This document shows, piece after piece, positions 1 through 64,000 of a DNA stretch of 64,000 bases (its first letter is position 1; every line of letters starts with the position of its first letter). Origin of the DNA: Alphaproteobacteria bacterium (lineage in GTDB: Bacteria; Pseudomonadota; Alphaproteobacteria; Ferrovibrionales; Ferrovibrionaceae); contig JAFKFH010000007.1 in NCBI GenBank assembly GCA_017307375.1, forward strand, positions 186,001 to 250,000. Direction: 5' to 3'. The position numbers and the translations under genes are program-made. The notes beneath the pieces were generated by a model, which was given only the letters and a program-made list of their open reading frames with translations, ran no database searches and was not told the origin of the DNA.

Positions 1-924
1 ACGATTGTCGAGGTCGTCGTCCGGGCGCCGCAGGCCGCCCGCAATTTTCGCCCGGGGCAGTTCTACCGGCTGCAGAATTACGAACAGATCAGCCCCCGTA
101 TCGACGGCACCGTGCTGGCGATGGAGGGGTTGGCGCTGACCGGCGCTTCGGTCGATACCGAGCGCGGGCTGTTGTCGACCATCGTGCTGGAAATGGGCGG
201 CTCGTCCGATCTCTGTGCCCATCTGCGGCCGGGCGAACCGGTCGTCCTGATGGGGCCGACCGGCGCGCCGACCCATATCGCCGGCGGCGAAACGGTGCTG
301 CTGGTCGGTGGCGGGCTGGGCAATGCGGTGCTGTTCTCGATCGGCCGCGCCTTCCGCGAGGCCGGCTCGCGGGTCCTCTACTTCGCCGGCTACAAGCGGA
401 TGATCGATCGCTACAAGGTGGCCGAGATCGAGGCGGCAGCCGACGTTGTCGTCTGGTGCTGCGACGAGGCGCCAGGCTTCGCGCCCGGCCGGCCGCAGGA
501 TCGCTCGACGGTCGCCAACATCGTCGAGGCGATCGCCGACTACGCCGCCGGCGAGCCGGCGATCCCGCTTTCTGCGGTCGACCGCATCATCGCCATCGGG
601 TCAGACCGGATGATGGCGGCGGTGGCCGCGGCACGCCATGGCGTGCTGGCCCGCCACCTCAAGGCGGCGCATCTCGCCATCGGCTCGATCAATTCGCCGA
701 TGCAGTGCATGATGAAGGAGATTTGCGCCCAGTGCCTGCAGCCGCAGGTCGATCCGGCGACCGGCGCGACCACCCATGTCTTTTCCTGCTTCAACCAGGA
801 CCAGCCGCTCGACTGCGTCGACTGGCCGGCGCTGAACGACCGGCTGCGCCAGAATGCGGCGCAGGAAAAGCTGACCCGGCAGTGGATCGACCGCAGCCTG
901 AAGGGACTAGGTCTGCGGTCCTAG
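1..924 (+). CDS. C-terminal part of a PyrK/ferredoxin-reductase-like flavoprotein with a 2Fe-2S site (5' end outside window)
   Basis: The reading frame is open from base 1, so this is the last 307 residues of a longer protein; the GTG at 112 is internal to the fold and not the start. An FAD-binding stretch (FRPGQFYRLQ) near the left edge and a glycine-rich nucleotide-binding stretch (VGGGLGNAVL) match the FNR/PyrK family. Near the end, Cys236, Cys242, Cys245 and Cys263 resemble the PyrK cysteine cluster that binds a 2Fe-2S centre, though the first gap is five residues rather than the usual four. Such domains pass electrons between NAD(P)H, flavin and iron-sulfur centres. From memory, similar domains occur at the C-terminus of large GltD-like oxidoreductases, but the N-terminal partner cannot be seen here. 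Confidence 0.75.
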   Translation, partial: TIVEVVVRAPQAARNFRPGQFYRLQNYEQISPRIDGTVLAMEGLALTGASVDTERGLLSTIVLEMGGSSDLCAHLRPGEPVVLMGPTGAPTHIAGGETVLLVGGGLGNAVLFSIGRAFREAGSRVLYFAGYKRMIDRYKVAEIEAAADVVVWCCDEAPGFAPGRPQDRSTVANIVEAIADYAAGEPAIPLSAVDRIIAIGSDRMMAAVAAARHGVLARHLKAAHLAIGSINSPMQCMMKEICAQCLQPQVDPATGATTHVFSCFNQDQPLDCVDWPALNDRLRQNAAQEKLTRQWIDRSLKGLGLRS

Positions 925-928
925 TCCC
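903..928 (+). terminator. Possible terminator hairpin at the 3' end of the reductase gene
   Basis: GGGACTAG at 903-910 pairs perfectly with CTAGTCCC at 921-928 around a 10-base loop. It includes the stop codon of the reductase and has no clear T-tract, so its function is uncertain. The opposing chemoreceptor gene ends at 944, a convergent arrangement where a hairpin would be useful to both genes. Confidence 0.35.
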
Positions 929-943
929 CCGGGGCCTTGCACG

Positions 944-3190
944 TCAGCCGGCCAGCTTGCGCAGGAAGGCATCGATCTCGCCGCTGAGCTGGCCGGACTG
1001 CGCCGACAGGTCCTCTGCCACATTGCGGACGTTGCCGGCGGCCTCCTCGGCATCGCGGGCCGAGCGGCTGACAGCTTCCACGTGGCGGGCGGCGTCGCGC
1101 GTGCCGGTCGCGGCTTCGTCGACGTTGCGCGCAATTTCCGCCGTCGCGGCCGATTGCTGTTCGACCGCGGCGGCGACCGCGGCGGCGATCTGGTTGATCT
1201 GGTCGATGGTTTCGCCGATCCGGGCGATCGCCGTCGCGGCATCGCCGGTCGACTGCTGCACCCCGGCGATCTGCTGGCCGATTTCCTCGGTCGCCTTCGA
1301 CGTCTGGTTGGCCAGGCTCTTGACCTCGGAAGCCACCACCGCGAAGCCCTTGCCGGCCTCCCCGGCGCGTGCGGCCTCGATCGTGGCGTTCAGGGCCAGC
1401 AGGTTGGTCTGGCCGGCGATGGCGTTGATCAGCCCGACCACCTCGCCGATCTTCTCGGCGGCGGCACGCAGCCCGCGCATGATGCCGTCGGTCTGGCGCG
1501 CCTGATCGACGGCAAGCCCGGCAATCCGCGTGGTGTTGGCGATCTGGCTGGCGATCTCGCGGATCGACGCGGACAATTCCTCGGTGGCCGCCGAAACGGT
1601 CTGGACGTTGGCCGAGGCCTGCTCGGTCGCCGTCGACGCGGCGAGCGACCCCTTGGACGTCGCGTCGGCAACGGTCGCCAGCCGGCCGGCATCGCCGCGC
1701 AACGCGCCGGCCGCCCGGCCGACCCGATCGGCCAGCGCGCCGACCGAGCCGCGGAAGGCTTCGGCCAGGCGATTCAGCTCCTCCCGGCGGGCCTGTTCGG
1801 CCTGAACGCGCTGGCGCTCCTCGGCGGCGCGCATCTCGGCATCGGCCTTGACCCGGGCCGCCTCGATCTCGCGCTCACGCCGGCGTTCGGCCTCGCGCGC
1901 CTGTTCGTCGGCCTGGCGCTTCTCTGCCTCGGCCCGTCGATCGGCCTCCTCGCGGGCGCGGCGGTCCGCCTCCTCGCGCCGGCGGCTGTCGGCAGCTTCC
2001 GCCTCGAGCACGGCGGTGCGTTGCGCGCCCAGCCGCAGCCGTTCGAGTGCCTGGGCCACGCCGTCGATTTCGTCGCCGCGGCCAGTCGACGCCACCGCGG
2101 TGTCGTAGTCGCCCTGGCCGAGCCGGGCCACGTCGGTCGCCAGGCCGCGCATCGGCCGGACGAAGCGGCGGATCAGCACCGCGGCGTTGAAGGCGACCAG
2201 GAGCGCTGCGACCGCCAGCACGGCGGCGGCGATCGCCATCCGCAGCTGCGCCCCGGCGACATCGGCGGCGGCGATCGCCGCGACTTCGTCGAGGGCGCGG
2301 CCGCCGATCGCCATGATCGGCTCGAAGGTCGAATTGCACAGCGCCGTCCACCTGGCCGGCTCGACCGCGCTGGCCGCATTGCCGTCGAGCTTGGCATAGA
2401 GGGCGCGGATCTCGGCCCGCACCTGGTTGGACTTGGCCTCGGCGTCGCGCAGTGCCTGAACGACGCTGGCCGGCGCGCCCTGGCGGCCCAGCATGTCGCG
2501 GATCGTCGACCAGGCGGCATCGGCGTTGCCGCGATTGACCGCCAGGGTCTGGAGCATTTCGCCCGTCGGCGGCTTGCCGGCGGCGACGTTGGCGCGGGTC
2601 AGCGAGCATTCGCGGCCGGTGAAGTCGCGCAGCGTCCAGCTCAGTTGCCGGACGATGATCAACTCGGCGACGCGCGGGCTGCTCATCCGCGTCTCGTTGG
2701 CGACGGCCAGCGACGCCGCGGCCAGCGTGTCGATCAGGTTGCCGACGGTATTGTACCAGCCTTCGGTGTTCTTGACGTTGCGCGACGCCTTGGGCTTTGC
2801 CGCTTCGGCCATCACCTGGGCGGCGTCGCGTTCGGCGGCCTTCAGCTTGTCGCCGACGTCGCGGATGCGGGCATCGCCGTCAAGCAGGCCGGCCTCGGCG
2901 ATTGCGGTTTGCGCGGCCTTCACGTCGGCGGCGTTGGCCGCAAAGATCTTGTTCAGCTCGGGGGCCGGATCGTCGGAACCGATGATCAGGTTCTGCATGG
3001 TGCCGCGGCGGGGGCGGATTTCCTTGACCGCGTCGAACACGACGCGGTCGGCGGCGGCGATCTCGACGACCCGCCGGCTGGTCTGCCAGTCGCCGACCGC
3101 CCGCCACAGGAAGACCGCGACCACGGCAAAGAGCATCAGCGCCAGGGCGGCCTGGCCGATGGCAAGCGATTTGGCGAGCGAGCGGGGCAT
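944..3190 (-). CDS. Methyl-accepting chemotaxis protein
   Basis: A 748-residue transmembrane chemoreceptor. TM1 lies at about residues 9-30, followed by a roughly 270-residue periplasmic sensor region of unknown ligand, TM2 at about 305-330, and a HAMP domain beginning near [11 protein letters not shown] long charged coiled coil rich in Ala/Glu/Arg follows, then the methyl-accepting signalling domain. The highly conserved hairpin tip ([20 protein letters not shown]) is intact. The C-terminus (FLRKLAG) lacks the NWETF-type pentapeptide that tethers CheR/CheB in enteric receptors. Start ATG at 3190 has a TGGAGA ribosome site about 9 bases upstream. No che genes are adjacent, so this is an orphan receptor. 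Confidence 0.93.
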
Positions 3191-3271
3191 GGGCGGTCTC
3201 CAGAAATCCAGCCGCCATTATTTCCGCGAATGCCCCCGTCGCAACCTTCCCGAAAGTATTATTGTGATAAA

Positions 3272-4126
3272 TTACACCCGGCGATAGGCAAGCCAGAGCC
3301 CGGCCAGCACCAGCGCCAGCCCGGCCAGGAACAGCGTGGTCACCGGCTCGCCCGCCCAGGCCCAGCCCAGCGCCATCGCGGTGATCGGCCCGAGCGAGAG
3401 GAACAGGGCGATGCGCGTGGCACCGACCTGGCCGATCGCCCAGATCCAAGCCTGGAACGACAAGGCGCTGGTAGTGCCCAGCCCCGCGACCAGCAGCCAG
3501 CCGACGAGGTCCAGCGCCGGCAACGCCGCGATTCCGCCGTTGCCCAGCGAGATCGGCAACAGGGTGGCCACGCCCGCGGCCATCGCCATCACGCCGAGCG
3601 GGAGGGCCGGATAGCGGCCGAGCATCGGGCGGAAGGTCACGTTGCAGCCAGCCAGCACGACCGCGGCGGCAACCGCGGCGAGGTCGCCCCAGATCGATCC
3701 CGCGCCGACCCGCTCGCCCAGGACGAGGGCGACGCCGCCGAGGCAGGCGGCCACGCCCAGCGCGCGGTCCCGCAGCAGGCTTTCGTGGCCCAGTGCGAGC
3801 GACATCAGGTAGGTGATCATCGGCGCCGTGGCAAAGATCAGCGAGACGCGGGCCGACGGGGCCAGCGAGACGGCGAGGTTAAGCAGCACCGTCATCAGCG
3901 CGAACTGCGCCGCGCCGAGCGCGATCAGCGGCAGCCAGTGGCGCCGCGGCACCTGCGGCCACGGCCGTCGCAACGCCAATGGCAGCAGCACGGCCAGCGA
4001 GATGGCGTAGCGCAGCAGGGCAAGGGTGAACGGATCGGTCTGGCCGACCACGAGCCGGCTGGCGACCAAGGCCGCACCGGCCTGGACGCCGGAGATGACG
4101 CCGGCCGCAATGACCAGCCCGCGCAC
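3272..4126 (-). CDS. EamA-family (DMT) membrane exporter
   Basis: A 284-residue integral membrane protein with about ten hydrophobic helices and the two-fold EamA repeat (MRYAISLAVLLPLAL-like first half, second half ending in YRRV). The family exports metabolites or amino acids across the inner membrane; the substrate cannot be read from sequence. It starts at GTG 4126, six bases after the stop of the nnrU-like gene, so it is probably the last gene of that minus-strand operon. No closer ATG gives a full first helix. Confidence 0.85.
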   Translation of the reverse strand: MRGLVIAAGVISGVQAGAALVASRLVVGQTDPFTLALLRYAISLAVLLPLALRRPWPQVPRRHWLPLIALGAAQFALMTVLLNLAVSLAPSARVSLIFATAPMITYLMSLALGHESLLRDRALGVAACLGGVALVLGERVGAGSIWGDLAAVAAAVVLAGCNVTFRPMLGRYPALPLGVMAMAAGVATLLPISLGNGGIAALPALDLVGWLLVAGLGTTSALSFQAWIWAIGQVGATRIALFLSLGPITAMALGWAWAGEPVTTLFLAGLALVLAGLWLAYRRV

Positions 4127-4132
4127 CGGCGA

Positions 4133-4810
4133 TCAGCCGGTGATGTCGCGGCCGATCACGTAGCCGTGGCCGTAGAGCAGGATCAGGAACAGGGCGCAGG
4201 CGATGGCGACGCGGGCCAGGCCGTATTCGCCGAACACGAACCGGTTGCGCCCCTGGATGATCGCGAGAAAGGGAATGAGCGACGTCTTCGCCGCGAAGGC
4301 GTCCCAGGCCGGGCCGTGGCGGCGGCGCTGCTTGCGGTCGATCGAATACATGCCGTTCTGCGCGGTGACGAGGATCGCGCCGAACAGCAGCAAGGCGGCA
4401 AGATGGCCGTTGGCCAGGATGTGGGCGATCGACCAGAAGGTGAAGGCCCAGAGCATCGGGTGGCGGGTGACGCGGATCAGTCCTTCGACGGGCAACTGGT
4501 CCTTCAGCACCATGTCAGCGCCGGCGAGATTGGGGTTGCGCGGGCTGAGACTGCCGACCAGCAGGAAGCAGGCGACGAAGACCAGCAGCTTGGCCAGGTG
4601 CAGCGCCCCGATGCCGAAGTTCCACAAGGGCAGGTAGGGGCTGCCGCGATAGGCCCAGATGAGAAAACCGAGGCTTGCGACGCTCAGCACCGAGAAGAGC
4701 CCGCGGAACGCCGGCTCGCCGATGCGGCCCGCGACCGCCGGACGGAACATGCCGGCAACCAGCAGATGCAGCAGGATCCAGGCGGCCGCGGCAATCGCCA
4801 GTGTCGTCAT
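4133..4810 (-). CDS. NnrU family membrane protein
   Basis: A 225-residue membrane protein with about six helices and the typical NnrU segment around VTRHPMLWAFTFWSIAHILANG. NnrU was first described next to nitrite/nitric oxide reductase genes and is related to isoprenylcysteine methyltransferase-like membrane proteins; its biochemical role is not settled. No denitrification gene is present here. The start ATG overlaps the stop of the upstream 105-residue gene (ATGA at 4807-4810), showing translational coupling. Confidence 0.85.
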   Translation of the reverse strand: MTTLAIAAAAWILLHLLVAGMFRPAVAGRIGEPAFRGLFSVLSVASLGFLIWAYRGSPYLPLWNFGIGALHLAKLLVFVACFLLVGSLSPRNPNLAGADMVLKDQLPVEGLIRVTRHPMLWAFTFWSIAHILANGHLAALLLFGAILVTAQNGMYSIDRKQRRRHGPAWDAFAAKTSLIPFLAIIQGRNRFVFGEYGLARVAIACALFLILLYGHGYVIGRDITG

Positions 4811-5124
4811 TGCCAGCCGCTCCCCATATCGTTGGCGACGAGGACGCGGCGGCCGATCTCGGTCAGCTTGCAGACCAGCCAGTCCGGCTTGATCGGGTTC
4901 TTGAACCAGGGTTCGGCCCAGCCGGCACGGATGCAGGAGGTGATGACGCGATTGGAGACGCGCTGTCCCTCGGCATCGTGCAGCGGCAGCTTGCCGCCCG
5001 GCTGGGTCAGGCCGCGGGTGAGGTAGCGACGCTGGGCGGCATTGGGGTGATGGGCACGCAGCCGTGCCGGCCGCATGCGTGCGGTCGCCTCACCCGGCTT
5101 GCGCTGGTCCCCGTCCCGTTCCAT
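4807..5124 (-). CDS. Small protein of unknown function, possibly a winged-helix fold
   Basis: A 105-residue soluble protein. The first 25 residues are charged and probably disordered. Residues about 30-95 read like a compact winged-helix domain: basic helix (QRRYLTRGL), a VSNRVITSCIRAGWAEPW helix and a terminal KLTEIGRRVL strand/helix resembling the wing of 'replace/reader' DNA-binding domains. I do not recognise the family. It begins 21 bases downstream of the alpha/beta hydrolase stop and overlaps nnrU by 4 bases, which places it in the same minus-strand transcription unit. Confidence 0.6.
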   Translation of the reverse strand: MERDGDQRKPGEATARMRPARLRAHHPNAAQRRYLTRGLTQPGGKLPLHDAEGQRVSNRVITSCIRAGWAEPWFKNPIKPDWLVCKLTEIGRRVLVANDMGSGWQ

Positions 5125-5145
5125 GGCTGCCCCAAAGCCGTCGCT

Positions 5146-5922
5146 TCAGGCAGGCAGCCTAGCCGGCAATTGGTTGATAAAGGATGACAAAGCGGTGAGC
5201 GTCGCCTGCGGCTGGTCGCGATGGGGCGAATGGCCGCAATCGGGCAGCAGCACGAGATCGCCGCCGGTCACCCGCGCCACCGTCTCGACCTGCGCCGCCG
5301 TACCGTATTCGTCGCCTTCACCCTGCAGGGCCAGCACCGGGACGGTGATGTGGGGCAGGAATTCCTCGATGTTCCAGGCACGGAAGCGGGGATCGAGCCA
5401 GGCGTCGTTCCAGCCGCGGAAGGCCGTGTCGACGTCGGCATGGTGGCGGGCGAGGCGGTCGCGCAGATCGCCGGTCTCCCAGGCGACGCGGGCCATGGCG
5501 ATCGACCCCGTCGCGACCTCCTCGACAAAGACATGCGGGGCCATCACCGCCACCCCGATCAGGTCGGGCCGGGGGCCCGAACCGGCGTGGATCAGCGCGA
5601 TCGAGGCACCGTCGGAGTGGCCGACCAGGACATGCGGTCCGATCGCCAGCCGGTCCAGCAGCTCAGGCAGCACCTCGCGGGCTTCGACATGCATGTAGTC
5701 GAGCGGTCGGGGCAGCGGACAGGGCGCCGAGTTGCCGTAGCCGTAGCGGCTGTAGACCAGCACGCCGCAGCCGGTGGCACGCCCCACGGCCGCGGGAAAA
5801 TCGCGCCACAGCGAGATCGAGCCGAGGCCTTCGTGCAGAAAGACCAGCGTCGGCCGGCCAGCCGCCGGCGGCGCAGCCCAGACGTAGTCGATCGGCCCGC
5901 CGGCCAGGGCCAGCGTACTCAT
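5146..5922 (-). CDS. Alpha/beta hydrolase of the benzoate-CoA ligase cluster
   Basis: A 258-residue alpha/beta-hydrolase fold protein. The oxyanion segment FLHEGLG is at about residue 28, the nucleophile elbow is GHSDG with Ser103, and the likely acid and base are Asp in GEGDEYG and His in DCGHSPH near the C-terminus. It has no signal peptide, so it is cytoplasmic. It overlaps the thioesterase gene by 4 bases and sits in an operon with benzoate-CoA ligase. Hydrolases of this kind accompany box clusters in other bacteria. It may act on an aromatic ester or ring-fission intermediate, but the substrate is inferred only from context. Confidence 0.82.
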   Translation of the reverse strand: MSTLALAGGPIDYVWAAPPAAGRPTLVFLHEGLGSISLWRDFPAAVGRATGCGVLVYSRYGYGNSAPCPLPRPLDYMHVEAREVLPELLDRLAIGPHVLVGHSDGASIALIHAGSGPRPDLIGVAVMAPHVFVEEVATGSIAMARVAWETGDLRDRLARHHADVDTAFRGWNDAWLDPRFRAWNIEEFLPHITVPVLALQGEGDEYGTAAQVETVARVTGGDLVLLPDCGHSPHRDQPQATLTALSSFINQLPARLPA

Positions 5923-6362
5923 CCCGCGGTCACCTTGCGGCCCTCGTAGGCTTCGAAGGCGGCGACCAGCGTCGCCGGCACGGGCGTCGACTTGTGCGTT
6001 GCCTGATCGGTGTAGACCCAGGTGATCTGGCCGCCGACGCGCAGATCGTCCCGGCCCTTCGGATGGACCTCGACCCGATGGACCAGCGACGAGCGGCCGA
6101 TGCGCTCGATGCGGGCGCAGATCTCGATCTCCTCGTCGAGCCGCACCGGCGCGCGATAATCCAGCTCGACCTTGACGACGTGGAAGTCGGCGCCGGTTTC
6201 CTTGGGATGGTTCAGCGGATCGAATCCCATCTCGCGGACATAGTCGGTCAGCGCATTGTCGAAATAGGTCAGGTAGTTGCCGAAGAACACGATCGACTGC
6301 GAATCGATCTCGGCGTAACGGGTGCGGTGATGCAGGCTGAACTTGAAATCGGCGCGTGCCAT
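5919..6362 (-). CDS. 4-hydroxybenzoyl-CoA thioesterase family (hotdog) acyl-CoA thioesterase
   Basis: A 147-residue single hotdog domain. The conserved entry motif RYAEIDSQSIVFFGNYLTYFD contains the acidic residue expected in the 4HBT active site; the long helix after it and the VELDYRAPVRLDEEIEI strands complete the fold. Family members hydrolyse aromatic or aliphatic acyl-CoAs to free CoA. In a benzoate-CoA ligase operon a plausible role is rescue of CoA trapped in dead-end aromatic thioesters. ATG 6362 is preceded by GGGGAGA at good spacing. It lies 33 bases downstream of the ligase gene. Confidence 0.88.
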   Translation of the reverse strand: MARADFKFSLHHRTRYAEIDSQSIVFFGNYLTYFDNALTDYVREMGFDPLNHPKETGADFHVVKVELDYRAPVRLDEEIEICARIERIGRSSLVHRVEVHPKGRDDLRVGGQITWVYTDQATHKSTPVPATLVAAFEAYEGRKVTAG

Positions 6363-6395
6363 GCCCGGCGTTTCTCCCCTTACTGGCTCAACTGC

Positions 6396-7955
6396 TTATT
6401 GGCTCATCTGCCTCAGCTTGAAGCGCTGGATCTTGCCGGTCGCCGTCTTGGGCAGCGCGTCGACGAATTCGATCCAGCGGGGATATTTATAGGGTGCCAG
6501 CCGCGCCTTGACATAGGTTTTCAGCGTATCGGCCAGCGCTGCATCGGCCGAGACCCCGTCGCGGACGACGACATAGGCCTTCGGCTTGACCAGATCGTCG
6601 GCATCGGTCGCGCCGATCACCGCGACTTCGAGCACATGCGGCTCGGTCATCAGTGCCGATTCCACCTCGAAAGGCGAAACCCAGATGCCGCCGACCTTCA
6701 GCATGTCGTCGGACCGGCCGCTGTAATGCAGGTAGCCGTCTTCGTCGCGCAGGTACTTGTCGCCGGTACGCGTCCATTCGCCCTGGAAGGTCGCGACCGA
6801 TTTCGGCCGGTTGTTCCAGTAGCCGATCGCGGCCGACGGCCCGCGCACCACCAGTTCGCCGACCATGCCCGGCGGCAGTTCCTGTCCCGCCTCGTCGACG
6901 ATGCGGCAGTCATAGCCCGGCACCGGGCGGCCGGTCGAGCCGGCGCGCACATCGCCCGGCCGGTTCGACAGGAATATGTGCAGCATCTCGGTCGAGCCGA
7001 TGCCGTCGAGAATCTCAAGGCCGAAGCGGTCCTGCCAGCGGCGCAGGATGTCCTCGGGCAGCGCCTCGCCCGCCGAGACGCAGAGGCGCAGGCGGTCGGA
7101 GCTTTCGTCGCGGCCGAGGGCGGGTTCGGCCAGGATGGAGTTATAGAGCGTCGGCACCCCGAAGAAGGCGGTGGGCCGATGTGCCTTCAGCACGCGCATC
7201 ACCGCCTGCGGCGTCGGCCGCTCTGCCATCAGCACCGTGGTCGCGCCGACATGCAGCGGGAAGGTCATGGCATTGCCCATGCCATAGGCGAAGAACAGCT
7301 TGGCGGCCGAGAACATCGTGTCGTCGGGGCTGAGGCCCAGTACACCCTCGCCGTAGAGCACGGCGGTCTGCACGAGGTCGCGATGCAGGTGCATCGCGCC
7401 CTTCGGGTTGCCGGTCGATCCGGACGTATAGAGCCAGAAGCCGACATCGTCGGCCGTGGTCGGCGCCGCCTGCAACTGGTCGCCCGAGGTGGCGAGCAGT
7501 TCGTCCAGCGGCCGCACCGCGCCGGGCGGGCGGCCCGAGATCAGCACTTCCTTGACGAAGGGCTGCTCGCCGAGGATCGCCCTGAACTTCTCGAGCAGCA
7601 TGTCGGAGACGACGAGGACGCGCGCGCGGCTGTCGCGCAGCATGAAGTCGTAGTCGTTGGGCGTCAGCAGCGTATTCACCGGTACCGGTACCGCGCCGAT
7701 CTTCATCGCACCCCAGAAGAAGGCGATGAAGTCGATACCGTCGAGCAGGGCCAGCATCACCCGCTGTTCCATCTGCACGCCTTTTTCGCGTAGCAGGTTG
7801 CCGGCCTGGTTCACCCGCCTGGCCAGTTCGGCATAGCTGTAGCGGCCGCGGTCGTCGATGACCGCGATCTTCTCGGCCCGGCCTTCGGCCAGGTGGCGAT
7901 CGATGAAGTGGCTGGCGGCGTTGTAGTCCCGCGGCAGGTCGACGGGCTCGGCCAT
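6396..7955 (-). CDS. bclA: Benzoate-CoA ligase
   Basis: A 519-residue ANL-superfamily adenylating enzyme: benzoate + ATP + CoA to benzoyl-CoA + AMP + PPi. Visible signatures are the P-loop-like YTSGSTGNPKG, the benzoate-CoA-ligase type segment AAKLFFAYGMGNAMTFPL, the A5 region GIGSTEMLHIF, the hinge YSGRSDDMLKVGG and the C-terminal catalytic lysine in KTATGKIQR. Length fits the family (about 520-535). It is the central gene of the flavodoxin-ligase-thioesterase-hydrolase operon opposite boxR, whose benzoyl-CoA effector is this enzyme's product. Related 4-hydroxybenzoate or 2-aminobenzoate ligases cannot be excluded. Confidence 0.9.
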   Translation of the reverse strand: MAEPVDLPRDYNAASHFIDRHLAEGRAEKIAVIDDRGRYSYAELARRVNQAGNLLREKGVQMEQRVMLALLDGIDFIAFFWGAMKIGAVPVPVNTLLTPNDYDFMLRDSRARVLVVSDMLLEKFRAILGEQPFVKEVLISGRPPGAVRPLDELLATSGDQLQAAPTTADDVGFWLYTSGSTGNPKGAMHLHRDLVQTAVLYGEGVLGLSPDDTMFSAAKLFFAYGMGNAMTFPLHVGATTVLMAERPTPQAVMRVLKAHRPTAFFGVPTLYNSILAEPALGRDESSDRLRLCVSAGEALPEDILRRWQDRFGLEILDGIGSTEMLHIFLSNRPGDVRAGSTGRPVPGYDCRIVDEAGQELPPGMVGELVVRGPSAAIGYWNNRPKSVATFQGEWTRTGDKYLRDEDGYLHYSGRSDDMLKVGGIWVSPFEVESALMTEPHVLEVAVIGATDADDLVKPKAYVVVRDGVSADAALADTLKTYVKARLAPYKYPRWIEFVDALPKTATGKIQRFKLRQMSQ

Positions 7956-8033
7956 GGCTTGCTTCCTCCCTGGAAACTTGTGCCTGGATAATGGGTGGCG
8001 GGCGGCCGTTCCCCGGCCGTCCCGCGAGAATCG

Positions 8034-8504
8034 TCAGGCGGCTTCGGCGCGCTCCAGTTCGCTCACCCAGCCGCGGGCCCATTCGACACCGGCATCCTCG
8101 GCCATCGTGCCACCCGACGCATTGTGCTCGAGCCGGGCGCCGACCGCACGGGCGCCCAGCCCGGCCAGCAATTCATCGAACTGCCTGCCCCCGGCATTGA
8201 AGGTGTCGCCGTAGGTCGAGTCGCCCAGGCCGATCACGCCGTAGCGGCGGCCGGTCAGATCGGGGCGGGCGGCCTGCACCGCCTCGAAGAAGGCGCGGGC
8301 ATTGTCGGGCACGTCGCCCTGGCCGTAGGTCGAGGTGCAGATCAGGAATACGCCGGGCCGCTCGAAAACCGCGGCGTCGAGCGCATCCATCATCAGGATC
8401 TCGACCGGATGGCCGGCTTCCTCCAGCACCTTGGAGACGTCGCCGGCGACGAATTCGGCGGTGCCCGTCATGGTTCCGACCAGAATGGTGATAGGCTCGC
8501 CCAT
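8034..8504 (-). CDS. MioC-like flavodoxin
   Basis: A 156-residue flavodoxin domain. The FMN phosphate loop is VGTMTGTAE near residue 10, the isoalloxazine loops are TSTYGQGDVPDN and GLGDSTYGDTF. ATG 8504 (MGEP) is chosen because the strand-1 motif starts immediately after it; a further upstream in-frame start at 8534 would run across the BoxR-type operator. It is the first gene of the benzoate-CoA ligase operon. Flavodoxins carry low-potential electrons, so it could feed a box-type epoxidase or another reductase, but no oxygenase gene is present in this window. Confidence 0.88.
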   Translation of the reverse strand: MGEPITILVGTMTGTAEFVAGDVSKVLEEAGHPVEILMMDALDAAVFERPGVFLICTSTYGQGDVPDNARAFFEAVQAARPDLTGRRYGVIGLGDSTYGDTFNAGGRQFDELLAGLGARAVGARLEHNASGGTMAEDAGVEWARGWVSELERAEAA

Positions 8505-8529
8505 CGAATTGCTCCACCGCAGCAATTTA

Positions 8530-8543
8530 TGCAATATAGTGCA
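8530..8543. promoter_or_regulatory. Candidate BoxR operator, TGCA-N6-TGCA
   Basis: TGCA at 8530-8533 and TGCA at 8540-8543 are separated by six bases (ATATAG), inside an A/T-rich stretch between the flavodoxin start (8504) and boxR start (8569). Flanking bases 8524-8529 and 8544-8549 extend the dyad partially (4 of 6). TGCA repeats of this spacing are the recognised operator element of the paralogous BzdR/BoxR repressors in Azoarcus. One site would control both divergent genes. Confidence 0.7.
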
Positions 8544-8568
8544 TTGATTTTGGGTCGAGGGCGCCGGA

Positions 8569-9465
8569 ATGGCAAGAGGCCAATTGCAGGAAGGTCAACC
8601 GATTGCCGACGCGGCCGCGGCGGAGGAAGCCAGGCTGCTGGCCGAGCTGGGCGACCGCGTGCGGCAGGCCCGCGCGCGCCGGGGCATGACCCGGCGCATC
8701 CTCTCGAATGACTCCGGCGTTTCCGAACGCTATCTGGCCCAGCTCGAAGGCGGGCAGGGCAACATCTCGATCCTGCTGCTCCGGCGGATCGCCCGGGCGA
8801 TGGGCATGCCGCTGGCCGATCTGTTGCGCGAGGGGCCCGAGCCTTCGGTCGAACTGATGCTGCTGACCGAGCAGCTGCGGCGGCTCGGCCCCGCCGAACT
8901 GGTCGAAGCGCAGGCCGTCCTGGCCGAGCGGTTCGGCCAGGACCGCGAGCGGCGCCGGCGCATTGCCCTGATCGGGCTGCGCGGTGCCGGCAAGTCGACG
9001 CTGGGACGCCTGCTGGCCGAACGGATGGGGGTGCCGTTCGTGGAACTGGCCCACGAGATCGAGGCCGATGCCGGCATGTCGCTGGCGGAAATCTTCGACC
9101 TCTACGGCCAGGCAGCCTATCGCCGGCACGAGCGCCGCGCGCTGGAGCGGGTGGTGGCCGAGCACCCGGCGGCGGTGATCGCCACCGGCGGCTCGCTGCC
9201 CTCGGAAACCGGCACCTACGAATACCTGCTGTCGAACTGCTACACGGTCTGGGTGACGGCTGCGCCGGAGGAGCATATGGGCCGCGTGATGGCCCAGGGC
9301 GACATGCGGCCGATGGCCGGCAACGAGGAGGCGATGGCCGACCTGCGCGCCATTCTGGCGACCCGCGCCGCGCTCTACGGCAAGGCGGATGCCCGTCTCG
9401 ACACGTCGGGCAAGCCGGTGGCCGACGCCGTTGCCGAACTGGCGGCGCTTGCCGCCCAGCAGTGA
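8569..9465 (+). CDS. boxR: BoxR-type benzoyl-CoA-responsive repressor (XRE domain plus shikimate-kinase-like domain)
   Basis: A 298-residue two-domain regulator. Residues about 22-86 form an XRE helix-turn-helix (TRRILSNDSGVSERYLAQLE). Residues about 130-290 are a shikimate-kinase-like domain with Walker A GLRGAGKST (136-144) and the ATGGSL and RPMAGN segments. This architecture is diagnostic of BoxR/BzdR, where the kinase-like domain has become the benzoyl-CoA sensor and inducer binding releases DNA. It is divergent from the benzoate-CoA ligase operon with a matching TGCA-N6-TGCA site between them. Downstream by 32 bases lies the deleted boxC, so boxR probably once headed a boxRC-type operon. 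Confidence 0.93.
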   Translation: MARGQLQEGQPIADAAAAEEARLLAELGDRVRQARARRGMTRRILSNDSGVSERYLAQLEGGQGNISILLLRRIARAMGMPLADLLREGPEPSVELMLLTEQLRRLGPAELVEAQAVLAERFGQDRERRRRIALIGLRGAGKSTLGRLLAERMGVPFVELAHEIEADAGMSLAEIFDLYGQAAYRRHERRALERVVAEHPAAVIATGGSLPSETGTYEYLLSNCYTVWVTAAPEEHMGRVMAQGDMRPMAGNEEAMADLRAILATRAALYGKADARLDTSGKPVADAVAELAALAAQQ

Positions 9466-9497
9466 AATATAATTCTGTCCATTCGGGAGATCCGCCG

Positions 9498-9968
9498 ATG
9501 GCCAAGGCTTGCGTCGATTTCCGCACCGCGCCGTCGCGCTATCGCCACTGGAAGCTTTCGATCGATGGCGCCGTCGCAATCCTTGCCCTGGACGTTGCCG
9601 AAGACGGCTTGTTGTCGCTGGACGACCTGATGGAGGTCGAGGATCGCAAGTTCCGCATCGGCCGCGAACTCGACGCCGAGGAGGCGCTCGAGATCGGCCT
9701 CGTCACCTTCACCCCCGACGATATCGACTGGGCGAAGGAGGTCAGGCTGGCGATCGACGAGCGGACGACATTTTCGCCCGATGCCTTGGCCGGCATGGAA
9801 GCCTCGTTGCGCTTCGGCGGACCGGAGACGATGGAAAGCAAGATCTTCGCCCGCCTCACCGCCTGGCAGAACTGGATCTTCCAGCGTCCGAACGCGATCG
9901 GCGAACAAGGTGCCCTCAAGCTCTACGGCACTGGCCGGCGTCCCGGGTTCGATCGCCGCCGGGTGTAG
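9498..9968 (+). pseudogene. boxC: boxC remnant: benzoyl-CoA-dihydrodiol lyase with a large in-frame internal deletion
   Basis: BoxC is normally about 550 residues with two crotonase-like halves and opens the epoxidised benzoyl-CoA ring. This frame encodes only 156 residues. The first ~37 (CVDFRTAPSRYRHWKLSIDG) match the BoxC N-terminus and the last ~110 (DAEEALEIGLVTFTPDDIDW, then MEASLRFGGPETMESKIF to the FDRRRV end) match its C-terminus. Everything between, roughly 390 residues including the catalytic glutamates, is missing, with the junction near nucleotide 9610-9640 and the frame preserved. ATG 9498 has a GGGAGA ribosome site. It could still be translated but cannot be a working lyase. 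Confidence 0.88.
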
Positions 9969-9997
9969 CGGGCAGCCTTACATTCGATTACACGGCA

Positions 9998-10026
9998 ATA
10001 ACCCCGATTACAGGAAAGCCCGGCAT
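9998..10026 (+). repeat. 29-bp element upstream of the degenerate kinase (copy 1)
   Basis: This stretch, with core ATTACAGG at 10007-10014, matches 24 of 29 positions with 11604-11632, which lies upstream of the paralogous LOV kinase. The two sit 46 and 42 bases upstream of their respective ATG codons. It is either a shared promoter/operator or the residue of duplicated upstream DNA. Confidence 0.6.
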
Positions 10027-10072
10027 GCTGTTCGGCGCGTGGCCGTCGGGTCGCGCCCGGGAGGCAACGCCG

Positions 10073-11080
10073 ATGAATGTCGCAAGGTCATCCGTTCTCG
10101 CCGTGACGATCTGCGGCCTGCTGCTGCTGCTTGCATTCCAGGCTTGGCCGGAGACTATTTCGTCGCCAGGTGCGGTCGCGGCGAACGCGTTGCCGGGCGC
10201 CGGTCCGGCGGGGCTCGGCGCGTTGTTGATGCTGATCCTGGCGCATGGGGCGGTCCGCCGGTCGCGCCGCGTTTCGCCGTCCCGCTGGCGATCCTGGACC
10301 CGCGGCAGGCAGCGGTCGCGGATCGGTACCCGCAGGCCGATCTATGGCGCAAGGCGGCCGCGGCGCGGCCGATTGACCGAAGCCACCGCGTCCGGCGAGC
10401 GACGTCGCCTGCAGGCGATGATGGCCGCGCTCGACGGTTTGGCCGACGAGATCGAGGCGCCGTCACGCCATGTCGCGGACAACCTGCGATACCTGCAGGG
10501 CTGTGCCGATGATCTGCTGGCGCTGGCCCGGATGGGCCGGGAGGCCGATGTCGAGGCGCTGGCCGACGATATCCCGGCGACGATCGATCAAAGCCTTGAA
10601 GCCGTCGCCCGGATCATCCAGGTCGGCCAGGCGATCGGCGAGGTCGTCGCACCGGCAGCGCGCGAGGGCGGTGCGCTCGATCTGAACCAGGTGATCCGGG
10701 CGGCCGTGACCGCGACCGGCCGTCACTGGCGGTACGCCGCCCAGGTCGACCTCGACCTGGATCCCCGCCTGCCGCCGTTGCGCGGTGACCTTGGCGATCT
10801 GCGGCGCCTGCTGATCGTGGTCATCACCCGCACGGCCCAGGTCATCGACCGGCGCGGCGCCCCCGAACTCGGCCAAATCCGGATCAGTACCGGCGTGACG
10901 GGCGAGATGGTCGAACTGTCGATCGCCGATTCCGGTGCTGCCATGCAGGGTTGGGATGCGGTTCTGCGCTCGGCCGAGATCGTGCGCCTGGGCGGGCAGG
11001 TCGAGGTCGACGCGGCTGCCGGGGCGGTGCTGCGCATCCTGCTGCCGCTTCAGAAGGCCGGCGCCATGATGGCGACCTGA
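10073..11080 (+). CDS. Degenerate histidine-kinase-like membrane protein (pseudo-kinase paralogue)
   Basis: A 335-residue protein with two N-terminal hydrophobic helices (about residues 7-24 and 44-60), a basic linker, and a C-terminal half that aligns end to end with the kinase core of the LOV kinase at 11675-14953. Key residues are lost: the acceptor motif AHEINTP has become ADEIEAP (Asp125 in place of His), the N-box asparagine is gone, the G1 motif DSGVGIP reads DSGAAMQ, and the G2 ATP lid is absent. The frame is intact, so it is unlikely to be a random pseudogene. It could be a dominant-negative partner or scaffold. ATG 10073 has GGGAGG nine bases upstream. Confidence 0.75.
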   Translation: MNVARSSVLAVTICGLLLLLAFQAWPETISSPGAVAANALPGAGPAGLGALLMLILAHGAVRRSRRVSPSRWRSWTRGRQRSRIGTRRPIYGARRPRRGRLTEATASGERRRLQAMMAALDGLADEIEAPSRHVADNLRYLQGCADDLLALARMGREADVEALADDIPATIDQSLEAVARIIQVGQAIGEVVAPAAREGGALDLNQVIRAAVTATGRHWRYAAQVDLDLDPRLPPLRGDLGDLRRLLIVVITRTAQVIDRRGAPELGQIRISTGVTGEMVELSIADSGAAMQGWDAVLRSAEIVRLGGQVEVDAAAGAVLRILLPLQKAGAMMAT

Positions 11081-11117
11081 TCGCCGCTCCAGATGGAATA
11101 TTTGATCCGATTTTCGA

Positions 11118-11132
11118 TATATTCGGAATATA
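11118..11132. promoter_or_regulatory. Perfect 15-bp palindrome in an A/T-rich intergenic region
   Basis: TATATTC-G-GAATATA is a perfect dyad located about 100 bases upstream of the 107-residue gene, within a markedly A/T-rich island (11095-11165) in otherwise very G+C-rich DNA. It could be an operator for that gene; no cognate regulator is known. Confidence 0.4.
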
Positions 11133-11230
11133 CATTCAGAAAATCTTTTGATTTCAATGTGTTAAACGACTCGCCAAGGCGAGGGGGCTTGCCATAAACT
11201 CGGGGCGAAAGTTCCCGCCAGGAGGCCCTC

Positions 11231-11554
11231 ATGCCCAGCGCCCAGGATCTGCGCGCGCGTGTCGCGGCGTTGCAGCTCGAGATCAGCCTCGACTATGACG
11301 GACGCCGTGAAGCGGTCGAGGCGCTGCTCGATGATTGCCGGCAACTGGTCCAACGTCGCGCCGGGCATGTCGGGCCATGGGAACGGGTGGAACTGGAAGA
11401 TGCCGGCCGGTGGGTGTCCTTCGGCTATCTGAAGCTGGCGCTGGTTTCGCTCGAGACGGTGCTGGCCGTCATGGACCTCCCGCCGGACGAATACGAGCAG
11501 GGATTCTATTCCGCGACCCGCAATATCGACGCCTCGCGCCGGATGAGCGCCTAG
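11231..11554 (+). CDS. Conserved-looking small protein of unknown function
   Basis: A 107-residue, mostly alpha-helical acidic soluble protein with no signal peptide or membrane helix. The segment MDLPPDEYEQGFYSATRNID near the C-terminus looks like a structured turn-helix. I do not recognise the family. It has a strong AGGAGG ribosome site (11219-11224) and an A/T-rich upstream region with a palindrome, which argues for a real, separately regulated gene. It lies between the two kinase paralogues and might be part of the same signalling system. Confidence 0.65.
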   Translation: MPSAQDLRARVAALQLEISLDYDGRREAVEALLDDCRQLVQRRAGHVGPWERVELEDAGRWVSFGYLKLALVSLETVLAVMDLPPDEYEQGFYSATRNIDASRRMSA

Positions 11555-11603
11555 CCCGAGCACGGCACCCGGTTCCGGATCGGCGACAATCTCTGACATA
11601 ACC

Positions 11604-11632
11604 ATAATCCCCATTACAGGCAAACCCGCCAT
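11604..11632 (+). repeat. 29-bp element upstream of the LOV kinase (copy 2)
   Basis: Partner of the element at 9998-10026 (24 of 29 identical; core ATTACAGG at 11613-11620). It lies between the 107-residue gene and the kinase start at 11675. Confidence 0.6.
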
Positions 11633-11674
11633 CCTTGCGTGACGCCCGTCCGGGCACACCAGGGAGCATGGCCG

Positions 11675-14600
11675 ATGAAGCCTGGCCGCTCGATCATCGT
11701 TCTGTTCGCCGCCTGCGCTGTGGCGCTGGCCCTGCTGACCGTTGCCAGCATCGTGCTGACCTGGCAGCACGTGGACCGCGCCGCGGCGGCACGGCACGTC
11801 AGGATGGAACAGGCAGCCGACCTGGCGGGACTGCGGACCGCGCTTGCGATGCAGTCATGGCTCGGACCGGCGCAAACCGCCGCGGCGATGGCAGGGGCCG
11901 TGGCCTCCGGCCCTGCCGCCATCGCGGCGATGGCCGAGGTCCTGCCGGCGGATGTCTTCGAGACGATCGCCATCGCGGTCGGGCCTGGCGCCACGCTGCT
12001 GTCGGGCCGCGGCACGCGCCCGGCAACGGACTGGATTGCAGGCGACCCCGTCGCCCTGTCCCTTGCCGCCCAGGCGCGCCAGGGGGCCGGGCCGGTGGTC
12101 TCCGATCCGGTCACCCTCGACGGCCTCCGCCTGCTGGCGGCGTTCCTGCCGCTCCGTCCCGTTCCAGGCGATGCCGACGGGGGGGCGGGGCTCGCCGTCG
12201 TTCTCGTCGGTCTCGACCGGTTGCTGGCCGGTACCGGCTTGGGCGAGTCAGGCGACGGCATACGCGTCGCCGTCCGCGGCGTCGGCCGGGACGGCATGCC
12301 GGGTGCGCTGATCGTCGGTGATCCGGCGTTGCCGGAACAGGCACCGGCGATCCGGGAGGCGCACTTCCCGGGCGGCGCCTGGACGATCGCGGCTGTCGCG
12401 CCGCCCACGGATTCGCTGCGGGATGCGGTGCTGCGCGACACCGCACCGACGATTGCGGGCGGGGCCGCGGTCCTCGTGCTGGTCGTCCTGTTCCTGCGCA
12501 GCCGCGGCAGCCAGAAGGCGGCGATCGCCAATGCGCGGATCAGCGCAGACGTTGCCGCGATCAAGCTGGGCGACGCCCAGGCCCAGCTGCGCAACGCCCT
12601 GAATACGATGACCGAGGGCTTTGCCTATTTCGACCGGGACGACCGCCTGGTGATCTGCAACGAACGCTATCGCCAGATGTATGCGATTTCGGCCGACCTG
12701 ATCCGGCCGGGGGCGCGCTTCGAGGATATCGTCCGCCACGGTGTCGCCCACGGCCAGTACCCCGATGCCGCATCCGATCCGGAGGGCTTCGTCGCCGAGC
12801 GCCTTCGCGTTCATCGCGAGGCGCGTGGCCGGATCGAGCTGCGGCTGTCGGACGACCGCTGGATGATGGTCGACGAGCATCGCACGCCCGACGGCGGCAT
12901 CGTCGGGGTCCGGACCGACATCAGCGAACTGAAGCGCCGCAGCCTCGAGATCGAAGACCAGCAGATTCTGTTGCGCGCGACACTCGAAAGCCTGAACGAC
13001 GGCGTCGCCGTGTTCGACAGCGGCGGGCAGCTGGTCCTCTGGAACTCGCGCTTTGCCACGCTGGCCGACATTGCGCCGACCGCGCTGGAGCCCGGCATAG
13101 CGCTCGCCGAGGTGGTCTCGCTGCAGGGCGAGGACGGCGTGCTCAGCGCCGACGACGTCGCCTTTGCCGTCGGTGCCGGTCATCTCGACGAGTCGCGGCT
13201 GGCGCTCGGCCGCCGCGCCTGCCGGTCTGGCCGGGTGGTCCGCCTCGACCTGGGCTGGGCGGCCGGCAGCCGCACGGTCCTGACGCTGGTCGACGAGACC
13301 GAGGCCGAGCAGGCGGCGCTGGCGCTTGCGGCCTCCGAGCATCGGTTGCGCGGCATCCTCGAGATCAGTCCGATCGGCACCGTCGTGCTCGATCGTGAGG
13401 GGCATGCGCTGTTCTACAACGAACGATACCGCGAAATGCTGGGGCTGGCGGACGCCGACATGGCGTCCTATGTCGCCCCCTCGTCGTTCGAGGATCCCGA
13501 AGATCTGGCCTATCTGCGGTCGGCGCTGCGCGAGCATGGTGTCCAGGCCAGCCGCGAAATCCGGGTCCGGCGCCCCGACGGCGCAGGCTTCTGGGTATCG
13601 CTGTCGGCGCGTAATGTCGATTTCGACGGTCGCAAGGCCACGATCGTGCATGTCTTCGATATCACCGAGCTGAAGCAGGTCGAGGAAATGCTCGGCGAGA
13701 TCAACAAGGAGCTGGAATGGCGCGTGCGGGAGCGGGTGGCCGAGCGCGACCGTACCCTGGCCGAACTGCGCGCCGAGATGAAGCGCAGCCAGCTGCTGGC
13801 GGCAGTGATCGAAAGCAGCCCGTCGAGCATTACCATCGCCGACGCGCAAGTCGACGGCCTGCCGCTGATCTATTGCAACCAGGCGTTCACGCTGATGACC
13901 GGGTATACCCAGGCCGACGTGGTCGGGCGCAATTGCCGCTTCCTGGCCGGTCCGGAGACCGATCCGGCGGCGCGCCAGGCCTTGCGCACTGCCTTGGCCG
14001 AGGGCCGCCAGATCCAGGTCGAACTGGTCAACTATCGCAAGGATGGGGCGAAATTCCTGTCGCAGCTGACCTTGTTTCCGGTGCGCGGCGATGGCGGCGA
14101 GATCCTGCACTATGTCGGCACCCAGCGCGATGTGACCGAGATCCGCCAGGCCGAAGCCGACCGGGCAGAGATGCAGGCACGGCTGGCCGAGACGACGAAG
14201 TTCGAGGCGCTGGGCACGCTTGCCGGCGGCATCGCGCACGAGATCAATACGCCGTCCCAGTACATCGGCGACAATATCCGCTTCCTGCAGACCAGCATCG
14301 CCGATCTCCTGCCGCTTGCCCTGGCCGCACCCGATCCCGGCCCGGTCGATCTCGAGTTCCTGGCGGTCGAGATGCCTGCCGCGATCGACCAGTGCCTGGA
14401 GGGGATCGAGCGCGTCGCCCAGATCGTCCAGGCGATCAAGGAATTCTCGCATCCGTCCGACAAGAACGTCGCGGCCTTCGACCTCAACCACGCGGTGGAA
14501 TCCGCGGTCACCGTGACGCGCAACCAGTGGAAATACGTGGCCGAGCTCGACCTGTCGCTCGATCCTGACCTGCCGTTGTTCACCGGCAATCAGGGTGAGA

Positions 14601-14953
14601 TCAACCAGGTGCTGCTGAACACCATCGTCAATGCCGCCCACGCGATCGAGGAGCGCCGAACGACCGAACCGGGACGGATAGCGGTATCGACCCGGCTGGT
14701 CGGCGGGGAGATCGAGCTGGCGATCGCCGACAGCGGTGTCGGCATCCCTGCCGATCGGCGCGAGAAGATCTTCGAGATGTTCTATACGACCAAGCCGCCC
14801 GGCAAGGGAACCGGCCAGGGCCTGGCGATTACCCGCACCATCATCGTCCAGCACCATGGCGGGCACATCGAGGTCGAATCGACGCCGGGCCAGGGATCGA
14901 CGTTTCGTTTCCTGTTGCCCCTCGATCCCACGGCGATGCGGGAGGCGACATGA
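11675..14953 (+). CDS. Multi-PAS LOV-domain sensor histidine kinase
   Basis: A 1092-residue kinase. TM1 (about 6-28) and TM2 (about 255-275) flank a periplasmic region; then come three PAS domains (starting near MTEGFAYFD, LNDGVAVFD and SPIGTVVLD), a coiled coil, and a fourth PAS of LOV type. The LOV domain has the photo-adduct cysteine in GRNCRFL (Cys754), the NYRKDG strand and the signalling glutamine in YVGTQRD, though the RFLQ glutamine is Ala. The kinase core has His855 (GIAHEINTP), an N-box (LLNTIVNAAHAI), G1 (DSGVGIP) and G2 (GTGQGLAI). Blue light is the likely input. Start ATG 11675 follows AGGGAG; the stop overlaps the next gene. Confidence 0.88.
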   Translation: MKPGRSIIVLFAACAVALALLTVASIVLTWQHVDRAAAARHVRMEQAADLAGLRTALAMQSWLGPAQTAAAMAGAVASGPAAIAAMAEVLPADVFETIAIAVGPGATLLSGRGTRPATDWIAGDPVALSLAAQARQGAGPVVSDPVTLDGLRLLAAFLPLRPVPGDADGGAGLAVVLVGLDRLLAGTGLGESGDGIRVAVRGVGRDGMPGALIVGDPALPEQAPAIREAHFPGGAWTIAAVAPPTDSLRDAVLRDTAPTIAGGAAVLVLVVLFLRSRGSQKAAIANARISADVAAIKLGDAQAQLRNALNTMTEGFAYFDRDDRLVICNERYRQMYAISADLIRPGARFEDIVRHGVAHGQYPDAASDPEGFVAERLRVHREARGRIELRLSDDRWMMVDEHRTPDGGIVGVRTDISELKRRSLEIEDQQILLRATLESLNDGVAVFDSGGQLVLWNSRFATLADIAPTALEPGIALAEVVSLQGEDGVLSADDVAFAVGAGHLDESRLALGRRACRSGRVVRLDLGWAAGSRTVLTLVDETEAEQAALALAASEHRLRGILEISPIGTVVLDREGHALFYNERYREMLGLADADMASYVAPSSFEDPEDLAYLRSALREHGVQASREIRVRRPDGAGFWVSLSARNVDFDGRKATIVHVFDITELKQVEEMLGEINKELEWRVRERVAERDRTLAELRAEMKRSQLLAAVIESSPSSITIADAQVDGLPLIYCNQAFTLMTGYTQADVVGRNCRFLAGPETDPAARQALRTALAEGRQIQVELVNYRKDGAKFLSQLTLFPVRGDGGEILHYVGTQRDVTEIRQAEADRAEMQARLAETTKFEALGTLAGGIAHEINTPSQYIGDNIRFLQTSIADLLPLALAAPDPGPVDLEFLAVEMPAAIDQCLEGIERVAQIVQAIKEFSHPSDKNVAAFDLNHAVESAVTVTRNQWKYVAELDLSLDPDLPLFTGNQGEINQVLLNTIVNAAHAIEERRTTEPGRIAVSTRLVGGEIELAIADSGVGIPADRREKIFEMFYTTKPPGKGTGQGLAITRTIIVQHHGGHIEVESTPGQGSTFRFLLPLDPTAMREAT

Positions 14954-16173
14954 CCGACAACCAGCCTGCGATCCTGTTCGTCGACGACGAGCCCAACGTC
15001 ATCGCCGCGATCCGGCGCCTGCTGCATCACCGGCGGGCAAGCTGGGAGATGCATTTCGCGACCGGTGGGCCGGAGGCGCTGGAATGCATCAGCCGCCTCG
15101 GCGGCATCGACCTGGTGATATCCGACATGCGCATGCCCGGCATGGACGGATCGGCCCTGCTGGACGAAGTGGCGCGTCTCTATCCGGATTCGGCCCGCTT
15201 CATCCTGACCGGGCAGAGCGACATGGAGGCGATCTTCCGCGCGATCGGCCCGAGCCACCAGTATCTGTCGAAGCCGCTGGACGGCCCCAAGCTCGAAAGC
15301 CGTATCGAACAGTCGCTGGCCCTGCGGCGACGGATCACCCCCGCGGTGCGTTCGGCCCTTGCCAAGCTGCGCTATGTGCCGAGCCTGCCTGCCGTCTACC
15401 GTGAGCTGGCCGCCGAACTGGCCGCCGGAAATCCGCGGCCCGAACGGATCGACGCCATCATCTCGCATGACCCGGGCATTGCCGCCAAGGTGCTGCAGGT
15501 GGCGAACGCGCCCTACTTCAACCGCTTGCGCGCGGCGCGGACGCCGAGCCAGGCGATCGGCTTCCTCGGCTTCGACCTGGTGAAGTCGATTGTCCTGACC
15601 TGCGGTGCCGCCGGCGCCTTCAGCCGCATCGGGGCCTCGGGCCTTGCCGCCGCCGACGTGATCGAGCATTCGGTCGAGGTCGCGACGCTGGCCGGACTGC
15701 TGATGCGTGCGGCCGAAGGGACGGCGGCGGAGATCGACGAAGCCTGCGGCGCCGGCCTGCTGCACGATGTCGGCATGCTGCTGCTGGCCGAGAACCAGCC
15801 CGAGACCTACCGCCGCGTCCTGGAGGAGAAGCGGCGCAGCGGCCGGCCGCTCGAGGATATCGAGCGGGCGGCCTTCGGCGCCAGCCACGCGGATGCGGGC
15901 GCCTTCCTGCTCGGCACCTGGGGCCTGGGCGACGGCATCGTCGAGGCGGTCGCCCTGCATCACGAGCGGATCGCCGTGCTCGCCGGCATCGCCGGGCCGG
16001 CCGATGCGGTCGCGCTGGCAAGCCTGCTGATCGCCGAGCGTCGCGGCCCGCCTTATCCCACGGCGCCGGGACAGGCCGTCGAGGCACGGCTGCCGGAGGC
16101 GTTGGACGAAGCGCAGCTTGCCGTCTGGCGCCAGCTGCGCGATCAGGTGGTCGGGCAGGGCGACGGTCAATGA
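14950..16173 (+). CDS. Response regulator with HDOD output domain
   Basis: A 407-residue protein. Residues 7-125 are a receiver with the acidic pocket DDE (12-14), phospho-acceptor Asp59 (ISDMRMPGMDG) and conserved Lys in LSKPL. Residues about 135-335 are an HDOD domain (YVPSLPAVYRELAAEL, then SHDPGIAAKVLQVANAPYF). HDOD is a non-catalytic relative of HD phosphohydrolases used as a scaffold in signalling. It shares ATGA with the upstream LOV kinase and ATGA with the next gene, so it is the obvious partner of the kinase. Confidence 0.92.
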   Translation: MTDNQPAILFVDDEPNVIAAIRRLLHHRRASWEMHFATGGPEALECISRLGGIDLVISDMRMPGMDGSALLDEVARLYPDSARFILTGQSDMEAIFRAIGPSHQYLSKPLDGPKLESRIEQSLALRRRITPAVRSALAKLRYVPSLPAVYRELAAELAAGNPRPERIDAIISHDPGIAAKVLQVANAPYFNRLRAARTPSQAIGFLGFDLVKSIVLTCGAAGAFSRIGASGLAAADVIEHSVEVATLAGLLMRAAEGTAAEIDEACGAGLLHDVGMLLLAENQPETYRRVLEEKRRSGRPLEDIERAAFGASHADAGAFLLGTWGLGDGIVEAVALHHERIAVLAGIAGPADAVALASLLIAERRGPPYPTAPGQAVEARLPEALDEAQLAVWRQLRDQVVGQGDGQ

Positions 16174-17342
16174 ACAACCGCATTCTCTTCGTCGACGACG
16201 AACCCGCGGTGTTCGACGGGATTCGCCGCCAGCTCTACAAGAGCCACGACCTGACCTATGCGTCCTCGGGGGCGGAGGCGCTGGTCATGCTCGACCGCGA
16301 CGGACCCTTTGCCGTCTTATGCTCCGACATGCGCATGCCCGGCATGGACGGCGTGACCCTGCTGGCCGAAGCTGCGCGCCGCCATCCCGATACCGTCAGG
16401 ATCATGCTGACCGGCAATGCCGACCAGTCGACGGCGATGGAGGCGATCAATCGCGGCCACATCTTCGGTTTCCTGACCAAGCCGGTGGCGCGTGACACGC
16501 TGGCGGCGACCTTCGACGGCGCCCTGCGCCAGCATGCCGTCGCCACGGCCGAAAAGGATGTGCTGGAACGCACGCTGGCGGGGTCGATCCGCATCCTCGT
16601 CGAAATCCTGGCGGCGACGATGCCGGAAGTCTTCGGGCGCACCGCCCGGATCCGCGATTTCTGCCGTGCGCTGGCCGCAACGCTCGAGGTCAATCGCTGG
16701 CGGCTGGACATGGCCGCGCTGCTCGGCGCGATCGGCTGGACCACGCTGCCGGCGCGCGTGGTCGAGAAGTGGCGCCAGGGCGGCAATCTCGGTGTCGAGG
16801 AAGCCGATCTGGTCGCCGGCGTGCCCGAGATCGGCGCACGCCTGGTCGCCAACATTCCGCGGCTTGGTCCGATCGCCGAGATCATCCGGCAGCAGGGGTG
16901 TCGATTCGACGGCGCCGATGCCGCTGCCGGCCAGCCGGCCGGCGGGGCGATCGCGATCGAGGCGCGGCTGCTGCGGCTGGTCCACGACCTGGTCGAAGCG
17001 GCTGGCGATGCCCGGCCGACGATGGCGCATCTCGATCGCGTGCTCGACGATGCCGGCGCCTATGACCCGGCACTCGTCGACGTCGTCCGGGCGAGGTTGC
17101 GGCAGGACGAGGCGGCGGCCGTGAAGGCGCAGATACCCGGCGCCGACATGGCGATCGGCGGGCTGGGCCTGCTGCACCAGGGCGATCGCCTGGCGGAAGA
17201 CCTGTGCTTCGCCGATGGCGGGCTGGCGATCGGCCGGGACACGGTGCTCAACGATCTGCTGATCCAGAAACTGGTGAACTTCGCCCGGTTGCGGGATTTC
17301 CGCCTGCCGGTCCGCGTCTATCGCGATCCTTCCCCAAGCTGA
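16170..17342 (+). CDS. Response regulator with a degenerate HD-GYP-like output domain
   Basis: A 390-residue protein. The receiver (1-120) is intact, with DDE at 9-11, Asp53 (CSDMRMPGMDG) and the Lys in FLTKPV. The rest follows the HD-GYP layout, but the metal-binding HD of the LLHDIGK motif reads LLGAIGW, and the HHERWDGxGYP region reads QQGCRFDG. It therefore should not hydrolyse c-di-GMP and may bind a partner instead. Third gene of the LOV kinase operon, coupled by ATGA (16170-16173). It ends 9 bases before the convergent monooxygenase gene. Confidence 0.8.
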   Translation: MNNRILFVDDEPAVFDGIRRQLYKSHDLTYASSGAEALVMLDRDGPFAVLCSDMRMPGMDGVTLLAEAARRHPDTVRIMLTGNADQSTAMEAINRGHIFGFLTKPVARDTLAATFDGALRQHAVATAEKDVLERTLAGSIRILVEILAATMPEVFGRTARIRDFCRALAATLEVNRWRLDMAALLGAIGWTTLPARVVEKWRQGGNLGVEEADLVAGVPEIGARLVANIPRLGPIAEIIRQQGCRFDGADAAAGQPAGGAIAIEARLLRLVHDLVEAAGDARPTMAHLDRVLDDAGAYDPALVDVVRARLRQDEAAAVKAQIPGADMAIGGLGLLHQGDRLAEDLCFADGGLAIGRDTVLNDLLIQKLVNFARLRDFRLPVRVYRDPSPS

Positions 17343-17351
17343 GGGGCAGGC

Positions 17352-18560
17352 TCAGCGGCCGACATTCGCCGCCGGTCCGGCGGCCAACCCGTTGCCGCCG
17401 TAGAGCCAGGCGACGGTATCGTGCATCTCGTCCTCCGACTTTGCCTGGAGTATCGCGTTGCGCAGCGCCGCGTGCGGTCCGGCCGGGTGGTAGATATGCT
17501 CGCCGATCGCCCGCGACTGCAACTGGACGCGTGCGGTACGCAGGACGCGTTGCCGCCGGTAGGCGTCGAGCGCCGCCGGTACATTGTCGGCCTGCCGGGC
17601 CATGGCGTCGGCCAGGCACACCGCGTCTTCCATCGCCATGCAGGCGCCCTGGGCGAAATACTGCAGCATCGGATGCGCGGCATCGCCGAGCAGGGCGACG
17701 CGGCCGTCGACCCAGCGGTCGACCGGCTCGCGATCGCACAGGACCCAGGCCTTCCAGTTGGTGCCGCGACGCAGGATTTCCTGGGCACGCGGATGGACGT
17801 GATGGAACCCCCTGAAGACCTCCTCGGCATCGACCGGCCGGCCGGCGACCGGCGCGGGCGCGTCGTTATGGTAGGTGACGACCAGGTTGAACAGCTTCCA
17901 GCCCGACAGCGGGTAGTGGACGATATGGCATTTCGGCCCCGCCCATAGGGTCGCCGCGTTCCACCTGAGATCCTCGGGCATCTGGTCGGTCGGAATGACC
18001 GAGCGGTAGGTGGTATGGCCGGAGACCCGCGGGGCGCCGTCGCCGACGACCCTGCGGCGGATGTTCGACCACAGGCCGTCCGCGCCGATCAGCGCCGCGC
18101 CATCGACGCGCGAGCCGTCGGCGAGCAGGGCGGTGACCGCGGTGCCGTCCTGGACATAGTCGGTCACCTCGCTGGCGGTGCGCAGTTCGATCAGCGGATG
18201 CTCGCGGCAGGCTTTCAGGATCACGCCATGGAGATCGCCTCGGTGGATCACCGCATAGGGATTGCCGAACCGGGCGCGAAATTTCTCGGTCAGCGTGACG
18301 CGTTGGATCTCTTCGCCCGACACCGCATCCATCAGCCGCAGATTGTCGATATAGACCGCCATGGCGCGGGCGGTATCGCCGATGCCGAGATAGTCGAAGC
18401 AGTGGAAGGCGTTGGGGCCGAGCTGGATGCCCGCCCCGATCTCGCCCAGGGTCTGCGCCTTTTCGAGCACCCTTACCGCCACGCCCTTGCCCGCCAGGCC
18501 CAGCGCCGCCGCCAGCCCGCCGATTCCGCCGCCGGCAATGATGAAGGGCAATGACGTCAT
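17352..18560 (-). CDS. FAD-dependent aromatic monooxygenase, 3-hydroxybenzoate 6-hydroxylase-like
   Basis: A 402-residue class A flavoprotein hydroxylase. It has the Rossmann GGGIGG at about residue 9, the DG motif GADGLWSNIRR, and the GD motif LLGDAAHPMLQYFAQGACMAMEDA, whose LQY..QGA..A.ED form is typical of 3-hydroxybenzoate 6-hydroxylase and salicylate hydroxylase relatives. The expected reaction is NADH- and O2-dependent ring hydroxylation, for example 3-hydroxybenzoate to gentisate. No gentisate dioxygenase is in the window. ATG 18560 is chosen for its GGGAGG site; an upstream in-frame extension would cross the promoter at 18589-18616. It lies downstream of the RpiR regulator. Confidence 0.82.
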   Translation of the reverse strand: MTSLPFIIAGGGIGGLAAALGLAGKGVAVRVLEKAQTLGEIGAGIQLGPNAFHCFDYLGIGDTARAMAVYIDNLRLMDAVSGEEIQRVTLTEKFRARFGNPYAVIHRGDLHGVILKACREHPLIELRTASEVTDYVQDGTAVTALLADGSRVDGAALIGADGLWSNIRRRVVGDGAPRVSGHTTYRSVIPTDQMPEDLRWNAATLWAGPKCHIVHYPLSGWKLFNLVVTYHNDAPAPVAGRPVDAEEVFRGFHHVHPRAQEILRRGTNWKAWVLCDREPVDRWVDGRVALLGDAAHPMLQYFAQGACMAMEDAVCLADAMARQADNVPAALDAYRRQRVLRTARVQLQSRAIGEHIYHPAGPHAALRNAILQAKSEDEMHDTVAWLYGGNGLAAGPAANVGR

Positions 18561-18588
18561 GATCGGTCCTCCCGCGACATTTTCATTC

Positions 18589-18616
18589 ATCATATTGATA
18601 TTCAGTATACTGTCAA
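18589..18616 (-). promoter_or_regulatory. Promoter for the monooxygenase gene with an internal palindrome
   Basis: Read on the minus strand, TTGACA (18616-18611) is followed after 16 bases by TATGAT (18594-18589), a near-consensus housekeeping promoter about 30 bases from the monooxygenase ATG. The spacer holds a perfect palindrome CAGTATACTG (18603-18612) that overlaps the -35 box by two bases, a natural place for a repressor. Confidence 0.65.
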
Positions 18617-18636
18617 ATAAGCAACACAGGCCCCGG

Positions 18637-19509
18637 TCAGTAGTGAAACAGCCAGAGCTGGCTTTCACTGAGCGCCTTGAGCGCCTCGACCGCGTCCGGC
18701 CGCTCGCGCGCCAGCGTCGTGATCAGGGCATCGGCGACGGCGAAGGCGGCGGTCGGCGAGTTTGGCAGGAAGTTGTTCCTGGCCGGGGCGAACAGGGTCA
18801 TGTCGGCGATGGCGACCAGCGGCGAGGACGGCTTGTCGGTAATGGCGAGCAGCATCGCCTTGCGCTGCTTGGCGAACTTGGCGAGCTCGAGCGTGGAGCG
18901 CGAATAGCGTGGCAGCGAGATGGCGACGACGAGATCGTCGGGGCCGGCCGACAGCATCTGGTTGGAGGCGCGCTCGGGCCCGCCGCGGGCGGTGGCGAAG
19001 ATCACGTCGGCCTCGAGATAGAGCAGCAGGCCGTCCTCGAGAAAGGCGCCGACATGGTGGCTGGCGCCATAGCCGATGATGAAGATCCGGCGCGCCTTGA
19101 GCAGGGCGGCGATGGCGCGGTCGACCGTCGGCTCGTCCAGCGTGGCGATCGCCTCTTCCAGATTGGCCGCCTCGTTGCCGAGCGAGGCGGACATCGTGGC
19201 GAATACCGAGCCGGCGGCGGCGCGGGCGTCGGCCAGCGCCTCGACCGGGGCCAGCGCGACCTTCAGCGCGGCCGAAAGCGCGGTGCGAAAGTCGCCGTAG
19301 CTGGCATAGCCGAGGGCACGGACGAAGCGGGTGATCGTCGCCGTCGAGGTGCCGCTGCGCTCGGCAAGGCCCTCGATCGTCATGGTCGCGGTATCCAGCG
19401 GATTCTGCAGCACGAAGTCGGCGGCCTTGCGATGGCCCTCGCTCAGCGTCGGGTAGACCTTGGCGATGCGATTGGCCAGATCCGTCGTCGGTTTCAACGC
19501 CCGTGACAT
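18637..19509 (-). CDS. RpiR/MurR-family transcriptional regulator
   Basis: A 290-residue regulator with an N-terminal RpiR helix-turn-helix (about 10-85; TMTIEGLAERSGTSTATITRFVRALG) and a C-terminal SIS domain (about 115-250; IFIIGYGASHHVGAFLEDGL, then AISLPRYSRSTLELAK). SIS domains usually bind phosphosugars or other small acidic ligands. It is divergent from the peptide-type ABC importer and directly upstream of the monooxygenase, so it probably controls both. ATG 19509 (MSRALKP) has GGGAAAG upstream; the longer in-frame start would cross the likely operator. Confidence 0.88.
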   Translation of the reverse strand: MSRALKPTTDLANRIAKVYPTLSEGHRKAADFVLQNPLDTATMTIEGLAERSGTSTATITRFVRALGYASYGDFRTALSAALKVALAPVEALADARAAAGSVFATMSASLGNEAANLEEAIATLDEPTVDRAIAALLKARRIFIIGYGASHHVGAFLEDGLLLYLEADVIFATARGGPERASNQMLSAGPDDLVVAISLPRYSRSTLELAKFAKQRKAMLLAITDKPSSPLVAIADMTLFAPARNNFLPNSPTAAFAVADALITTLARERPDAVEALKALSESQLWLFHY

Positions 19510-19537
19510 GACTTTCCCGCTGATTGACGTCGGATAA

Positions 19538-19563
19538 TTTTCATGTACCGTACTTCGTGAAAA
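19538..19563. promoter_or_regulatory. Candidate RpiR operator between regulator and ABC importer
   Basis: TTTTCA (19538-19543) and TGAAAA (19558-19563) form a 6-base inverted repeat around 14 bases, which themselves contain GTAC-C-GTAC (19545-19553). The element sits 45 bases before the substrate-binding protein start and 28 bases before the rpiR start, the expected position for a shared operator. Confidence 0.45.
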
Positions 19564-19607
19564 CAAATCTGTCAAAATTGGCAGTCCAGCAAACGGGAGT
19601 CGGAACG

Positions 19608-21218
19608 ATGCGTCAGCGCACGCTCTTCACCATCCTGCTCGGCGCGACGATGCTGAGCACGCCGGCCATGGCGCAGACCTTGCGCATCGCGCTCGCCTCC
19701 GAGCCGACCGCGGTCGATCCACACTACCACGACCTCTCGCCCAACAACGCGCTGGCGGCGCATATCTTCGGCAGCCTGATCGAGCAGGACGAGTTGCAGA
19801 AGCTGCATCCGAGCCTTGCCACCTCGTGGGAGAACGATGGGCAGAACCGCTGGACCATCAAGCTGCGCCAGGGCGTCAAGTTCTCGAATGGCGAGCCGTT
19901 CGGCGCCCAGGACGTGCTGTTCACCTTCTGCCGGACGCAGAAGAACGAAACCAAGGTTTCCGACTCGTTCGTCGACGTCGCCGCGAACTTCGCCAAGGTC
20001 GAGGCGCCCGACGACAGCACGGTGGTGATCGAGACGAAGGCGCCCGAGCCGCTGATGCCGACGCTGCTGTCGGCCCTGCCGATCCTGTCGGCGTCGATCG
20101 TCAAGCACGACAAGATCACCTACGACGTCGCCAACAACTGCGGCGTCACCGGCCCCTGGCCCGTCGTGAACAACTTCAACGACGGCACCGCCGCCATCGG
20201 TACCGGCCCCTACAAGCTCAAGTCCTATGTCCGCGGTTCCGGCATCGAGCTCGAGCGCAACCCGACCTATTGGGGCCCGGCCGAGCCGTGGGCGACCGTC
20301 CGCTTCGTGCCGGTGACCAATGCCGGGCCGCGCCTCGCCGGCCTGCTTGCCGGCGACTATGACGTGATCGAGAATCCGGCGGCGCGCGATCTCGGCCGCA
20401 TTGCCAACGACAAGCGCTTCGGCCACGTCATCACGCCCTCGACCCGGGTGATCTATTTCCAGCTCGACGTGGCCCGCGACGACAGCCCGTTCGTCAAGGC
20501 GCCCGACGGCAAGAACCCGCTCAAGGATGCCCGCGTGCGCAAGGCGATGTCGCTGGCCATCGACCGCGACGCGATCATCAAGCGCATCATGGATGGCGCC
20601 GCCGCCCCGGCCTACCAGTTCCTGCCCGACGGCATGTCGGGTGCGCTGACCAATCCGCCCAAGCTGGCCTACGACCCCGCACAGGCCAAGAAGCTGCTGG
20701 CCGAGGCCGGCTACCCCAACGGCTTCCAGGTCACCCTGTCTTCGACCAACGACCGCTACATCAATGACAGCCAGATCACCCAGGCCGTCGCCCAATACCT
20801 GACGCAGATCGGCATCAAGGCCGAGGTCGACGCGATGACCCGCGCGGTCTATTTCCCGCGTCGCGCCAAGCGCGAGTTCAGCGTGGCGATGGGCGGCTGG
20901 TCGTCGGGCACGGGCGAAGCCTCGTCGTTCCTGCGCTACTGGCCGGCCACACCGAACGCAGCCAAGACGGTCGGCGGTTCCAATTACGGCGGCTACAGGA
21001 ACGAGGAGTTCGACAAGACGCTGGCCACCGCGCTGTCGACCTTCGACGATGCCAAACGCGCCGAACTGCTGCAGCAGGCGATCACCATCGTGCTGGCCGA
21101 CGGGGCGTTCATCCCGTTGCATTTCGAAAGCACGATCTGGGCCCACAAGGCCGATCTGAAGGTCACCGGCCGCGCCGACCAGTACACGTACGCCATGTCG
21201 GTGAAGCCGGCGAAGTAG
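19608..21218 (+). CDS. ABC importer substrate-binding protein, dipeptide/oligopeptide family
   Basis: A 536-residue periplasmic binding protein of the SBP_bac_5 (DppA/OppA) family. A signal peptide (residues 1-22, cleaving after TPAMA) precedes the mature start QTLRIALASEP. Typical family segments are seen: LHPSLATSWE, KLRQGVKFSNGEPFGAQDV, and VRKAMSLAIDRDAIIKRIM. It captures peptides or similar ligands for the downstream DppBCDF-like genes. Start ATG 19608 follows ACGGGAG; the frame is open further upstream but the signal peptide fixes the start. Confidence 0.93.
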   Translation: MRQRTLFTILLGATMLSTPAMAQTLRIALASEPTAVDPHYHDLSPNNALAAHIFGSLIEQDELQKLHPSLATSWENDGQNRWTIKLRQGVKFSNGEPFGAQDVLFTFCRTQKNETKVSDSFVDVAANFAKVEAPDDSTVVIETKAPEPLMPTLLSALPILSASIVKHDKITYDVANNCGVTGPWPVVNNFNDGTAAIGTGPYKLKSYVRGSGIELERNPTYWGPAEPWATVRFVPVTNAGPRLAGLLAGDYDVIENPAARDLGRIANDKRFGHVITPSTRVIYFQLDVARDDSPFVKAPDGKNPLKDARVRKAMSLAIDRDAIIKRIMDGAAAPAYQFLPDGMSGALTNPPKLAYDPAQAKKLLAEAGYPNGFQVTLSSTNDRYINDSQITQAVAQYLTQIGIKAEVDAMTRAVYFPRRAKREFSVAMGGWSSGTGEASSFLRYWPATPNAAKTVGGSNYGGYRNEEFDKTLATALSTFDDAKRAELLQQAITIVLADGAFIPLHFESTIWAHKADLKVTGRADQYTYAMSVKPAK

Positions 21219-21234
21219 GGCTGGACCGGGGACG

Positions 21235-22212
21235 ATGGCTGCCTACGTTCTGCAGCGGCTGATCCAGAGCGCCTTCGTCCTGCTGGCGGTTTCGATCGTG
21301 GTCTTCTTTGCCGTCTACGGCATCGGCGACCCGATCGACCTGCTGGTGTCGCCCCAGGTCAGCGAGGCCGAGCGGCAGGCGCTGATCCGCCGTCTCGGCC
21401 TCGACCTGCCGATCTGGCAGCAATATCTGACGTTCATGGCCAATGCGCTGCGCGGCGACCTCGGCCGGTCCTTCGTGCACAGCGTCCCGGCGGTGCAGCT
21501 GATCCTGGCCCGGGCGCCCGCGACGTTGGAACTGGTCCTGCTGGCGATGACGGTCGCGATCGCCGCGGGCGTGCCGCTCGGCCTGATGGCCGGGCTCAAC
21601 CCGGACAGCCGCGGCACCCGCCTCCTGATGGCCGGCACCGTGCTCGGCTTTTCATTGCCGAGTTTCTGGAAGGGCATGATGCTGATCCTGCTGTTTGCCG
21701 TGCTGCTCGGCTGGCTGCCGACGGCGGGGCGCGGCGAGACGGTATCGCTGCTCGGCTTTCCCACCAGCCTGCTGACGCTCGACGGATGGCGGCATATCGC
21801 GCTGCCGGCCCTCAATCTCGCGATCCCGAACCTCGCGCTGATCATTCGTCTCGTCGCTGCCGGCACGACCGAGGCGATGACGCAGGATTACGTCAGATAT
21901 GCGCGCGCCAAGGGCGTCCGCCGCCGTCGCATCGTCAATCGCCACGTGCTGCGCAACATCCTGATCCCGGTCGTCACCGTGGTCGGCATCGAATTCGGCA
22001 GCCTCGTCGCCTTCTCGACCATCACCGAGACCGTGTTCGCCTGGCCGGGCATGGGCAAGCTGCTGATCGATTCGGTCTATCAGCTCGACCGGCCCGTGGT
22101 CGTGGCCTATGTCCTGCTGGCGACCCTGCTGTTCGTGGCGGTCAATTTCCTGGTCGACGTGCTCTATGCCGCGCTCGACCCCCGGGTGAAGCTGTCGGGT
22201 GAGCAGGCATGA
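21235..22212 (+). CDS. ABC importer permease, DppB-like
   Basis: A 325-residue inner-membrane permease with an N-terminal helix (YVLQRLIQSAFVLLAVSIVVFF) and six helices in all. The family's EAA-type loop is at RYARAKGVRRRRIVNRHVLRN, which contacts the ATPases. The segment GIEFGSLVAFSTITETVFAWPGMG is typical of DppB/OppB. It begins 16 bases after the binding protein and overlaps the next permease by 4 bases. Confidence 0.93.
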   Translation: MAAYVLQRLIQSAFVLLAVSIVVFFAVYGIGDPIDLLVSPQVSEAERQALIRRLGLDLPIWQQYLTFMANALRGDLGRSFVHSVPAVQLILARAPATLELVLLAMTVAIAAGVPLGLMAGLNPDSRGTRLLMAGTVLGFSLPSFWKGMMLILLFAVLLGWLPTAGRGETVSLLGFPTSLLTLDGWRHIALPALNLAIPNLALIIRLVAAGTTEAMTQDYVRYARAKGVRRRRIVNRHVLRNILIPVVTVVGIEFGSLVAFSTITETVFAWPGMGKLLIDSVYQLDRPVVVAYVLLATLLFVAVNFLVDVLYAALDPRVKLSGEQA

Positions 22213-23111
22213 ACGACGATCGCCTGGCCGGGCCGATCCTGGCCGATACCCCGCTGCGCGAAAAGGTGCTGCGCCGCCTGCGCAACCGGCCGACAACGCG
22301 TGGTGCGGCCATTCTGCTGGGCGTGCTGGTGCTGCTGGCGCTGCTGGCGCCGCTGATCGCTCCCCAGAACCCCTATGATCTCGCTGCCCTCAGCGTGATG
22401 GACAATCGCCTGGCGCCGGGCGAGCAGGGCATGGCGGGCTTGAGGTTCTGGCTCGGCTCCGACGCGCAGGGGCGCGACATGCTCTCGGCTATCCTCTACG
22501 GCCTGCGCACCAGCCTGCTGGTCGGGCTGATCTCGACCTTGGGCGCGCTGGTCGTCGGCGTCACCGCCGGCCTCGTCGCTGCCCAGTTCGGCGGCGCGAT
22601 CGACGCGCTGATGATGCGTGTCGTCGATTTCATGCTGGGGTTTCCCTCGATCCTGATCGCGCTGGTCCTGCTCGCCTCGATCGGTCGCGGTGTCGACAAG
22701 GTGATCCTGGCGATCGTGCTGGTGCAATGGGCGCAGTACGCCCGGCTGATGCGCGCGGCTGCCCTGGTCGAGCGCCGCAAGGAGTATATCGAGGCCGCCG
22801 TCAACTTCGGCCTGCCCACCCGCTACATCATGTTCGTCCACTTGCTGCCGAACTCGATCGGCTCGGTGCTTGTTGTATCGACCGTGTCGATCGCCTCGGC
22901 GATCACGCTGGAGGCGACGCTGTCCTTTCTGGGCGTCGGTGTCCCGGTGACCCAGCCCTCGCTGGGCCTGCTGATCGCCAATGGCTTCGAATTCCTGCTG
23001 TCGGGCGAATACTGGATCGCGGTGTTCCCCGGGCTTGCCCTGGTCGCGCTGATCATGTCGCTCAACATCGTCGGCGACCGCCTGCGCCGCAGCCTGAACG
23101 TGCGCGCATGA
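22209..23111 (+). CDS. ABC importer permease, DppC-like
   Basis: A 300-residue permease that pairs with the DppB-like subunit. It has the N-terminal OppC-type region ([28 protein letters not shown]), the [21 protein letters not shown] segment, and the ATPase-contact loop [26 protein letters not shown] overlaps the preceding stop (ATGA, 22209-22212), and the stop overlaps the next ATG, giving tight translational coupling. Confidence 0.93.
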
Positions 23112-24079
23112 CCGCGGATATCGTTCTCGATGTCCGCGGCCTGAAGACCGTCTTCCACGCTGTCGATGGCGCCTGGCCGGCGGTCGACGGCGTCGACTTC
23201 ACCGTGGCCAGGGGCGAGATTCTCGGCCTGGTCGGCGAGTCCGGTTCGGGCAAGTCGGTTACGGGCTTCTCGCTGGTCCAGCTGATCGACCCGCCCGGCG
23301 AGATCGTGGCCGGGCAGGTCCTGTTCGGCGGAACCGATCTGCGCGCCGCTTCCGAAGACGAGTTGCGGCGGCTGCGCGGCGATCGCATCGCGATGATCTT
23401 CCAGGACCCGCTGATGACGCTCAATCCGGTGCTCAGCGTCGGCGAGCAGATGACCGAGGCGATCCTGGAACATCGTCGCTGCAGCCGGGCCGACGCGCTG
23501 GCGCAGGCCGCCGCGGCGCTGGCTCGCGTCGGCATCTCGTCGCCGGAGGCGCGGTTGAAACAATACCCGCACGAGTTTTCCGGCGGCATGCGCCAGCGCG
23601 TCGCCATCGCCACGGCGTTGCTGAACGACCCGGCATTGATCATCGCCGACGAGCCGACCACGGCGCTCGACGTCACCATCCAGGCCCAGATCCTCTACCA
23701 GGTGCAGAAACTGTCGCGCGAGACCGGGGCGGCCGTGATCTGGATCACCCATGATCTGGCCGTGGTCGCCGAACTGGCCGACCGGGTCGCGGTGATGTAT
23801 GCCGGGCGGATCGTCGAGATCGGGGCCGCCGACGTCGTCCTCGACCGGCCCCGGCATCCCTATACCCTGGGCCTGCTGAACTCGTCGGCCGCCATGGTCG
23901 AGCCGGGTGCGCGGCTGCACCAGATCGACGGCGTCGCGCCGCGTATCGATTCGCGCCCGTCGGGCTGCCCGTTCCGGCCGCGTTGCACACGGTCATTGGC
24001 GGTGTGCGCCGATGTCGATCCGCCGCCGCAGGCCCAAGACGGCCGTACGCTGCGCTGCCACAACCCGGTGCCGGCATGA
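23108..24079 (+). CDS. ABC importer ATPase, DppD-like
   Basis: A 323-residue ATP-binding subunit. It has Walker [10 protein letters not shown]-loop [11 protein letters not shown], signature FSGGMRQR, Walker [10 protein letters not shown] and the switch His in WITHDL. The C-terminal oligopeptide-transporter extension carries the cysteine motif (CPFRPRC..SLAVC) known to bind an iron-sulfur cluster in some DppD proteins. Start ATG 23108 overlaps the preceding stop. Confidence 0.93.
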
Positions 24080-25083
24080 CCGCCCCGTTGTTCGAATTGC
24101 GCGGGGTCGCCAAGTACTTCCGCGGCAAGACCACTCTCGCCGAACGCATCCTGGCCCTGGCCGGCCGGCGCCAGCCGCCGGCGACCCTGCGTGCGGTCGA
24201 TGGTGTGGATCTCACGGTCGCCAAGGGCGAGGTGTTGGGGCTGGTCGGCGAATCCGGCTGCGGCAAGTCGACGCTGGCGCGCATTGCCACCGGCATCCTG
24301 GCCCCCACGGCGGGCGAGGTGTTCTACCAGGGGCGCGCCGTCGCCGGGCTGCGCGGTCGCGATCGGCTGGATTATCTGCTGAAGGTCCAGATGATCTTCC
24401 AGGATCCCTACGCGTCGCTCGATCCGCGCATGCGGGTCAGCCGCATCGTCGGCGAGGCGCTCGCCGTGCACAAGCTGCTGCCGCGCCGCGAGATCGACGG
24501 CGCGGTCGACCGGGCGCTGCGCGAGGTCGGCCTCGATCTCGCCTATCGCGACCGCTATCCGCATCAGTTCTCGGGCGGTCAGCGGCAGCGGATCGGCATC
24601 GCCCGCGCGCTGGCGGTCAAGCCCGACTTCCTGGTCTGCGACGAGCCGGTCTCGGCCCTCGACGTCTCGATCCAGGCCCAGGTGATCAACCTGTTCATGG
24701 ACGTGCGCGCGCGCCATGGCCTGACCTATCTGTTCGTCAGTCACGACCTGGGCCTGGTCCGGCATATCAGCGACCGCGTCGCGATCATGTATCTCGGCCG
24801 GATCGTCGAGATCGGGCCGGCGGCCAGCGTCTTCGCCGACCCCGCCCACCCCTACAGCGCCGCGCTGATCAAGGCGATCCCGTCGGCGGCACGCCGCAAG
24901 GCGGGCTTCGAGCCGCTGCAGGGCGAACTGCCGTCGCCGCTGGCGCCGCCGCCCGGCTGCCCGTTCCACCCGCGCTGCGACCATGCCATGCCGGCCTGCC
25001 GCGAAATCAGGCCCGAGCTGGCCGAGATCGCGCCGGGCCGCAGCGCCGCCTGTCATCTGCACACCGCCCCGAAAGTCGCATGA
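24076..25083 (+). CDS. ABC importer ATPase, DppF-like
   Basis: A 335-residue second ATPase. It has Walker A GESGCGKST, Q-loop IFQDPYASLDP, signature FSGGQRQR, Walker B FLVCDEPVSALD, His-switch FVSHDL and the C-terminal cysteine motif CPFHPRCDHAMPAC. Residues about 12-38 include an insertion (GKTTLAERILALAGRRQPPA) before the first beta strand, common among DppF paralogues for non-peptide ligands. It overlaps both neighbours by 4 bases. Confidence 0.93.
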   Translation: MTAPLFELRGVAKYFRGKTTLAERILALAGRRQPPATLRAVDGVDLTVAKGEVLGLVGESGCGKSTLARIATGILAPTAGEVFYQGRAVAGLRGRDRLDYLLKVQMIFQDPYASLDPRMRVSRIVGEALAVHKLLPRREIDGAVDRALREVGLDLAYRDRYPHQFSGGQRQRIGIARALAVKPDFLVCDEPVSALDVSIQAQVINLFMDVRARHGLTYLFVSHDLGLVRHISDRVAIMYLGRIVEIGPAASVFADPAHPYSAALIKAIPSAARRKAGFEPLQGELPSPLAPPPGCPFHPRCDHAMPACREIRPELAEIAPGRSAACHLHTAPKVA

Positions 25084-25958
25084 CCACAGTTCCGTTGGAT
25101 CCGCCGTCTGGCCGCAGCACCTTGCCCTTCGTCGATGCCAGGCATCCCGATCGGCCTATCGACGTCAATCTGTACCGAGCACCTGGCTATCGGCCCGGCG
25201 GCGATGTCGTCTTCGTCCAGCACGGCATGCTGCGCAACGGCGACGACTACCGCGATTTCTGGATCCCGGCTGCCGACCGGCACGATCTGCTGATCGTCGC
25301 CCCGACCTTCGGCGACGCATATTTCCCCAAGCCTGAATCCTACAACAACGGTCTTGTCATTCGCGATGACGGGACGGTGGCGGCGGCCGACGACTGGCTC
25401 TATGGGGTGCCTGCCCGGATCCTGGCGGCTCTCCGCCAGGCCGGGGCCGTGACGCAGGCCAAGGTGCGCATCTTCGGCCATTCCGCCGGTGGCCAGTTCG
25501 TCCATCGCCTGCTGGCGACCCAGGCGGACCCGCCCTTTGCCGTGGCCTTCGCGGCCAATTCCGGCTGGTACACCCTGCCGACGCTGGAGCGCCGGTTTCC
25601 GGAAGGGCTGGGCGGCATCGGCCTGGGCGAGACTGCGCTGGTACGATGGCTGGCCTGGCCGATGGTGATCTTCGCCGGCGACCAGGACGTTCTGACCGAC
25701 GATCCCAGCCTGCCGGCCCAGGCCGAGGCGCTGGCCCAGGGGCCGATGCGCTTCGCGCGGGCGCATTTCATGCTCGATTTCGCCCGGCGCGAGGCCGCGC
25801 GGCGCCGCGTGCCCTGCAACTGGCAGATCGTCGTGGTGCCGGGCATCGGCCATGACGGCGGCGCCATGTCGCGCGCCGCGGCCGCCTTGTGGTTCGAGGG
25901 GCGGATCCCGCCGGCCGGGGAACTGGGCCAGCCCGCCGAGGCGCGGCTGCGCCTCTAG
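25080..25958 (+). CDS. Alpha/beta hydrolase coupled to the ABC importer
   Basis: A 292-residue cytoplasmic hydrolase with an esterase/depolymerase-like fold. The oxyanion segment is FVQHGML, the nucleophile elbow GHSAGGQF has Ser135, likely acid Asp in FAGDQDVLTDD, and base His in PGIGHDGG. It has no signal peptide. ATG overlaps the DppF stop by 4 bases, so it is the last gene of the importer operon. It most likely hydrolyses the imported compound, perhaps an ester or amide, to release the monooxygenase substrate; this is inference from context. Confidence 0.82.
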   Translation: MTTVPLDPPSGRSTLPFVDARHPDRPIDVNLYRAPGYRPGGDVVFVQHGMLRNGDDYRDFWIPAADRHDLLIVAPTFGDAYFPKPESYNNGLVIRDDGTVAAADDWLYGVPARILAALRQAGAVTQAKVRIFGHSAGGQFVHRLLATQADPPFAVAFAANSGWYTLPTLERRFPEGLGGIGLGETALVRWLAWPMVIFAGDQDVLTDDPSLPAQAEALAQGPMRFARAHFMLDFARREAARRRVPCNWQIVVVPGIGHDGGAMSRAAAALWFEGRIPPAGELGQPAEARLRL

Positions 25959-25965
25959 AAAAGTT

Positions 25966-25996
25966 GAGGCGCCCGGTTGCGGGGACCGGGCGCCTC
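25966..25996. terminator. Bidirectional terminator between importer operon and degP
   Basis: A perfect 12-bp G+C-rich stem, GAGGCGCCCGGT (25966-25977) with ACCGGGCGCCTC (25985-25996), has a 7-base loop. On the minus strand it is followed by AACTTTTC, a short T-tract, so it best terminates degP; it also lies 8 bases after the hydrolase stop. Confidence 0.8.
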
Positions 25997-26054
25997 GAGC
26001 GGGCGGGACTGGTGCGGGGACCCTTGGATCACCACCCCGCCCAAGAGCGCCGGA

Positions 26055-27521
26055 TCAGGCGTTGCCGAACTTGACCGAGACGAACTGGGAGCTGTCGCCG
26101 CGGTTGATCAGCAGCATCACTGCCTGCTGGCCGGCCGTGCGGGCCTCCTTGACCTTCTCGATCACCTGCTTGGGCGAGGTGACCTTCTCGCGACCGACCT
26201 GAGTGATAACGTCGCCGGCGCGCAAACCCTGCTCGGCGGCATTCGAGTCGTCACGCACACCCACGATCACCACACCCTTGACCTTCTCGTCGACGCCGAG
26301 CTTCTGGCGCATGTCCGGCGTCAGCTGGGCGAGCTGCAGGCCCAGGCTGGGCTGGCCCTTCGCGTTGTCCTGCGCGGGGCCGGCATCGGCGACCTGCTCG
26401 TTGCCGGGCATCTGGCCGATGGTGACCGCGACCGGCACCGCCTTGCCGTCACGCCACACCGACAGGGTCGGGGTCTGGCCGGGCTTTTCGTTGGCGATCA
26501 GCTTGGGCAGGTCCTTCATCGCCACGACCGGCTTGTCGCCGACCGCCAGGATGACGTCGCCTGCCTTCAGCCCGGCCTTGGCCGCGGGGCTGTCGTCGGT
26601 CACCTGCGCCACCAGCGCGCCCTTGTCGTCGGGCAGGCCGACGCCCTGGCCGAGTTCCTTGGTCAGCGGCTGGATCTGCACGCCGAGCCAGCCGCGCTCG
26701 ATCCGACCATTGGCCTTCAGCTGTTCGACCACCGGCTTGGCGAGGTTCGACGGAATGGCGAAGCCGATGCCGACCGAACCGCCCGACGGGCTGTAGATCG
26801 CGGTATTGATGCCGATGACCTGGCCGTCCGCATTGAACGACGGGCCGCCGGAGTTGCCGCGGTTGATCGGCGCGTCGAGCTGCAGGAAGTCGTCGAACGG
26901 ACCCGACTGGATGTCGCGGCCGCGGGCCGAGACGATGCCGGCGGTCACCGAACCGCCCAGGCCGAACGGGTTGCCGACGGCCAGCACCCAGTCGCCGACC
27001 CGCGCCTTGTCCGAATCACCCCAGGGGACCGAGGGCAGCGGCTTGGGCGCGTCGACCTTGAGCACGGCAAGGTCGGTCTTCTCGTCGCGGCCGACCAGCT
27101 TGGCAGGATAGCTGGCGCCATCCGACATCTTGACCGTGATCGTCTCGGCCTCGCCGACGACATGGTTGTTGGTCACGACGTAGCCGGCGGGATCGATCAC
27201 GAAGCCGGAGCCCAGCGCCATCGCCTTCTCGGCCTTGCCCGGACGACCGCCCTGCGGCGCGCCGAAGCGCTTGAAGAATTCCTCGAACGGCGAGCCCGGC
27301 GGCACGTTCGGGAGCTGCATTTCGGGTTGGGCCTGGCTGACGCGCTGCTCGGTCTGGATGTTGACGACCGCCGGGGTCACCTTGGCCGCGAGATCGGCGA
27401 AGCTGTCGGGGGTCGACCGGGCATCGGCGAACGGCGTGGTGAAGACCAGGCCGAGCATCGCCGCCCCGGTGACGAGGCCCGCGGCGATGCGGGTGGGGCG
27501 CTTGAGGGGGACGAGTTCCAT
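26055..27521 (-). CDS. degP: DegP/HtrA-type periplasmic serine protease
   Basis: A 488-residue Do-family protease and chaperone for misfolded envelope proteins. An N-terminal hydrophobic export signal (about 10-34) is followed by the trypsin-like domain with the triad His120 (TNNHVV), Asp150 (KTDLAVLK) and Ser224 (GNSGGP). Two PDZ domains follow at about residues 270-365 and 390-480. A glycine/proline-rich loop (residues 66-100) corresponds to the regulatory LA loop. ATG 27521 has AAGGAGA at good spacing. It ends at the strong terminator at 25966-25996. Confidence 0.95.
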   Translation of the reverse strand: MELVPLKRPTRIAAGLVTGAAMLGLVFTTPFADARSTPDSFADLAAKVTPAVVNIQTEQRVSQAQPEMQLPNVPPGSPFEEFFKRFGAPQGGRPGKAEKAMALGSGFVIDPAGYVVTNNHVVGEAETITVKMSDGASYPAKLVGRDEKTDLAVLKVDAPKPLPSVPWGDSDKARVGDWVLAVGNPFGLGGSVTAGIVSARGRDIQSGPFDDFLQLDAPINRGNSGGPSFNADGQVIGINTAIYSPSGGSVGIGFAIPSNLAKPVVEQLKANGRIERGWLGVQIQPLTKELGQGVGLPDDKGALVAQVTDDSPAAKAGLKAGDVILAVGDKPVVAMKDLPKLIANEKPGQTPTLSVWRDGKAVPVAVTIGQMPGNEQVADAGPAQDNAKGQPSLGLQLAQLTPDMRQKLGVDEKVKGVVIVGVRDDSNAAEQGLRAGDVITQVGREKVTSPKQVIEKVKEARTAGQQAVMLLINRGDSSQFVSVKFGNA

Positions 27522-27671
27522 CGACTGACTCTCCTTGCTGGGAACTGCAGCCGGGGTTTCGGTTCCGGCTTGAGCAACACCATGGCGGAGGTCGCCTGTC
27601 GTGAAGGTTTCTGGTTGATTAAATCAGATTAATGTACGCCCCAGTTGCGCCACAAACCGTTCCCGTCGCGT

Positions 27672-28955
27672 TCAATCCTTCTGCTTGAGCAGTTCCAGGA
27701 TGGCGCGATAGTAGTACCCGCCCGAGCCGCCGGCGCCGCGGGCGATCTGCTGGGAGACGCGGGTGGTCAGCTGCTGGCGGGTCGCATCGGCGTTGGGGAA
27801 CTCCAGGTCGGTCCAGTACCGCTTCTTCTTGTCGAAATAGCCGACCGAGACCAAGAACGCGGTGCCGAAATAGGTCGCCGATTCGACGGTGTCGTCATCC
27901 TCGGTCACCTTGAAGGTGGCATCCGGCTGCAGCGACTGGGCCAGGCACCAGGCCAGCATGTCGGCCAGCGCCGACCGGATCGCGGCCTTCTGATCGTCGC
28001 GCGCCTTGCCCCAGCCCAGCCGGAACAGCTCGGCCACCTCGTAATTGTTCTGGTTCAACTGGCCGACCGAGGAGCGCCAGCCATAGGGATAGAGCTGATC
28101 GCGGATCGCCAGCGTGGTGTCGAGCACGCGCGGCCAGTCCGGCACGTCGCCCTTCATGTTGCGCACGATATGGAAGGTGAGGGCCAGGTCGGCGGTGCGC
28201 GTCGTGCGTTCGCCGTCGAGATAGCGGGCGCCCCAGAAGCCGGTCTGCGGATCGCGCATGTCGTCGATCAGCACCCCGCGCAGCGTGTTCTTGAGCGCCG
28301 GGTTCCACTGATAGCCGGTCGGCTGGTCGCGCAGGATCAGGTTCATCACCGACGACACCACCTCGATCAGCGGCCGGCGCTGGCTTTCGCCGGATCGCGA
28401 CGGCTCCGATGTCATCAGGCCGAGGAATTCGCGCCGCAGCCGCTCGGGATCGTTGTAGCGGTCGAGGAACTTCGGCGGCACCGCCGGCGCCTCGTTCCTG
28501 GTAGCCAGCGACACCAGCCCGTCGTAGGAGACCGCCAGCCGGAAGAAGTCGGCCTCGTGGCAGGTGGCCCAGTAGCCGTCCGGCGGGGCCGGCCGATCGG
28601 GCAGCTGGGTCGGACGCGGCCGGCCGGCTTCCTCGGTCAGCTCGGTCAGGCGCCGTTCGATCCGCTTGGTATCGGTCGTGTAGGCCACCAGCCAGCGGAC
28701 CTCGGCCAGCATCTGGTTGGCGCAGACCATCGGCTCGCCGGCGCCTTCGCGCCGGGCGATGGTTTCGGCCAGCGGCTTCAGCCGCGCCCGCCAGGCGCGG
28801 CGCAATTGCGGATAGTCGGGATTGTGGACGGCCAGCGCCTGGGTCAGGTCATAGGGCGCCGGCGCGGCCGGCTGGGCGCGGGCTGGACCCGCATCGACCA
28901 GGGCGGCGGCAAAAAACGCAATGACCCAAGCCGCGCCGAACTGTGCCGCGCGCAT
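27672..28955 (-). CDS. Exported protein of unknown function
   Basis: A 427-residue protein with a signal peptide (residues 1-27, cleaving after GPARA). The mature part is largely helical, with conserved-looking segments TGFWGARYLDGERTTRTADLALTFHIVRN and NQNNYEVAELFRLGWG. These suggest an alpha/alpha-toroid or glycosidase-like helical fold, but no catalytic motif is certain and I do not recognise a family. ATG 28955 is chosen because the signal peptide begins there and GGGAGG precedes it; the frame extends upstream without a signal. It is divergent from the asparaginase gene. Confidence 0.7.
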   Translation of the reverse strand: MRAAQFGAAWVIAFFAAALVDAGPARAQPAAPAPYDLTQALAVHNPDYPQLRRAWRARLKPLAETIARREGAGEPMVCANQMLAEVRWLVAYTTDTKRIERRLTELTEEAGRPRPTQLPDRPAPPDGYWATCHEADFFRLAVSYDGLVSLATRNEAPAVPPKFLDRYNDPERLRREFLGLMTSEPSRSGESQRRPLIEVVSSVMNLILRDQPTGYQWNPALKNTLRGVLIDDMRDPQTGFWGARYLDGERTTRTADLALTFHIVRNMKGDVPDWPRVLDTTLAIRDQLYPYGWRSSVGQLNQNNYEVAELFRLGWGKARDDQKAAIRSALADMLAWCLAQSLQPDATFKVTEDDDTVESATYFGTAFLVSVGYFDKKKRYWTDLEFPNADATRQQLTTRVSQQIARGAGGSGGYYYRAILELLKQKD

Positions 28956-29061
28956 GGGCGTTCCTCCCTCGTCGGACAAAACAGGCGGCGAGTTTAGGCA
29001 TACCGGCGCCCCTAGGGAATGACTTTCGCATGCCATCGTCCTGAGGCAGTCTGGCGCTACC

Positions 29062-30051
29062 ATGAAGCAGATTGTCATCCTTGCCACCGGCGGCACCATC
29101 GCGGGTGCGGCCCCGGATCCCCGCCAGACCGCCGGCTACCGCGCGGGCGCCCTGCCGATCCAGTCGCTGATGGCGGCGCTGCCCGATCTCGGCGGGCTGG
29201 CCACCGTCGCGGGCGAGCAGCTCTATGCGATCGATTCGAAGGATATCGCCGAGGAACATTGGCTGATCCTGGCCCGCCGCGTCGGGGAACTGGCCGCCGA
29301 TCGCCAGGTCGACGGCATCGTCGTCACCCACGGCACCGACACGCTGGAGGAAACCGCCTATTTCCTCAACCTGGTCGTCCGGACAGACAAGCCGGTGGTC
29401 CTGGTCGGGGCGATGCGGCCGGCGACGGCGCTGTCGGCCGACGGACCGATGAACCTCTATGCCGCGCTGCGCACCGCCGCCGCCGACGGGGCCCGCGGGC
29501 AGGGCGTGCTGGTCGTGATGAACGACCAGATCAGCGCCGCGCGCGAGGTGACCAAGCGCCATGCCGGCAATGTCGCGACTTTCGGTCCAGGCGAGTTCGG
29601 GTTTCTGGGCGAAGTCGGCCCCGCCGGGCCGGTCTTCTACCGGTCGCCGACCCGCCGGCACACCACGGCCTCGGCCTTCGACATCGCCGCGATCGACCGC
29701 CTGCCGGCGGTCGAGATCGTCTATGGCCATGCCGGCATGTCGCCGCTGTTCGTCGATGCGGCGATTGCCGGCGGGGTGGCCGGCTTGGTTTATGCCGGCA
29801 CCGGTGACGGCACGATTCACCAGGCCGTGCTGGCCTCGCTGGTCGCGGCGCGTGCCGCGGGGATCGCGGTCGTACGCGCGAGCCGCACCGGCGGCGGCCG
29901 GGTTGTCGCCGGTGCGGCACTCGACGATGCGGGCCTTGATTTCGTCGCTGCCGACACGCTCAACCCGCAGAAGGCACGCGTCCTGCTGCAACTCGGGCTG
30001 ACCCAAGGCAGCGCCCGCGCGCGGCTCCAGCACTTGTTTGACACCCACTGA
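29062..30051 (+). CDS. L-asparaginase (type II family)
   Basis: A 329-residue asparaginase: L-asparagine + H2O to L-aspartate + NH3. Both active-site signatures are present, ATGGTIAG at residues 8-15 (nucleophilic Thr) and the second-triad segment VVTHGTDTLEETAYF at about residue 92. There is no signal peptide, so it appears cytoplasmic, although the sequence is of the periplasmic-enzyme family. It starts at ATG 29062 and is followed after 20 bases by the metal exporter. Confidence 0.92.
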   Translation: MKQIVILATGGTIAGAAPDPRQTAGYRAGALPIQSLMAALPDLGGLATVAGEQLYAIDSKDIAEEHWLILARRVGELAADRQVDGIVVTHGTDTLEETAYFLNLVVRTDKPVVLVGAMRPATALSADGPMNLYAALRTAAADGARGQGVLVVMNDQISAAREVTKRHAGNVATFGPGEFGFLGEVGPAGPVFYRSPTRRHTTASAFDIAAIDRLPAVEIVYGHAGMSPLFVDAAIAGGVAGLVYAGTGDGTIHQAVLASLVAARAAGIAVVRASRTGGGRVVAGAALDDAGLDFVAADTLNPQKARVLLQLGLTQGSARARLQHLFDTH

Positions 30052-30071
30052 CGCGGGGGCGAGAGGGAACG

Positions 30072-31058
30072 ATGCACGATCACGCCCACGACAACGGCCA
30101 CAAGCACGGCGAGGGCCACAGCCACGACCATGGCAAGGCGGGCCATGGCCACGCGCACGGGCCGGGTGGACATCATCACCCGGCACCCGACAAGGTGACC
30201 ACCTCGCTTGTCGTCGGCGTCGTGCTGAACAGCGTCTTCATCGTTGCCGAGATCTTCTACGGCCTGATCGCCAACTCGGTCGCGCTGCTGGCCGATGCCT
30301 TCCACAACGCGGGCGATGTACTGGGACTTGTCCTGGTCTGGATCGCCGTCTGGCTGGCCAAGCGCCGGCCCAGCCCGCGGCGCACCTACGGCTATCTGAA
30401 GACCTCGATCTTTGCTGCCCTGCTGAATGCCGCGATCCTGCTGGTTTCGTCCGGCGCCATCGCCTGGGAGGCGGCGCTGCGCCTGGCCGAGCCGCAGCCG
30501 ATCGTCGAGGGCACGGTGATCTGGGTCGCCTTCGTCGGTGTCGTCATCAACGGTTTCTCGGCCTGGCTGATCCAGCGCCAGGCGGGTTCCGACATCAACA
30601 TGCGCGGCGCCTTCCTGCATCTGGCCGCCGATGCCGCGCTGTCGCTCGGCGTTGTCGTCGCCGCGATCGTGATCGGCTGGACCGGCTGGCTCGTTCTCGA
30701 TCCGCTGGTCAGCCTCGTCATCGTCGCCGTCATCGCCGGTGCCACCTGGGGCCTGCTGCGCGATTCCGTGCAACTGTCGCTCGATGCGGTGCCGGCCGGC
30801 ATCGACCATGCGGCGGTCGAAGCCTATCTCGCCGGCCTGCCCGGGGTGACGGCGGTACACGACCTGCATATCTGGCCGCTGTCGACGACCGAGACGGCAT
30901 TGACGGCGCATCTGGTGCGCCCCGGCGCCGGGCACGACGACACCTTCCTCGCCGCGACGGCCGACACGCTGCGCGACCGTTTCAACATCGGCCATGCCAC
31001 GCTGCAGATCGAATGGGATGCGGCCGCCTGCCGGCTGGCGCCGGAGCACGTGATCTGA
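30072..31058 (+). CDS. Cation diffusion facilitator (zinc/cobalt/cadmium exporter)
   Basis: A 328-residue CDF transporter that exports divalent metal, probably Zn2+, using the proton gradient. The first 40 residues are extremely histidine-rich (HDHAHDNGHKHGEGHSHDH and more), as in CzcD/ZitB. Six helices follow, with the metal-site pairs NSVALLADAFHNAGD in TM2 and the HLAADAALS segment in TM5. The C-terminal cytoplasmic domain (VTAVHDLHIWPLSTTETALTAHLV) is the dimeric metal-sensing domain. GAGAGGGA precedes ATG 30072. Confidence 0.94.
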   Translation: MHDHAHDNGHKHGEGHSHDHGKAGHGHAHGPGGHHHPAPDKVTTSLVVGVVLNSVFIVAEIFYGLIANSVALLADAFHNAGDVLGLVLVWIAVWLAKRRPSPRRTYGYLKTSIFAALLNAAILLVSSGAIAWEAALRLAEPQPIVEGTVIWVAFVGVVINGFSAWLIQRQAGSDINMRGAFLHLAADAALSLGVVVAAIVIGWTGWLVLDPLVSLVIVAVIAGATWGLLRDSVQLSLDAVPAGIDHAAVEAYLAGLPGVTAVHDLHIWPLSTTETALTAHLVRPGAGHDDTFLAATADTLRDRFNIGHATLQIEWDAAACRLAPEHVI

Positions 31059-31060
31059 CG

Positions 31061-31498
31061 ATGACCGACGAAGCGCAGCTGCGCGAAAAGCTCAGGAAGA
31101 TCGAGGCGCTGTTCGCCGGCGCCGGCACCGACGGCGAGCGTCTCGCCGCCGAGGCGGCGCGCGAACGCATCCGGGCCCGCCTGGCTGCGCTGGGCAAGGA
31201 GGATCCGGCGATCGAGATGCAGTTCTCGCTGCCCGACCAGTGGTCGCGCCGGCTGTTCCTGGCGCTGTGCCGCCGCTACGGCCTGCTGCCCTATCGCCGC
31301 GCGCGCCAGCGCCTGACCACGGTGATGCTGCGCGTGCCCCGGGGCTTTGCCGAGGACGTGCTGTGGCCCGAGTTCAAGGAATTGAACGTCGCCCTGATGC
31401 AGTATCTGAACGAGGTGACGACGCGGGTGATCCGCGAGACCGTGCACGGCGACACCAGCGAGGCCAACGAAGCCCCGGCCGCGCTGCCCGGCCGCTGA
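31061..31498 (+). CDS. DUF2786-like protein of unknown function
   Basis: A 145-residue protein. The N-terminal 40 residues (LREKLRKIEALFAGAGTDGE, then EAARERIRARLAAL) match the pattern of the DUF2786 helical hairpin, usually found at the N-terminus of small phage-like or DNA-metabolism-associated proteins. The rest is helical with several aromatic residues. It starts two bases after the transporter stop and is probably co-transcribed with it. Function unknown. Confidence 0.7.
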   Translation: MTDEAQLREKLRKIEALFAGAGTDGERLAAEAARERIRARLAALGKEDPAIEMQFSLPDQWSRRLFLALCRRYGLLPYRRARQRLTTVMLRVPRGFAEDVLWPEFKELNVALMQYLNEVTTRVIRETVHGDTSEANEAPAALPGR

Positions 31499-31503
31499 CC
31501 GGG

Positions 31504-32409
31504 TCAGAACGCCCAGGGCGAGCCGGCGAAACGGTCTGCCAGGAAATCGACGAAGACCCGGGTCTTGGCCGGCAGGTGCCGGCGATGCGGATAGACCGCG
31601 TGGATCAGCGTCGGCTGGGGCTCGGCGTAGTCGCGCAGCAACGGCACCAGCCGGCCCTGCAGCAGGTCGCGCTTGACCAGGAAATCGGCGGCGTTGGCGA
31701 TGCCGGTGCCGGCGAGCAGGAGGTTGTAGAGCGCCTCGCCGTTGTTGGAGCGGAAGGTGCCCTGGACGGCCATCCGCTCGGACCGGCCGTCGGGCCAGCG
31801 GAAGGGCCAGTGGTTCAGCGCTTCCGGCGCATCGAACATCAGGCAGTCGTGGCGGCTGAGGTCTTCGGGCGTCCGGGGCACGCCCTGGGCATCGAGATAG
31901 CTCGGTGCCGCGCAGACGACCCGGCGATGCTCGCCCAGCCGGCGCGCCACCAGCGATTCGTCGCGGATCGCGCCGAGCCGGATGGCGAGGTCGAAGCCTT
32001 CGGCAATCAGGTCGACGATATGTTCCTGGAAGATCAGGACGATCTGCACCTTCGGATAGCGGCCCGAGAATTCCGGCAGCAGCGGCACGACCTGGGTCAG
32101 CCCGAACCCGTTCGAGAGCGACACGCGCACCGTGCCGCGCGGTTCGCTGCGCGCCGCACCGACGTCCTGCTCCAGCCCCTCGATTTCCGCCAGGATGTCG
32201 CGGCAGCGGTCATAGAACACGCGGCCCTCTGCGGTCAGCGCCAGCCGCCTGGTGGTGCGCTGGATCAGCCGCACGCCCAGCCGATCCTCCAACCGGCCGA
32301 TCAGCTTGGAAACGCCCGACGGGGTCAGATGCAGGCTGCGCGCCGCTGCCGAGAAATTGCCGTCCTCGACCACGCGGACGAAGGCGGTCATGTCGTCAAG
32401 GCGATCCAT
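31504..32409 (-). CDS. LysR-family transcriptional regulator
   Basis: A 301-residue LysR regulator. The N-terminal winged helix (residues 1-60: DDMTAFVRVVEDGNFSAAARSLHLTPSGVSKLIGRLE) is followed by the effector-binding domain beginning near GTVRVSLSNGFG. ATG 32409 is preferred over an upstream GTG because the canonical LysR helix begins directly after it and the upstream DNA contains two dyads. It is divergent from the 60-residue gene at 32518. Confidence 0.92.
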   Translation of the reverse strand: MDRLDDMTAFVRVVEDGNFSAAARSLHLTPSGVSKLIGRLEDRLGVRLIQRTTRRLALTAEGRVFYDRCRDILAEIEGLEQDVGAARSEPRGTVRVSLSNGFGLTQVVPLLPEFSGRYPKVQIVLIFQEHIVDLIAEGFDLAIRLGAIRDESLVARRLGEHRRVVCAAPSYLDAQGVPRTPEDLSRHDCLMFDAPEALNHWPFRWPDGRSERMAVQGTFRSNNGEALYNLLLAGTGIANAADFLVKRDLLQGRLVPLLRDYAEPQPTLIHAVYPHRRHLPAKTRVFVDFLADRFAGSPWAF

Positions 32410-32414
32410 CGATC

Positions 32415-32448
32415 TGTGACCCCGCGTCACAATTGCTGCGATGCAGCA
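32415..32448. promoter_or_regulatory. Two adjacent dyads between lysR and the 60-residue gene
   Basis: TGTGAC-CCCGC-GTCACA (32415-32431) is a perfect 6-5-6 inverted repeat just before the lysR ATG. TGCTGC-GAT-GCAGCA (32434-32448) is a perfect 6-3-6 repeat next to it. LysR regulators bind imperfect dyads of this size upstream of a divergent target, so these are candidate recognition and activation sites. Confidence 0.45.
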
Positions 32449-32517
32449 TGGCCTTATCGGATCACCCGGGCAAGCATAGTTTGAAGGTCAGCAACACTGC
32501 CCCTTCAGGAGGCTGCC

Positions 32518-32700
32518 ATGACCACCGAAGCCAAGATCGCCGCCCTGCCGCTCCATGATCTCGTCGCGCTCGAGCAGGCCGCGCGGATCAACCGTTCGAT
32601 CGTCGTCGCCAAGATGGTCCGTGCGGCGTTCCGCTGGGTGGTCGGCCTGTTCTCGGGCCACCAGGACGCGCTGCGCTTCCGCGGCGGCGCCCGCGCCTGA
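32518..32700 (+). CDS. Small 60-residue protein of unknown function
   Basis: A short basic helical protein. Residues 8-45 predict one long helix with a hydrophobic face (LVALEQAARINRSIVVAKMV, then RAAFRWVVGLF). A strong AGGAGG ribosome site sits 7 bases before ATG 32518. It is transcribed divergently from lysR across a region with two dyads, the usual layout of a LysR target. I do not recognise the family; it could be membrane-associated. Confidence 0.6.
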   Translation: MTTEAKIAALPLHDLVALEQAARINRSIVVAKMVRAAFRWVVGLFSGHQDALRFRGGARA

Positions 32701-32723
32701 GCTCGACCGGGGGCTGGGCCGGG

Positions 32724-33902
32724 TTACCGGCTCAGTTCCCGCATCGCCCGCTCCAGCCCCTCCAGGGTCAACGGGAACATCCGGTCGGTCATCAGCTGGC
32801 GCACCAACTGCACCGACGGGGTGTAGTTCCAGTACTTCTCCTGCACCGGGTTGAGCCAGGCGGCTTTCGGCCAGTGTTCCAGCAGGCGCTGGACCCACAG
32901 CTGGCCGGGCTCCTCGTTCCAGTGCTCGACCGACCCGCCGGGATAGGAAATCTCGTACGGGCTCATCGTCGCGTCGCCGACGAAGATCAGCTTGTAGTCG
33001 CGCGCGTAGGTGTTCAGCACCTGCCAGGTCGGCACGAACTCGGTATGCCGGCGGCGGTTGTCCTTCCACAGCTTTTCGTAGACGCAATTGTGGAAGTAGA
33101 AATACTCCATGTGCTTGAACTCGGTCCGCACCGCCGAGAACAGCTCCTCGGTCGCCCGGATGTGGTCGTCCATCGAGCCGCCGACATCGAACAGGATCAG
33201 CACCTTGACCTTGTTGTGCCGCTCCGGCTGCAGCTTCAGGTCGAGATAGCCGGCATTGTTGGCGGTCGACTTGATGGTGCCGGGCATGTCCAGCTCCATC
33301 TCCGCCCCCTCGCGGGCGAACTGGCGCAGGCGGCGCAGCGCGACCTTGATGTTGCGGGTGCCTAGCTCGACGGTATCGTCGAGGTTCTTGTATTCGCGCT
33401 TGTCCCAGACCTTGACCGCGCGGCGGTGGCGCGACTTGTCCTGGCCGATCCGCACCCCCTCGGGATTGTAGCCGTAGGCGCCGAACGGCGAGGTCCCGGC
33501 CGTGCCGATCCACTTGTTGCCGCCCTGGTGGCGGCCCTGCTGCTCCTCCAGGCGCTTGCGCAGCGTCTCCATCAGCTTCTCGAAGCCGCCCAGCGCCTCG
33601 ATCTGCGCCTTCTCCTCGTCGGTCAGGAATTTTTCGGCGAGCTTGCGCAGCCATTCTTCCGGGATCTCGGCCGAGACTTCGTCCGACATGAACTCCATGC
33701 CGTTGAAGACCTGGGAGAAGACGCGGTCGAACTTGTCGAGATTGCGTTCGTCCTTCACCAGCGCGCTGCGCGACAGGTAGTAGAAGTCCTCGACGCGATA
33801 GGCGGGCACCCCCGCCTTCATCGCCTCGATCAGGGTCAGGTATTCGCGAAGCGAGGCCGGCACCTTCGCCTTGCGCAGCTCGAGGAAGAAGTTGACGAAC
33901 AT
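32724..33902 (-). CDS. CoxE-like VWA-domain protein
   Basis: A 392-residue protein with a C-terminal von Willebrand A domain. The metal-ion site motif is ILFDVGGSMDDH (the CoxE form of DxSxS), with further conserved segments FYFHNCVYEKLW and LIFVGDATMSPYEI. CoxE-type VWA proteins work with MoxR-family AAA ATPases in maturation of metalloenzymes or other complexes. The ATPase gene is immediately upstream (22-base gap), giving the standard MoxR-VWA pair. No CO dehydrogenase gene is in the window, so the client is unknown. Confidence 0.9.
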   Translation of the reverse strand: MFVNFFLELRKAKVPASLREYLTLIEAMKAGVPAYRVEDFYYLSRSALVKDERNLDKFDRVFSQVFNGMEFMSDEVSAEIPEEWLRKLAEKFLTDEEKAQIEALGGFEKLMETLRKRLEEQQGRHQGGNKWIGTAGTSPFGAYGYNPEGVRIGQDKSRHRRAVKVWDKREYKNLDDTVELGTRNIKVALRRLRQFAREGAEMELDMPGTIKSTANNAGYLDLKLQPERHNKVKVLILFDVGGSMDDHIRATEELFSAVRTEFKHMEYFYFHNCVYEKLWKDNRRRHTEFVPTWQVLNTYARDYKLIFVGDATMSPYEISYPGGSVEHWNEEPGQLWVQRLLEHWPKAAWLNPVQEKYWNYTPSVQLVRQLMTDRMFPLTLEGLERAMRELSR

Positions 33903-33924
33903 CGGGCGCGCTCTCCCGCCGGTA

Positions 33925-34770
33925 TCAGTTGCGCTCGCGCTTGGCGATGAAGGCCAGCCGCTCGAACAGATGGACGTCCTGCTCGTTCTTCAGCAACGCG
34001 CCGGCCAGCGGCGGGATCAGCTTGTTGGTATCGCGGCTCTTGAGCACGTCGAGCGGCAGGTCCTCGTGCATCAGCAGCTTGAGCCAGTCGAGCAGTTCCG
34101 ACGTCGACGGTTTCTTCTTCAGGCCAGGCGTCTCGCGCACGTCGTAGAACACGGTCAGCGCCTCGCGCACCAGTTCCTGCTGGATCTTGGGGAAATGGAC
34201 CTCGACGATCGACTGCATGGTCTCGCGGTCGGGGAAGCGGATGTAGTGGAAGAAGCAGCGGCGCAGGAAGGCGTCCGGCAGCTCCTTCTCGTTGTTGGAG
34301 GTGATGATGACGATCGGGCGCTGCTCGGCCTTCACCGTCTCGCCGGTCTCGTAGACGAAGAATTCCATGCGGTCGAGTTCGAGCAGCAGGTCGTTCGGGA
34401 ACTCGATGTCCGCCTTGTCGATCTCGTCGATCAGCAGGATCGGGTGGCCGGGCGAGGTGAACGCCTCCCACAGCTTGCCCTTGACGATGTAGTTCCGGAT
34501 GTCGTGGACGCGCGCGTCGCCCAGCTGGGAATCGCGCAGGCGCGAGACGGCGTCGTATTCGTACAGGCCCTGCTGGGCCTTGGTCGTCGACTTGACGTGC
34601 CAGGTGATCAGCTCACGCCCGAGCGCCTTGGCGATCTCGTAGGCCAGGATGGTCTTGCCGGTGCCGGGCTCGCCCTTGACCAGCAACGGCCGCTGCAGGG
34701 TGATCGCGGCATTGACCGCGACCTTGAGGTCGGCGGTGGCGACGTAAGAATCGGTGCCCTGGAACTTCAT
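33925..34770 (-). CDS. MoxR-family AAA ATPase (CoxD-like)
   Basis: A 281-residue AAA+ ATPase. Walker A is VKGEPGTGKT, Walker B ILLIDEIDKAD, sensor 1 IVIITSNNEKELPDAF, and the arginine finger region is RRCFFHYIRFPD. The MoxR clade acts as a chaperone or remodeller, usually paired with a VWA partner such as the gene at 32724-33902. ATG 34770 (MKFQGTDSY) is the family-typical start; the longer open frame upstream covers the intergenic region and the antisense of the stress-protein gene. Confidence 0.92.
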   Translation of the reverse strand: MKFQGTDSYVATADLKVAVNAAITLQRPLLVKGEPGTGKTILAYEIAKALGRELITWHVKSTTKAQQGLYEYDAVSRLRDSQLGDARVHDIRNYIVKGKLWEAFTSPGHPILLIDEIDKADIEFPNDLLLELDRMEFFVYETGETVKAEQRPIVIITSNNEKELPDAFLRRCFFHYIRFPDRETMQSIVEVHFPKIQQELVREALTVFYDVRETPGLKKKPSTSELLDWLKLLMHEDLPLDVLKSRDTNKLIPPLAGALLKNEQDVHLFERLAFIAKRERN

Positions 34771-34947
34771 GTGCTGCTGTCTCGGCCTTCGCTGTCGGGT
34801 TACCAGTCGGTCGACAGGGTAGGGTGCGATGACTGGCCGATCAAGTGTTCCGGCTCCACAGCCGCGCCGTGTGGAACAGGCGCAGCCGCGCGGGGTTACC
34901 GATCGCCGCCCGATACCGCGGACAAGCCCGGGCGATGGCAACGGGCT

Positions 34948-34975
34948 TTGCCCCGCCGCCGGCCCCGGGTACAAT
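34948..34975 (+). promoter_or_regulatory. Possible promoter of the universal stress protein gene
   Basis: TTGCCC (34948-34953) and TACAAT (34970-34975) are separated by 16 bases, 35 bases before the gene start. The 240-base interval 34771-35010, the longest gene-free stretch in the window, otherwise shows nothing recognisable. Confidence 0.4.
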
Positions 34976-35010
34976 AGCGCCCATAGTTCAATCCGGACGG
35001 GGAGGCTGTC

Positions 35011-35838
35011 ATGACGATCCGGAAGATCCTCCTGCCGCTCAGCGGCGGGGACGACGATGTGCGACTGGGTACCGTGGCCCTGCAACTCGGCGAAAGCTTC
35101 GGGGCGCAGGTCGAGTTCCTTCACCCGGCGATCGATCCGCGCGATGCGGTGGCCTTCGTCGGCGAGGGCATGACGGCCGCGATGATCGAGCAGATCGTCA
35201 ATGCCGCCGAGCAGGAAGGTGCCACCCGCGCCACGCGGGCGCGCGCCCTCTATGACCGGCTGATCCGCGACTACGGTGCCGGCGCGAAGACGGCGTATGT
35301 CGAACGTTCCGGTCCCGAGGACGACGTGGTCGCCGAGGCCGGCCGGCTCGCCGACCTTATCCTGGTGGCCCGGCCCGGCGCCGATGAAGGGCCGACGCCG
35401 GTGGTGCAGGCCTGCCTGAAGGATACCGGGCGGCCGGTCCTGATCGTGCCGCCGAAGACCACGGACATTTCCTTCGGCAAGCGCGCGATCGTCGCCTGGA
35501 ACGGTTCGATCGAGGCGGGGCGGGCGCTGAAGGGCGCCTTGCCGTTCCTGGCCCGGGCCGAGCAGGTCGAGGTGCTGTCGGTCAAGGAGGGCACCCCGGA
35601 AGGCCCGAGCGGCGGCGACGTCGTCGACTACCTGCGGCTTTGCGGCATCACCGCCTCGTCGCGCGACCTGCCGCTGTCCGGCGGCCATGCCGGCCAGGCG
35701 GTGATGGCGGCGGTCGGGAACTGCGATCTGCTGGTCATGGGGGCCTATTCGCGCAGCCATATGCGCCGCCTGATCTTCGGCGGCGTGACCGCGGAGGTGC
35801 TGGCCCGGGCCGAGATGCCGGTACTGATGAGCCACTGA
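35011..35838 (+). CDS. Universal stress protein with two Usp domains
   Basis: A 275-residue protein with two tandem Usp folds. The first (1-150) begins IRKILLPLSGG and the second (about 158-275) begins RAIVAWNGSIEAGRALKGAL and ends with the nucleotide-binding motif MGAYSRSHMRRLIFGGVTAEVLARAEMPVLMSH. The GxxxxxxxxGSxxxxxx element is recognisable in the second domain only, so ATP binding is likely there. GGGGAGG precedes ATG 35011, and a strong terminator follows. Confidence 0.92.
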   Translation: MTIRKILLPLSGGDDDVRLGTVALQLGESFGAQVEFLHPAIDPRDAVAFVGEGMTAAMIEQIVNAAEQEGATRATRARALYDRLIRDYGAGAKTAYVERSGPEDDVVAEAGRLADLILVARPGADEGPTPVVQACLKDTGRPVLIVPPKTTDISFGKRAIVAWNGSIEAGRALKGALPFLARAEQVEVLSVKEGTPEGPSGGDVVDYLRLCGITASSRDLPLSGGHAGQAVMAAVGNCDLLVMGAYSRSHMRRLIFGGVTAEVLARAEMPVLMSH

Positions 35839-35857
35839 CGATATCTGGCGATATATC

Positions 35858-35888
35858 GGCCCTGCGGCTGATATTCAGCCGCAGGGCC
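35858..35888 (+). terminator. Hairpin terminator after the universal stress protein gene
   Basis: GGCCCTGCGGCT (35858-35869) and AGCCGCAGGGCC (35877-35888) form a perfect 12-bp stem with a 7-base loop, 19 bases after the stop. It has no long T-tract (CTTGCC follows), as is common in very G+C-rich genomes. Confidence 0.75.
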
Positions 35889-35925
35889 CTTGCCGTGGGG
35901 CCGCGGCCTCTATAGCTTGCCCGGC

Positions 35926-36666
35926 ATGAGCGACGAGCAGAAGACCCTCCTTCTCACCGGCGCCAGCCGTGGGATCGGCCATGCCACGGTCAAGCGTTTC
36001 AGTGCGGCCGGCTGGCGCGTATTGACCGTATCGCGCCAGGCATTTTCGCCCCACTGCCCGTGGGAGGGTGGCGAGGCCAACCATGTCCAGCTCGACCTGG
36101 CCGATGTCGATGGCCTGCCGCGCGCGATCGACGGCCTGCGCGCCAAGCTCGACGGCGGCAAGCTGCATGCGCTGGTCAACAATGCCGGCATCTCGCCGAA
36201 GGGGCCGGGCGGCGCGCGCCTCGGGGTGCTCGAAACCGACTTCGCGACCTGGATGCAGGTCTTCAACGTCAACCTGTTTTCGACCGCGCTGCTCGCCCGC
36301 GGGCTGTTTGCCGAGCTGAAGGCGGCGCAGGGCTCGATCGTCAACGTCTCTTCGATCGCCGGTTCCAAAGTTCATCCGTTCGCCGGTGTCGCCTATGCCT
36401 GCTCGAAGGCGGCGCTGGCTGCCTTGACGCGCGAGATGGCGCATGATTTCGGGCCGCACAACGTGCGCGTCAACGCGATCGCGCCGGGCGAGATCGACAC
36501 CGCGATCCTGTCGCCGGGCACCGACGAGATCGTGCAGCGCGAAATTCCGATGAAGCGGCTGGGCAAGCCCGAGGAAGTCGCGGCGCTGATCTACTTCCTG
36601 TGCACGCCGCCATCGTCCTACGTGACGGGCGCGGAAATCCACGTCAACGGCGGTCAGCACGTCTAG
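35926..36666 (+). CDS. Short-chain dehydrogenase/reductase
   Basis: A 246-residue SDR with the nucleotide-binding motif TGASRGIG, NNAGIS, catalytic Ser in VSSIAGS and YACSK (Tyr and Lys of the YxxxK motif), and the C-terminal PGEIDTAIL and YVTGAEIHVNGGQ segments. It should catalyse an NAD(P)-dependent oxidoreduction; the substrate is not identifiable. ATG 35926 starts three residues before the first strand; the longer frame begins in the terminator hairpin and lacks a ribosome site. Confidence 0.93.
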   Translation: MSDEQKTLLLTGASRGIGHATVKRFSAAGWRVLTVSRQAFSPHCPWEGGEANHVQLDLADVDGLPRAIDGLRAKLDGGKLHALVNNAGISPKGPGGARLGVLETDFATWMQVFNVNLFSTALLARGLFAELKAAQGSIVNVSSIAGSKVHPFAGVAYACSKAALAALTREMAHDFGPHNVRVNAIAPGEIDTAILSPGTDEIVQREIPMKRLGKPEEVAALIYFLCTPPSSYVTGAEIHVNGGQHV

Positions 36667-36705
36667 CGACGCGCTGGCCGGGAGGGGGCATAGGGCCGGG
36701 GGGCC

Positions 36706-37635
36706 ATGCAGGTCCATCATTTCGAATACAGCGGTGCCGACGGCCTCGCCGTCTTCGCCTATCGCTGGCTGCCCGACGATGTCGAGCCGCGCGCCATCAT
36801 CCAGATCAGCCATGGCCTGGCCGAGCATGCCGGGCGCTATGCCCGGCTTGCCGAGGCGCTGACCGCCCAGGGCTACGGCGTCTATGCCAACGATCATCGC
36901 GGCCATGGCCGTACCGCCGAGGTCGTGACCGATCTCGGCCATCTCGCCGACCACGATGGCTGGACCAAGCTGGTCGCCGATGTCGAGACGCTCTATCGCC
37001 GGATCGACGCCGAATGGCGTGGCGTGCCGATCGTGCTGCTCGGCCATTCGATGGGGTCGTTTGCCGCGCAGCAGTTCCTCTACCAGCATGACGGCCGGCT
37101 GGCCGGAGCGGTGCTGTCGGCCTCGAACGGGGCGCCGCCGCCGATCGCCTGGGTCGGGTTGCAGCTTGCCCGGTTCGAACGCTGGCGCCTCGGCCCCCGC
37201 GGCCGTTCGACACTGCTGCAGCGCATGGCCTTCGGCGATTTCAACCGCCGCTTCGGCCAGACCCGTACCGAGTTCGACTGGCTCAGCCGCGACACGGTCG
37301 AGGTCGACCGCTACGTCGCCGATCCGCAATGCGGCTTCAGCCCGACGGTTCAGACCTGGATCGACCTTCTGTCGGCACTGGGTCCGCTGTCGCGGCCCGA
37401 GATGCAGGCCAGGATCCCCAAGCACCTGCCGATCTGGATCATCGCGGGCAGCGAGGATCCCGTGTCCGACAATACCCGCGGGCTTGAACAGCTGCTGGCA
37501 GCTTACGGCCAGGCAGGGCTGAAACGCGTCGAGTACAAGTTCTATCCGGGCGCGCGACACGAATTGTTCAACGAAACCTGCCGGGCCGAGGTCGTGGCCG
37601 ACCTGCTGGCCTGGCTCGATGCAGTGAGCGTGTGA
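36706..37635 (+). CDS. Monoacylglycerol lipase-like alpha/beta hydrolase
   Basis: A 309-residue serine hydrolase. The SHGLAEHAGRYARLA oxyanion motif is the hallmark of the monoacylglycerol lipase/lysophospholipase group. The nucleophile is Ser115 (GHSMGSF), with acid Asp in GSEDPVSD and base His in YPGARHELFNE. It probably cleaves monoacylglycerols or lysolipids in the cytoplasm. The stop shares a base with the next start (TGATG at 37633-37637). Confidence 0.9.
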   Translation: MQVHHFEYSGADGLAVFAYRWLPDDVEPRAIIQISHGLAEHAGRYARLAEALTAQGYGVYANDHRGHGRTAEVVTDLGHLADHDGWTKLVADVETLYRRIDAEWRGVPIVLLGHSMGSFAAQQFLYQHDGRLAGAVLSASNGAPPPIAWVGLQLARFERWRLGPRGRSTLLQRMAFGDFNRRFGQTRTEFDWLSRDTVEVDRYVADPQCGFSPTVQTWIDLLSALGPLSRPEMQARIPKHLPIWIIAGSEDPVSDNTRGLEQLLAAYGQAGLKRVEYKFYPGARHELFNETCRAEVVADLLAWLDAVSV

Positions 37636-38981
37636 TGATCGATCGTCGACGGCTGATGCTCCTTGGCGCCGCCGCGGGTCTGGCTCCCGCCCCGGCCGCG
37701 GCGCTGGGCGGGCCGGGCACCGCCCGGGATGCCTTCATCTTCACCTTTCCGCTCTACGAAATGTATCGCACCCGGCAGATCGCGCTGGGCGGCCAGCGGC
37801 CGGCGCAGCCCAACATGTTCGCCCATCGCCGCATCCTGACCGACGACCGGGCGCGCGAGGTGACGACGCCGAACAACGACACCCTTTATTCCTCGGCTTG
37901 GCTGGATCTGCGGGGCACGGCGCTGCTGCTGTCGCTGCCGGACACCGGCGACCGCTACTACTCGGCGGCGCTGATGGACATGTACACGAACAATTTTGCC
38001 TGCCTCGGCCGCCGCACCACCGGGACGAAGGCCCAGGAGGTGGTGATTGCCGGCCCGGGCTGGCAGGGCGAGGCGCCAGCCGGGCTGAAGGTCATCCGTT
38101 CGCCCACGCCGTGGGCCTGGGCGCTGTGCCGCTTTCTGGTCGACGGCCCCGACGACCTGCCGGCCGTCCATGCACTGCAGGACAAATGCGTGCTGACGCC
38201 GCTCTCGCGCGGCGGCGGCATGACCTTCGCCACGCCGACCGAGGCGCCACCCTCGGACAAGCCGAATGATCCTGCCGCCTACGTGCCGCTGGTCAATCGA
38301 TTGCTGGCCGAGAATCCGCCGCCCGCCCGCGACAACATGGCGCTCGCGCGCTTCGGCGATGTCGGCATGCGGCCCGATGCTTCGGGCAGCGCGCTGTCGC
38401 TGATCGACCGGGGCATCTGGTATGCGGGCCTGCTGTCGGCCCGCTCGGCGATGAAGGATGCCGGGGCGGCAGTCGGCAAGCCGGTCGACGGCTGGATCAG
38501 GCCGCCGCGCGAGATCGGCAATTTCGGCGACGACTACATGCTGCGCGCCATCATCGCGCTGATCGGCCTGGGCGCCCTCGAACAGGCCGAGGCGATCTAT
38601 ATCTCGGCCAACACCGACGCCAACGGCGCCGCCCTCGACGGCGGCGCCCGCTATCGCCTGCGTCTTGGCCCGGGCGACCTGCCGCCGGTCGATGCCTTCT
38701 GGTCGCTGTCGATGTACGAACTGACCCCGGACGGCCGTTCCTTCTTCACCGGCAATCCGATTGGCCGCTACGCGATCGGCGACCGGACCCGGGGCTTGGC
38801 GCGCGCGACCGACGGGTCGATCGAAATCGCCATGCAACGCGAACCGCCGGAGGGGGCGTTGCGCGCCAACTGGCTGCCGACACCGTCCGGGCCGTTCCGG
38901 GTGACGTTGCGTGCCTATCAGCCGAAACCGGCGATGCTGGACGGCAGCTACCGCCCGCCCGGGATCGTGCGGCTGGCCTGA
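37635..38981 (+). CDS. DUF1254/DUF1214 protein with a Tat-like signal
   Basis: A 448-residue protein. The first 25 residues (DRRRLMLLGAAAGLAPAPAAA) form a twin-arginine-like export signal with a hydrophobic core. The N-terminal part carries the DUF1254 pattern (TPNNDTLYSSAWLDL, DRYYSAALMDMYTNN) and the C-terminal part the DUF1214 pattern (FWSLSMYELTPDGRSFF). The family is widespread and of unknown function. It starts at ATG 37635 on the previous stop and overlaps the convergent desaturase gene by 34 bases. Confidence 0.88.
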   Translation: MIDRRRLMLLGAAAGLAPAPAAALGGPGTARDAFIFTFPLYEMYRTRQIALGGQRPAQPNMFAHRRILTDDRAREVTTPNNDTLYSSAWLDLRGTALLLSLPDTGDRYYSAALMDMYTNNFACLGRRTTGTKAQEVVIAGPGWQGEAPAGLKVIRSPTPWAWALCRFLVDGPDDLPAVHALQDKCVLTPLSRGGGMTFATPTEAPPSDKPNDPAAYVPLVNRLLAENPPPARDNMALARFGDVGMRPDASGSALSLIDRGIWYAGLLSARSAMKDAGAAVGKPVDGWIRPPREIGNFGDDYMLRAIIALIGLGALEQAEAIYISANTDANGAALDGGARYRLRLGPGDLPPVDAFWSLSMYELTPDGRSFFTGNPIGRYAIGDRTRGLARATDGSIEIAMQREPPEGALRANWLPTPSGPFRVTLRAYQPKPAMLDGSYRPPGIVRLA

Positions 38982-39853
38982 GCGCGGATCTGCTTCGACG
39001 TCTGGCGTGAGCCGTCAGGCGACCAGCCCGGGGGACCGAGGACATAGCCCAGCCGCTCGCGCCAGGTTCTTGCCCGGGCCAGATCGGCGGCGATCGCCAC
39101 CCATTCGTGCAGGGCGATCCGGATCGGGTTGAAGCTGCCGATATTCCTGACGATGCCGTATCGGCAGGGTTCGGCGTCGTCCTCCGGCACGAAAGTGCCG
39201 AACAGCTTGTCCCAGACGATGAAGATGCCGGCGTAGTTGCGGTCGAGATAGCGCGGGTTCGTCGCATGATGGACCCGATGATGCGACGGCGTGTTCATCA
39301 CCGCCTCGATCCAGCGGGGCAGGCGGCCGACCTGCTCGGTGTGGATCCAGAACTGGTAGACGAGGCTGATCCCCTGCTGGAAGGCGATCATCGCCGGCGG
39401 GAAACCGAGCCAGGCCAGCGGCAGCCAGACGATCCAGGTCATCGCGACCGTGCCGGTCCAGGTCTGGCGCAGCGCCGTCGACAGGTTGTAGTGCTGGGAC
39501 GAGTGATGGTTGACATGCGCCGCCCACCAGACCCGATGTTCGTGGCTCAGGCGGTGGAACCAGTAATAGGCAAGGTCCTCGAGCGGCAGCAGCAGCGCGA
39601 AGGCCCACCAGGCATAGCCGATATCGAACAGCCGGTGCTGATGGACGGCGACGGTTGCCGCCACCGCCACCCCGCCCAGCAGGATCTTCAAGGCGAGATT
39701 GCCCAGCCCCATGGTCAGCGACGCGGCGGCATCCCTCAGCTCGTAGGCGTCGTGGCCCCGCCAGCGCGCGACGGCGATCTCCAGCAGCAGCAGCAGGATG
39801 AAGGCCGGAATGGCGAGCGCCACCGGGTCGGGCAGCGGCCAGGGTTCAGCCAC
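38948..39853 (-). CDS. Sterol desaturase / fatty acid hydroxylase family membrane protein
   Basis: A 301-residue di-iron membrane enzyme. The three histidine boxes are HRLSHE, HVNHHSS and HHRVHH, within about four hydrophobic helices. The family hydroxylates or desaturates lipids with O2. The expected substrates include fatty acyl chains, hopanoids or carotenoids, but none can be chosen here. It starts at GTG 39853, overlapping the upstream small gene by 8 bases. The last ~11 residues lie antisense to the end of the DUF1254 gene. Confidence 0.9.
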   Translation of the reverse strand: MAEPWPLPDPVALAIPAFILLLLLEIAVARWRGHDAYELRDAAASLTMGLGNLALKILLGGVAVAATVAVHQHRLFDIGYAWWAFALLLPLEDLAYYWFHRLSHEHRVWWAAHVNHHSSQHYNLSTALRQTWTGTVAMTWIVWLPLAWLGFPPAMIAFQQGISLVYQFWIHTEQVGRLPRWIEAVMNTPSHHRVHHATNPRYLDRNYAGIFIVWDKLFGTFVPEDDAEPCRYGIVRNIGSFNPIRIALHEWVAIAADLARARTWRERLGYVLGPPGWSPDGSRQTSKQIRAQASRTIPGGR

Positions 39854-40238
39854 GCAGCGCCTGCGCCCAACGCGCCGCCGTGTCCGGATCGGCGGTGAAG
39901 ACGAAGCGCGGGTGAGTGAAGTCGCCGGTGGCGAGCGTCAGCCTGCCGTCCTCGACGTCGATGCGGCCGAGACCGCCGAGGCGTCGGACCGCCGCCCGGG
40001 CGCCGGCCGCGAAGACCACCGCAAATCCGTCCGCCCCGAGGGCCAGCACGACGTCGCCGTTGCGGTCGATCAGCATTGCCTGCGGGATGAAGCCCGGCAG
40101 GTCTTCGGCCAGCCGGCGGATCGCCATACCTTCGTCCAGCTTCAGGCGCCGGCGCCCGCCGGCTGCCGCGACGGCCAGCAGCACCAGGGCGATGCCGACG
40201 AGCGGTACAAGAAATGACAGTGGATCGGTTGGATTCAC
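39846..40238 (-). CDS. Small single-helix membrane protein of unknown function
   Basis: A 130-residue protein with one N-terminal transmembrane helix (about 5-24, [20 protein letters not shown]) and a small soluble beta-rich domain ending in [15 protein letters not shown]. No recognised family. It starts at GTG 40238; upstream the frame runs antisense to the hybrid kinase gene and is not believable. The 8-base overlap with the desaturase start implies coupled translation, so it may assist that enzyme. Confidence 0.6.
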
Positions 40239-40335
40239 GGCCCGTTTACGCTTTCTTGGCCTGATAGGCGGCACAATCGAGAATATCGGTTGTAAGATTG
40301 CTCGGGAAAAGACCAAGACGCAAGATGATTGCGCG

Positions 40336-42792
40336 ATGAACCAGATGCGCGACGAAGCAGCGCTGCTCGGACCGGCAGTATTGATTGCCGAGGGAAATCC
40401 CGCCTTGCGGGAAGTCACCCGGCGCACGCTGTCGCGCATGCGGCTCAACGATCGCCCGGTTGCGGTGCTGACCGCTGCGACCGTCATCGACGTGCAGAAC
40501 CTGCTGAAGATGCGCGACGACATCGCGGTCGTGCTGCTCGATGCCGATCTCGACGGCACCGATCGCGGGCTCGGCCTAGCCTCCTACATTCGCGCGGTGC
40601 TGCGCAACCGGCTGGTCCGCATCGTCGTGATGGGCGGGGTCAAGGCGGGCCGTTCGGAAGCCAATCTGTTCGAATGGTACGAGATCAACGATTATCGCGA
40701 GCGCGAGGAACTGGTCGGCGGCCGGCTGACGGCCTGTGTGGCCGCCGCGCTGCGGGCCTTCGCCGAGGTTCGCGCCCTGGCCGAGACGCGGCGCGACCTG
40801 GAGAATGCCGCGCAGGCGCGGGCCGAGGCCGAGGCGGCGAATGCCGCCAAGACCGCCTTCCTCGCAACGATGAGCCACGAGATCCGCACGCCGATGAACG
40901 GCGTGCTCGGCATGATCGAACTGCTGGAGCAGACCCGGCTCGAGCGCGAACAGCGCCGGATCGTCGAGCTGGTGCAAGATTCGGCGGTCACCCTGCTGAA
41001 GATCATCGACGACATCCTCGACTTCTCCAAGATCGAGGCCGGAAGGCTCGAACTCGAGGGTGAAGCCTTCTCGCCGCTGACGCTGGTCGAATCGCTGGTC
41101 GCCATGCTGGCGCCGCAGGCCCGGCGCAAGGGCGTCGGCCTCGTCGGCTTCGTCGATCCCGACCTGCCCGACAGCGTGCTGGGCGATGGTACGCGGCTGC
41201 GCCAGATCCTGTTCAACCTGATCGGCAACGCCCTGAAGTTCACCGAGGCCGGCGAAGTCACGGTGCGCCTGATCCCGGCCGACGGCATGCCCGGCCGGAT
41301 CGCCATTCACTTCGAGATCGCCGATACCGGCGTCGGCATGACCGAGGAGCAGCTGACCCGGCTGTTCAAGCCGTTCATGCAGGCCGATCTGTCGACCACC
41401 CGCCGCTATGGCGGCACCGGCCTCGGCCTGTCGATCTGCCAGCGACTCGTCGAATTGATGGGCGGCGAGATCCTGGTCGAAAGCGACGAAGGTGTCGGTT
41501 CGGTCTTCCGCTTCACCCTGTCCTTCGGCGCCGATCCGTCGGTGCTGCCGGGGCCGCCCGATCTGCGGCTTGCCGGTACGCGCATCCTGCTTGTCGAGGA
41601 AAGTGCCGCCAAGCTGCAGCAACTCGCCCGCTATCTCGAGGCCGCCGGGGCCGAGGTGGCCGTCGCCCTCAACGCGGCCTCGGCGCTTTCCGCGATCGAG
41701 AGCGCATCCGGCGGCCGCTTCGATGCCGCGATCCTCGGCGCGGCGCGGGCCGAGCCCGATGGTATCGCACTGGCCCGGGCCGTAGCCGAGGCGGCCGGCG
41801 ACCCGCCGCCACTCGCGGTCCTGCTGCTGCCGGGTGGCGGCGAGACGCCGTCGCATGTGCCGGGTTTCGCCGGTATCTGGCAGCGGCCGTTGCGGCGCCG
41901 TGCGGTGCTCGACGAACTGGCGCTGTGGCTCGGCCTTGCCCCGGCGACCGCGCCGGCCGCATCGCAGGCGGCGGTGCCGTCGCGCTGGTGCGCCGGCAAT
42001 ACGCTGCGCGTGCTGGTGGCCGAGGACAACGACGTCAACCGCGAGGTGATCGCCGGCCAGCTCGGCATGCTCGGCCTCGAGCACGACCTGGCCGGCGACG
42101 GGCTCGCCGCACTCGCCGCCTATCGTCACGGCTGCTACGACCTCGTCATTACCGACCTGCGCATGCCCGAACTGGACGGCATCGAACTGGCCCGTGCGGT
42201 TCGCGAACTGGAGGCGGCGGAGGCGCGCGCACGCGTGCCGCTGATCGCGATCACGGCGAATGCGACGGTCGAGGACGCCGAAGCCTGCCGCGCTGCCGGC
42301 ATGGACGATTTCCTGGGTAAGCCGGTCCGCTTGGCCCGGTTGCGCGACTGTCTCGCCCGCTATCTGCCGCTGGCCCCGGTGCCCACACCGCCCCCGGCGC
42401 CGCAGCCGACGGCGGTCGGTCCCGGGCTGACCGGCGACAGCTTCACGGATGCCCCGCCGATCGATCTCGGCCATCTCGCGTCGATGATCGGCGACGATCC
42501 CTGGCTGCAGCGCCGCATGCTCGACCGCTTCATCGAGACGACGCGCCCGCAGCTCGGCCAGCTCGACCAAGCCATCGCCGGCAGCGATGCCGAGGCCGCC
42601 TGCGATATCGCCCACTCGCTCAAGGGGGCGGCAAACAGCGCCGGGGCCAACCGGCTGGCCCTGCTGGCGGCCGATGTCGAGCTTGCCTGCAGGGCCGCCT
42701 GCTGGGGTGAGGCCGAAGTCCTGATGGGCCAGGTCGGCCATGCGCTCGACCGGGCCCAGGCCTATGTAGAATCATTGCAGACGATAACATGA
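40336..42792 (+). CDS. Hybrid histidine kinase with N-terminal receiver, pseudo-receiver, receiver and Hpt domains
   Basis: An 818-residue soluble kinase. Residues about 12-130 form a receiver of the DUF3369-associated kind ([35 protein letters not shown]). A coiled coil leads to HisKA with His181 ([13 protein letters not shown]), HATPase with N-box, G1 (DTGVGM) and G2 (GTGLGLS). A second receiver-like domain (about 413-530) has lost its phospho-Asp ([11 protein letters not shown]). The third (about 555-675) is intact with Asp607 ([11 protein letters not shown]) and the Lys in LGKPV. An Hpt domain ends the protein with His760 ([10 protein letters not shown]). This is a complete phosphorelay in one chain; the CheY-like gene 36 bases downstream is the probable recipient. 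Confidence 0.92.
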
Positions 42793-42828
42793 CGGCCGCC
42801 GTCGAACGGCCGGTGAGAGGAAGTTGAG

Positions 42829-43221
42829 ATGGGCCCGCTGGATCGCGAATTCAAACGCATTCTCGTCGTCGAGGATCACGATTTCACCCGCGACCTGATC
42901 GTTCAGCAGTTGACCCAGCTCGGTTTCCGCCAGGTCGACCAGGCGGCGAGCGGGCCGGAGGCGCTGACCAAGCTGGACCCGTTCCCGCCCGACGTCGTGA
43001 TCTGCGACATCAACATGAAGCCGATGACCGGCTTCGAATTCGTCAAGACGATGAAGGCGCGTGTCGGTCGCGAGTGGAACGTGCCCGTGATCTTCCTGAC
43101 CGCGCATGCCAATCCCGAACTGGTCAAGAAGGCGCGCGAACTCGGCGTCACCAACTACCTGGTCAAGCCGACCGACAAGGCCACCTTGTCCCAGCGCATC
43201 GATCGCGCGCTGGCCGGCTAG
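42829..43221 (+). CDS. Single-domain CheY-like response regulator
   Basis: A 130-residue stand-alone receiver. The acidic pair is at 15-16 (VVEDHD), phospho-acceptor Asp60 (VICDINMKPMTG), switch Thr in FLTAHA and Lys in LVKPTDK. It has no output domain. Its position 36 bases after the hybrid kinase and its GAGG ribosome site (about 42820) make it the likely terminal phosphate acceptor of that phosphorelay. The DINMKPMTG wording resembles receivers of the Azospirillum-type signalling family. Confidence 0.93.
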   Translation: MGPLDREFKRILVVEDHDFTRDLIVQQLTQLGFRQVDQAASGPEALTKLDPFPPDVVICDINMKPMTGFEFVKTMKARVGREWNVPVIFLTAHANPELVKKARELGVTNYLVKPTDKATLSQRIDRALAG

Positions 43222-43242
43222 GCCCGGCCGGACTGCGGGCCG

Positions 43243-43545
43243 TCAGGTGCCGCGCGGCAGCAGCGACAGCAGATGCTGCGCCGGCTGGCCGCGCCGCGCC
43301 GAGAAGCGCAGGGCGGGCGCCACTGCCGCATCGTAGCGGTCCTGCAGCATCAGCCAGTACCAGGGGCCGGTCTTCAACGTGCGGCCCAGCCGGCAGGCGA
43401 CCGGCCAGGAAATGCGTCGCTTGTTGGCGATCACCGCGCGCAGCAGCCGGTCCGGAATCCGGGTGATGCGGGCGAAAGCGGCGATGGCGACGCGGTCGTC
43501 GCCGATCTGGCGACGCAGGATGATGCCGGGTGAAATCGGCAGCAT
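43243..43545 (-). CDS. Orphan HigA-like (XRE) DNA-binding protein
   Basis: A 100-residue protein. Its order of segments follows HigA-family antitoxins: SPGIILRRQ, a helix-turn-helix (FARITRIPDRLLRAVIANKRRISWPVACRLGRTL), then TGPWYWLMLQDRYD. No HigB-type toxin gene is adjacent on either side, and the second helix is unusually arginine-rich. AGGAGG lies 7 bases before ATG 43545. It may be a solitary regulator left from a toxin-antitoxin pair. Confidence 0.75.
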   Translation of the reverse strand: MLPISPGIILRRQIGDDRVAIAAFARITRIPDRLLRAVIANKRRISWPVACRLGRTLKTGPWYWLMLQDRYDAAVAPALRFSARRGQPAQHLLSLLPRGT

Positions 43546-43592
43546 GACTTGCCTCCTATCCCGTGACAGGAGACCAGCATGGCAATCACTTC

Positions 43593-43607
43593 CTAACGGA
43601 GTGTTAG
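43593..43607. promoter_or_regulatory. Inverted repeat upstream of the HigA-like gene
   Basis: CTAAC-GGAGT-GTTAG is a perfect 5-5-5 inverted repeat 48 bases upstream of the HigA-like start. HigA proteins repress their own promoters through such repeats, so this is a candidate autoregulatory operator. Confidence 0.4.
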
Positions 43608-43650
43608 CCGCGGGCCCAGGCTGAATTTTGTCACAACAGTTGACGAAGCC

Positions 43651-44886
43651 TTACCGGACTTCGAGCGGCAGGTTCGCCGTGGCGGCCGCGCCCCGGCCGT
43701 CATAGCCGAAGACGAACAGGCGGTAGGCGCCGGGCTTTGCCGGCAGGGTGACGGTGACGCGGGCACCGCTGCCGCCGATCGCATCGGCGACCAGCGGCGG
43801 TTCGGCCTCCGGGTCGCCGCCGGTCTTGCGGTCGCGGCTTTCCTCGCGCAGTTCCCAGCGCCAGCGGGTCGGTGCCGGTTCGCCGGCGATCGCGGTCGCC
43901 TCGAAGCGGTGCTCGGGCGCGAACTGCGGCCCGCCGATCTCCAGTCGCTGGATCACCGGCGCCGGATCGGGCACGGGCGCGCCGCTCCAGACGCTGCGCA
44001 TCGCATCGACCGCGGCCAGCCGCTCGCCCGATGACAGGAACATGCCATACCAGGTCGAGGTGGTTTCCTGCTTGGCGCCCCACAGGAACGCGATGCCGCC
44101 CAGCACCGAGCCGGGGCGTTCGGCGACCGCCTGGTTCCAGCTCTGCCGGTAGAACTGGGCCTTGGCGGCCGAGGTCGGTTCGTATGGGGCGCCCCACGGG
44201 CTCATGCCGGTTTCCCAATGGCCCAGCGGGCCGAACTCGGTCAGCACGATCGGCCGCGTCCAGCCGGCCGCGATCGCCCGCGCCGGCGCCGATCCCGCGC
44301 CGCCATAGGCGTTGATGCCGAGAATGTCGACCTCGGGCGCCGCGGCGTTGATGGCCGCGATCTTCTCGGGCGTCACTTCGGCGACCACGATCATCGTCGG
44401 GTGGTCGGGGTCGGCCGTCCTGATCGCCCGGGCCAGCCGGCCGATGGCGCGGAAGGCCGGGCCGACATCGGCGGCGGCCAGATCGAGTTCGTTGCCGAGC
44501 GCCCAGGCGAGCAGGGCGGGGTGGTGCTTCAGCCGCGCCACCTCGGCCAGCATCGCCGCTTCCTGGGCGGCTACTGCCGCGGCATCGCGGTAGTCGAAAC
44601 CCTTGCGCGGCTTGGCGAGGTCGAGGCCGAAGATGACCTTCAGCCCCTTGGCCTGCGCCTGGTCGAGCATCATCTCGTGCTCGGCGCCGTAGGTCCGCAG
44701 CGTATTGCCGCCGGCGGCGACGAAGGCATCGATATGCTCGAAGGCCGAGGCACCCTGGATACGGAACGGCTGCCCGTCGACCGTCAGCTTCCAGTCGCCG
44801 GGCGCGCCGCTGATCTTGACCTGAGCGGCCTGCGCCGCGCCCGCCGCGATCAGTCCGGCGAGGGCGAGAGCCGCAACCCGGCGCAT
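43651..44886 (-). CDS. Exported glycoside-hydrolase-like TIM-barrel protein
   Basis: A 411-residue protein with a signal peptide (residues 1-21, ending AAQA). A barrel of the GH2/GH5 type follows: GGNTLRTYGAE, LAWALGNELDL with the acid/base Glu after Asn, DILGINAYGG, and VLTEFGPLGHW with the likely nucleophile Glu. A C-terminal beta domain (about 315-411) resembles an immunoglobulin or carbohydrate-binding module. Its stop-start sharing (TGATG at 44884-44888) couples it to the asparagine synthetase gene, so it probably belongs to polysaccharide processing. Confidence 0.8.
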   Translation of the reverse strand: MRRVAALALAGLIAAGAAQAAQVKISGAPGDWKLTVDGQPFRIQGASAFEHIDAFVAAGGNTLRTYGAEHEMMLDQAQAKGLKVIFGLDLAKPRKGFDYRDAAAVAAQEAAMLAEVARLKHHPALLAWALGNELDLAAADVGPAFRAIGRLARAIRTADPDHPTMIVVAEVTPEKIAAINAAAPEVDILGINAYGGAGSAPARAIAAGWTRPIVLTEFGPLGHWETGMSPWGAPYEPTSAAKAQFYRQSWNQAVAERPGSVLGGIAFLWGAKQETTSTWYGMFLSSGERLAAVDAMRSVWSGAPVPDPAPVIQRLEIGGPQFAPEHRFEATAIAGEPAPTRWRWELREESRDRKTGGDPEAEPPLVADAIGGSGARVTVTLPAKPGAYRLFVFGYDGRGAAATANLPLEVR

Positions 44887-46664
44887 CACGCCGCGCGCGC
44901 CGCGCTGTCGAGGGCGTGGAAGACGTCGCCTTCGGGTTTGAGGCCCTGGATATGGCGGCGATGCCACAGCGCGTAGAACAGCAATGTCCAGGCGGCCAGG
45001 CCGGCGCGCTTGCCGCCGCTGGCAAAAAGCGTCTTCACCGCGTCGGCGCGCGCGATCTCGGCCACGCCGGGGCTGGCCGCGACCAGCGGGCCGAGTTCGG
45101 TGCCGCGCCGGGCGATCCACTGGCCGACCGGCACGTCGAAACCCTGCTTCTCGGCGAAGGCCTTCGAGTCCGGCAGGGCCTTCTGCAGCCAGGTGCGCAG
45201 GATCCACTTGCCCATCCGGCCCTGGATCTTCAGCCGGTCCGGCATCAGGAAACCGGCCTCGGCCACCACGGGGTCGAGGAACGGCGTGCGGCCCTCGACG
45301 CCATTGGCCATCAGGCAGCGGTCGAGCTTGTTCAAGAGGTCGTTGGGCAGCCATTCGGCGCAATCAGCCGCCTGGAGCCGCTGCAGTTTCGAGCGGCCGT
45401 TGACCTCGGCCGCCTTCTCGGCCGCGGCGATCCCGTCGCGCCAGCCATCCACCGGCAGGGTCAGCAAGCCGTCGAAATCGTCGAAGATGCCGGAATTCCG
45501 CGGGCGTCGGCCGAACATCCACCAGGGGCGCTGGGCCCGGCGATAGCGGCTGTAGCCGGCCAGGATCTCGTCGCCGCCTTCGCCGCACAGCACCACCTTC
45601 AGGCCGCGCTGGCGGGCGCGCTGGGCCAGCTTGAACGTCGGCAGCACGGCATAGTCGGCCGTGGGGTCGTCCAGCGCCGCGGCGACCTGCGGGGCGGTCG
45701 ACCAGAAGTCGGCCTCGGTGAAGGTGATCTCCTCGTGCTCGGCCCCGACCATGCGGGCCAGGCGCGAGGCTTCGCTGCGCTCGTCGGCGATGCGGGCATC
45801 GGGAAAGCCGGCGGTCAGGCAGACCACCGGCCGGTCGTTCAGCCGCGCCATCAGCGCCAGGACGGTGGCCGAATCGATGCCGCCCGACAGAAAGAGGCCA
45901 TAGGGCACGTCCGACCGCTGGTGGACCATGACGCTGTCGGTCATCGCCTTTTCCAGCCGGTCGAGGGCACCGGCGGTGCCTTCGTGCCGGGGTTCCTCCG
46001 CCGGCAGGGCCGGGCGGATCCGGCTCTCGACGATGCGGCCGTCCTCGATGACGACGGTCTCGCCCGGCAGCAGGCGGCGGATGCCCGGGAACACCGTACC
46101 CTGGCCGGTCGAGAACTTGAGCTGCAGGAAGCTCGCCAGGGCCTTGCGGTCGAGAGCGGCCTTGGCCAGCCCGGCGGCGATCAGCGATTGCGGTTCGGAG
46201 GCGAAGGCGATGCCGTCCGCGGTCTCGACGATATAGAGCGGCTTGATGCCGAACGGATCGCGTGCCAGCAGCACCCGGTTGTTCGCCGGGTCGTGCAGGG
46301 CCAGCGCGTACATGCCACGCAGCCGGCCGGCGAAGGCCGACCCCATGCGCTCATAGAGATAAAGCGGCGGTTCGCAGTCCGAACGGGTGCGGAAGTTGAC
46401 GTCGGACAATTCCGCTCGCAACTCCGGGTTGTTGTAGATCTCACCGTTGCCGATCAGGCAGAGGCCTGATGGCGTGTATAGCGGCTGGTCGCCGGTGACG
46501 AGATCGACGATCGCCAGCCGGGTGTGGACGAATCCGACCGGTCCGGACACATAGCGCCCGCTGCCGTCCGGGCCCCGATGCAGCAGGGCTTCGCGCAGGT
46601 TTTCCAGCAGGATCGGATCGACGGGCTTGCCGCCGCGATTGATGATGCCGCCGATGCCGCACAT
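44886..46664 (-). CDS. Asparagine synthetase (glutamine-hydrolysing) family protein
   Basis: A 592-residue AsnB-type amidotransferase. Cys2 is the glutaminase nucleophile (MCGIGGI), with LHRGPDGSG and GEIYN in the class II domain. The synthetase domain carries the PP-loop SGGIDSATVLA and GEGGDEILAGYSRY. AsnB copies inside polysaccharide clusters often amidate uronic acids or sugar intermediates rather than aspartate. ATG 46664 is fixed by the Cys2 rule. It lies downstream of a GT4 gene and upstream of the glycosidase. Confidence 0.92.
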   Translation of the reverse strand: MCGIGGIINRGGKPVDPILLENLREALLHRGPDGSGRYVSGPVGFVHTRLAIVDLVTGDQPLYTPSGLCLIGNGEIYNNPELRAELSDVNFRTRSDCEPPLYLYERMGSAFAGRLRGMYALALHDPANNRVLLARDPFGIKPLYIVETADGIAFASEPQSLIAAGLAKAALDRKALASFLQLKFSTGQGTVFPGIRRLLPGETVVIEDGRIVESRIRPALPAEEPRHEGTAGALDRLEKAMTDSVMVHQRSDVPYGLFLSGGIDSATVLALMARLNDRPVVCLTAGFPDARIADERSEASRLARMVGAEHEEITFTEADFWSTAPQVAAALDDPTADYAVLPTFKLAQRARQRGLKVVLCGEGGDEILAGYSRYRRAQRPWWMFGRRPRNSGIFDDFDGLLTLPVDGWRDGIAAAEKAAEVNGRSKLQRLQAADCAEWLPNDLLNKLDRCLMANGVEGRTPFLDPVVAEAGFLMPDRLKIQGRMGKWILRTWLQKALPDSKAFAEKQGFDVPVGQWIARRGTELGPLVAASPGVAEIARADAVKTLFASGGKRAGLAAWTLLFYALWHRRHIQGLKPEGDVFHALDSAARAA

Positions 46665-46723
46665 GGGAACCGCTCGCCTCTGAACCGGGTAGCCACGGGA
46701 ATCGCACGGCCCGGGCCGGCAGG

Positions 46724-47764
46724 TCAAGCGGCGCGGGCTTTGCCCCTGATCCGGTCGAAGAAGTCCAGATAGGCCGCCACGACCGCATCTTCCGTGAAAT
46801 GCTCGTTCAGCGTGCGGGTGCCGCCGGCCACGACATGGTCGCGCAGGCCCCGGTCGTGGATCACCGAATTCAGGGCGGCGGCCAGCGCGGCGTGGTCTTC
46901 CATCGCCACCAGCCGCCCGTTCTCGCCGTCGGCCAGCAATTCCGCAGGTCCGGCCGAGGCGCAGGCGACGACCGGCAGGCCCTGCGCCCAGCCTTCGAGG
47001 ATGACATTGCCGAGCGGCTCGATGCGCGACGGGCAGCAGAGAATGTCGGCCCCCGCGCACAGCGCCGGCACGTCCGAGCGCCAGCCCAGCCAGCGGATGC
47101 GGTCGGCCACGCCCTGGGCCTGGGCCAGCGCCTTCAGTTCCGCGTCCTTCGGCCCGTCCCCGGCCAGCCACACGACGGCGCCGGGCACCGCGGGCAGCGC
47201 GCGGATCAGCACGTCGAAGGCCTTGTCGTCGTGCAGACGGCCCAGCGCGACGACGACCGTCGCGTCGGCCGGCGTGTCGAGGCTGGCGCGATCGACCGCG
47301 GGCTGACGCCGGGTCTCGACGAAATTCGGCAGGTAGTGGGTGCGATCCGCCGGCCAGCCCTCGCGACGCAGCCAGTCGACGATGCCGCGGGTGTTGCCGA
47401 TCATGTGGTCGCAGTTGCGATAATATTTGAGCGGGTAGTAGCCGCCCAGCCGCGCGGCGTGGATCGGTGCGCCCTTGGGCATCACCCAGCTTGCCCGGCT
47501 CATCCAGGTCAGCGCGATGTCCGGGCGATAGCTCTTGAGTTCGGCGCGCAGGGCACTGCGGGCCTTCAGGGCGAGGATCGAGCCGAACTGGACCTCGACC
47601 GGCTCGATGCCGCCCTCCCGCAGCAGTCGGGCGCGATCGGCATCGGGGCGCATGACCACGCGCTGATCGAGCCCGGCGCGGTGCAATGCCAGCACCAGCC
47701 GCACGAAGAACAGTTCGGCACCGCCATGGGCGGCCCCGGCAATGACCTGCAGGACCTTTGTCAC
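46724..47764 (-). CDS. Family 4 glycosyltransferase
   Basis: A 346-residue GT-B glycosyltransferase. The N-terminal half includes QVIAGAAHGGAELFFVRLV and the C-terminal half the GT4 nucleotide-sugar motif, SRIEPLGNVILEGWAQGLPVVA with the EX7E glutamates. It should transfer a sugar from a nucleotide donor during surface polysaccharide or LPS assembly on the cytoplasmic side. GTG 47764 is preferred because family similarity starts directly there; longer frames cross the divergent GT2 start. Confidence 0.88.
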   Translation of the reverse strand: MTKVLQVIAGAAHGGAELFFVRLVLALHRAGLDQRVVMRPDADRARLLREGGIEPVEVQFGSILALKARSALRAELKSYRPDIALTWMSRASWVMPKGAPIHAARLGGYYPLKYYRNCDHMIGNTRGIVDWLRREGWPADRTHYLPNFVETRRQPAVDRASLDTPADATVVVALGRLHDDKAFDVLIRALPAVPGAVVWLAGDGPKDAELKALAQAQGVADRIRWLGWRSDVPALCAGADILCCPSRIEPLGNVILEGWAQGLPVVACASAGPAELLADGENGRLVAMEDHAALAAALNSVIHDRGLRDHVVAGGTRTLNEHFTEDAVVAAYLDFFDRIRGKARAA

Positions 47765-47891
47765 ATCTGGGAGATCGCACGCCGCCCGGCCCGACGTCAA
47801 GCCGCGGTGGCCCGGACAGCGCTCAGGTTGCCCAAGCCTTGGCGCCGGGGTAGAACGCGAGTTGCCGAAATTCTGGAAGGTATGCCCGCCC

Positions 47892-48644
47892 GTGACGTCG
47901 CCCAAGCTGTCCGCCCTGGTGGTCGCCCATAACGAGGAGCGCCAGCTTCAGGAATGCCTCGGCGCCCTGCGGTTCGCCGACGAGATCGTCGTGGTGCTCG
48001 ACCGTTGCACCGATGGGTCGAAGGCGATTGCCGAACGCCTGGCCGACAAGGTGATCGAGGGTGGCTGGCCGATCGAGGGCGACCGGCGCAACACCGGGAT
48101 CGACGCCTGTTCGGGCGACTGGATCGTCGAGGTCGATGCCGACGAACGCCTGCCGCCTGAACTGGCGGCCGAAATCCGCGACACCATCGCGCGGGCCGCC
48201 CCCGGCTGGTTCCTGATCCCGTTCGACAACTATATCGGCGGCAAGCTGGTGCGCCATGGCTGGGGTGCCTATTGGGGTGTCGGCGCCGCGCCCCGCCTGT
48301 TCTCGCGCGGGGCCAAGCGCTGGGGGCGCGAGCATGTCCATCCCAGCCTGACCCTGAACGGCCCGAAGCGCAGCCTGACCGTGCCGATGCGCCACTACGT
48401 CGACGACGACATCTCGGACATGCTGCGACGGCTCGACCGCTACACCACGGCACGCGCGATCGACCTGCGCGCCTCCGGCGACATCGGCAGCTATGGCCAC
48501 AATATCCGCCGGATCTTCTCGCGCTTCTTCAAATGCTACGTCACCCATAAGGGCTATCGCGAGGGGCAGTACGGCTTCCTGATCGCGCTGATGGCCGGGC
48601 TCTACCCGATCCTGTCCTATCTGAAGGCGCGGCTGGAGCCCTGA
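47892..48644 (+). CDS. Family 2 glycosyltransferase (LPS core type)
   Basis: A 250-residue GT-A glycosyltransferase of the WaaE/KdtX-like type. It has VVAHNEE at the start, the donor site VLDRCTDGS and EGDRRNTGIDACSGDWIVEVDADERLPPEL with the DxD-like metal site. The C-terminus ends in a hydrophobic helix. The start GTG 47892 directly precedes SPKLSALVVAHNEE. The interval 47765-47891 separates it from the divergent GT4 gene, and its stop shares a base with the kinase start (TGATG). Confidence 0.88.
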   Translation: MTSPKLSALVVAHNEERQLQECLGALRFADEIVVVLDRCTDGSKAIAERLADKVIEGGWPIEGDRRNTGIDACSGDWIVEVDADERLPPELAAEIRDTIARAAPGWFLIPFDNYIGGKLVRHGWGAYWGVGAAPRLFSRGAKRWGREHVHPSLTLNGPKRSLTVPMRHYVDDDISDMLRRLDRYTTARAIDLRASGDIGSYGHNIRRIFSRFFKCYVTHKGYREGQYGFLIALMAGLYPILSYLKARLEP

Positions 48645-49954
48645 TGGCGGGGCTCTTCCGCCTCAACCGCTTTCTGCCGCGCACACTGTTCGCGCGCGCC
48701 CTGATGCTGCTGGTCATTCCGATCGCGGTCGTCCAGGCGGTGACGATCTACCTGCTGTTCGACCGGCACGGCGAGACGGTGACGCGCCGGCTGGCCCTGT
48801 CGCTCGGCGGCGAGATCGCGTTGCTGATCCGCACCCAGGGCTATTTCAGCCCCGAGGCGCAGGCGACGATGACCGACATGACCTTGCGCAATCTCGAGCT
48901 CGACGTGACCTGGGAGCCGGAGGCGAGCCTGGGGCCGCGGCTGGAGGCGCGCCGCTTCTTTCCCGGGCTGCAGGGCACGCTGGAACGGGTACTGGCCGAA
49001 CGGCTGCTGGAGCCGTTCATCGTCAAGGAGACGCCCGAGGGCACGATCGAGGTCGACGTCCAGCTCAATGATGGCGTGCTGAAAGTGGTGACGCCCGACA
49101 AGCGCGTCACCTCGACGACCACGGCGGTGGTGGCAAGCTGGACGATCGGCCTGTCGGCGATCCTGCTGACCATCGCGATCATCTTCCTGAAGAACCAGGT
49201 CCGCCCGATCCGGCGGCTGGCCGAGGCGGCGGACGCCTTCGGCAAGGGGCGCGAGGGGCCGCAGATCCGGCCGGCCGGGGCGCTCGAGGTGCGCGAGGCC
49301 ACGCAGGCATTCCTGGAGATGCGCGACCGCATCGAACGCCAGATCACCCAGCGCACCGAGATGCTGGCAGGGGTCAGCCACGACCTGCGCTCGCCCCTGA
49401 CCCGGATGAAGCTGGAACTGGCCTTTCTCGGCGAGGGACCGGCGGCGGAAGCGCTGCGCCGCGACGTGGCCGAGGTCAACGAACGGGTCGAGGCCTATCT
49501 TGCCTTCGCCCGCGCCCAGGACGGCGAGCCGGCGGCCGAGACCGACATCGCCGAACTGCTGGAGGACCTGGTCGCCGAGCATATCCGCCGTGGCTGCCGC
49601 ATCGGCCTCGTGGCCGACCCCGATCTCGTCGCGACGGTGCGGCCGAAGGCGCTGGCCCGCGCCATCGGCAACCTGCTCGACAATGCATTGCGCCACGCCG
49701 ACCGGGTCGAGGTGGTGGCGACGCGCCGGCCCCGGCTGATCGAAATCGCCATCGACGACGATGGTCCGGGCATTCCGCCCAGCGAGCGGGCGCTGATCTT
49801 CCATCCCGCCGGGCCGCGCACGACCGACGAGGCCGGCCGGCTCGGCCTCGGCCTGTCGCTCGCCCGCGACGTCGCCCATGCCCATGGCGGCGAACTGTTG
49901 TTGCAATCCGCGGCCCTCGGCGGCCTGCGCGTGGTAGTGAGGCTGCCGGTATGA
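48644..49954 (+). CDS. EnvZ-like transmembrane sensor histidine kinase
   Basis: A 436-residue kinase. TM1 (about 18-42) and TM2 (about 163-185) enclose a ~120-residue periplasmic domain, then HAMP (KNQVRPIRRLAEAAD), HisKA with His246 (GVSHDLRSPLTR), N-box (AIGNLLDNALRHA), G1 (DDGPGIP) and G2 (LGLGLSLARDVA). It is a typical OmpR-partner type kinase, but no response regulator gene lies nearby. It is sandwiched with one-base and four-base overlaps between a GT2 and an O-antigen ligase gene, so it is expressed as part of a polysaccharide operon. Confidence 0.93.
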   Translation: MAGLFRLNRFLPRTLFARALMLLVIPIAVVQAVTIYLLFDRHGETVTRRLALSLGGEIALLIRTQGYFSPEAQATMTDMTLRNLELDVTWEPEASLGPRLEARRFFPGLQGTLERVLAERLLEPFIVKETPEGTIEVDVQLNDGVLKVVTPDKRVTSTTTAVVASWTIGLSAILLTIAIIFLKNQVRPIRRLAEAADAFGKGREGPQIRPAGALEVREATQAFLEMRDRIERQITQRTEMLAGVSHDLRSPLTRMKLELAFLGEGPAAEALRRDVAEVNERVEAYLAFARAQDGEPAAETDIAELLEDLVAEHIRRGCRIGLVADPDLVATVRPKALARAIGNLLDNALRHADRVEVVATRRPRLIEIAIDDDGPGIPPSERALIFHPAGPRTTDEAGRLGLGLSLARDVAHAHGGELLLQSAALGGLRVVVRLPV

Positions 49955-51198
49955 AATTCGACATTGCCGATCGCGACTGGCCGGTGCTGGCCTTGAGCAT
50001 CGCCGCGCCGATCATGGCCGTGATGGTCGTGCTGGTGCCGTTCGGCCTGCCGATCGTTGCGGCCGCCGCGGCGCTGTGCGCGCTTTATGCCGCCTGGCGG
50101 CTGAAGCAGCCGCTGATCGCGCCCTGGCATCTCGCCGCCCTGTTGGCCCTGCTGGTGATGTGGTCGTTCCTGACGGTCTTCTGGAGCGCCTGGCCGGCAA
50201 ATGTCTACTCGACCCTGATCCGAACGGTGCCGATCACCTTCGGTGCCGGCGTGCTGCTCACCGCCGCCCTGCGCATGGACGCGAACGAGGCCTGGCGCGT
50301 CGGCCGGGCGCTGATCGGCGCGGCCATGCTGCTGGCCGTACTGGCGCTGATCGAGACCCTGAGCGGCGGGTTTCTGTTCCGCAGCCGCGACGCGTTGCTC
50401 GGCCGCGTGCCGTACTGGACCTATCCGATCGTCAGCCAGGCGCTGGTCGTGCTGGCGCTGTTGGCCTGGCCGGCGGCGATCGTGGCCTGGCGGCGCGGCG
50501 CCGCCTGGCCTGCCGGGGCGCTGCTGGCGGTGGCGCTGGCCGTGCCGTTCACCGCCGATCATGTCTCGGCGCGCGGCGCGATGCTGATCGGGCTGGTCGT
50601 GCTGGCCGTGGTCTGGTGGGGGGGGCGCCTTGCCGTCGCCGCCATCGGCGCGCTGATGGGGGCGATCATCGCCGCCGCGCCGCTGTTGCCGCTCGGGCCG
50701 CTGAACCCGTCGGTCTATGTCGCCTGGCTGCCGGGCATGCGCAATTCGGCGATGCATCGCCTCTATATCTGGCAGTTCACCGCCGATCGCGTGTGGGAGC
50801 ATCCGTTCCTCGGCTGGGGTCTCGATGCTTCGCGCAACTTGCCGGGCGGCGACCAGTCGACCCCGGTCGGCGGCACGCTGATCTCGCTGCATCCGCATAA
50901 CGTGCCGCTGCAGCTCTGGGTCGAACTGGGGCCGGTCGGCGTCGCCGCCGTGCTGGGGTTGCTCGCCGTCGCCATCGTCGGTGTCGCACGGCTGTCGGAC
51001 GATCGGTTCACCCGTGCCGCCGCGATGAGCCTGATCGTCGCCGCGACCTTCGTGTCCTCGGTGTCGTTCGGTGCCTGGCAGAGCTGGTGGCTGGCAAGCC
51101 TCGCCCTGATCGCCTGCTGGACGATCGTCGCGGTCAAGGTGCCGCTGGCGACGGCCGCAGTGGCGGCGCCGAAGAAGCGCGCGCGGGCGAAGGATTGA
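49951..51198 (+). CDS. O-antigen ligase family polysaccharide ligase/polymerase
   Basis: A 415-residue membrane protein with about twelve helices and the Wzy_C/WaaL loop, seen as GGDQSTPVGGTLISLHPHN followed by QLWVELG. The His-Pro-His-Asn segment and preceding arginine-rich loop are typical of O-antigen ligase. It joins the polysaccharide to lipid A-core, or polymerises it, on the periplasmic face. The C-terminus is basic (PKKRARAKD). It overlaps the kinase gene by 4 bases. Confidence 0.9.
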   Translation: MKFDIADRDWPVLALSIAAPIMAVMVVLVPFGLPIVAAAAALCALYAAWRLKQPLIAPWHLAALLALLVMWSFLTVFWSAWPANVYSTLIRTVPITFGAGVLLTAALRMDANEAWRVGRALIGAAMLLAVLALIETLSGGFLFRSRDALLGRVPYWTYPIVSQALVVLALLAWPAAIVAWRRGAAWPAGALLAVALAVPFTADHVSARGAMLIGLVVLAVVWWGGRLAVAAIGALMGAIIAAAPLLPLGPLNPSVYVAWLPGMRNSAMHRLYIWQFTADRVWEHPFLGWGLDASRNLPGGDQSTPVGGTLISLHPHNVPLQLWVELGPVGVAAVLGLLAVAIVGVARLSDDRFTRAAAMSLIVAATFVSSVSFGAWQSWWLASLALIACWTIVAVKVPLATAAVAAPKKRARAKD

Positions 51199-51229
51199 GT
51201 TTCCGGGCCAGCCCGGCCATGCTGCGCCG

Positions 51230-51937
51230 ATGAGCGACGATTTCGACGATCCCATATTCGACATGAGCAATGCCGGCGCCCAGGACCGTGGCGGCCGGAA
51301 GGGTGGAACCCCGCGGGAATCCTCGGGTCCTTCGGAAAAGCAGCTGGCCTTCGCCCGCACGCTGGCGGCTGAGCGGAACGAGCCGCTGCCGGAGGGAATC
51401 GACGGCGACTGGCGGATCTGCCGCGATTTCATCGACCGCATGCTGAAGACGCCGCGCCCGGCCGGCGCCCCCGGCGGGGCGCCGCAAGCCGGCGGCGGCG
51501 GCGGTGGGGGCGGCGGCGCCCGCCCGCCGTCCGACAAGCAGATCGCCTTCGCCCGCAAGCTGGCGGCCGAGCGCCAGACCGAGGTGCCGGAAGCCGCCCT
51601 GAAGGATGGCCGCGCCTGCTCGACCTTCATCGACGAGATGCTGGCCAAGAAACCTGCACCCGGCGCCGCGCCCGCGGCCTTGGGTGGCGGCGCCGGCGGC
51701 GGCGGCAATGCCAAGCCGCCGTCGGACAAGCAGATCGCCTTTGCCCAGAAGCTGGCGCGGGAAAAGCAGCTTCGCCTGCCGGAAGGCTTCCAGCAGGATT
51801 GGCGGATCTGCCGCGATTTCATCGATCTGGCACTGGGCAAGGCACCGGGTGCCGGCCCGTCCGCACCGGCCGCACCGTCGGCCCATGACGGCCCGCCGCC
51901 TGCCTATGACGGTCCCGACGACGGGCCGCCCTGGTAA
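51230..51937 (+). CDS. Triple-repeat modular protein with acidic SSB-tail-like ends
   Basis: A 235-residue protein made of three copies of a ~40-residue module at residues 34-73, 100-140 and 164-204. Each starts PSxKQxAFA and has an xCRDFID-like helix near the end (the second copy reads ACSTFID). Copies are joined by long Gly/Ala/Pro linkers. The N-terminus DDFDDPIF and C-terminus DDGPPW resemble the acidic-hydrophobic tip of single-stranded-DNA-binding protein. From memory, such modules occur as tails of DNA-processing enzymes such as topoisomerase III, but here they stand alone. Function unknown; weak upstream ribosome signal. Confidence 0.75.
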   Translation: MSDDFDDPIFDMSNAGAQDRGGRKGGTPRESSGPSEKQLAFARTLAAERNEPLPEGIDGDWRICRDFIDRMLKTPRPAGAPGGAPQAGGGGGGGGGARPPSDKQIAFARKLAAERQTEVPEAALKDGRACSTFIDEMLAKKPAPGAAPAALGGGAGGGGNAKPPSDKQIAFAQKLAREKQLRLPEGFQQDWRICRDFIDLALGKAPGAGPSAPAAPSAHDGPPPAYDGPDDGPPW

Positions 51938-51960
51938 TTCAGTAGAAGGTTTCCGACCCC

Positions 51961-54558
51961 ATGAACGCTGTCGCGCGCGAACCGATCCGCCTGGCCGACT
52001 ATCGTCCGCCTGCCTTCCGCATCGAGACGGTCGAACTGACCTTCGACCTGGTGCCCGAACGCACCGTCGTCGCCTCGCGCCTGACGCTTGCGCGTCAGCA
52101 GGCGGGGGCCGACCTGGAACTGGACGGCGAGGATCTCGAGCTGCTGTCGATCGCGCTCGACGGTGCGGCCCTGGGGCCGGACCGCTACCGCGTCGACGGG
52201 CACAAGCTGATCGTTGCCGGCCTCGGTGATCGCGCCACGCTCGACATCGTCACCGCCATCGACCCGGCGGCCAATACCCGGCTCGAAGGCCTCTACGTCT
52301 CCTCGGGCAATTTCTGCACGCAGTGCGAGGCCGAAGGCTTCCGCCGCATCACCTATTTCCTCGACCGTCCCGACGTGATGGCGACCTACAAGGTAACCAT
52401 GAAGGCCGACCGGGCGAAATTTCCGGTGCTGCTCTCCAACGGCAACCTGGTCGAGCAGGCCGATCTGGGCGACGGCCGCCACATGGCGGTCTGGCAGGAC
52501 CCCTTCCCCAAGCCCTGCTATCTGTTCGCGCTGGTCGCGGGCGACCTCGCCCGCGTCGCCGACCGGTTCACCACCGCCTCGGGCCGCGACGTCGCGCTCA
52601 ACATCTATGTCGAGCATGGCAAGGAGCGGTATTGTGCCTATGCGATGGATTCGCTGAAGCGCTCGATGCGCTGGGACGAGGACGTCTACGGCCTCGAATA
52701 CGACCTCGACATCTTCAACATCGTCGCCGTCTCCGACTTCAACATGGGCGCGATGGAGAACAAGTCGCTGAACGTCTTCAACGACCGCTACATCCTGGCC
52801 GACCCCGAGACCGCCACCGACATCGATTATGCCGGCATCGAGAGTGTGGTGGCCCATGAATATTTTCACAACTGGACCGGCAACCGCGTCACCTGCCGCG
52901 ACTGGTTCCAGCTGTCGCTGAAGGAAGGCCTGACCGTCTTCCGCGACCAGCAGTTTTCCGGCGACATGCGCTCGCGGCCGGTCAAGCGCATCGGCGACGT
53001 CCGGGCGCTGCGCGCCCGACAGTTCCCGGAAGATGCCGGTCCGCTGTGCCATCCGGTGCGCCCCGAAGCCTATATCGAGATCAACAACTTCTACACCGCG
53101 ACGGTCTACGAAAAGGGCGCCGAGGTCATCGGGATGATGCATCGCCTGCTCGGGCCCGAGGGCTATCGCGCGGGTATCGACCTCTACTTCAAGCGCCATG
53201 ACGGCCAGGCCGTCACGACGGACGATTTCGCCCAGGCGATGCAGGATGCCGGCGGGGTCGATCTCGGCCAGTTCCGCCTGTGGTATTCCCAGGCCGGCAC
53301 GCCGATGGTGGAAGCCAGCTGGAAGCACGAGGGCGACGAGCTTGTCCTCAACCTCGCCCAGTCGCGCCGGCACGTGCCGGGCGAGCGCCCGTCGCAGCCG
53401 ATGGATATTCCGCTGGCCGTCGGCATCGTCGGCCCGGATGGCGGCGACGTGGTGCCGGAACGGCTGCTGCGGCTCGATGCGCCGACCCGGGAATTCCGCT
53501 TCAAGGGCGTGCCGGCCGGGGCCGTGCCCTCGATCAACCGCGGCTTCAGCGCGCCGATCCTGCTGAAGGCAGCCTACAGCGAGCCGGAGCGCGCCTTCCT
53601 GATGGCGGGCGATCCGGACCCGTTCAACCGCTGGGAAGCCGGCAACCAGTACGCGACGCAACTGATCCTCGAACGCGTCGCGGCCGCCCAGGCCGGCAAG
53701 CCGGCCCCGTCGGCCGCCGCGTTCGTTGCGGCATTCGGGCGCAACCTCGCCGACGAAACCCTCGACGACGCCTTCCGCGCCTATCTGCTGGCGCTGCCCA
53801 GCGAGGAATACATCGCCGAGCAAATGGCGGTCGTCGATGTCGACGCGATCCACGCGGCACGCCGCAGCCTGCGCCTCGAACTCGCCAACACCCATTTGGC
53901 GGCGTTGCGCGAACTCTACGACCGGCTGCGCTCCAACGCTGCGTTCTCGCCCGATGCGGCCTCGGCCGGGCGGCGCGCCCTCCGGAACGCCGCACTGACC
54001 TATCTCGCCGTCGCCGACGATATGGCGGCGCGGGGTTTGCCCGCCCGGCAGTTTGCCGACGCCGACAACATGACCGACCGGATGGCTGCCCTGACCATGC
54101 TGGTCGAGCGCGGCGGCGACGAAGCCTCGGAGGCGCTGGCCGCGTTCTACGCGCGGTTCGAGCGCTATCCGCTGGTGGTCGACAAGTGGTTCGCGTTGCA
54201 GGCGGCCTCGCCGGCGGCCGACACGCTCGACCGCGTCAGGGCGCTGATGCGCCACCCGGCCTTCTCGATGCGCAACCCGAACAAGGTGCGCTCGCTGATC
54301 GGCGCCTTCGCCAATGCCAACCAGCTGCGCTTCCACAGCGCCGACGGCTCGGGCTACCGGTTCCTGGCCGAGCAGGTCATCGCGCTGGACCAGACCAACC
54401 CGCAGATCGCAGCCCGTCTGCTGACGCCGCTGGGCCCGTGGAAGCGGCATGATGCCGGCCGCCAGGCGGCGATGAAGGCGGCGCTGGAAACCATCCTGGC
54501 CCAGCCGAAACTGTCGCCCGACGTCTACGAGATCGCCAGCCGGTCGCTGGCCGGTTAG
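51961..54558 (+). CDS. pepN: Aminopeptidase N (M1 family)
   Basis: An 865-residue zinc aminopeptidase that removes N-terminal residues from peptides in the cytoplasm. The substrate-binding loop GAMEN (in NMGAMENKSLN) precedes the zinc motif His299-Glu300-x-x-His303 (HEYFHNW) and the third ligand Glu322 (SLKEGLT). The length matches bacterial PepN. ATG 51961 follows AGAAGG. Its stop overlaps the convergent quinone oxidoreductase stop by 4 bases. Confidence 0.96.
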   Translation: MNAVAREPIRLADYRPPAFRIETVELTFDLVPERTVVASRLTLARQQAGADLELDGEDLELLSIALDGAALGPDRYRVDGHKLIVAGLGDRATLDIVTAIDPAANTRLEGLYVSSGNFCTQCEAEGFRRITYFLDRPDVMATYKVTMKADRAKFPVLLSNGNLVEQADLGDGRHMAVWQDPFPKPCYLFALVAGDLARVADRFTTASGRDVALNIYVEHGKERYCAYAMDSLKRSMRWDEDVYGLEYDLDIFNIVAVSDFNMGAMENKSLNVFNDRYILADPETATDIDYAGIESVVAHEYFHNWTGNRVTCRDWFQLSLKEGLTVFRDQQFSGDMRSRPVKRIGDVRALRARQFPEDAGPLCHPVRPEAYIEINNFYTATVYEKGAEVIGMMHRLLGPEGYRAGIDLYFKRHDGQAVTTDDFAQAMQDAGGVDLGQFRLWYSQAGTPMVEASWKHEGDELVLNLAQSRRHVPGERPSQPMDIPLAVGIVGPDGGDVVPERLLRLDAPTREFRFKGVPAGAVPSINRGFSAPILLKAAYSEPERAFLMAGDPDPFNRWEAGNQYATQLILERVAAAQAGKPAPSAAAFVAAFGRNLADETLDDAFRAYLLALPSEEYIAEQMAVVDVDAIHAARRSLRLELANTHLAALRELYDRLRSNAAFSPDAASAGRRALRNAALTYLAVADDMAARGLPARQFADADNMTDRMAALTMLVERGGDEASEALAAFYARFERYPLVVDKWFALQAASPAADTLDRVRALMRHPAFSMRNPNKVRSLIGAFANANQLRFHSADGSGYRFLAEQVIALDQTNPQIAARLLTPLGPWKRHDAGRQAAMKAALETILAQPKLSPDVYEIASRSLAG

Positions 54559-55538
54559 GGGATCAGCACGATCGCCCCGGTCGTCTCCCGCGCCTCGGCG
54601 GCGCGGTGGGCGGCCGGGAGGTCGGCCAGGGCGAAGCGGCGCCCGATCTCGGGCACCACCGCGCCCGAGGCGATCGCGGCAAACAGGTCGGCCGCGTTGG
54701 CCCGGAAGGTCGCCGGATCGGCGTTGTGCGGGAATACCGACGGCCGGGTCAGGAACAGGCAGCCTTTCTTGTTCAGCAGTTCCGGCTCGATCGCCGGGGC
54801 CGGCCCGGAGGCGGCACCGTAGAGCACGACCAGGCCGAACGGCGCGGCGCAGTCCAGCGACTGCATGAACGTGTCGCGGCCGACCGAATCATAGACGACC
54901 CGGGCCTTTCTGCCCCCGGTCGCGTCGAGCAGCGCGGCAGGCAGGTCGGTCGTGGCGCGATAGTCGATGGCGGCATCGCAGCCGGCGGCGCGGGCCACCG
55001 CGCATTTCTCCGGGCCGCCGACGGTGCCGATGACGGTCGCGCCGAGCGCCTTGGCCCAGCGGCAGAGGATCTGGCCGACGCCGCCGGCGGCGGCATGCAC
55101 CAGCACGATGTCGCCCGGGGTGACGCGATGGGTTTTCTGCACCAGGTACTGCGCGGTCATGCCCTTGAAGAACACGGCCGCCGCAGCCTCGTCGGTGAGG
55201 CCGTCGGGGATGTGGACGAGCTTCTCGGCCGGCACGATCCGCCGGTCGGCATAGGCGCCGAGACCGGCATTCATGTAGACGACCCGGTCGCCCGGCTCGA
55301 AGCCGTCGACCCCGGGGCCGACCGCTTCGATCACGCCCGCCGCTTCATGGCCCAGACCGGTCGGCAGCGGCAGCGGATAGAAGCCCGAGCGCTGGTAGAC
55401 GTCGATATAGTTGAAGCCGACGGCGGTCTGGCGCAGGCGGACCTGCCCGGCGGCGGGATCGCCGATTTCGACCGTGGTGAGCTTGAGCACCTCGGGTCCG
55501 CCGAAGCTGTCGAGCCGTACTGCGCGCGCCGTCGTCAT
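54555..55538 (-). CDS. qor: NADPH:quinone oxidoreductase (zeta-crystallin type)
   Basis: A 327-residue medium-chain reductase without structural zinc. It has the GHEAAGVIEAVGPGV segment, AAVFFKGMTAQYL, and the dinucleotide motif AAAGGVGQILCRWAKALGA with AAAGGVG typical of QOR. It reduces quinones with NADPH, one electron at a time or two, in the cytoplasm. ATG 55538 is chosen over 55550 because the latter sits directly against the G-rich ribosome site. It is convergent with pepN. Confidence 0.92.
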   Translation of the reverse strand: MTTARAVRLDSFGGPEVLKLTTVEIGDPAAGQVRLRQTAVGFNYIDVYQRSGFYPLPLPTGLGHEAAGVIEAVGPGVDGFEPGDRVVYMNAGLGAYADRRIVPAEKLVHIPDGLTDEAAAAVFFKGMTAQYLVQKTHRVTPGDIVLVHAAAGGVGQILCRWAKALGATVIGTVGGPEKCAVARAAGCDAAIDYRATTDLPAALLDATGGRKARVVYDSVGRDTFMQSLDCAAPFGLVVLYGAASGPAPAIEPELLNKKGCLFLTRPSVFPHNADPATFRANAADLFAAIASGAVVPEIGRRFALADLPAAHRAAEARETTGAIVLIP

Positions 55539-55580
55539 GGTCCGTTCCATCCCCCATTGGCTTCTCGGGCCATGATAGGG

Positions 55581-56360
55581 TCAGCGGATGATGGGGTCGA
55601 GCAGCGGCAGGCCAATGACCGCCGCCAGGATGATCAACCCGAAGCAGATCCGCCGGAACGTCCTGTCGGAGGCCAGGCCGAACAGCCGCGAGCCGAGGTA
55701 GATGCCCGCCCCGTAGAACGGCGCGGCCGCGGCGGTCAGCAGCAGCACCGGCAGGCCGATCAGCCCGGCGGTGATGTAGGTTGCCGCGGTGATCAGGCTC
55801 GAAATCGCGAAATAGAGCACGATGTTGGCCCGGACCGTGGCGATCGGAATGGTGCCGCCCAGCCAGTAGACGACGATCGGCGGGCCGCCGATCTGCGCCG
55901 AGCCCGAGAAGAAGCCCGATGTGAGGCCTACGGCAATGGTCAGCGGCGGGGTCGGGCGGCCGCGATAGCGCCAGCCGGTGGCGAGCAGGCCAAGCAGGCA
56001 GGCCACTGCCGTGACGATGCCCCAGCGGATCCACAGCGGATCGGCCAGGGCGAGCGCTGCACCGCCGAGCGGGACGCCGACCAGCGCGCCGATCGCCATG
56101 ATGCCGACATCGCGCCGGTCAGCCCGCCGCCAGGCGGCAGGCAGCATCGGCAGCGCCATGACGAGGTCGACGACCAGGATCAGCGGCGCGGCGAGCTGCG
56201 GGCCGGCGATCGCGCTGGCCACCGGCATGAAGATCAGCGCCGCGCCGAAGCCGGAAAAGCCGCGGGCCAGCCCGGCAACGAAGGCGGTGGCCAGCAAGAC
56301 GGCGATTTCGCCGGCGCTGCGGTCGGCGGCGAGCGCCTGGATGAACGGGTCGATACTCAC
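55581..56360 (-). CDS. TauE/SafE-family sulfite or anion exporter
   Basis: A 259-residue membrane protein with about eight helices and the TauE/SafE signature regions (AGLARGFSGFGAALIFMPVAS near the N-terminus and LTSGFFSGSAQIGGPPIVVYWLGG in the middle). The family exports sulfite, sulfoacetate or related anions. It starts at GTG 56360. It lies upstream of qor on the same strand with a 42-base gap. The substrate is unknown. Confidence 0.88.
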   Translation of the reverse strand: MSIDPFIQALAADRSAGEIAVLLATAFVAGLARGFSGFGAALIFMPVASAIAGPQLAAPLILVVDLVMALPMLPAAWRRADRRDVGIMAIGALVGVPLGGAALALADPLWIRWGIVTAVACLLGLLATGWRYRGRPTPPLTIAVGLTSGFFSGSAQIGGPPIVVYWLGGTIPIATVRANIVLYFAISSLITAATYITAGLIGLPVLLLTAAAAPFYGAGIYLGSRLFGLASDRTFRRICFGLIILAAVIGLPLLDPIIR

Positions 56361-56460
56361 GCGGTTTCCCCAGTCTGGACTGTGGAAACCTAGGGCGGAG
56401 ACACCGCCGAGTCAGCCTGAAGATTTGCCGGATCGATCCGCGGAAATGCGGGGATGAGGC

Positions 56461-57171
56461 TCAGACCATCGCCGGCGCGGCGTCGAGCTTTTCCAGCCCC
56501 TGGGCGATCGCGGCGGCAAGTTGGGCCTGCGGCGCGGCGCGGCTGCGCTCGGCGTCGAACTTGCGGGTCAGGAAATCGCGGGCTTCCCCGGCTGTCCGCA
56601 CCCGGCCGGTGGAATCCTGGAACAGCGTCGGGTTCGCCTTGACCGCACCGGCGACGATCTGGTCGGTCGGCGTGTCGGCCGCGGCGGTCAGCAGCTTGAC
56701 CGCCCCTTGTGCGCCGAGCAGATGGGCCATCGCCAATTCGGCCTGGCTCGGGTCGCGGCCCGTGCCGCGACGCAGCGCCGTGCGGTTTTCCTCGGCATAA
56801 CGCGCGGTCAGCATCGCGGCGGTATTGGGATCCTTGCGCAGGTCGAGGATGGTCTTTTTCAGGCCGGGATCGCGGACGGTCGGCTTGCCGTCGACGACGG
56901 TGACGGCGGTGGCGAGATCCTCGCGCCCGATCGAGGCGCCGTGGCGGCGCACGAGGTCGAGCCAGGTGCGCTCGACGAACTGAAAGGCGCCGGTCGCCGT
57001 GGAGCGCGGGTTCTTGGCCGAATTGTTCAGCCGGCTCTCGCCGGCCGCCTTCGACAGGATGGTGGCGAAATCGGCGCCCTGTCCCTTCGACGCGCGATGA
57101 ACCTGCGCACCGAAATCGACCATCGCCGTGGCGCTGGCCGCATGCTGGAGGGTGTTGGTGCCGGGTTTCAT
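56461..57171 (-). CDS. Lytic-transglycosylase-like protein
   Basis: A 236-residue protein with a goose-lysozyme/SLT-like core. The catalytic Glu is probably in KAAGESRLNNSAKNP and is followed by TATGAFQFVERTWLDLVRRHG, a standard transglycosylase arrangement. It cleaves peptidoglycan glycan strands to make space for envelope machinery. There is no clear signal peptide, as in some flagellar or secretion-linked transglycosylases exported by other routes. ATG 57171 lies 13 bases downstream of the 68-residue gene. Confidence 0.85.
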   Translation of the reverse strand: MKPGTNTLQHAASATAMVDFGAQVHRASKGQGADFATILSKAAGESRLNNSAKNPRSTATGAFQFVERTWLDLVRRHGASIGREDLATAVTVVDGKPTVRDPGLKKTILDLRKDPNTAAMLTARYAEENRTALRRGTGRDPSQAELAMAHLLGAQGAVKLLTAAADTPTDQIVAGAVKANPTLFQDSTGRVRTAGEARDFLTRKFDAERSRAAPQAQLAAAIAQGLEKLDAAPAMV

Positions 57172-57184
57172 CCGCCGTGACGCC

Positions 57185-57391
57185 TCAGTGAATGATGCGA
57201 TACTGGCTGCGATCGGCCAGGACCGAGCACGAGATCGTGCGCCGCTCGCTCGGCTCGGCCACGTCGCGCAATACCGCGTGCGGGATGTTGGCGGGGCCGA
57301 GCACGATGGTCTCGACCGACCATTGGCGTTCCGGATTGTTGTTCAACCGGTAAACTTGTCCGGGTTCTACCCCGAAATTCACTCTCGCCAT
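57185..57391 (-). CDS. Small 68-residue protein of unknown function
   Basis: A compact, probably beta-rich protein (VYRLNNNPERQWSVETIVLGP) with no signal or membrane helix. AGAGGA lies 7 bases before ATG 57391. The adjacent transglycosylase gene is 13 bases downstream on the same strand, so the pair is likely an operon. It is divergent from the ABC exporter gene, with 77 bases between. Confidence 0.6.
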   Translation of the reverse strand: MARVNFGVEPGQVYRLNNNPERQWSVETIVLGPANIPHAVLRDVAEPSERRTISCSVLADRSQYRIIH

Positions 57392-57468
57392 GGTTTCCTC
57401 TTGCCGAAATTAGGCGAATTGGAGTTTAGGGTGAATGGGTTAAGCAAATCTTGTCCGGGGGGCCGCCG

Positions 57469-59256
57469 ATGAACCTCGCCGCTTTTCGCGTCTACTGGCG
57501 CGTCCTGGCCTTGCTGGGCCCCGAGCGCCGGCTGGTGACCGTGCTGTGCCTCGGCAATGTCGGGGTGGCCGCGCTCGCCTTCCTCGAACCGATGCTGTTC
57601 GGCAAGGTGATCGACGTCCTGTCCTCGGCCGGCGGCCAGCCGGGCGCGCGCTGGGACGAGACGCTGCGGCTGCTCGGCGCCTGGGCCGGGGTCGGCGTCG
57701 TCGGCATCGTCGCCACCATCCTGGTGGCGCTGCATTCCGACCGTCTGGCCCATCGCCGGCGGCTCGCGGCCATTGCCGACGGCTTCGACGAAGTCCTCGA
57801 CCTGCCCTTCGCCTTCCATTCGGAAACCCATTCGGCGCGTCTTCTGAAGGTGCTGCTGCAGGGGGCCGACAACCTGTTCAATCTGTGGCTGTCATTCTTC
57901 CGCGAGCATCTGTCGACCTTCATCGGCCTCGTGGTGCTGCTGCCGGCCTCGCTGTTCCTGAACTGGCGTCTGGGGCTGCTGCTGATCGGGCTGATCGTGG
58001 TCTTCGCCGTGCTCGCCTATTTTGTCGTCGGCAAGACCGAAGCGGCCCAGGCCCGGGTCGAGGAGGAGCATTCGGCATTGGCCGGCCGGCTGGGCGACGT
58101 GCTCGGCAACGTGCCGCTGGTGCAATCCTTTGCCCGTCTGGCCGAGGAGCGGCGGGCGCTCGCCATCGCCATCGAGCGGGTCAAGGCGGCGCAATTCCCG
58201 GTGCTGGACTGGTGGGCCACCGTCACCGTGCTGTCGCGGCTGGCCGCGACCGTCACGCTGCTCGCCATCTTCCTGATCGGCGCCTGGGCCAATGCCCATG
58301 GCGAGGCGACGGTGGGCGAGATCGTCACCTTCATGGGCTTTGCCACCATGCTGATCGGCAAGCTCGACGCCGCGATGGGCTTCCTGTCGCGGCTGTCGCT
58401 GCAGGCCCAGGCGATCCGCGAATTCCTCGAACTGTTCGACCTGCCGTCGACGGTCTCCGACAAGCCCGGCGCGATCGACCTGCCGCCGGTGACCGGCCGG
58501 GTCGAATTCGACCAGGTTTCGTTCTCCTACCCGAACCGCCTGCCGTCGCTGCGCGGCGTTTCCTTCGTCGCCGAGCCGGGCACTGTCGTTGCCCTCGTCG
58601 GCCCGTCGGGGGCGGGCAAGACCACGACGATGTCGCTGCTGCATCGCGTGTTCGACCCGACCGAGGGGCATATCCGCATCGACGGCCACGACATCGCCGA
58701 CGTCACGCTGGCCTCGCTCCGCCGCAACATCGCGGTGGTGTTCCAGGAGGCGCGCCTGCTGAACCGGACGATCGCCGAGAACCTGATGCTGGCCAAGCCC
58801 GACGCGACGCTCGAGGAGATGGAGGCCGCGGCCAGGCTTGCACGGGTGGACAAGGTGATCGCCAGCCAGCCCAAGGGGTACGACAGCGCCATCGGCGAGC
58901 GGGGCGTGCGCCTGTCGGGCGGCGAGCGCCAGCGGTTGCAGATCGCCCGGGCCGCCCTCAAGGCCGCGCCGATCCTGGTCCTGGACGAGGCGACCTCCGC
59001 GCTCGACACCGTCACCGAGGCCGAGGTGCAGAGAGCCTTGAACGCCCTGATGAAGGGGCGTACGACCTTCGTCATCGCCCATCGACTGTCGACGATTCGC
59101 CACGCCGATCAGATCCTGGTGCTCAAGGACGGCGAGATCGTCGAGCGCGGCACCTACGACGAATTGCTTGTCCGCGAGGGCCTGTTTGCCGAGCTGGTGG
59201 CAACCCAGCGCCTGGCCCAGGCCGCCGCAGAGGCAGAAAGGACCGAAACCGCATGA
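57469..59256 (+). CDS. NdvA-like ABC exporter (permease plus ATPase half-transporter)
   Basis: A 595-residue half-transporter. Six helices occupy the first ~310 residues ([15 protein letters not shown] is the NdvA/MsbA-type second helix). The ATPase has Walker [11 protein letters not shown]-loop VFQEARLL, signature LSGGERQR, Walker [13 protein letters not shown] and His-switch VIAHRLS. The best guess is export of a periplasmic glucan or glycolipid, as in rhizobial NdvA, but lipid A and multidrug roles are possible. ATG 57469 has a GGGGGG ribosome site. It overlaps thyX by 4 bases. Confidence 0.88.
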
Positions 59257-60191
59257 CCCTGGACGCCGCGGCCCAATCGCAGATCGACGAACAGCGCGGG
59301 CAAGCCTTCACCACCCGGCGCGCCACCGTGCCGGCGCTGGAGGATGTGCTCTACCAGGCGATCCCGGTGCTCGACCGCGGCTTCGTGCGGGTCATCGATT
59401 ACATGGGCGACGATGCCGCCGTGGTGCAGGCCGCGCGCGTTTCCTACGGCCGCGGCACCAAGAAGGTTTCGGAAGACCGCGGGCTGATCAACTATCTGAT
59501 GCGCCATCGCCACTCGACGCCGTTCGAGATGTGCGAGATCAAGTTCCACGTCAAGCTGCCGATCTTCGTGGCGCGCCAGTGGATCCGTCATCGCACCGCC
59601 AACGTCAACGAATACTCGGCGCGCTATTCGATCCTCGACCGCGAGTTCTACATGCCGGCGCGCGAGCATCTTGCCGCCCAGTCGGCGAACAACCGCCAGG
59701 GGCGCGACGAACCGCTGACCGGCGAGGAGGCCGAGCGCGTGCTGTTCCTGCTGCGCCGCGATGCCGAGCAGGCCTACAGCTCGTACGAGGAGATGCTGAA
59801 CGTCGACGAGGCCGGCCAGCCGCTCGACGCCGACCGCTCGGGCCTGGCGCGCGAGCTGGCGCGGATGAACCTGACCTTGAACTACTACACGCAGTGGTAC
59901 TGGAAGATCGACCTGCTCAATCTTCTGAACTTCCTGTCGCTGCGGGCCGATGCCCATGCCCAGTACGAGATCCGCGCCTATGCCGACGCGATGCTCGACG
60001 TGACGAAACGCTGGGTGCCGCTGTCGTTCGAGGCGTTCAGCGAGTACCGCATGCATGGTGCCAGCCTCTCGGCTACCGGCATCAAGGTGGTCCGCCGCCT
60101 GCTGGCCGGCGAAACCGTCACCCAGCCCGATTCCGGCCTCAGCGCCCGCGAATGGCGCGAGCTGATGGGGGTGCTGGGACGCGAGGCGTGA
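59253..60191 (+). CDS. thyX: Flavin-dependent thymidylate synthase
   Basis: A 312-residue ThyX: dUMP + methylene-THF + NADPH to dTMP, with FAD and without ThyA-type chemistry. The ThyX motif is [15 protein letters not shown], with a further conserved part [23 protein letters not shown]. Length is at the long end for the family. It is translationally coupled to both the ABC exporter (ATGA) and the MFS gene (GTGA), an unusual setting for an essential enzyme. ThyA may be absent from this genome, which would make it essential. Confidence 0.95.
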
Positions 60192-61405
60192 CGCCGCCGC
60201 CGACCGCCGGTCGCGCGCTCGTCCCGATCCTGGCCGGCGGTGCCGGCATCGGCATCCTCGCCTCGGCGATCTATGCGCCGTCGTTGCCATCGATCGTCGC
60301 CGGCCTCGGCGTCTCGGAAGACCGCGTCCAGGCCACCTTCACCGTCTATCTCTTCGCCTTCGCGCTGGGTCAGTTGGTCATCGGACCGCTGGCCGACCGC
60401 TACGGCCGGCGCATCGTGCTGATCGTCGGGCTGGTCGTCACCGCGCTCGCCTCGGTCGTCTGTGCCCTGGCCCCGTCGATCGAGGTGCTGCTGATCGCGC
60501 GCATCGTCCAGGCGCTGGGCAGCTGTGCCGGGCCGGTGGTGGCGCGGGCGATGGTGCGCGATCTCTACGAGGGGCCGCGGCTCACCGCGGCCGTCTCGAT
60601 CATGGCGATGTCGATCGCGCTGGCCCCGGCGGTCGCGCCGGTGATCGGTGGCCAGCTCGAAGTCTGGCTCGGCTGGCGGTCCTGCTTCTGGTTCGTCGGC
60701 GGGCTGGCGGCCTTTCTTGCCGCGATGGTGGTGCTCCGCATCCCCGAGACCGTCCGGCAGAAATCCGCCGGCAACCTGCTGGCCGCCTCGGCCAGCTCGT
60801 ACTGGCGGCTGGTCAGGGATCCGGTGTTCATCCTGTTCACGGTGATGACGGCGGGCTCGTCCGGGGTCTTTTATGCCCATACGGCGGGCGGGGCGCCGCT
60901 GCTGGTCGGGCAGGGCGGCATGAACCCCGCGCTGTTCGGCTGGCTGGCGGCGGCGCCGCCGCTGGGTTTCATGACCGGCTCGTTCCTCGTCAACCGCCTG
61001 GCCCGGCATGTCCGGCTGCACCGGCTGATGGGGGTCGGGGCGACCTTCCTGGTGCTGGCGACGTCGGCGATGACGCTCAGCGCCTGGATCCTCGGGGCGA
61101 TGTCGCCCTGGGCTTATTTTCCACTGATGTATTGCGTCGGTGTCGGCAACGGCCTGACCATGCCCGGTGCCGGGGTGCGCGGCATCAGCCGGCATCCCGG
61201 CATCGCGGGTGCCGCCGCGGCGCTTTCCGGCTTCATCCAGATGAGCGGCGGTTCGATCGGCACGATCGCGGTCATCCTGTTCGCCCAGGGTCACGCGGTC
61301 GAGCTGGGCCTGGTGATGATGGGGGCGGCCCTTACGGTCTTCTGCGCCTGGGCGCTGGTGGGCCGAGTTCGCGATGGCGAAAACACGTCTCCAGGTGGTC
61401 GTTGA
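60188..61405 (+). CDS. MFS drug-resistance transporter, Bcr/CflA type
   Basis: A 405-residue, 12-helix major facilitator. The loop motif [11 protein letters not shown] follows TM2, and the drug-exporter arrangement ([20 protein letters not shown], motif [12 protein letters not shown]) is of the Bcr/CflA family. It exports drugs or metabolites by proton antiport. GTG 60188 overlaps the thyX stop. The last 74 bases overlap the convergent tag gene. Confidence 0.9.
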
Positions 61406-61934
61406 CGATGCCGACCGCCTGCATGAAGGCATAGGTGATCGTCGGGCCGCAGAAACGGAAGCCCTCGGCCTTCAGGGCCTTGGCCATGGCCCGGCTTTCC
61501 GCGCTTTCGGTCGGCACCTCGGCCGTCGTGGCCCAGCGGTTATGCAGCACCTCGCCGCCGGTGAACTGCCAGATGAAGCCCGAGAAGCCGCCTGGGCGCT
61601 GCATGATGTCGAGATAGGCCCGCGCCCCGTCGATCGTGCCGAGGATCTTGGCCCGGTTGCGCACGATGCCCGCATCCTGCATCAGGGCCTCGACCTTCCC
61701 GGGCGTATAGCGGGCGATCGTCTCGGGGACGAAGCCGTCGAAGGCACGGCGGAAATTCTCGCGCTTGCGCAGGATCGTGATCCACGACAGCCCGGCCTGG
61801 AACCCGTCGAGGATCAGCTTCTCGAACAGCGCGCGGTGGTCACGCTCGGGCACGCCCCATTCGGTGTCGTGGTAGGCGACATAGACGGGATCGCTATTGC
61901 CTGGCCAGGTGCAGCGGGGGCGGTCGTCGATCAT
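61332..61934 (-). CDS. tag: DNA-3-methyladenine glycosylase I
   Basis: A 200-residue Tag glycosylase that removes 3-methyladenine from DNA. The N-terminal CTWPGNSDPVYVAYHDTEWG and C-terminal [27 protein letters not shown] carry the zinc ligands typical of Tag (Cys and His at both ends). Length and order match the family. Its 3' end runs 74 bases into the convergent MFS gene. Confidence 0.95.
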   Translation of the reverse strand: MIDDRPRCTWPGNSDPVYVAYHDTEWGVPERDHRALFEKLILDGFQAGLSWITILRKRENFRRAFDGFVPETIARYTPGKVEALMQDAGIVRNRAKILGTIDGARAYLDIMQRPGGFSGFIWQFTGGEVLHNRWATTAEVPTESAESRAMAKALKAEGFRFCGPTITYAFMQAVGIVNDHLETCFRHRELGPPAPRRRRP

Positions 61935-61991
61935 CGGGTTCCTCCGGGCGTTTGCCCGGAATGTGCATGAAATGTTCTAGTTTTTCCAGGA

Positions 61992-62870
61992 TCATCGGCG
62001 AGTCCGCCAGCTGATATCCGGCAGCAGCAGGGCGCAGCCAGCCGCCGCGAGCACCAGCAGGAAGCCGGCGATGTCGGTGGCCGTCGGCCGGTCGCCCAGC
62101 ACCAGCAGCGAACCGGCCACCCCGATCACCGGCGCCAGCAGGACGCCGAGCGAGGCGGTGGTCGGCGTCAGCCGGCCGACGATCTCGAACCAGATGACAT
62201 AGGCGAGCGTCATGCCGAAGACGACGTTGTAGGCAGCGCCGAGCAGCGCCGGCCAATGCAGCGGCCAAAGATGGGGCGCCGGCTCGAACAGCACCAGGCC
62301 GACTGCCACCGCCGCGGTGCCGACGGCGAATTGCCAGAAGGTCAGGTTGACCGGGTCGCCGTTCAGCCCGGCCCATTTCACATAGACCGTGCCGGCCGCC
62401 CAGGTGACCGCCGCGGCCAGGGCGTAGAGCATGCCGATCGGGATGCCCGTCGTCACGAACGGCACGATCAGCGCGGCAAGCCCGGCGGCGCCGAGGCCGA
62501 GGCCGAGCAGCTTGGGCAGGTTCAGGCGGTCGCCCAGGGCCAGCCGCGAGAACAGCGCCGCCCAGATCGGCATCGTGTAGGCGATGACCGCGACGCGTGA
62601 CGTGGCGGCGCCCAGCTGGGCAAAGGCCGCGAACAGGTTGAAACCCGCGATGTTGAGCAGGCCCGCGACGGCGAGATGGCCGGCCGCCCGGCCCCGCGGC
62701 AGGGTGATCGGGGTGCCGCGGATGGCGGCAAGCCCGGCCAGCGCGGCGGTGCCGAGCGCCAGTCCCAGCAGGCGGAAAGCCCAGGGCGTGATCTCGCCCA
62801 GCGCCAGCTTGCCGGCGGGCCAGTTGCATCCCCAGAGGATGCCGACCAGCACCACCAGCGCGCGGGTCAT
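61992..62870 (-). CDS. EamA-family (DMT) membrane exporter
   Basis: A 292-residue, ten-helix permease with the EamA repeats: WGCNWPAGKLALGEITPWAFRLLG in the first half and a second half ending SLLVLGDRPTATDIAGFLLVLAAAG. The cargo cannot be determined. It starts 7 bases after the formyltransferase fusion stop and 57 bases before tag, so it may be co-transcribed with the fusion gene. Confidence 0.88.
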   Translation of the reverse strand: MTRALVVLVGILWGCNWPAGKLALGEITPWAFRLLGLALGTAALAGLAAIRGTPITLPRGRAAGHLAVAGLLNIAGFNLFAAFAQLGAATSRVAVIAYTMPIWAALFSRLALGDRLNLPKLLGLGLGAAGLAALIVPFVTTGIPIGMLYALAAAVTWAAGTVYVKWAGLNGDPVNLTFWQFAVGTAAVAVGLVLFEPAPHLWPLHWPALLGAAYNVVFGMTLAYVIWFEIVGRLTPTTASLGVLLAPVIGVAGSLLVLGDRPTATDIAGFLLVLAAAGCALLLPDISWRTRR

Positions 62871-62877
62871 CCGGCGG

Positions 62878-64000
62878 TCAGCCGGCCAGCCGGTCGCCGG
62901 GCTGCAGCCCCTCGATCCCCTCGGCGTCGATCAGCGTCACCGCGCCGCTGCCGCAGGCCACGACCATCGGGTCGAGCGCGAGGACCGTGCCGGCCTCGCC
63001 GGTCTGTCCTTCGATCACGCCGGTCTGCCACACCGTCACCCGGCGGCCATCGGCACGGTCGCTGAAGGCGCCGGGATAGGGCCGGGTCACGGCGCGCACG
63101 AGATCGTGCACGGCGCGGGCCGGCCTGTGCCAGTCGATGCGGCCATCCTCGGGCTTGCGCCCGGGCATCACGGTTGCGGCCGCGTCGTCCTGCGGGATGC
63201 GCGGGGCCGTGCCCGCCTGCAGTTCGGCGATGCGGCGCTCGATCACCCGGCCGGCGGCCGCGGTGATGCGGGCCATCACCTCGGCCGCGGTATCGTCGGG
63301 GCCGATCGCGACGGTTTCCTGGTCGACGATGTCGCCGGCATCGGCGCGGCCGGTCATGTGGTGCAGGGTGATGCCGGTCTCGGTCTCGCCCGACAGGATC
63401 GCCCAGTTGACCGGGGCACGGCCGCGATACTTCGGCAGCAGCGAGCCGTGCAGGTTGACCGCCGCCTTGATCGCGCGGGCCAGCACGGCCTTCGGGATCA
63501 TCCGCCGGTAATAGGCCGAGACGATCAGTTCGGGCCGGGCACCGCCCAGCGCGGCATCGAATTCGTCCAGCGTGATGGCGTCGCCCTTGACGACCTTGAT
63601 GCCGGCCTCCTGGGCCCGTTGGGCGACCGAGCGGAACCATTTGACCTCGCCCGGGTCGTCCTCGTGCGTGAAGACGCAGGCAATGCGCTCGCCCCGCGCG
63701 ATCAGCCGGTCGAGCACTTCGTAGCCGACGTCGGAATAGGCAAACAGCGCGATGCCGCCGTCGGACGGATTGCCGCGCGCCACCGAGCGCACGATGTAGC
63801 CGGGCCGGCGCCGTACCTCCTGGAAGATGCGGCCGACATATTCGCCGATGATGCCGAGCCCGGTGATGACGACGCCGAGCAGCAGGAACAGGATGCCGAA
63901 CAGGGTGAAGACGCCCTCGGCCTCCGGCCCGACGATCAGCCGGCGCAGGGCGAGGTAGACCACCAGCAGCGTCGACAGCACCGACACGACCATGCCGGTG
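62878..64000 (-). CDS. ArnC-like glycosyltransferase C-terminus fused to ArnA-like formyltransferase (5' end outside window)
   Basis: The frame stays open to the right edge, so only the C-terminal ~374 residues are visible; the ATG at 63993 lies inside a membrane helix. The first part (GVFTLFGILFLLLGVVITGL, then EYVGRIFQEVRRRPGY) is the paired C-terminal helix region of ArnC-type undecaprenyl-phosphate glycosyltransferases. It runs straight into an ArnA-type formyltransferase domain (IALFAYSDVGYEVL; NLHGSLLPKYRGRAPVNWAI with catalytic Asn/His; ADAGDIV with the Asp). ArnA formylates UDP-L-Ara4N for lipid A modification and ArnC transfers it to undecaprenyl phosphate, so the fusion joins consecutive steps. 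Confidence 0.85.
   Translation of the reverse strand, partial: TGMVVSVLSTLLVVYLALRRLIVGPEAEGVFTLFGILFLLLGVVITGLGIIGEYVGRIFQEVRRRPGYIVRSVARGNPSDGGIALFAYSDVGYEVLDRLIARGERIACVFTHEDDPGEVKWFRSVAQRAQEAGIKVVKGDAITLDEFDAALGGARPELIVSAYYRRMIPKAVLARAIKAAVNLHGSLLPKYRGRAPVNWAILSGETETGITLHHMTGRADAGDIVDQETVAIGPDDTAAEVMARITAAAGRVIERRIAELQAGTAPRIPQDDAAATVMPGRKPEDGRIDWHRPARAVHDLVRAVTRPYPGAFSDRADGRRVTVWQTGVIEGQTGEAGTVLALDPMVVACGSGAVTLIDAEGIEGLQPGDRLAG

Follow-up and report, generated by a model that had tools for sequence, protein, structure and literature searches.

The 156-residue open reading frame downstream of boxR in the 64,000-nucleotide stretch analysed here (the window) is a remnant of boxC in which the BoxC N-terminus is joined in frame to the BoxC C-terminus, and intact boxC and boxB genes lie on another contig of the same genome, C13. 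We consider it probable that this stub is a young and most likely functionless remnant of the inherited boxC gene, displaced by an acquired set on C13, and that the benzoate pathway is thereby split over two loci. The relevant features of the window are as follows.

5146-5922, minus strand: alpha/beta hydrolase of the box cluster (abh)
5919-6362, minus strand: YbgC/FadM-type thioesterase between bclA and abh
6396-7955, minus strand: bclA, benzoate-CoA ligase family, the genome's best match (747.9 bits)
8034-8504, minus strand: MioC-like flavodoxin, a usual box-cluster neighbour in the taxonomic order and a candidate electron carrier
8530-8543, plus strand: putative operator TGCA-N6-TGCA (TGCAATATAGTGCA) between the flavodoxin gene and boxR, the only such site in the window
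8569-9465, plus strand: boxR, XRE/shikimate-kinase-like regulator of 298 residues, the only one in the genome over the family cut-off
9466-9497, plus strand: boxR-boxC gap of 32 bases with no TGCA-N6-TGCA site, perfect or with one mismatch
9498-9968, plus strand: boxC remnant, 156 residues (profile match, 2w3p alignment and family alignment)
About 9606-9617, plus strand: deletion junction at remnant residues 37-40, placed by alignment, the exact base being beyond alignment resolution
9615-9965, plus strand: C-terminal part of BoxC, with 66-79% identity to 15 tails from the order and 55% to the C13 BoxC

The boxC Remnant and Its Deletion Junction

The reading frame and ribosome site of boxC are kept, as the initial annotation had stated: the frame starts with the ATG at 9498, which is preceded by GGGAG, and ends with the last base of the stop codon at 9968 (the open-frame list also gives it from an earlier GTG). 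A promoter scan found nothing for the remnant. NCBIfam assigns the encoded protein to BoxC alone, and the BoxC profile TIGR03222 matches it in two pieces, the N-terminus corresponding to profile positions 1-34 and residues 44-156 to positions 436-548; with 217.5 bits in all, the protein fails the profile cut-off of 712.3. The only solved chain matched is the BoxC structure 2w3p, whose residues 7-67 align with remnant residues 2-64 and residues 451-556 with remnant residues 51-156, the N-terminal likeness fading past approximately residue 40.

To locate the junction, the remnant was aligned with the C13 BoxC and 11 further BoxC proteins from the order. Over the same span a relative from the order (L053) has 545 residues and the remnant 151; the shortfall of about 394 residues, or some 1182 nt, is divisible by three at the nucleotide level and close to the roughly 390 residues estimated at the outset. 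The active-site Glu pair of 2w3p (positions 146 and 168, a numbering consistent with the alignment) is absent from the remnant, both residues falling in the deleted part. The Glu-bearing motifs are GGGYE and SLPE in the alignment of the C13 BoxC with 2w3p. In the available part of PMC4498308, the N-terminal domain of BoxC is reported to carry two active-site Glu residues. Compared with the full-length protein (2w3p), the remnant shares some 38 N-terminal and 117 C-terminal residues as well as the start, the ribosome site and the position after boxR, but has lost the active-site Glu pair along with both crotonase cores. The two-piece profile match, the junction alignment and the loss of both Glu residues together bear out the original claim that the catalytic centre of boxC was lost in frame.

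We searched for similar deletions in 16 loci of the order, the C13 stretch, 76 loci of the class and the best 80 loci of a wider scan, which gave 170 BoxC-matching loci besides the window; some of them come from the same genome, and 162 of 169 tails are distinct. A single unbroken BoxC match of more than 500 residues was found in 159 of these loci, with a largest gap of 8 residues and, in L211, an internal stop; the other 11 loci are either cut by a contig end (eight) or frameshifted with both parts present (L162, L210, and L259). No comparable internal deletion occurs in any of the 170 loci, including the best 80 of the wider scan, and the window stands alone in this respect. The suggestion that the family might naturally be 156 residues long is contradicted by the 159 unbroken matches. 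Five other short frames considered as truncated BoxC proved to be contig ends (L140, L172, L184, and L255) or, in the case of L211, a full-length gene containing an internal stop. The order consists of one family with 18 genomes in our collection, the source genome included. In 17 of these genomes BoxC is matched with an E value of 1e-25 or better, and in 16 over the cut-off; a second, short BoxC match is found in the source genome alone.

The Inherited box Locus

The usual box cluster of the order has the arrangement abh-bclA-flavodoxin<>boxR-boxC-boxB. Its bclA-flavodoxin<>boxR-boxC-boxB part is present in 12 of 16 loci of the order, with abh seen in 11 (L048 ends within bclA). The exceptions are L059, which has no flavodoxin match, L061, in which bclA adjoins boxC, and L060 and L062 from one genus, which have no boxR, bclA or flavodoxin match beside boxC. 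The window retains the common arrangement up to the boxC remnant, with the thioesterase gene added. Its BoxR passes the BoxR/BzdR family NF006015 (409.3 bits, cut-off 204), and the flavodoxin passes PF00258 (91.6 bits, gathering cut-off 25). A search of the window with a relative's BoxB found no boxB remnant.

Unlike the window, the relatives in the order have no thioesterase match between abh and bclA; distant thioesterase matches (22-26%) occur downstream of boxB in some of them. The gene at 10073-11077, immediately after the boxC remnant, is a degenerate copy of the histidine kinase gene at 11639-14953, 34% identical in the C-terminal part and with similar upstream DNA. It lacks the phospho-accepting His and, unlike the full kinase with its PAS domains, has no Pfam match; it is the second gene here with an N- and a C-terminus but without a middle. 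Further downstream, 17352-18668 on the minus strand encodes an FAD-binding monooxygenase-type protein, possibly of another aromatic degradation route.

An Intact boxC-boxB Set on Contig C13

A search of the genome for a full boxC and boxB returned both over their cut-offs on C13. The boxC gene (C13:370121-371758) scores 890.9-891.2 bits against TIGR03222 (cut-off 712.3) and by alignment retains both active-site Glu positions of 2w3p; boxB (C13:368700-370109) scores about 765 bits (764.6) against TIGR03225 (cut-off 499.1). The genes are arranged as boxC-boxB-reductase, with a flavodoxin gene divergent from boxC. The reductase (L018:9457-10680), encoded directly after boxB, resembles adrenodoxin reductase/FprA over residues 4-399 (1cjc, E 2.2e-63; 1lqt, E 6.3e-54), and its relatives also occur downstream of boxB in loci of the families f57, f61, f66, and f81. 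The two MioC-like flavodoxins of the genome's box loci (window 8034-8504 and L018:13901-14377) are 58% identical. No boxR, abh or bclA lies beside the C13 box genes in the 19-kb stretch covered, its acyl-CoA ligases being distant (29-36% identical to bclA). A second protein of the benzoate-CoA ligase family is encoded at C13:5966-7477 (510.8 bits, cut-off 375.25), about 360 kb from the box set, so dependence on the bclA gene of the window is not certain. ARAGORN found no tRNA genes on C13 (383,861 bases), and a search for RepC in the genome found none.

Since boxC and boxB are intact on C13, the benzoate route is not lost. The proposal of the initial annotation that the box pathway had decayed here is therefore correct for the locus itself, where boxC is gutted and boxB is gone, but does not extend to the C13 genes. 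Its alternative, a functional boxC with boxA and boxB elsewhere, agrees with the sequences of boxC and boxB on C13 and fails for boxA: no protein in the genome exceeds the BoxA (TIGR03224) cut-off, the best reaching 56.3 bits against 459.2.

Different Ancestry of the Two Loci

In sequence comparisons the two box loci have different ancestry. A tree of 52 BoxC tails contains a branch (98/95) that parts the side with the remnant from the side with the C13 protein. The remnant does not fall firmly within its own order in this tree; by path, the row closest to it is L133, from a different family. The terminal branch of the remnant is 0.40, compared with a median of 0.19. The C13 BoxB is 85% identical to the proteins of two genomes of another family (f61), compared with 64-66% for full or nearly full copies from its own order; for BoxC the corresponding values are 77-80 and 55-59%. 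The BoxB tree likewise unites C13 with f61 (SH-aLRT 99). Because of this grouping with another family (85% BoxB identity), the C13 set was probably acquired from another alphaproteobacterial lineage. Both f61 loci hold abh, bclA, flavodoxin, boxR, boxC, boxB, and reductase genes all together; the simplest reading would be acquisition followed by reciprocal loss, of boxC and boxB at the old locus and of boxR, bclA, and abh at the new one.

The mean tetranucleotide distance of C13 is 0.065 to seven pieces of the genome's other contigs, 0.074 to C9, and 0.099 to five f61 pieces, with single 19-kb pieces varying. As the mean composition is that of the source genome and not that of f61, C13 is unlikely to be a contaminant.

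Predicted Operators and Control by BoxR

BoxR and BzdR bind TGCA repeats with a spacer of mostly 6 bases and the consensus ATGCACTATAGTGCAT (PMC6449761, available in part). The single TGCA-N6-TGCA site of the window means little by count, since the chance mean in 64 kb is 0.55. In the 19-kb C13 stretch there are two sites (chance mean 0.20; two reached in 2 of 200 shuffles), both located between the flavodoxin gene and the likely boxC start at about 13762 in stretch coordinates; the longest boxC frame, starting at 13798, overlaps one of them. The motif is found near an end of a box gene in 36 of 92 other box loci. Ahead of boxC in the 16 loci of the order, the site is perfect in six, has a single mismatch in seven and is absent from three. 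L060 and L062 have a perfect site ahead of boxC without an adjoining boxR, as on C13. The operator motifs on C13, together with the precedent of L060 and L062, make it likely that BoxR acts in trans on the C13 box genes through these predicted operators, which were recognised by motif match. In the window, the regulator, operator and ligase had all been described as intact; this holds for boxR, bclA, and the operator on the boxR/flavodoxin side, but the operator ahead of boxC is missing.

Constraint on the Remnant and Age of the Deletion

Among 157 distinct other tails, 35 sites are conserved in 98% or more; the remnant departs at none of them, and the same is true of 143 of the 157. At the 45 sites of at least 95% conservation the remnant has two departures (D80K and E87D), compared with none or one in 144 of the 157. 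The dN of the remnant tail relative to bclA has a median of 0.84 (13 comparisons, range 0.78-1.06), and that of intact relatives in the order a median of 0.70 (range 0.53-1.01) over 63 of 78 pairs, the 15 pairs with bclA dN of 0.12 or less being left out of this baseline. For residues 58-156 the values are 0.58 in the remnant and 0.40 (0.23-0.73) in the relatives. The conserved sites and the dN values indicate that the lineage was under BoxC-like constraint through most of its history, and that any recent excess of change is slight at most. As a rough bound, 35 codons with about 2.2 amino-acid-changing sites each and no change make neutral drift since the loss unlikely to exceed approximately 4% per site. 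These figures bound the age of the deletion only indirectly, and the same conservation could mean continuing selection on the stub. The deletion is thus young, or the tail is still selected; the loss of the operator and of the partner gene, and the lack of such a stub at any other locus examined, speak for a young deletion.

Structure models of the remnant and of the C13 BoxC were made with the same 13 sequences. The remnant model has a mean pLDDT of 48.4 and a pTM of 0.23, and residues 476-559 in the tail of the intact C13 BoxC also score below 50. We dropped the poor model as evidence against a folded stub, since the same tail models badly in intact BoxC.

Possible Electron Supply Without BoxA

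BoxA over the cut-off was found in none of the 18 genomes of the order, of which 16 have BoxC over the cut-off, so the absence of boxA is not a sign of decay. In a sample of 385 alphaproteobacterial genomes, 81 encode BoxB; 13 of these have BoxA over the cut-off, one has a partial BoxA at a contig end and 67 show none, with at most four first-look candidates per genome scored against TIGR03224. The survey of boxB neighbourhoods found 14 boxA loci, in the same 14 genomes. A flavodoxin gene lies within about 9 kb of boxB in 20 of the 67 genomes without BoxA and in none of the 14 with it, and a reductase gene within the same distance in 10 of the 67, nine of them with a flavodoxin. Of the 67, 46 have neither boxA nor a flavodoxin or reductase gene near boxB; a number of the loci surveyed are cut by contig ends. 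Where boxB is flanked by 4 kb or more on either side (69 loci, further relatives from the order included), 11 loci have boxA, 25 a flavodoxin gene, none both and 33 neither. Relatedness explains much of this exclusion pattern: a tree test offered only two independent pairs, none of them informative. No shared neighbour stood out as a donor in the 45 loci lacking boxA, flavodoxin, and reductase genes among the neighbour clusters listed, many of which are shadow frames. Flavodoxins also recur as neighbours of boxR in clusters without boxA.

The role to be filled is the same as that of BoxA, namely supplying electrons to the diiron epoxidase BoxB; unlike BoxA systems, this genome has a MioC-like flavodoxin and an adrenodoxin-reductase/FprA-like protein beside boxB and boxC instead. 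The flavodoxin, sometimes with the adrenodoxin-reductase-like gene, is thus a candidate BoxA replacement, a lead and not a result. Tentatively, and with some doubt, we suggest that BoxB works without BoxA in this genome, in the order and probably in a large share of the alphaproteobacteria, and that it may receive electrons from a dedicated MioC-like flavodoxin encoded beside boxR, in some lineages via an NADPH reductase that resembles adrenodoxin reductase and whose gene follows boxB. The flavodoxin of the window has been kept, though boxC and boxB come from a locus with its own flavodoxin and reductase. Our literature search, which had parts of the sources to draw on, found no paper linking a flavodoxin to box genes, which is not proof that none exists. 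Clusters without an epoxidase subunit have been treated as incomplete, as far as the accessible part of PMC10803450 goes.

Alternative Explanations

The stub may be thought of as a retained small protein, a BoxC tail that binds BoxB or BoxC and modulates the epoxidase. Such a mini-protein would likewise be expected to show an in-frame deletion that spares the start, the ribosome site and the stop, and all 35 near-universal tail sites are intact. Moreover, PMC4498308, in the part available, reports an association of BoxB and BoxC, the latter co-purifying with BoxB and relieving its product inhibition. Nevertheless, D80K, S91T, and T98A each occur in none of 157 other tails, and A45M and A52F, near the junction, in none of 151 and 154, respectively; dN is slightly raised, though it falls within the span seen for intact pairs or near it. 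None of the 170 other loci examined, again counting the best 80 of the wider scan, has such a stub, no operator precedes it, and the resident BoxB on C13 is of another lineage. We therefore regard a retained protein as unlikely. The initial annotation had also raised the thought that the fragment is kept for another reason. This finds no support: amino-acid change in its C-terminal part is slightly above what intact BoxC typically shows, and nothing indicates that the fragment is used.

With an assembly of 41 contigs and a contamination estimate of 2.07%, one may ask whether a misjoin created the deletion, or whether C13 is a contaminant and the real genome has no working set. The junction is in frame within a 478-kb contig, the missing part is not collapsed onto the C13 copy, which is diverged (55% in the tail), and loss of boxB and a different downstream neighbour accompany the deletion; the mean composition of C13, allowing for the variation among single 19-kb pieces, matches the genome's other contigs and differs from f61. 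An artefact in either form is very unlikely. Decay of the whole box pathway in the organism would account for an inherited locus with boxC gutted and boxB gone, and for the lack of a boxA over the cut-off. It is rejected as highly improbable, because the genome has intact boxB, boxC, BclA, and BoxR, and boxA is below the cut-off throughout the order, including the 16 genomes with boxC.

A Benzoate Pathway Probably Split Over Two Loci

We thus return to displacement of the inherited boxC by an acquired set, and infer the following order of events. An ancestor would have carried the usual cluster of the order, abh-bclA-flavodoxin<>boxR-boxC-boxB, and would have gained from another alphaproteobacterial lineage a second boxC-boxB pair followed by a ferredoxin/flavodoxin reductase gene, with a flavodoxin gene in divergent orientation. 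With the new copies working, the old boxB could have been deleted, and the old boxC would have lost about 394 codons in frame, both crotonase cores among them. As boxR, abh, and bclA are all missing from the surroundings of the acquired set, BclA, which would convert benzoate to benzoyl-CoA, is probably still provided by the old locus, as is BoxR, which probably represses both loci via TGCA-N6-TGCA until benzoyl-CoA appears.

An incomplete box locus with a second locus elsewhere is also described for Cupriavidus and P. xenovorans LB400 in the available parts of PMC10803450 and PMC6449761. There, the second locus is described as complete, and the genes missing from the first are different ones (BoxA in LB400), whereas the two loci here complement each other's gaps, and the search for boxA found it in neither.

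The stub itself is ordinary, a pseudogene left behind as a relative from a different lineage took the place of a pathway core. The two half loci probably make one benzoate pathway, joined by one regulator and shared operators; as they seem to form a single pathway, either locus annotated alone would lead to the pathway being called broken. Since most of the BoxB-bearing alphaproteobacteria sampled have no BoxA over the cut-off, studies that require boxA would miss many of them, and the missing electron donor of BoxB becomes a testable question.
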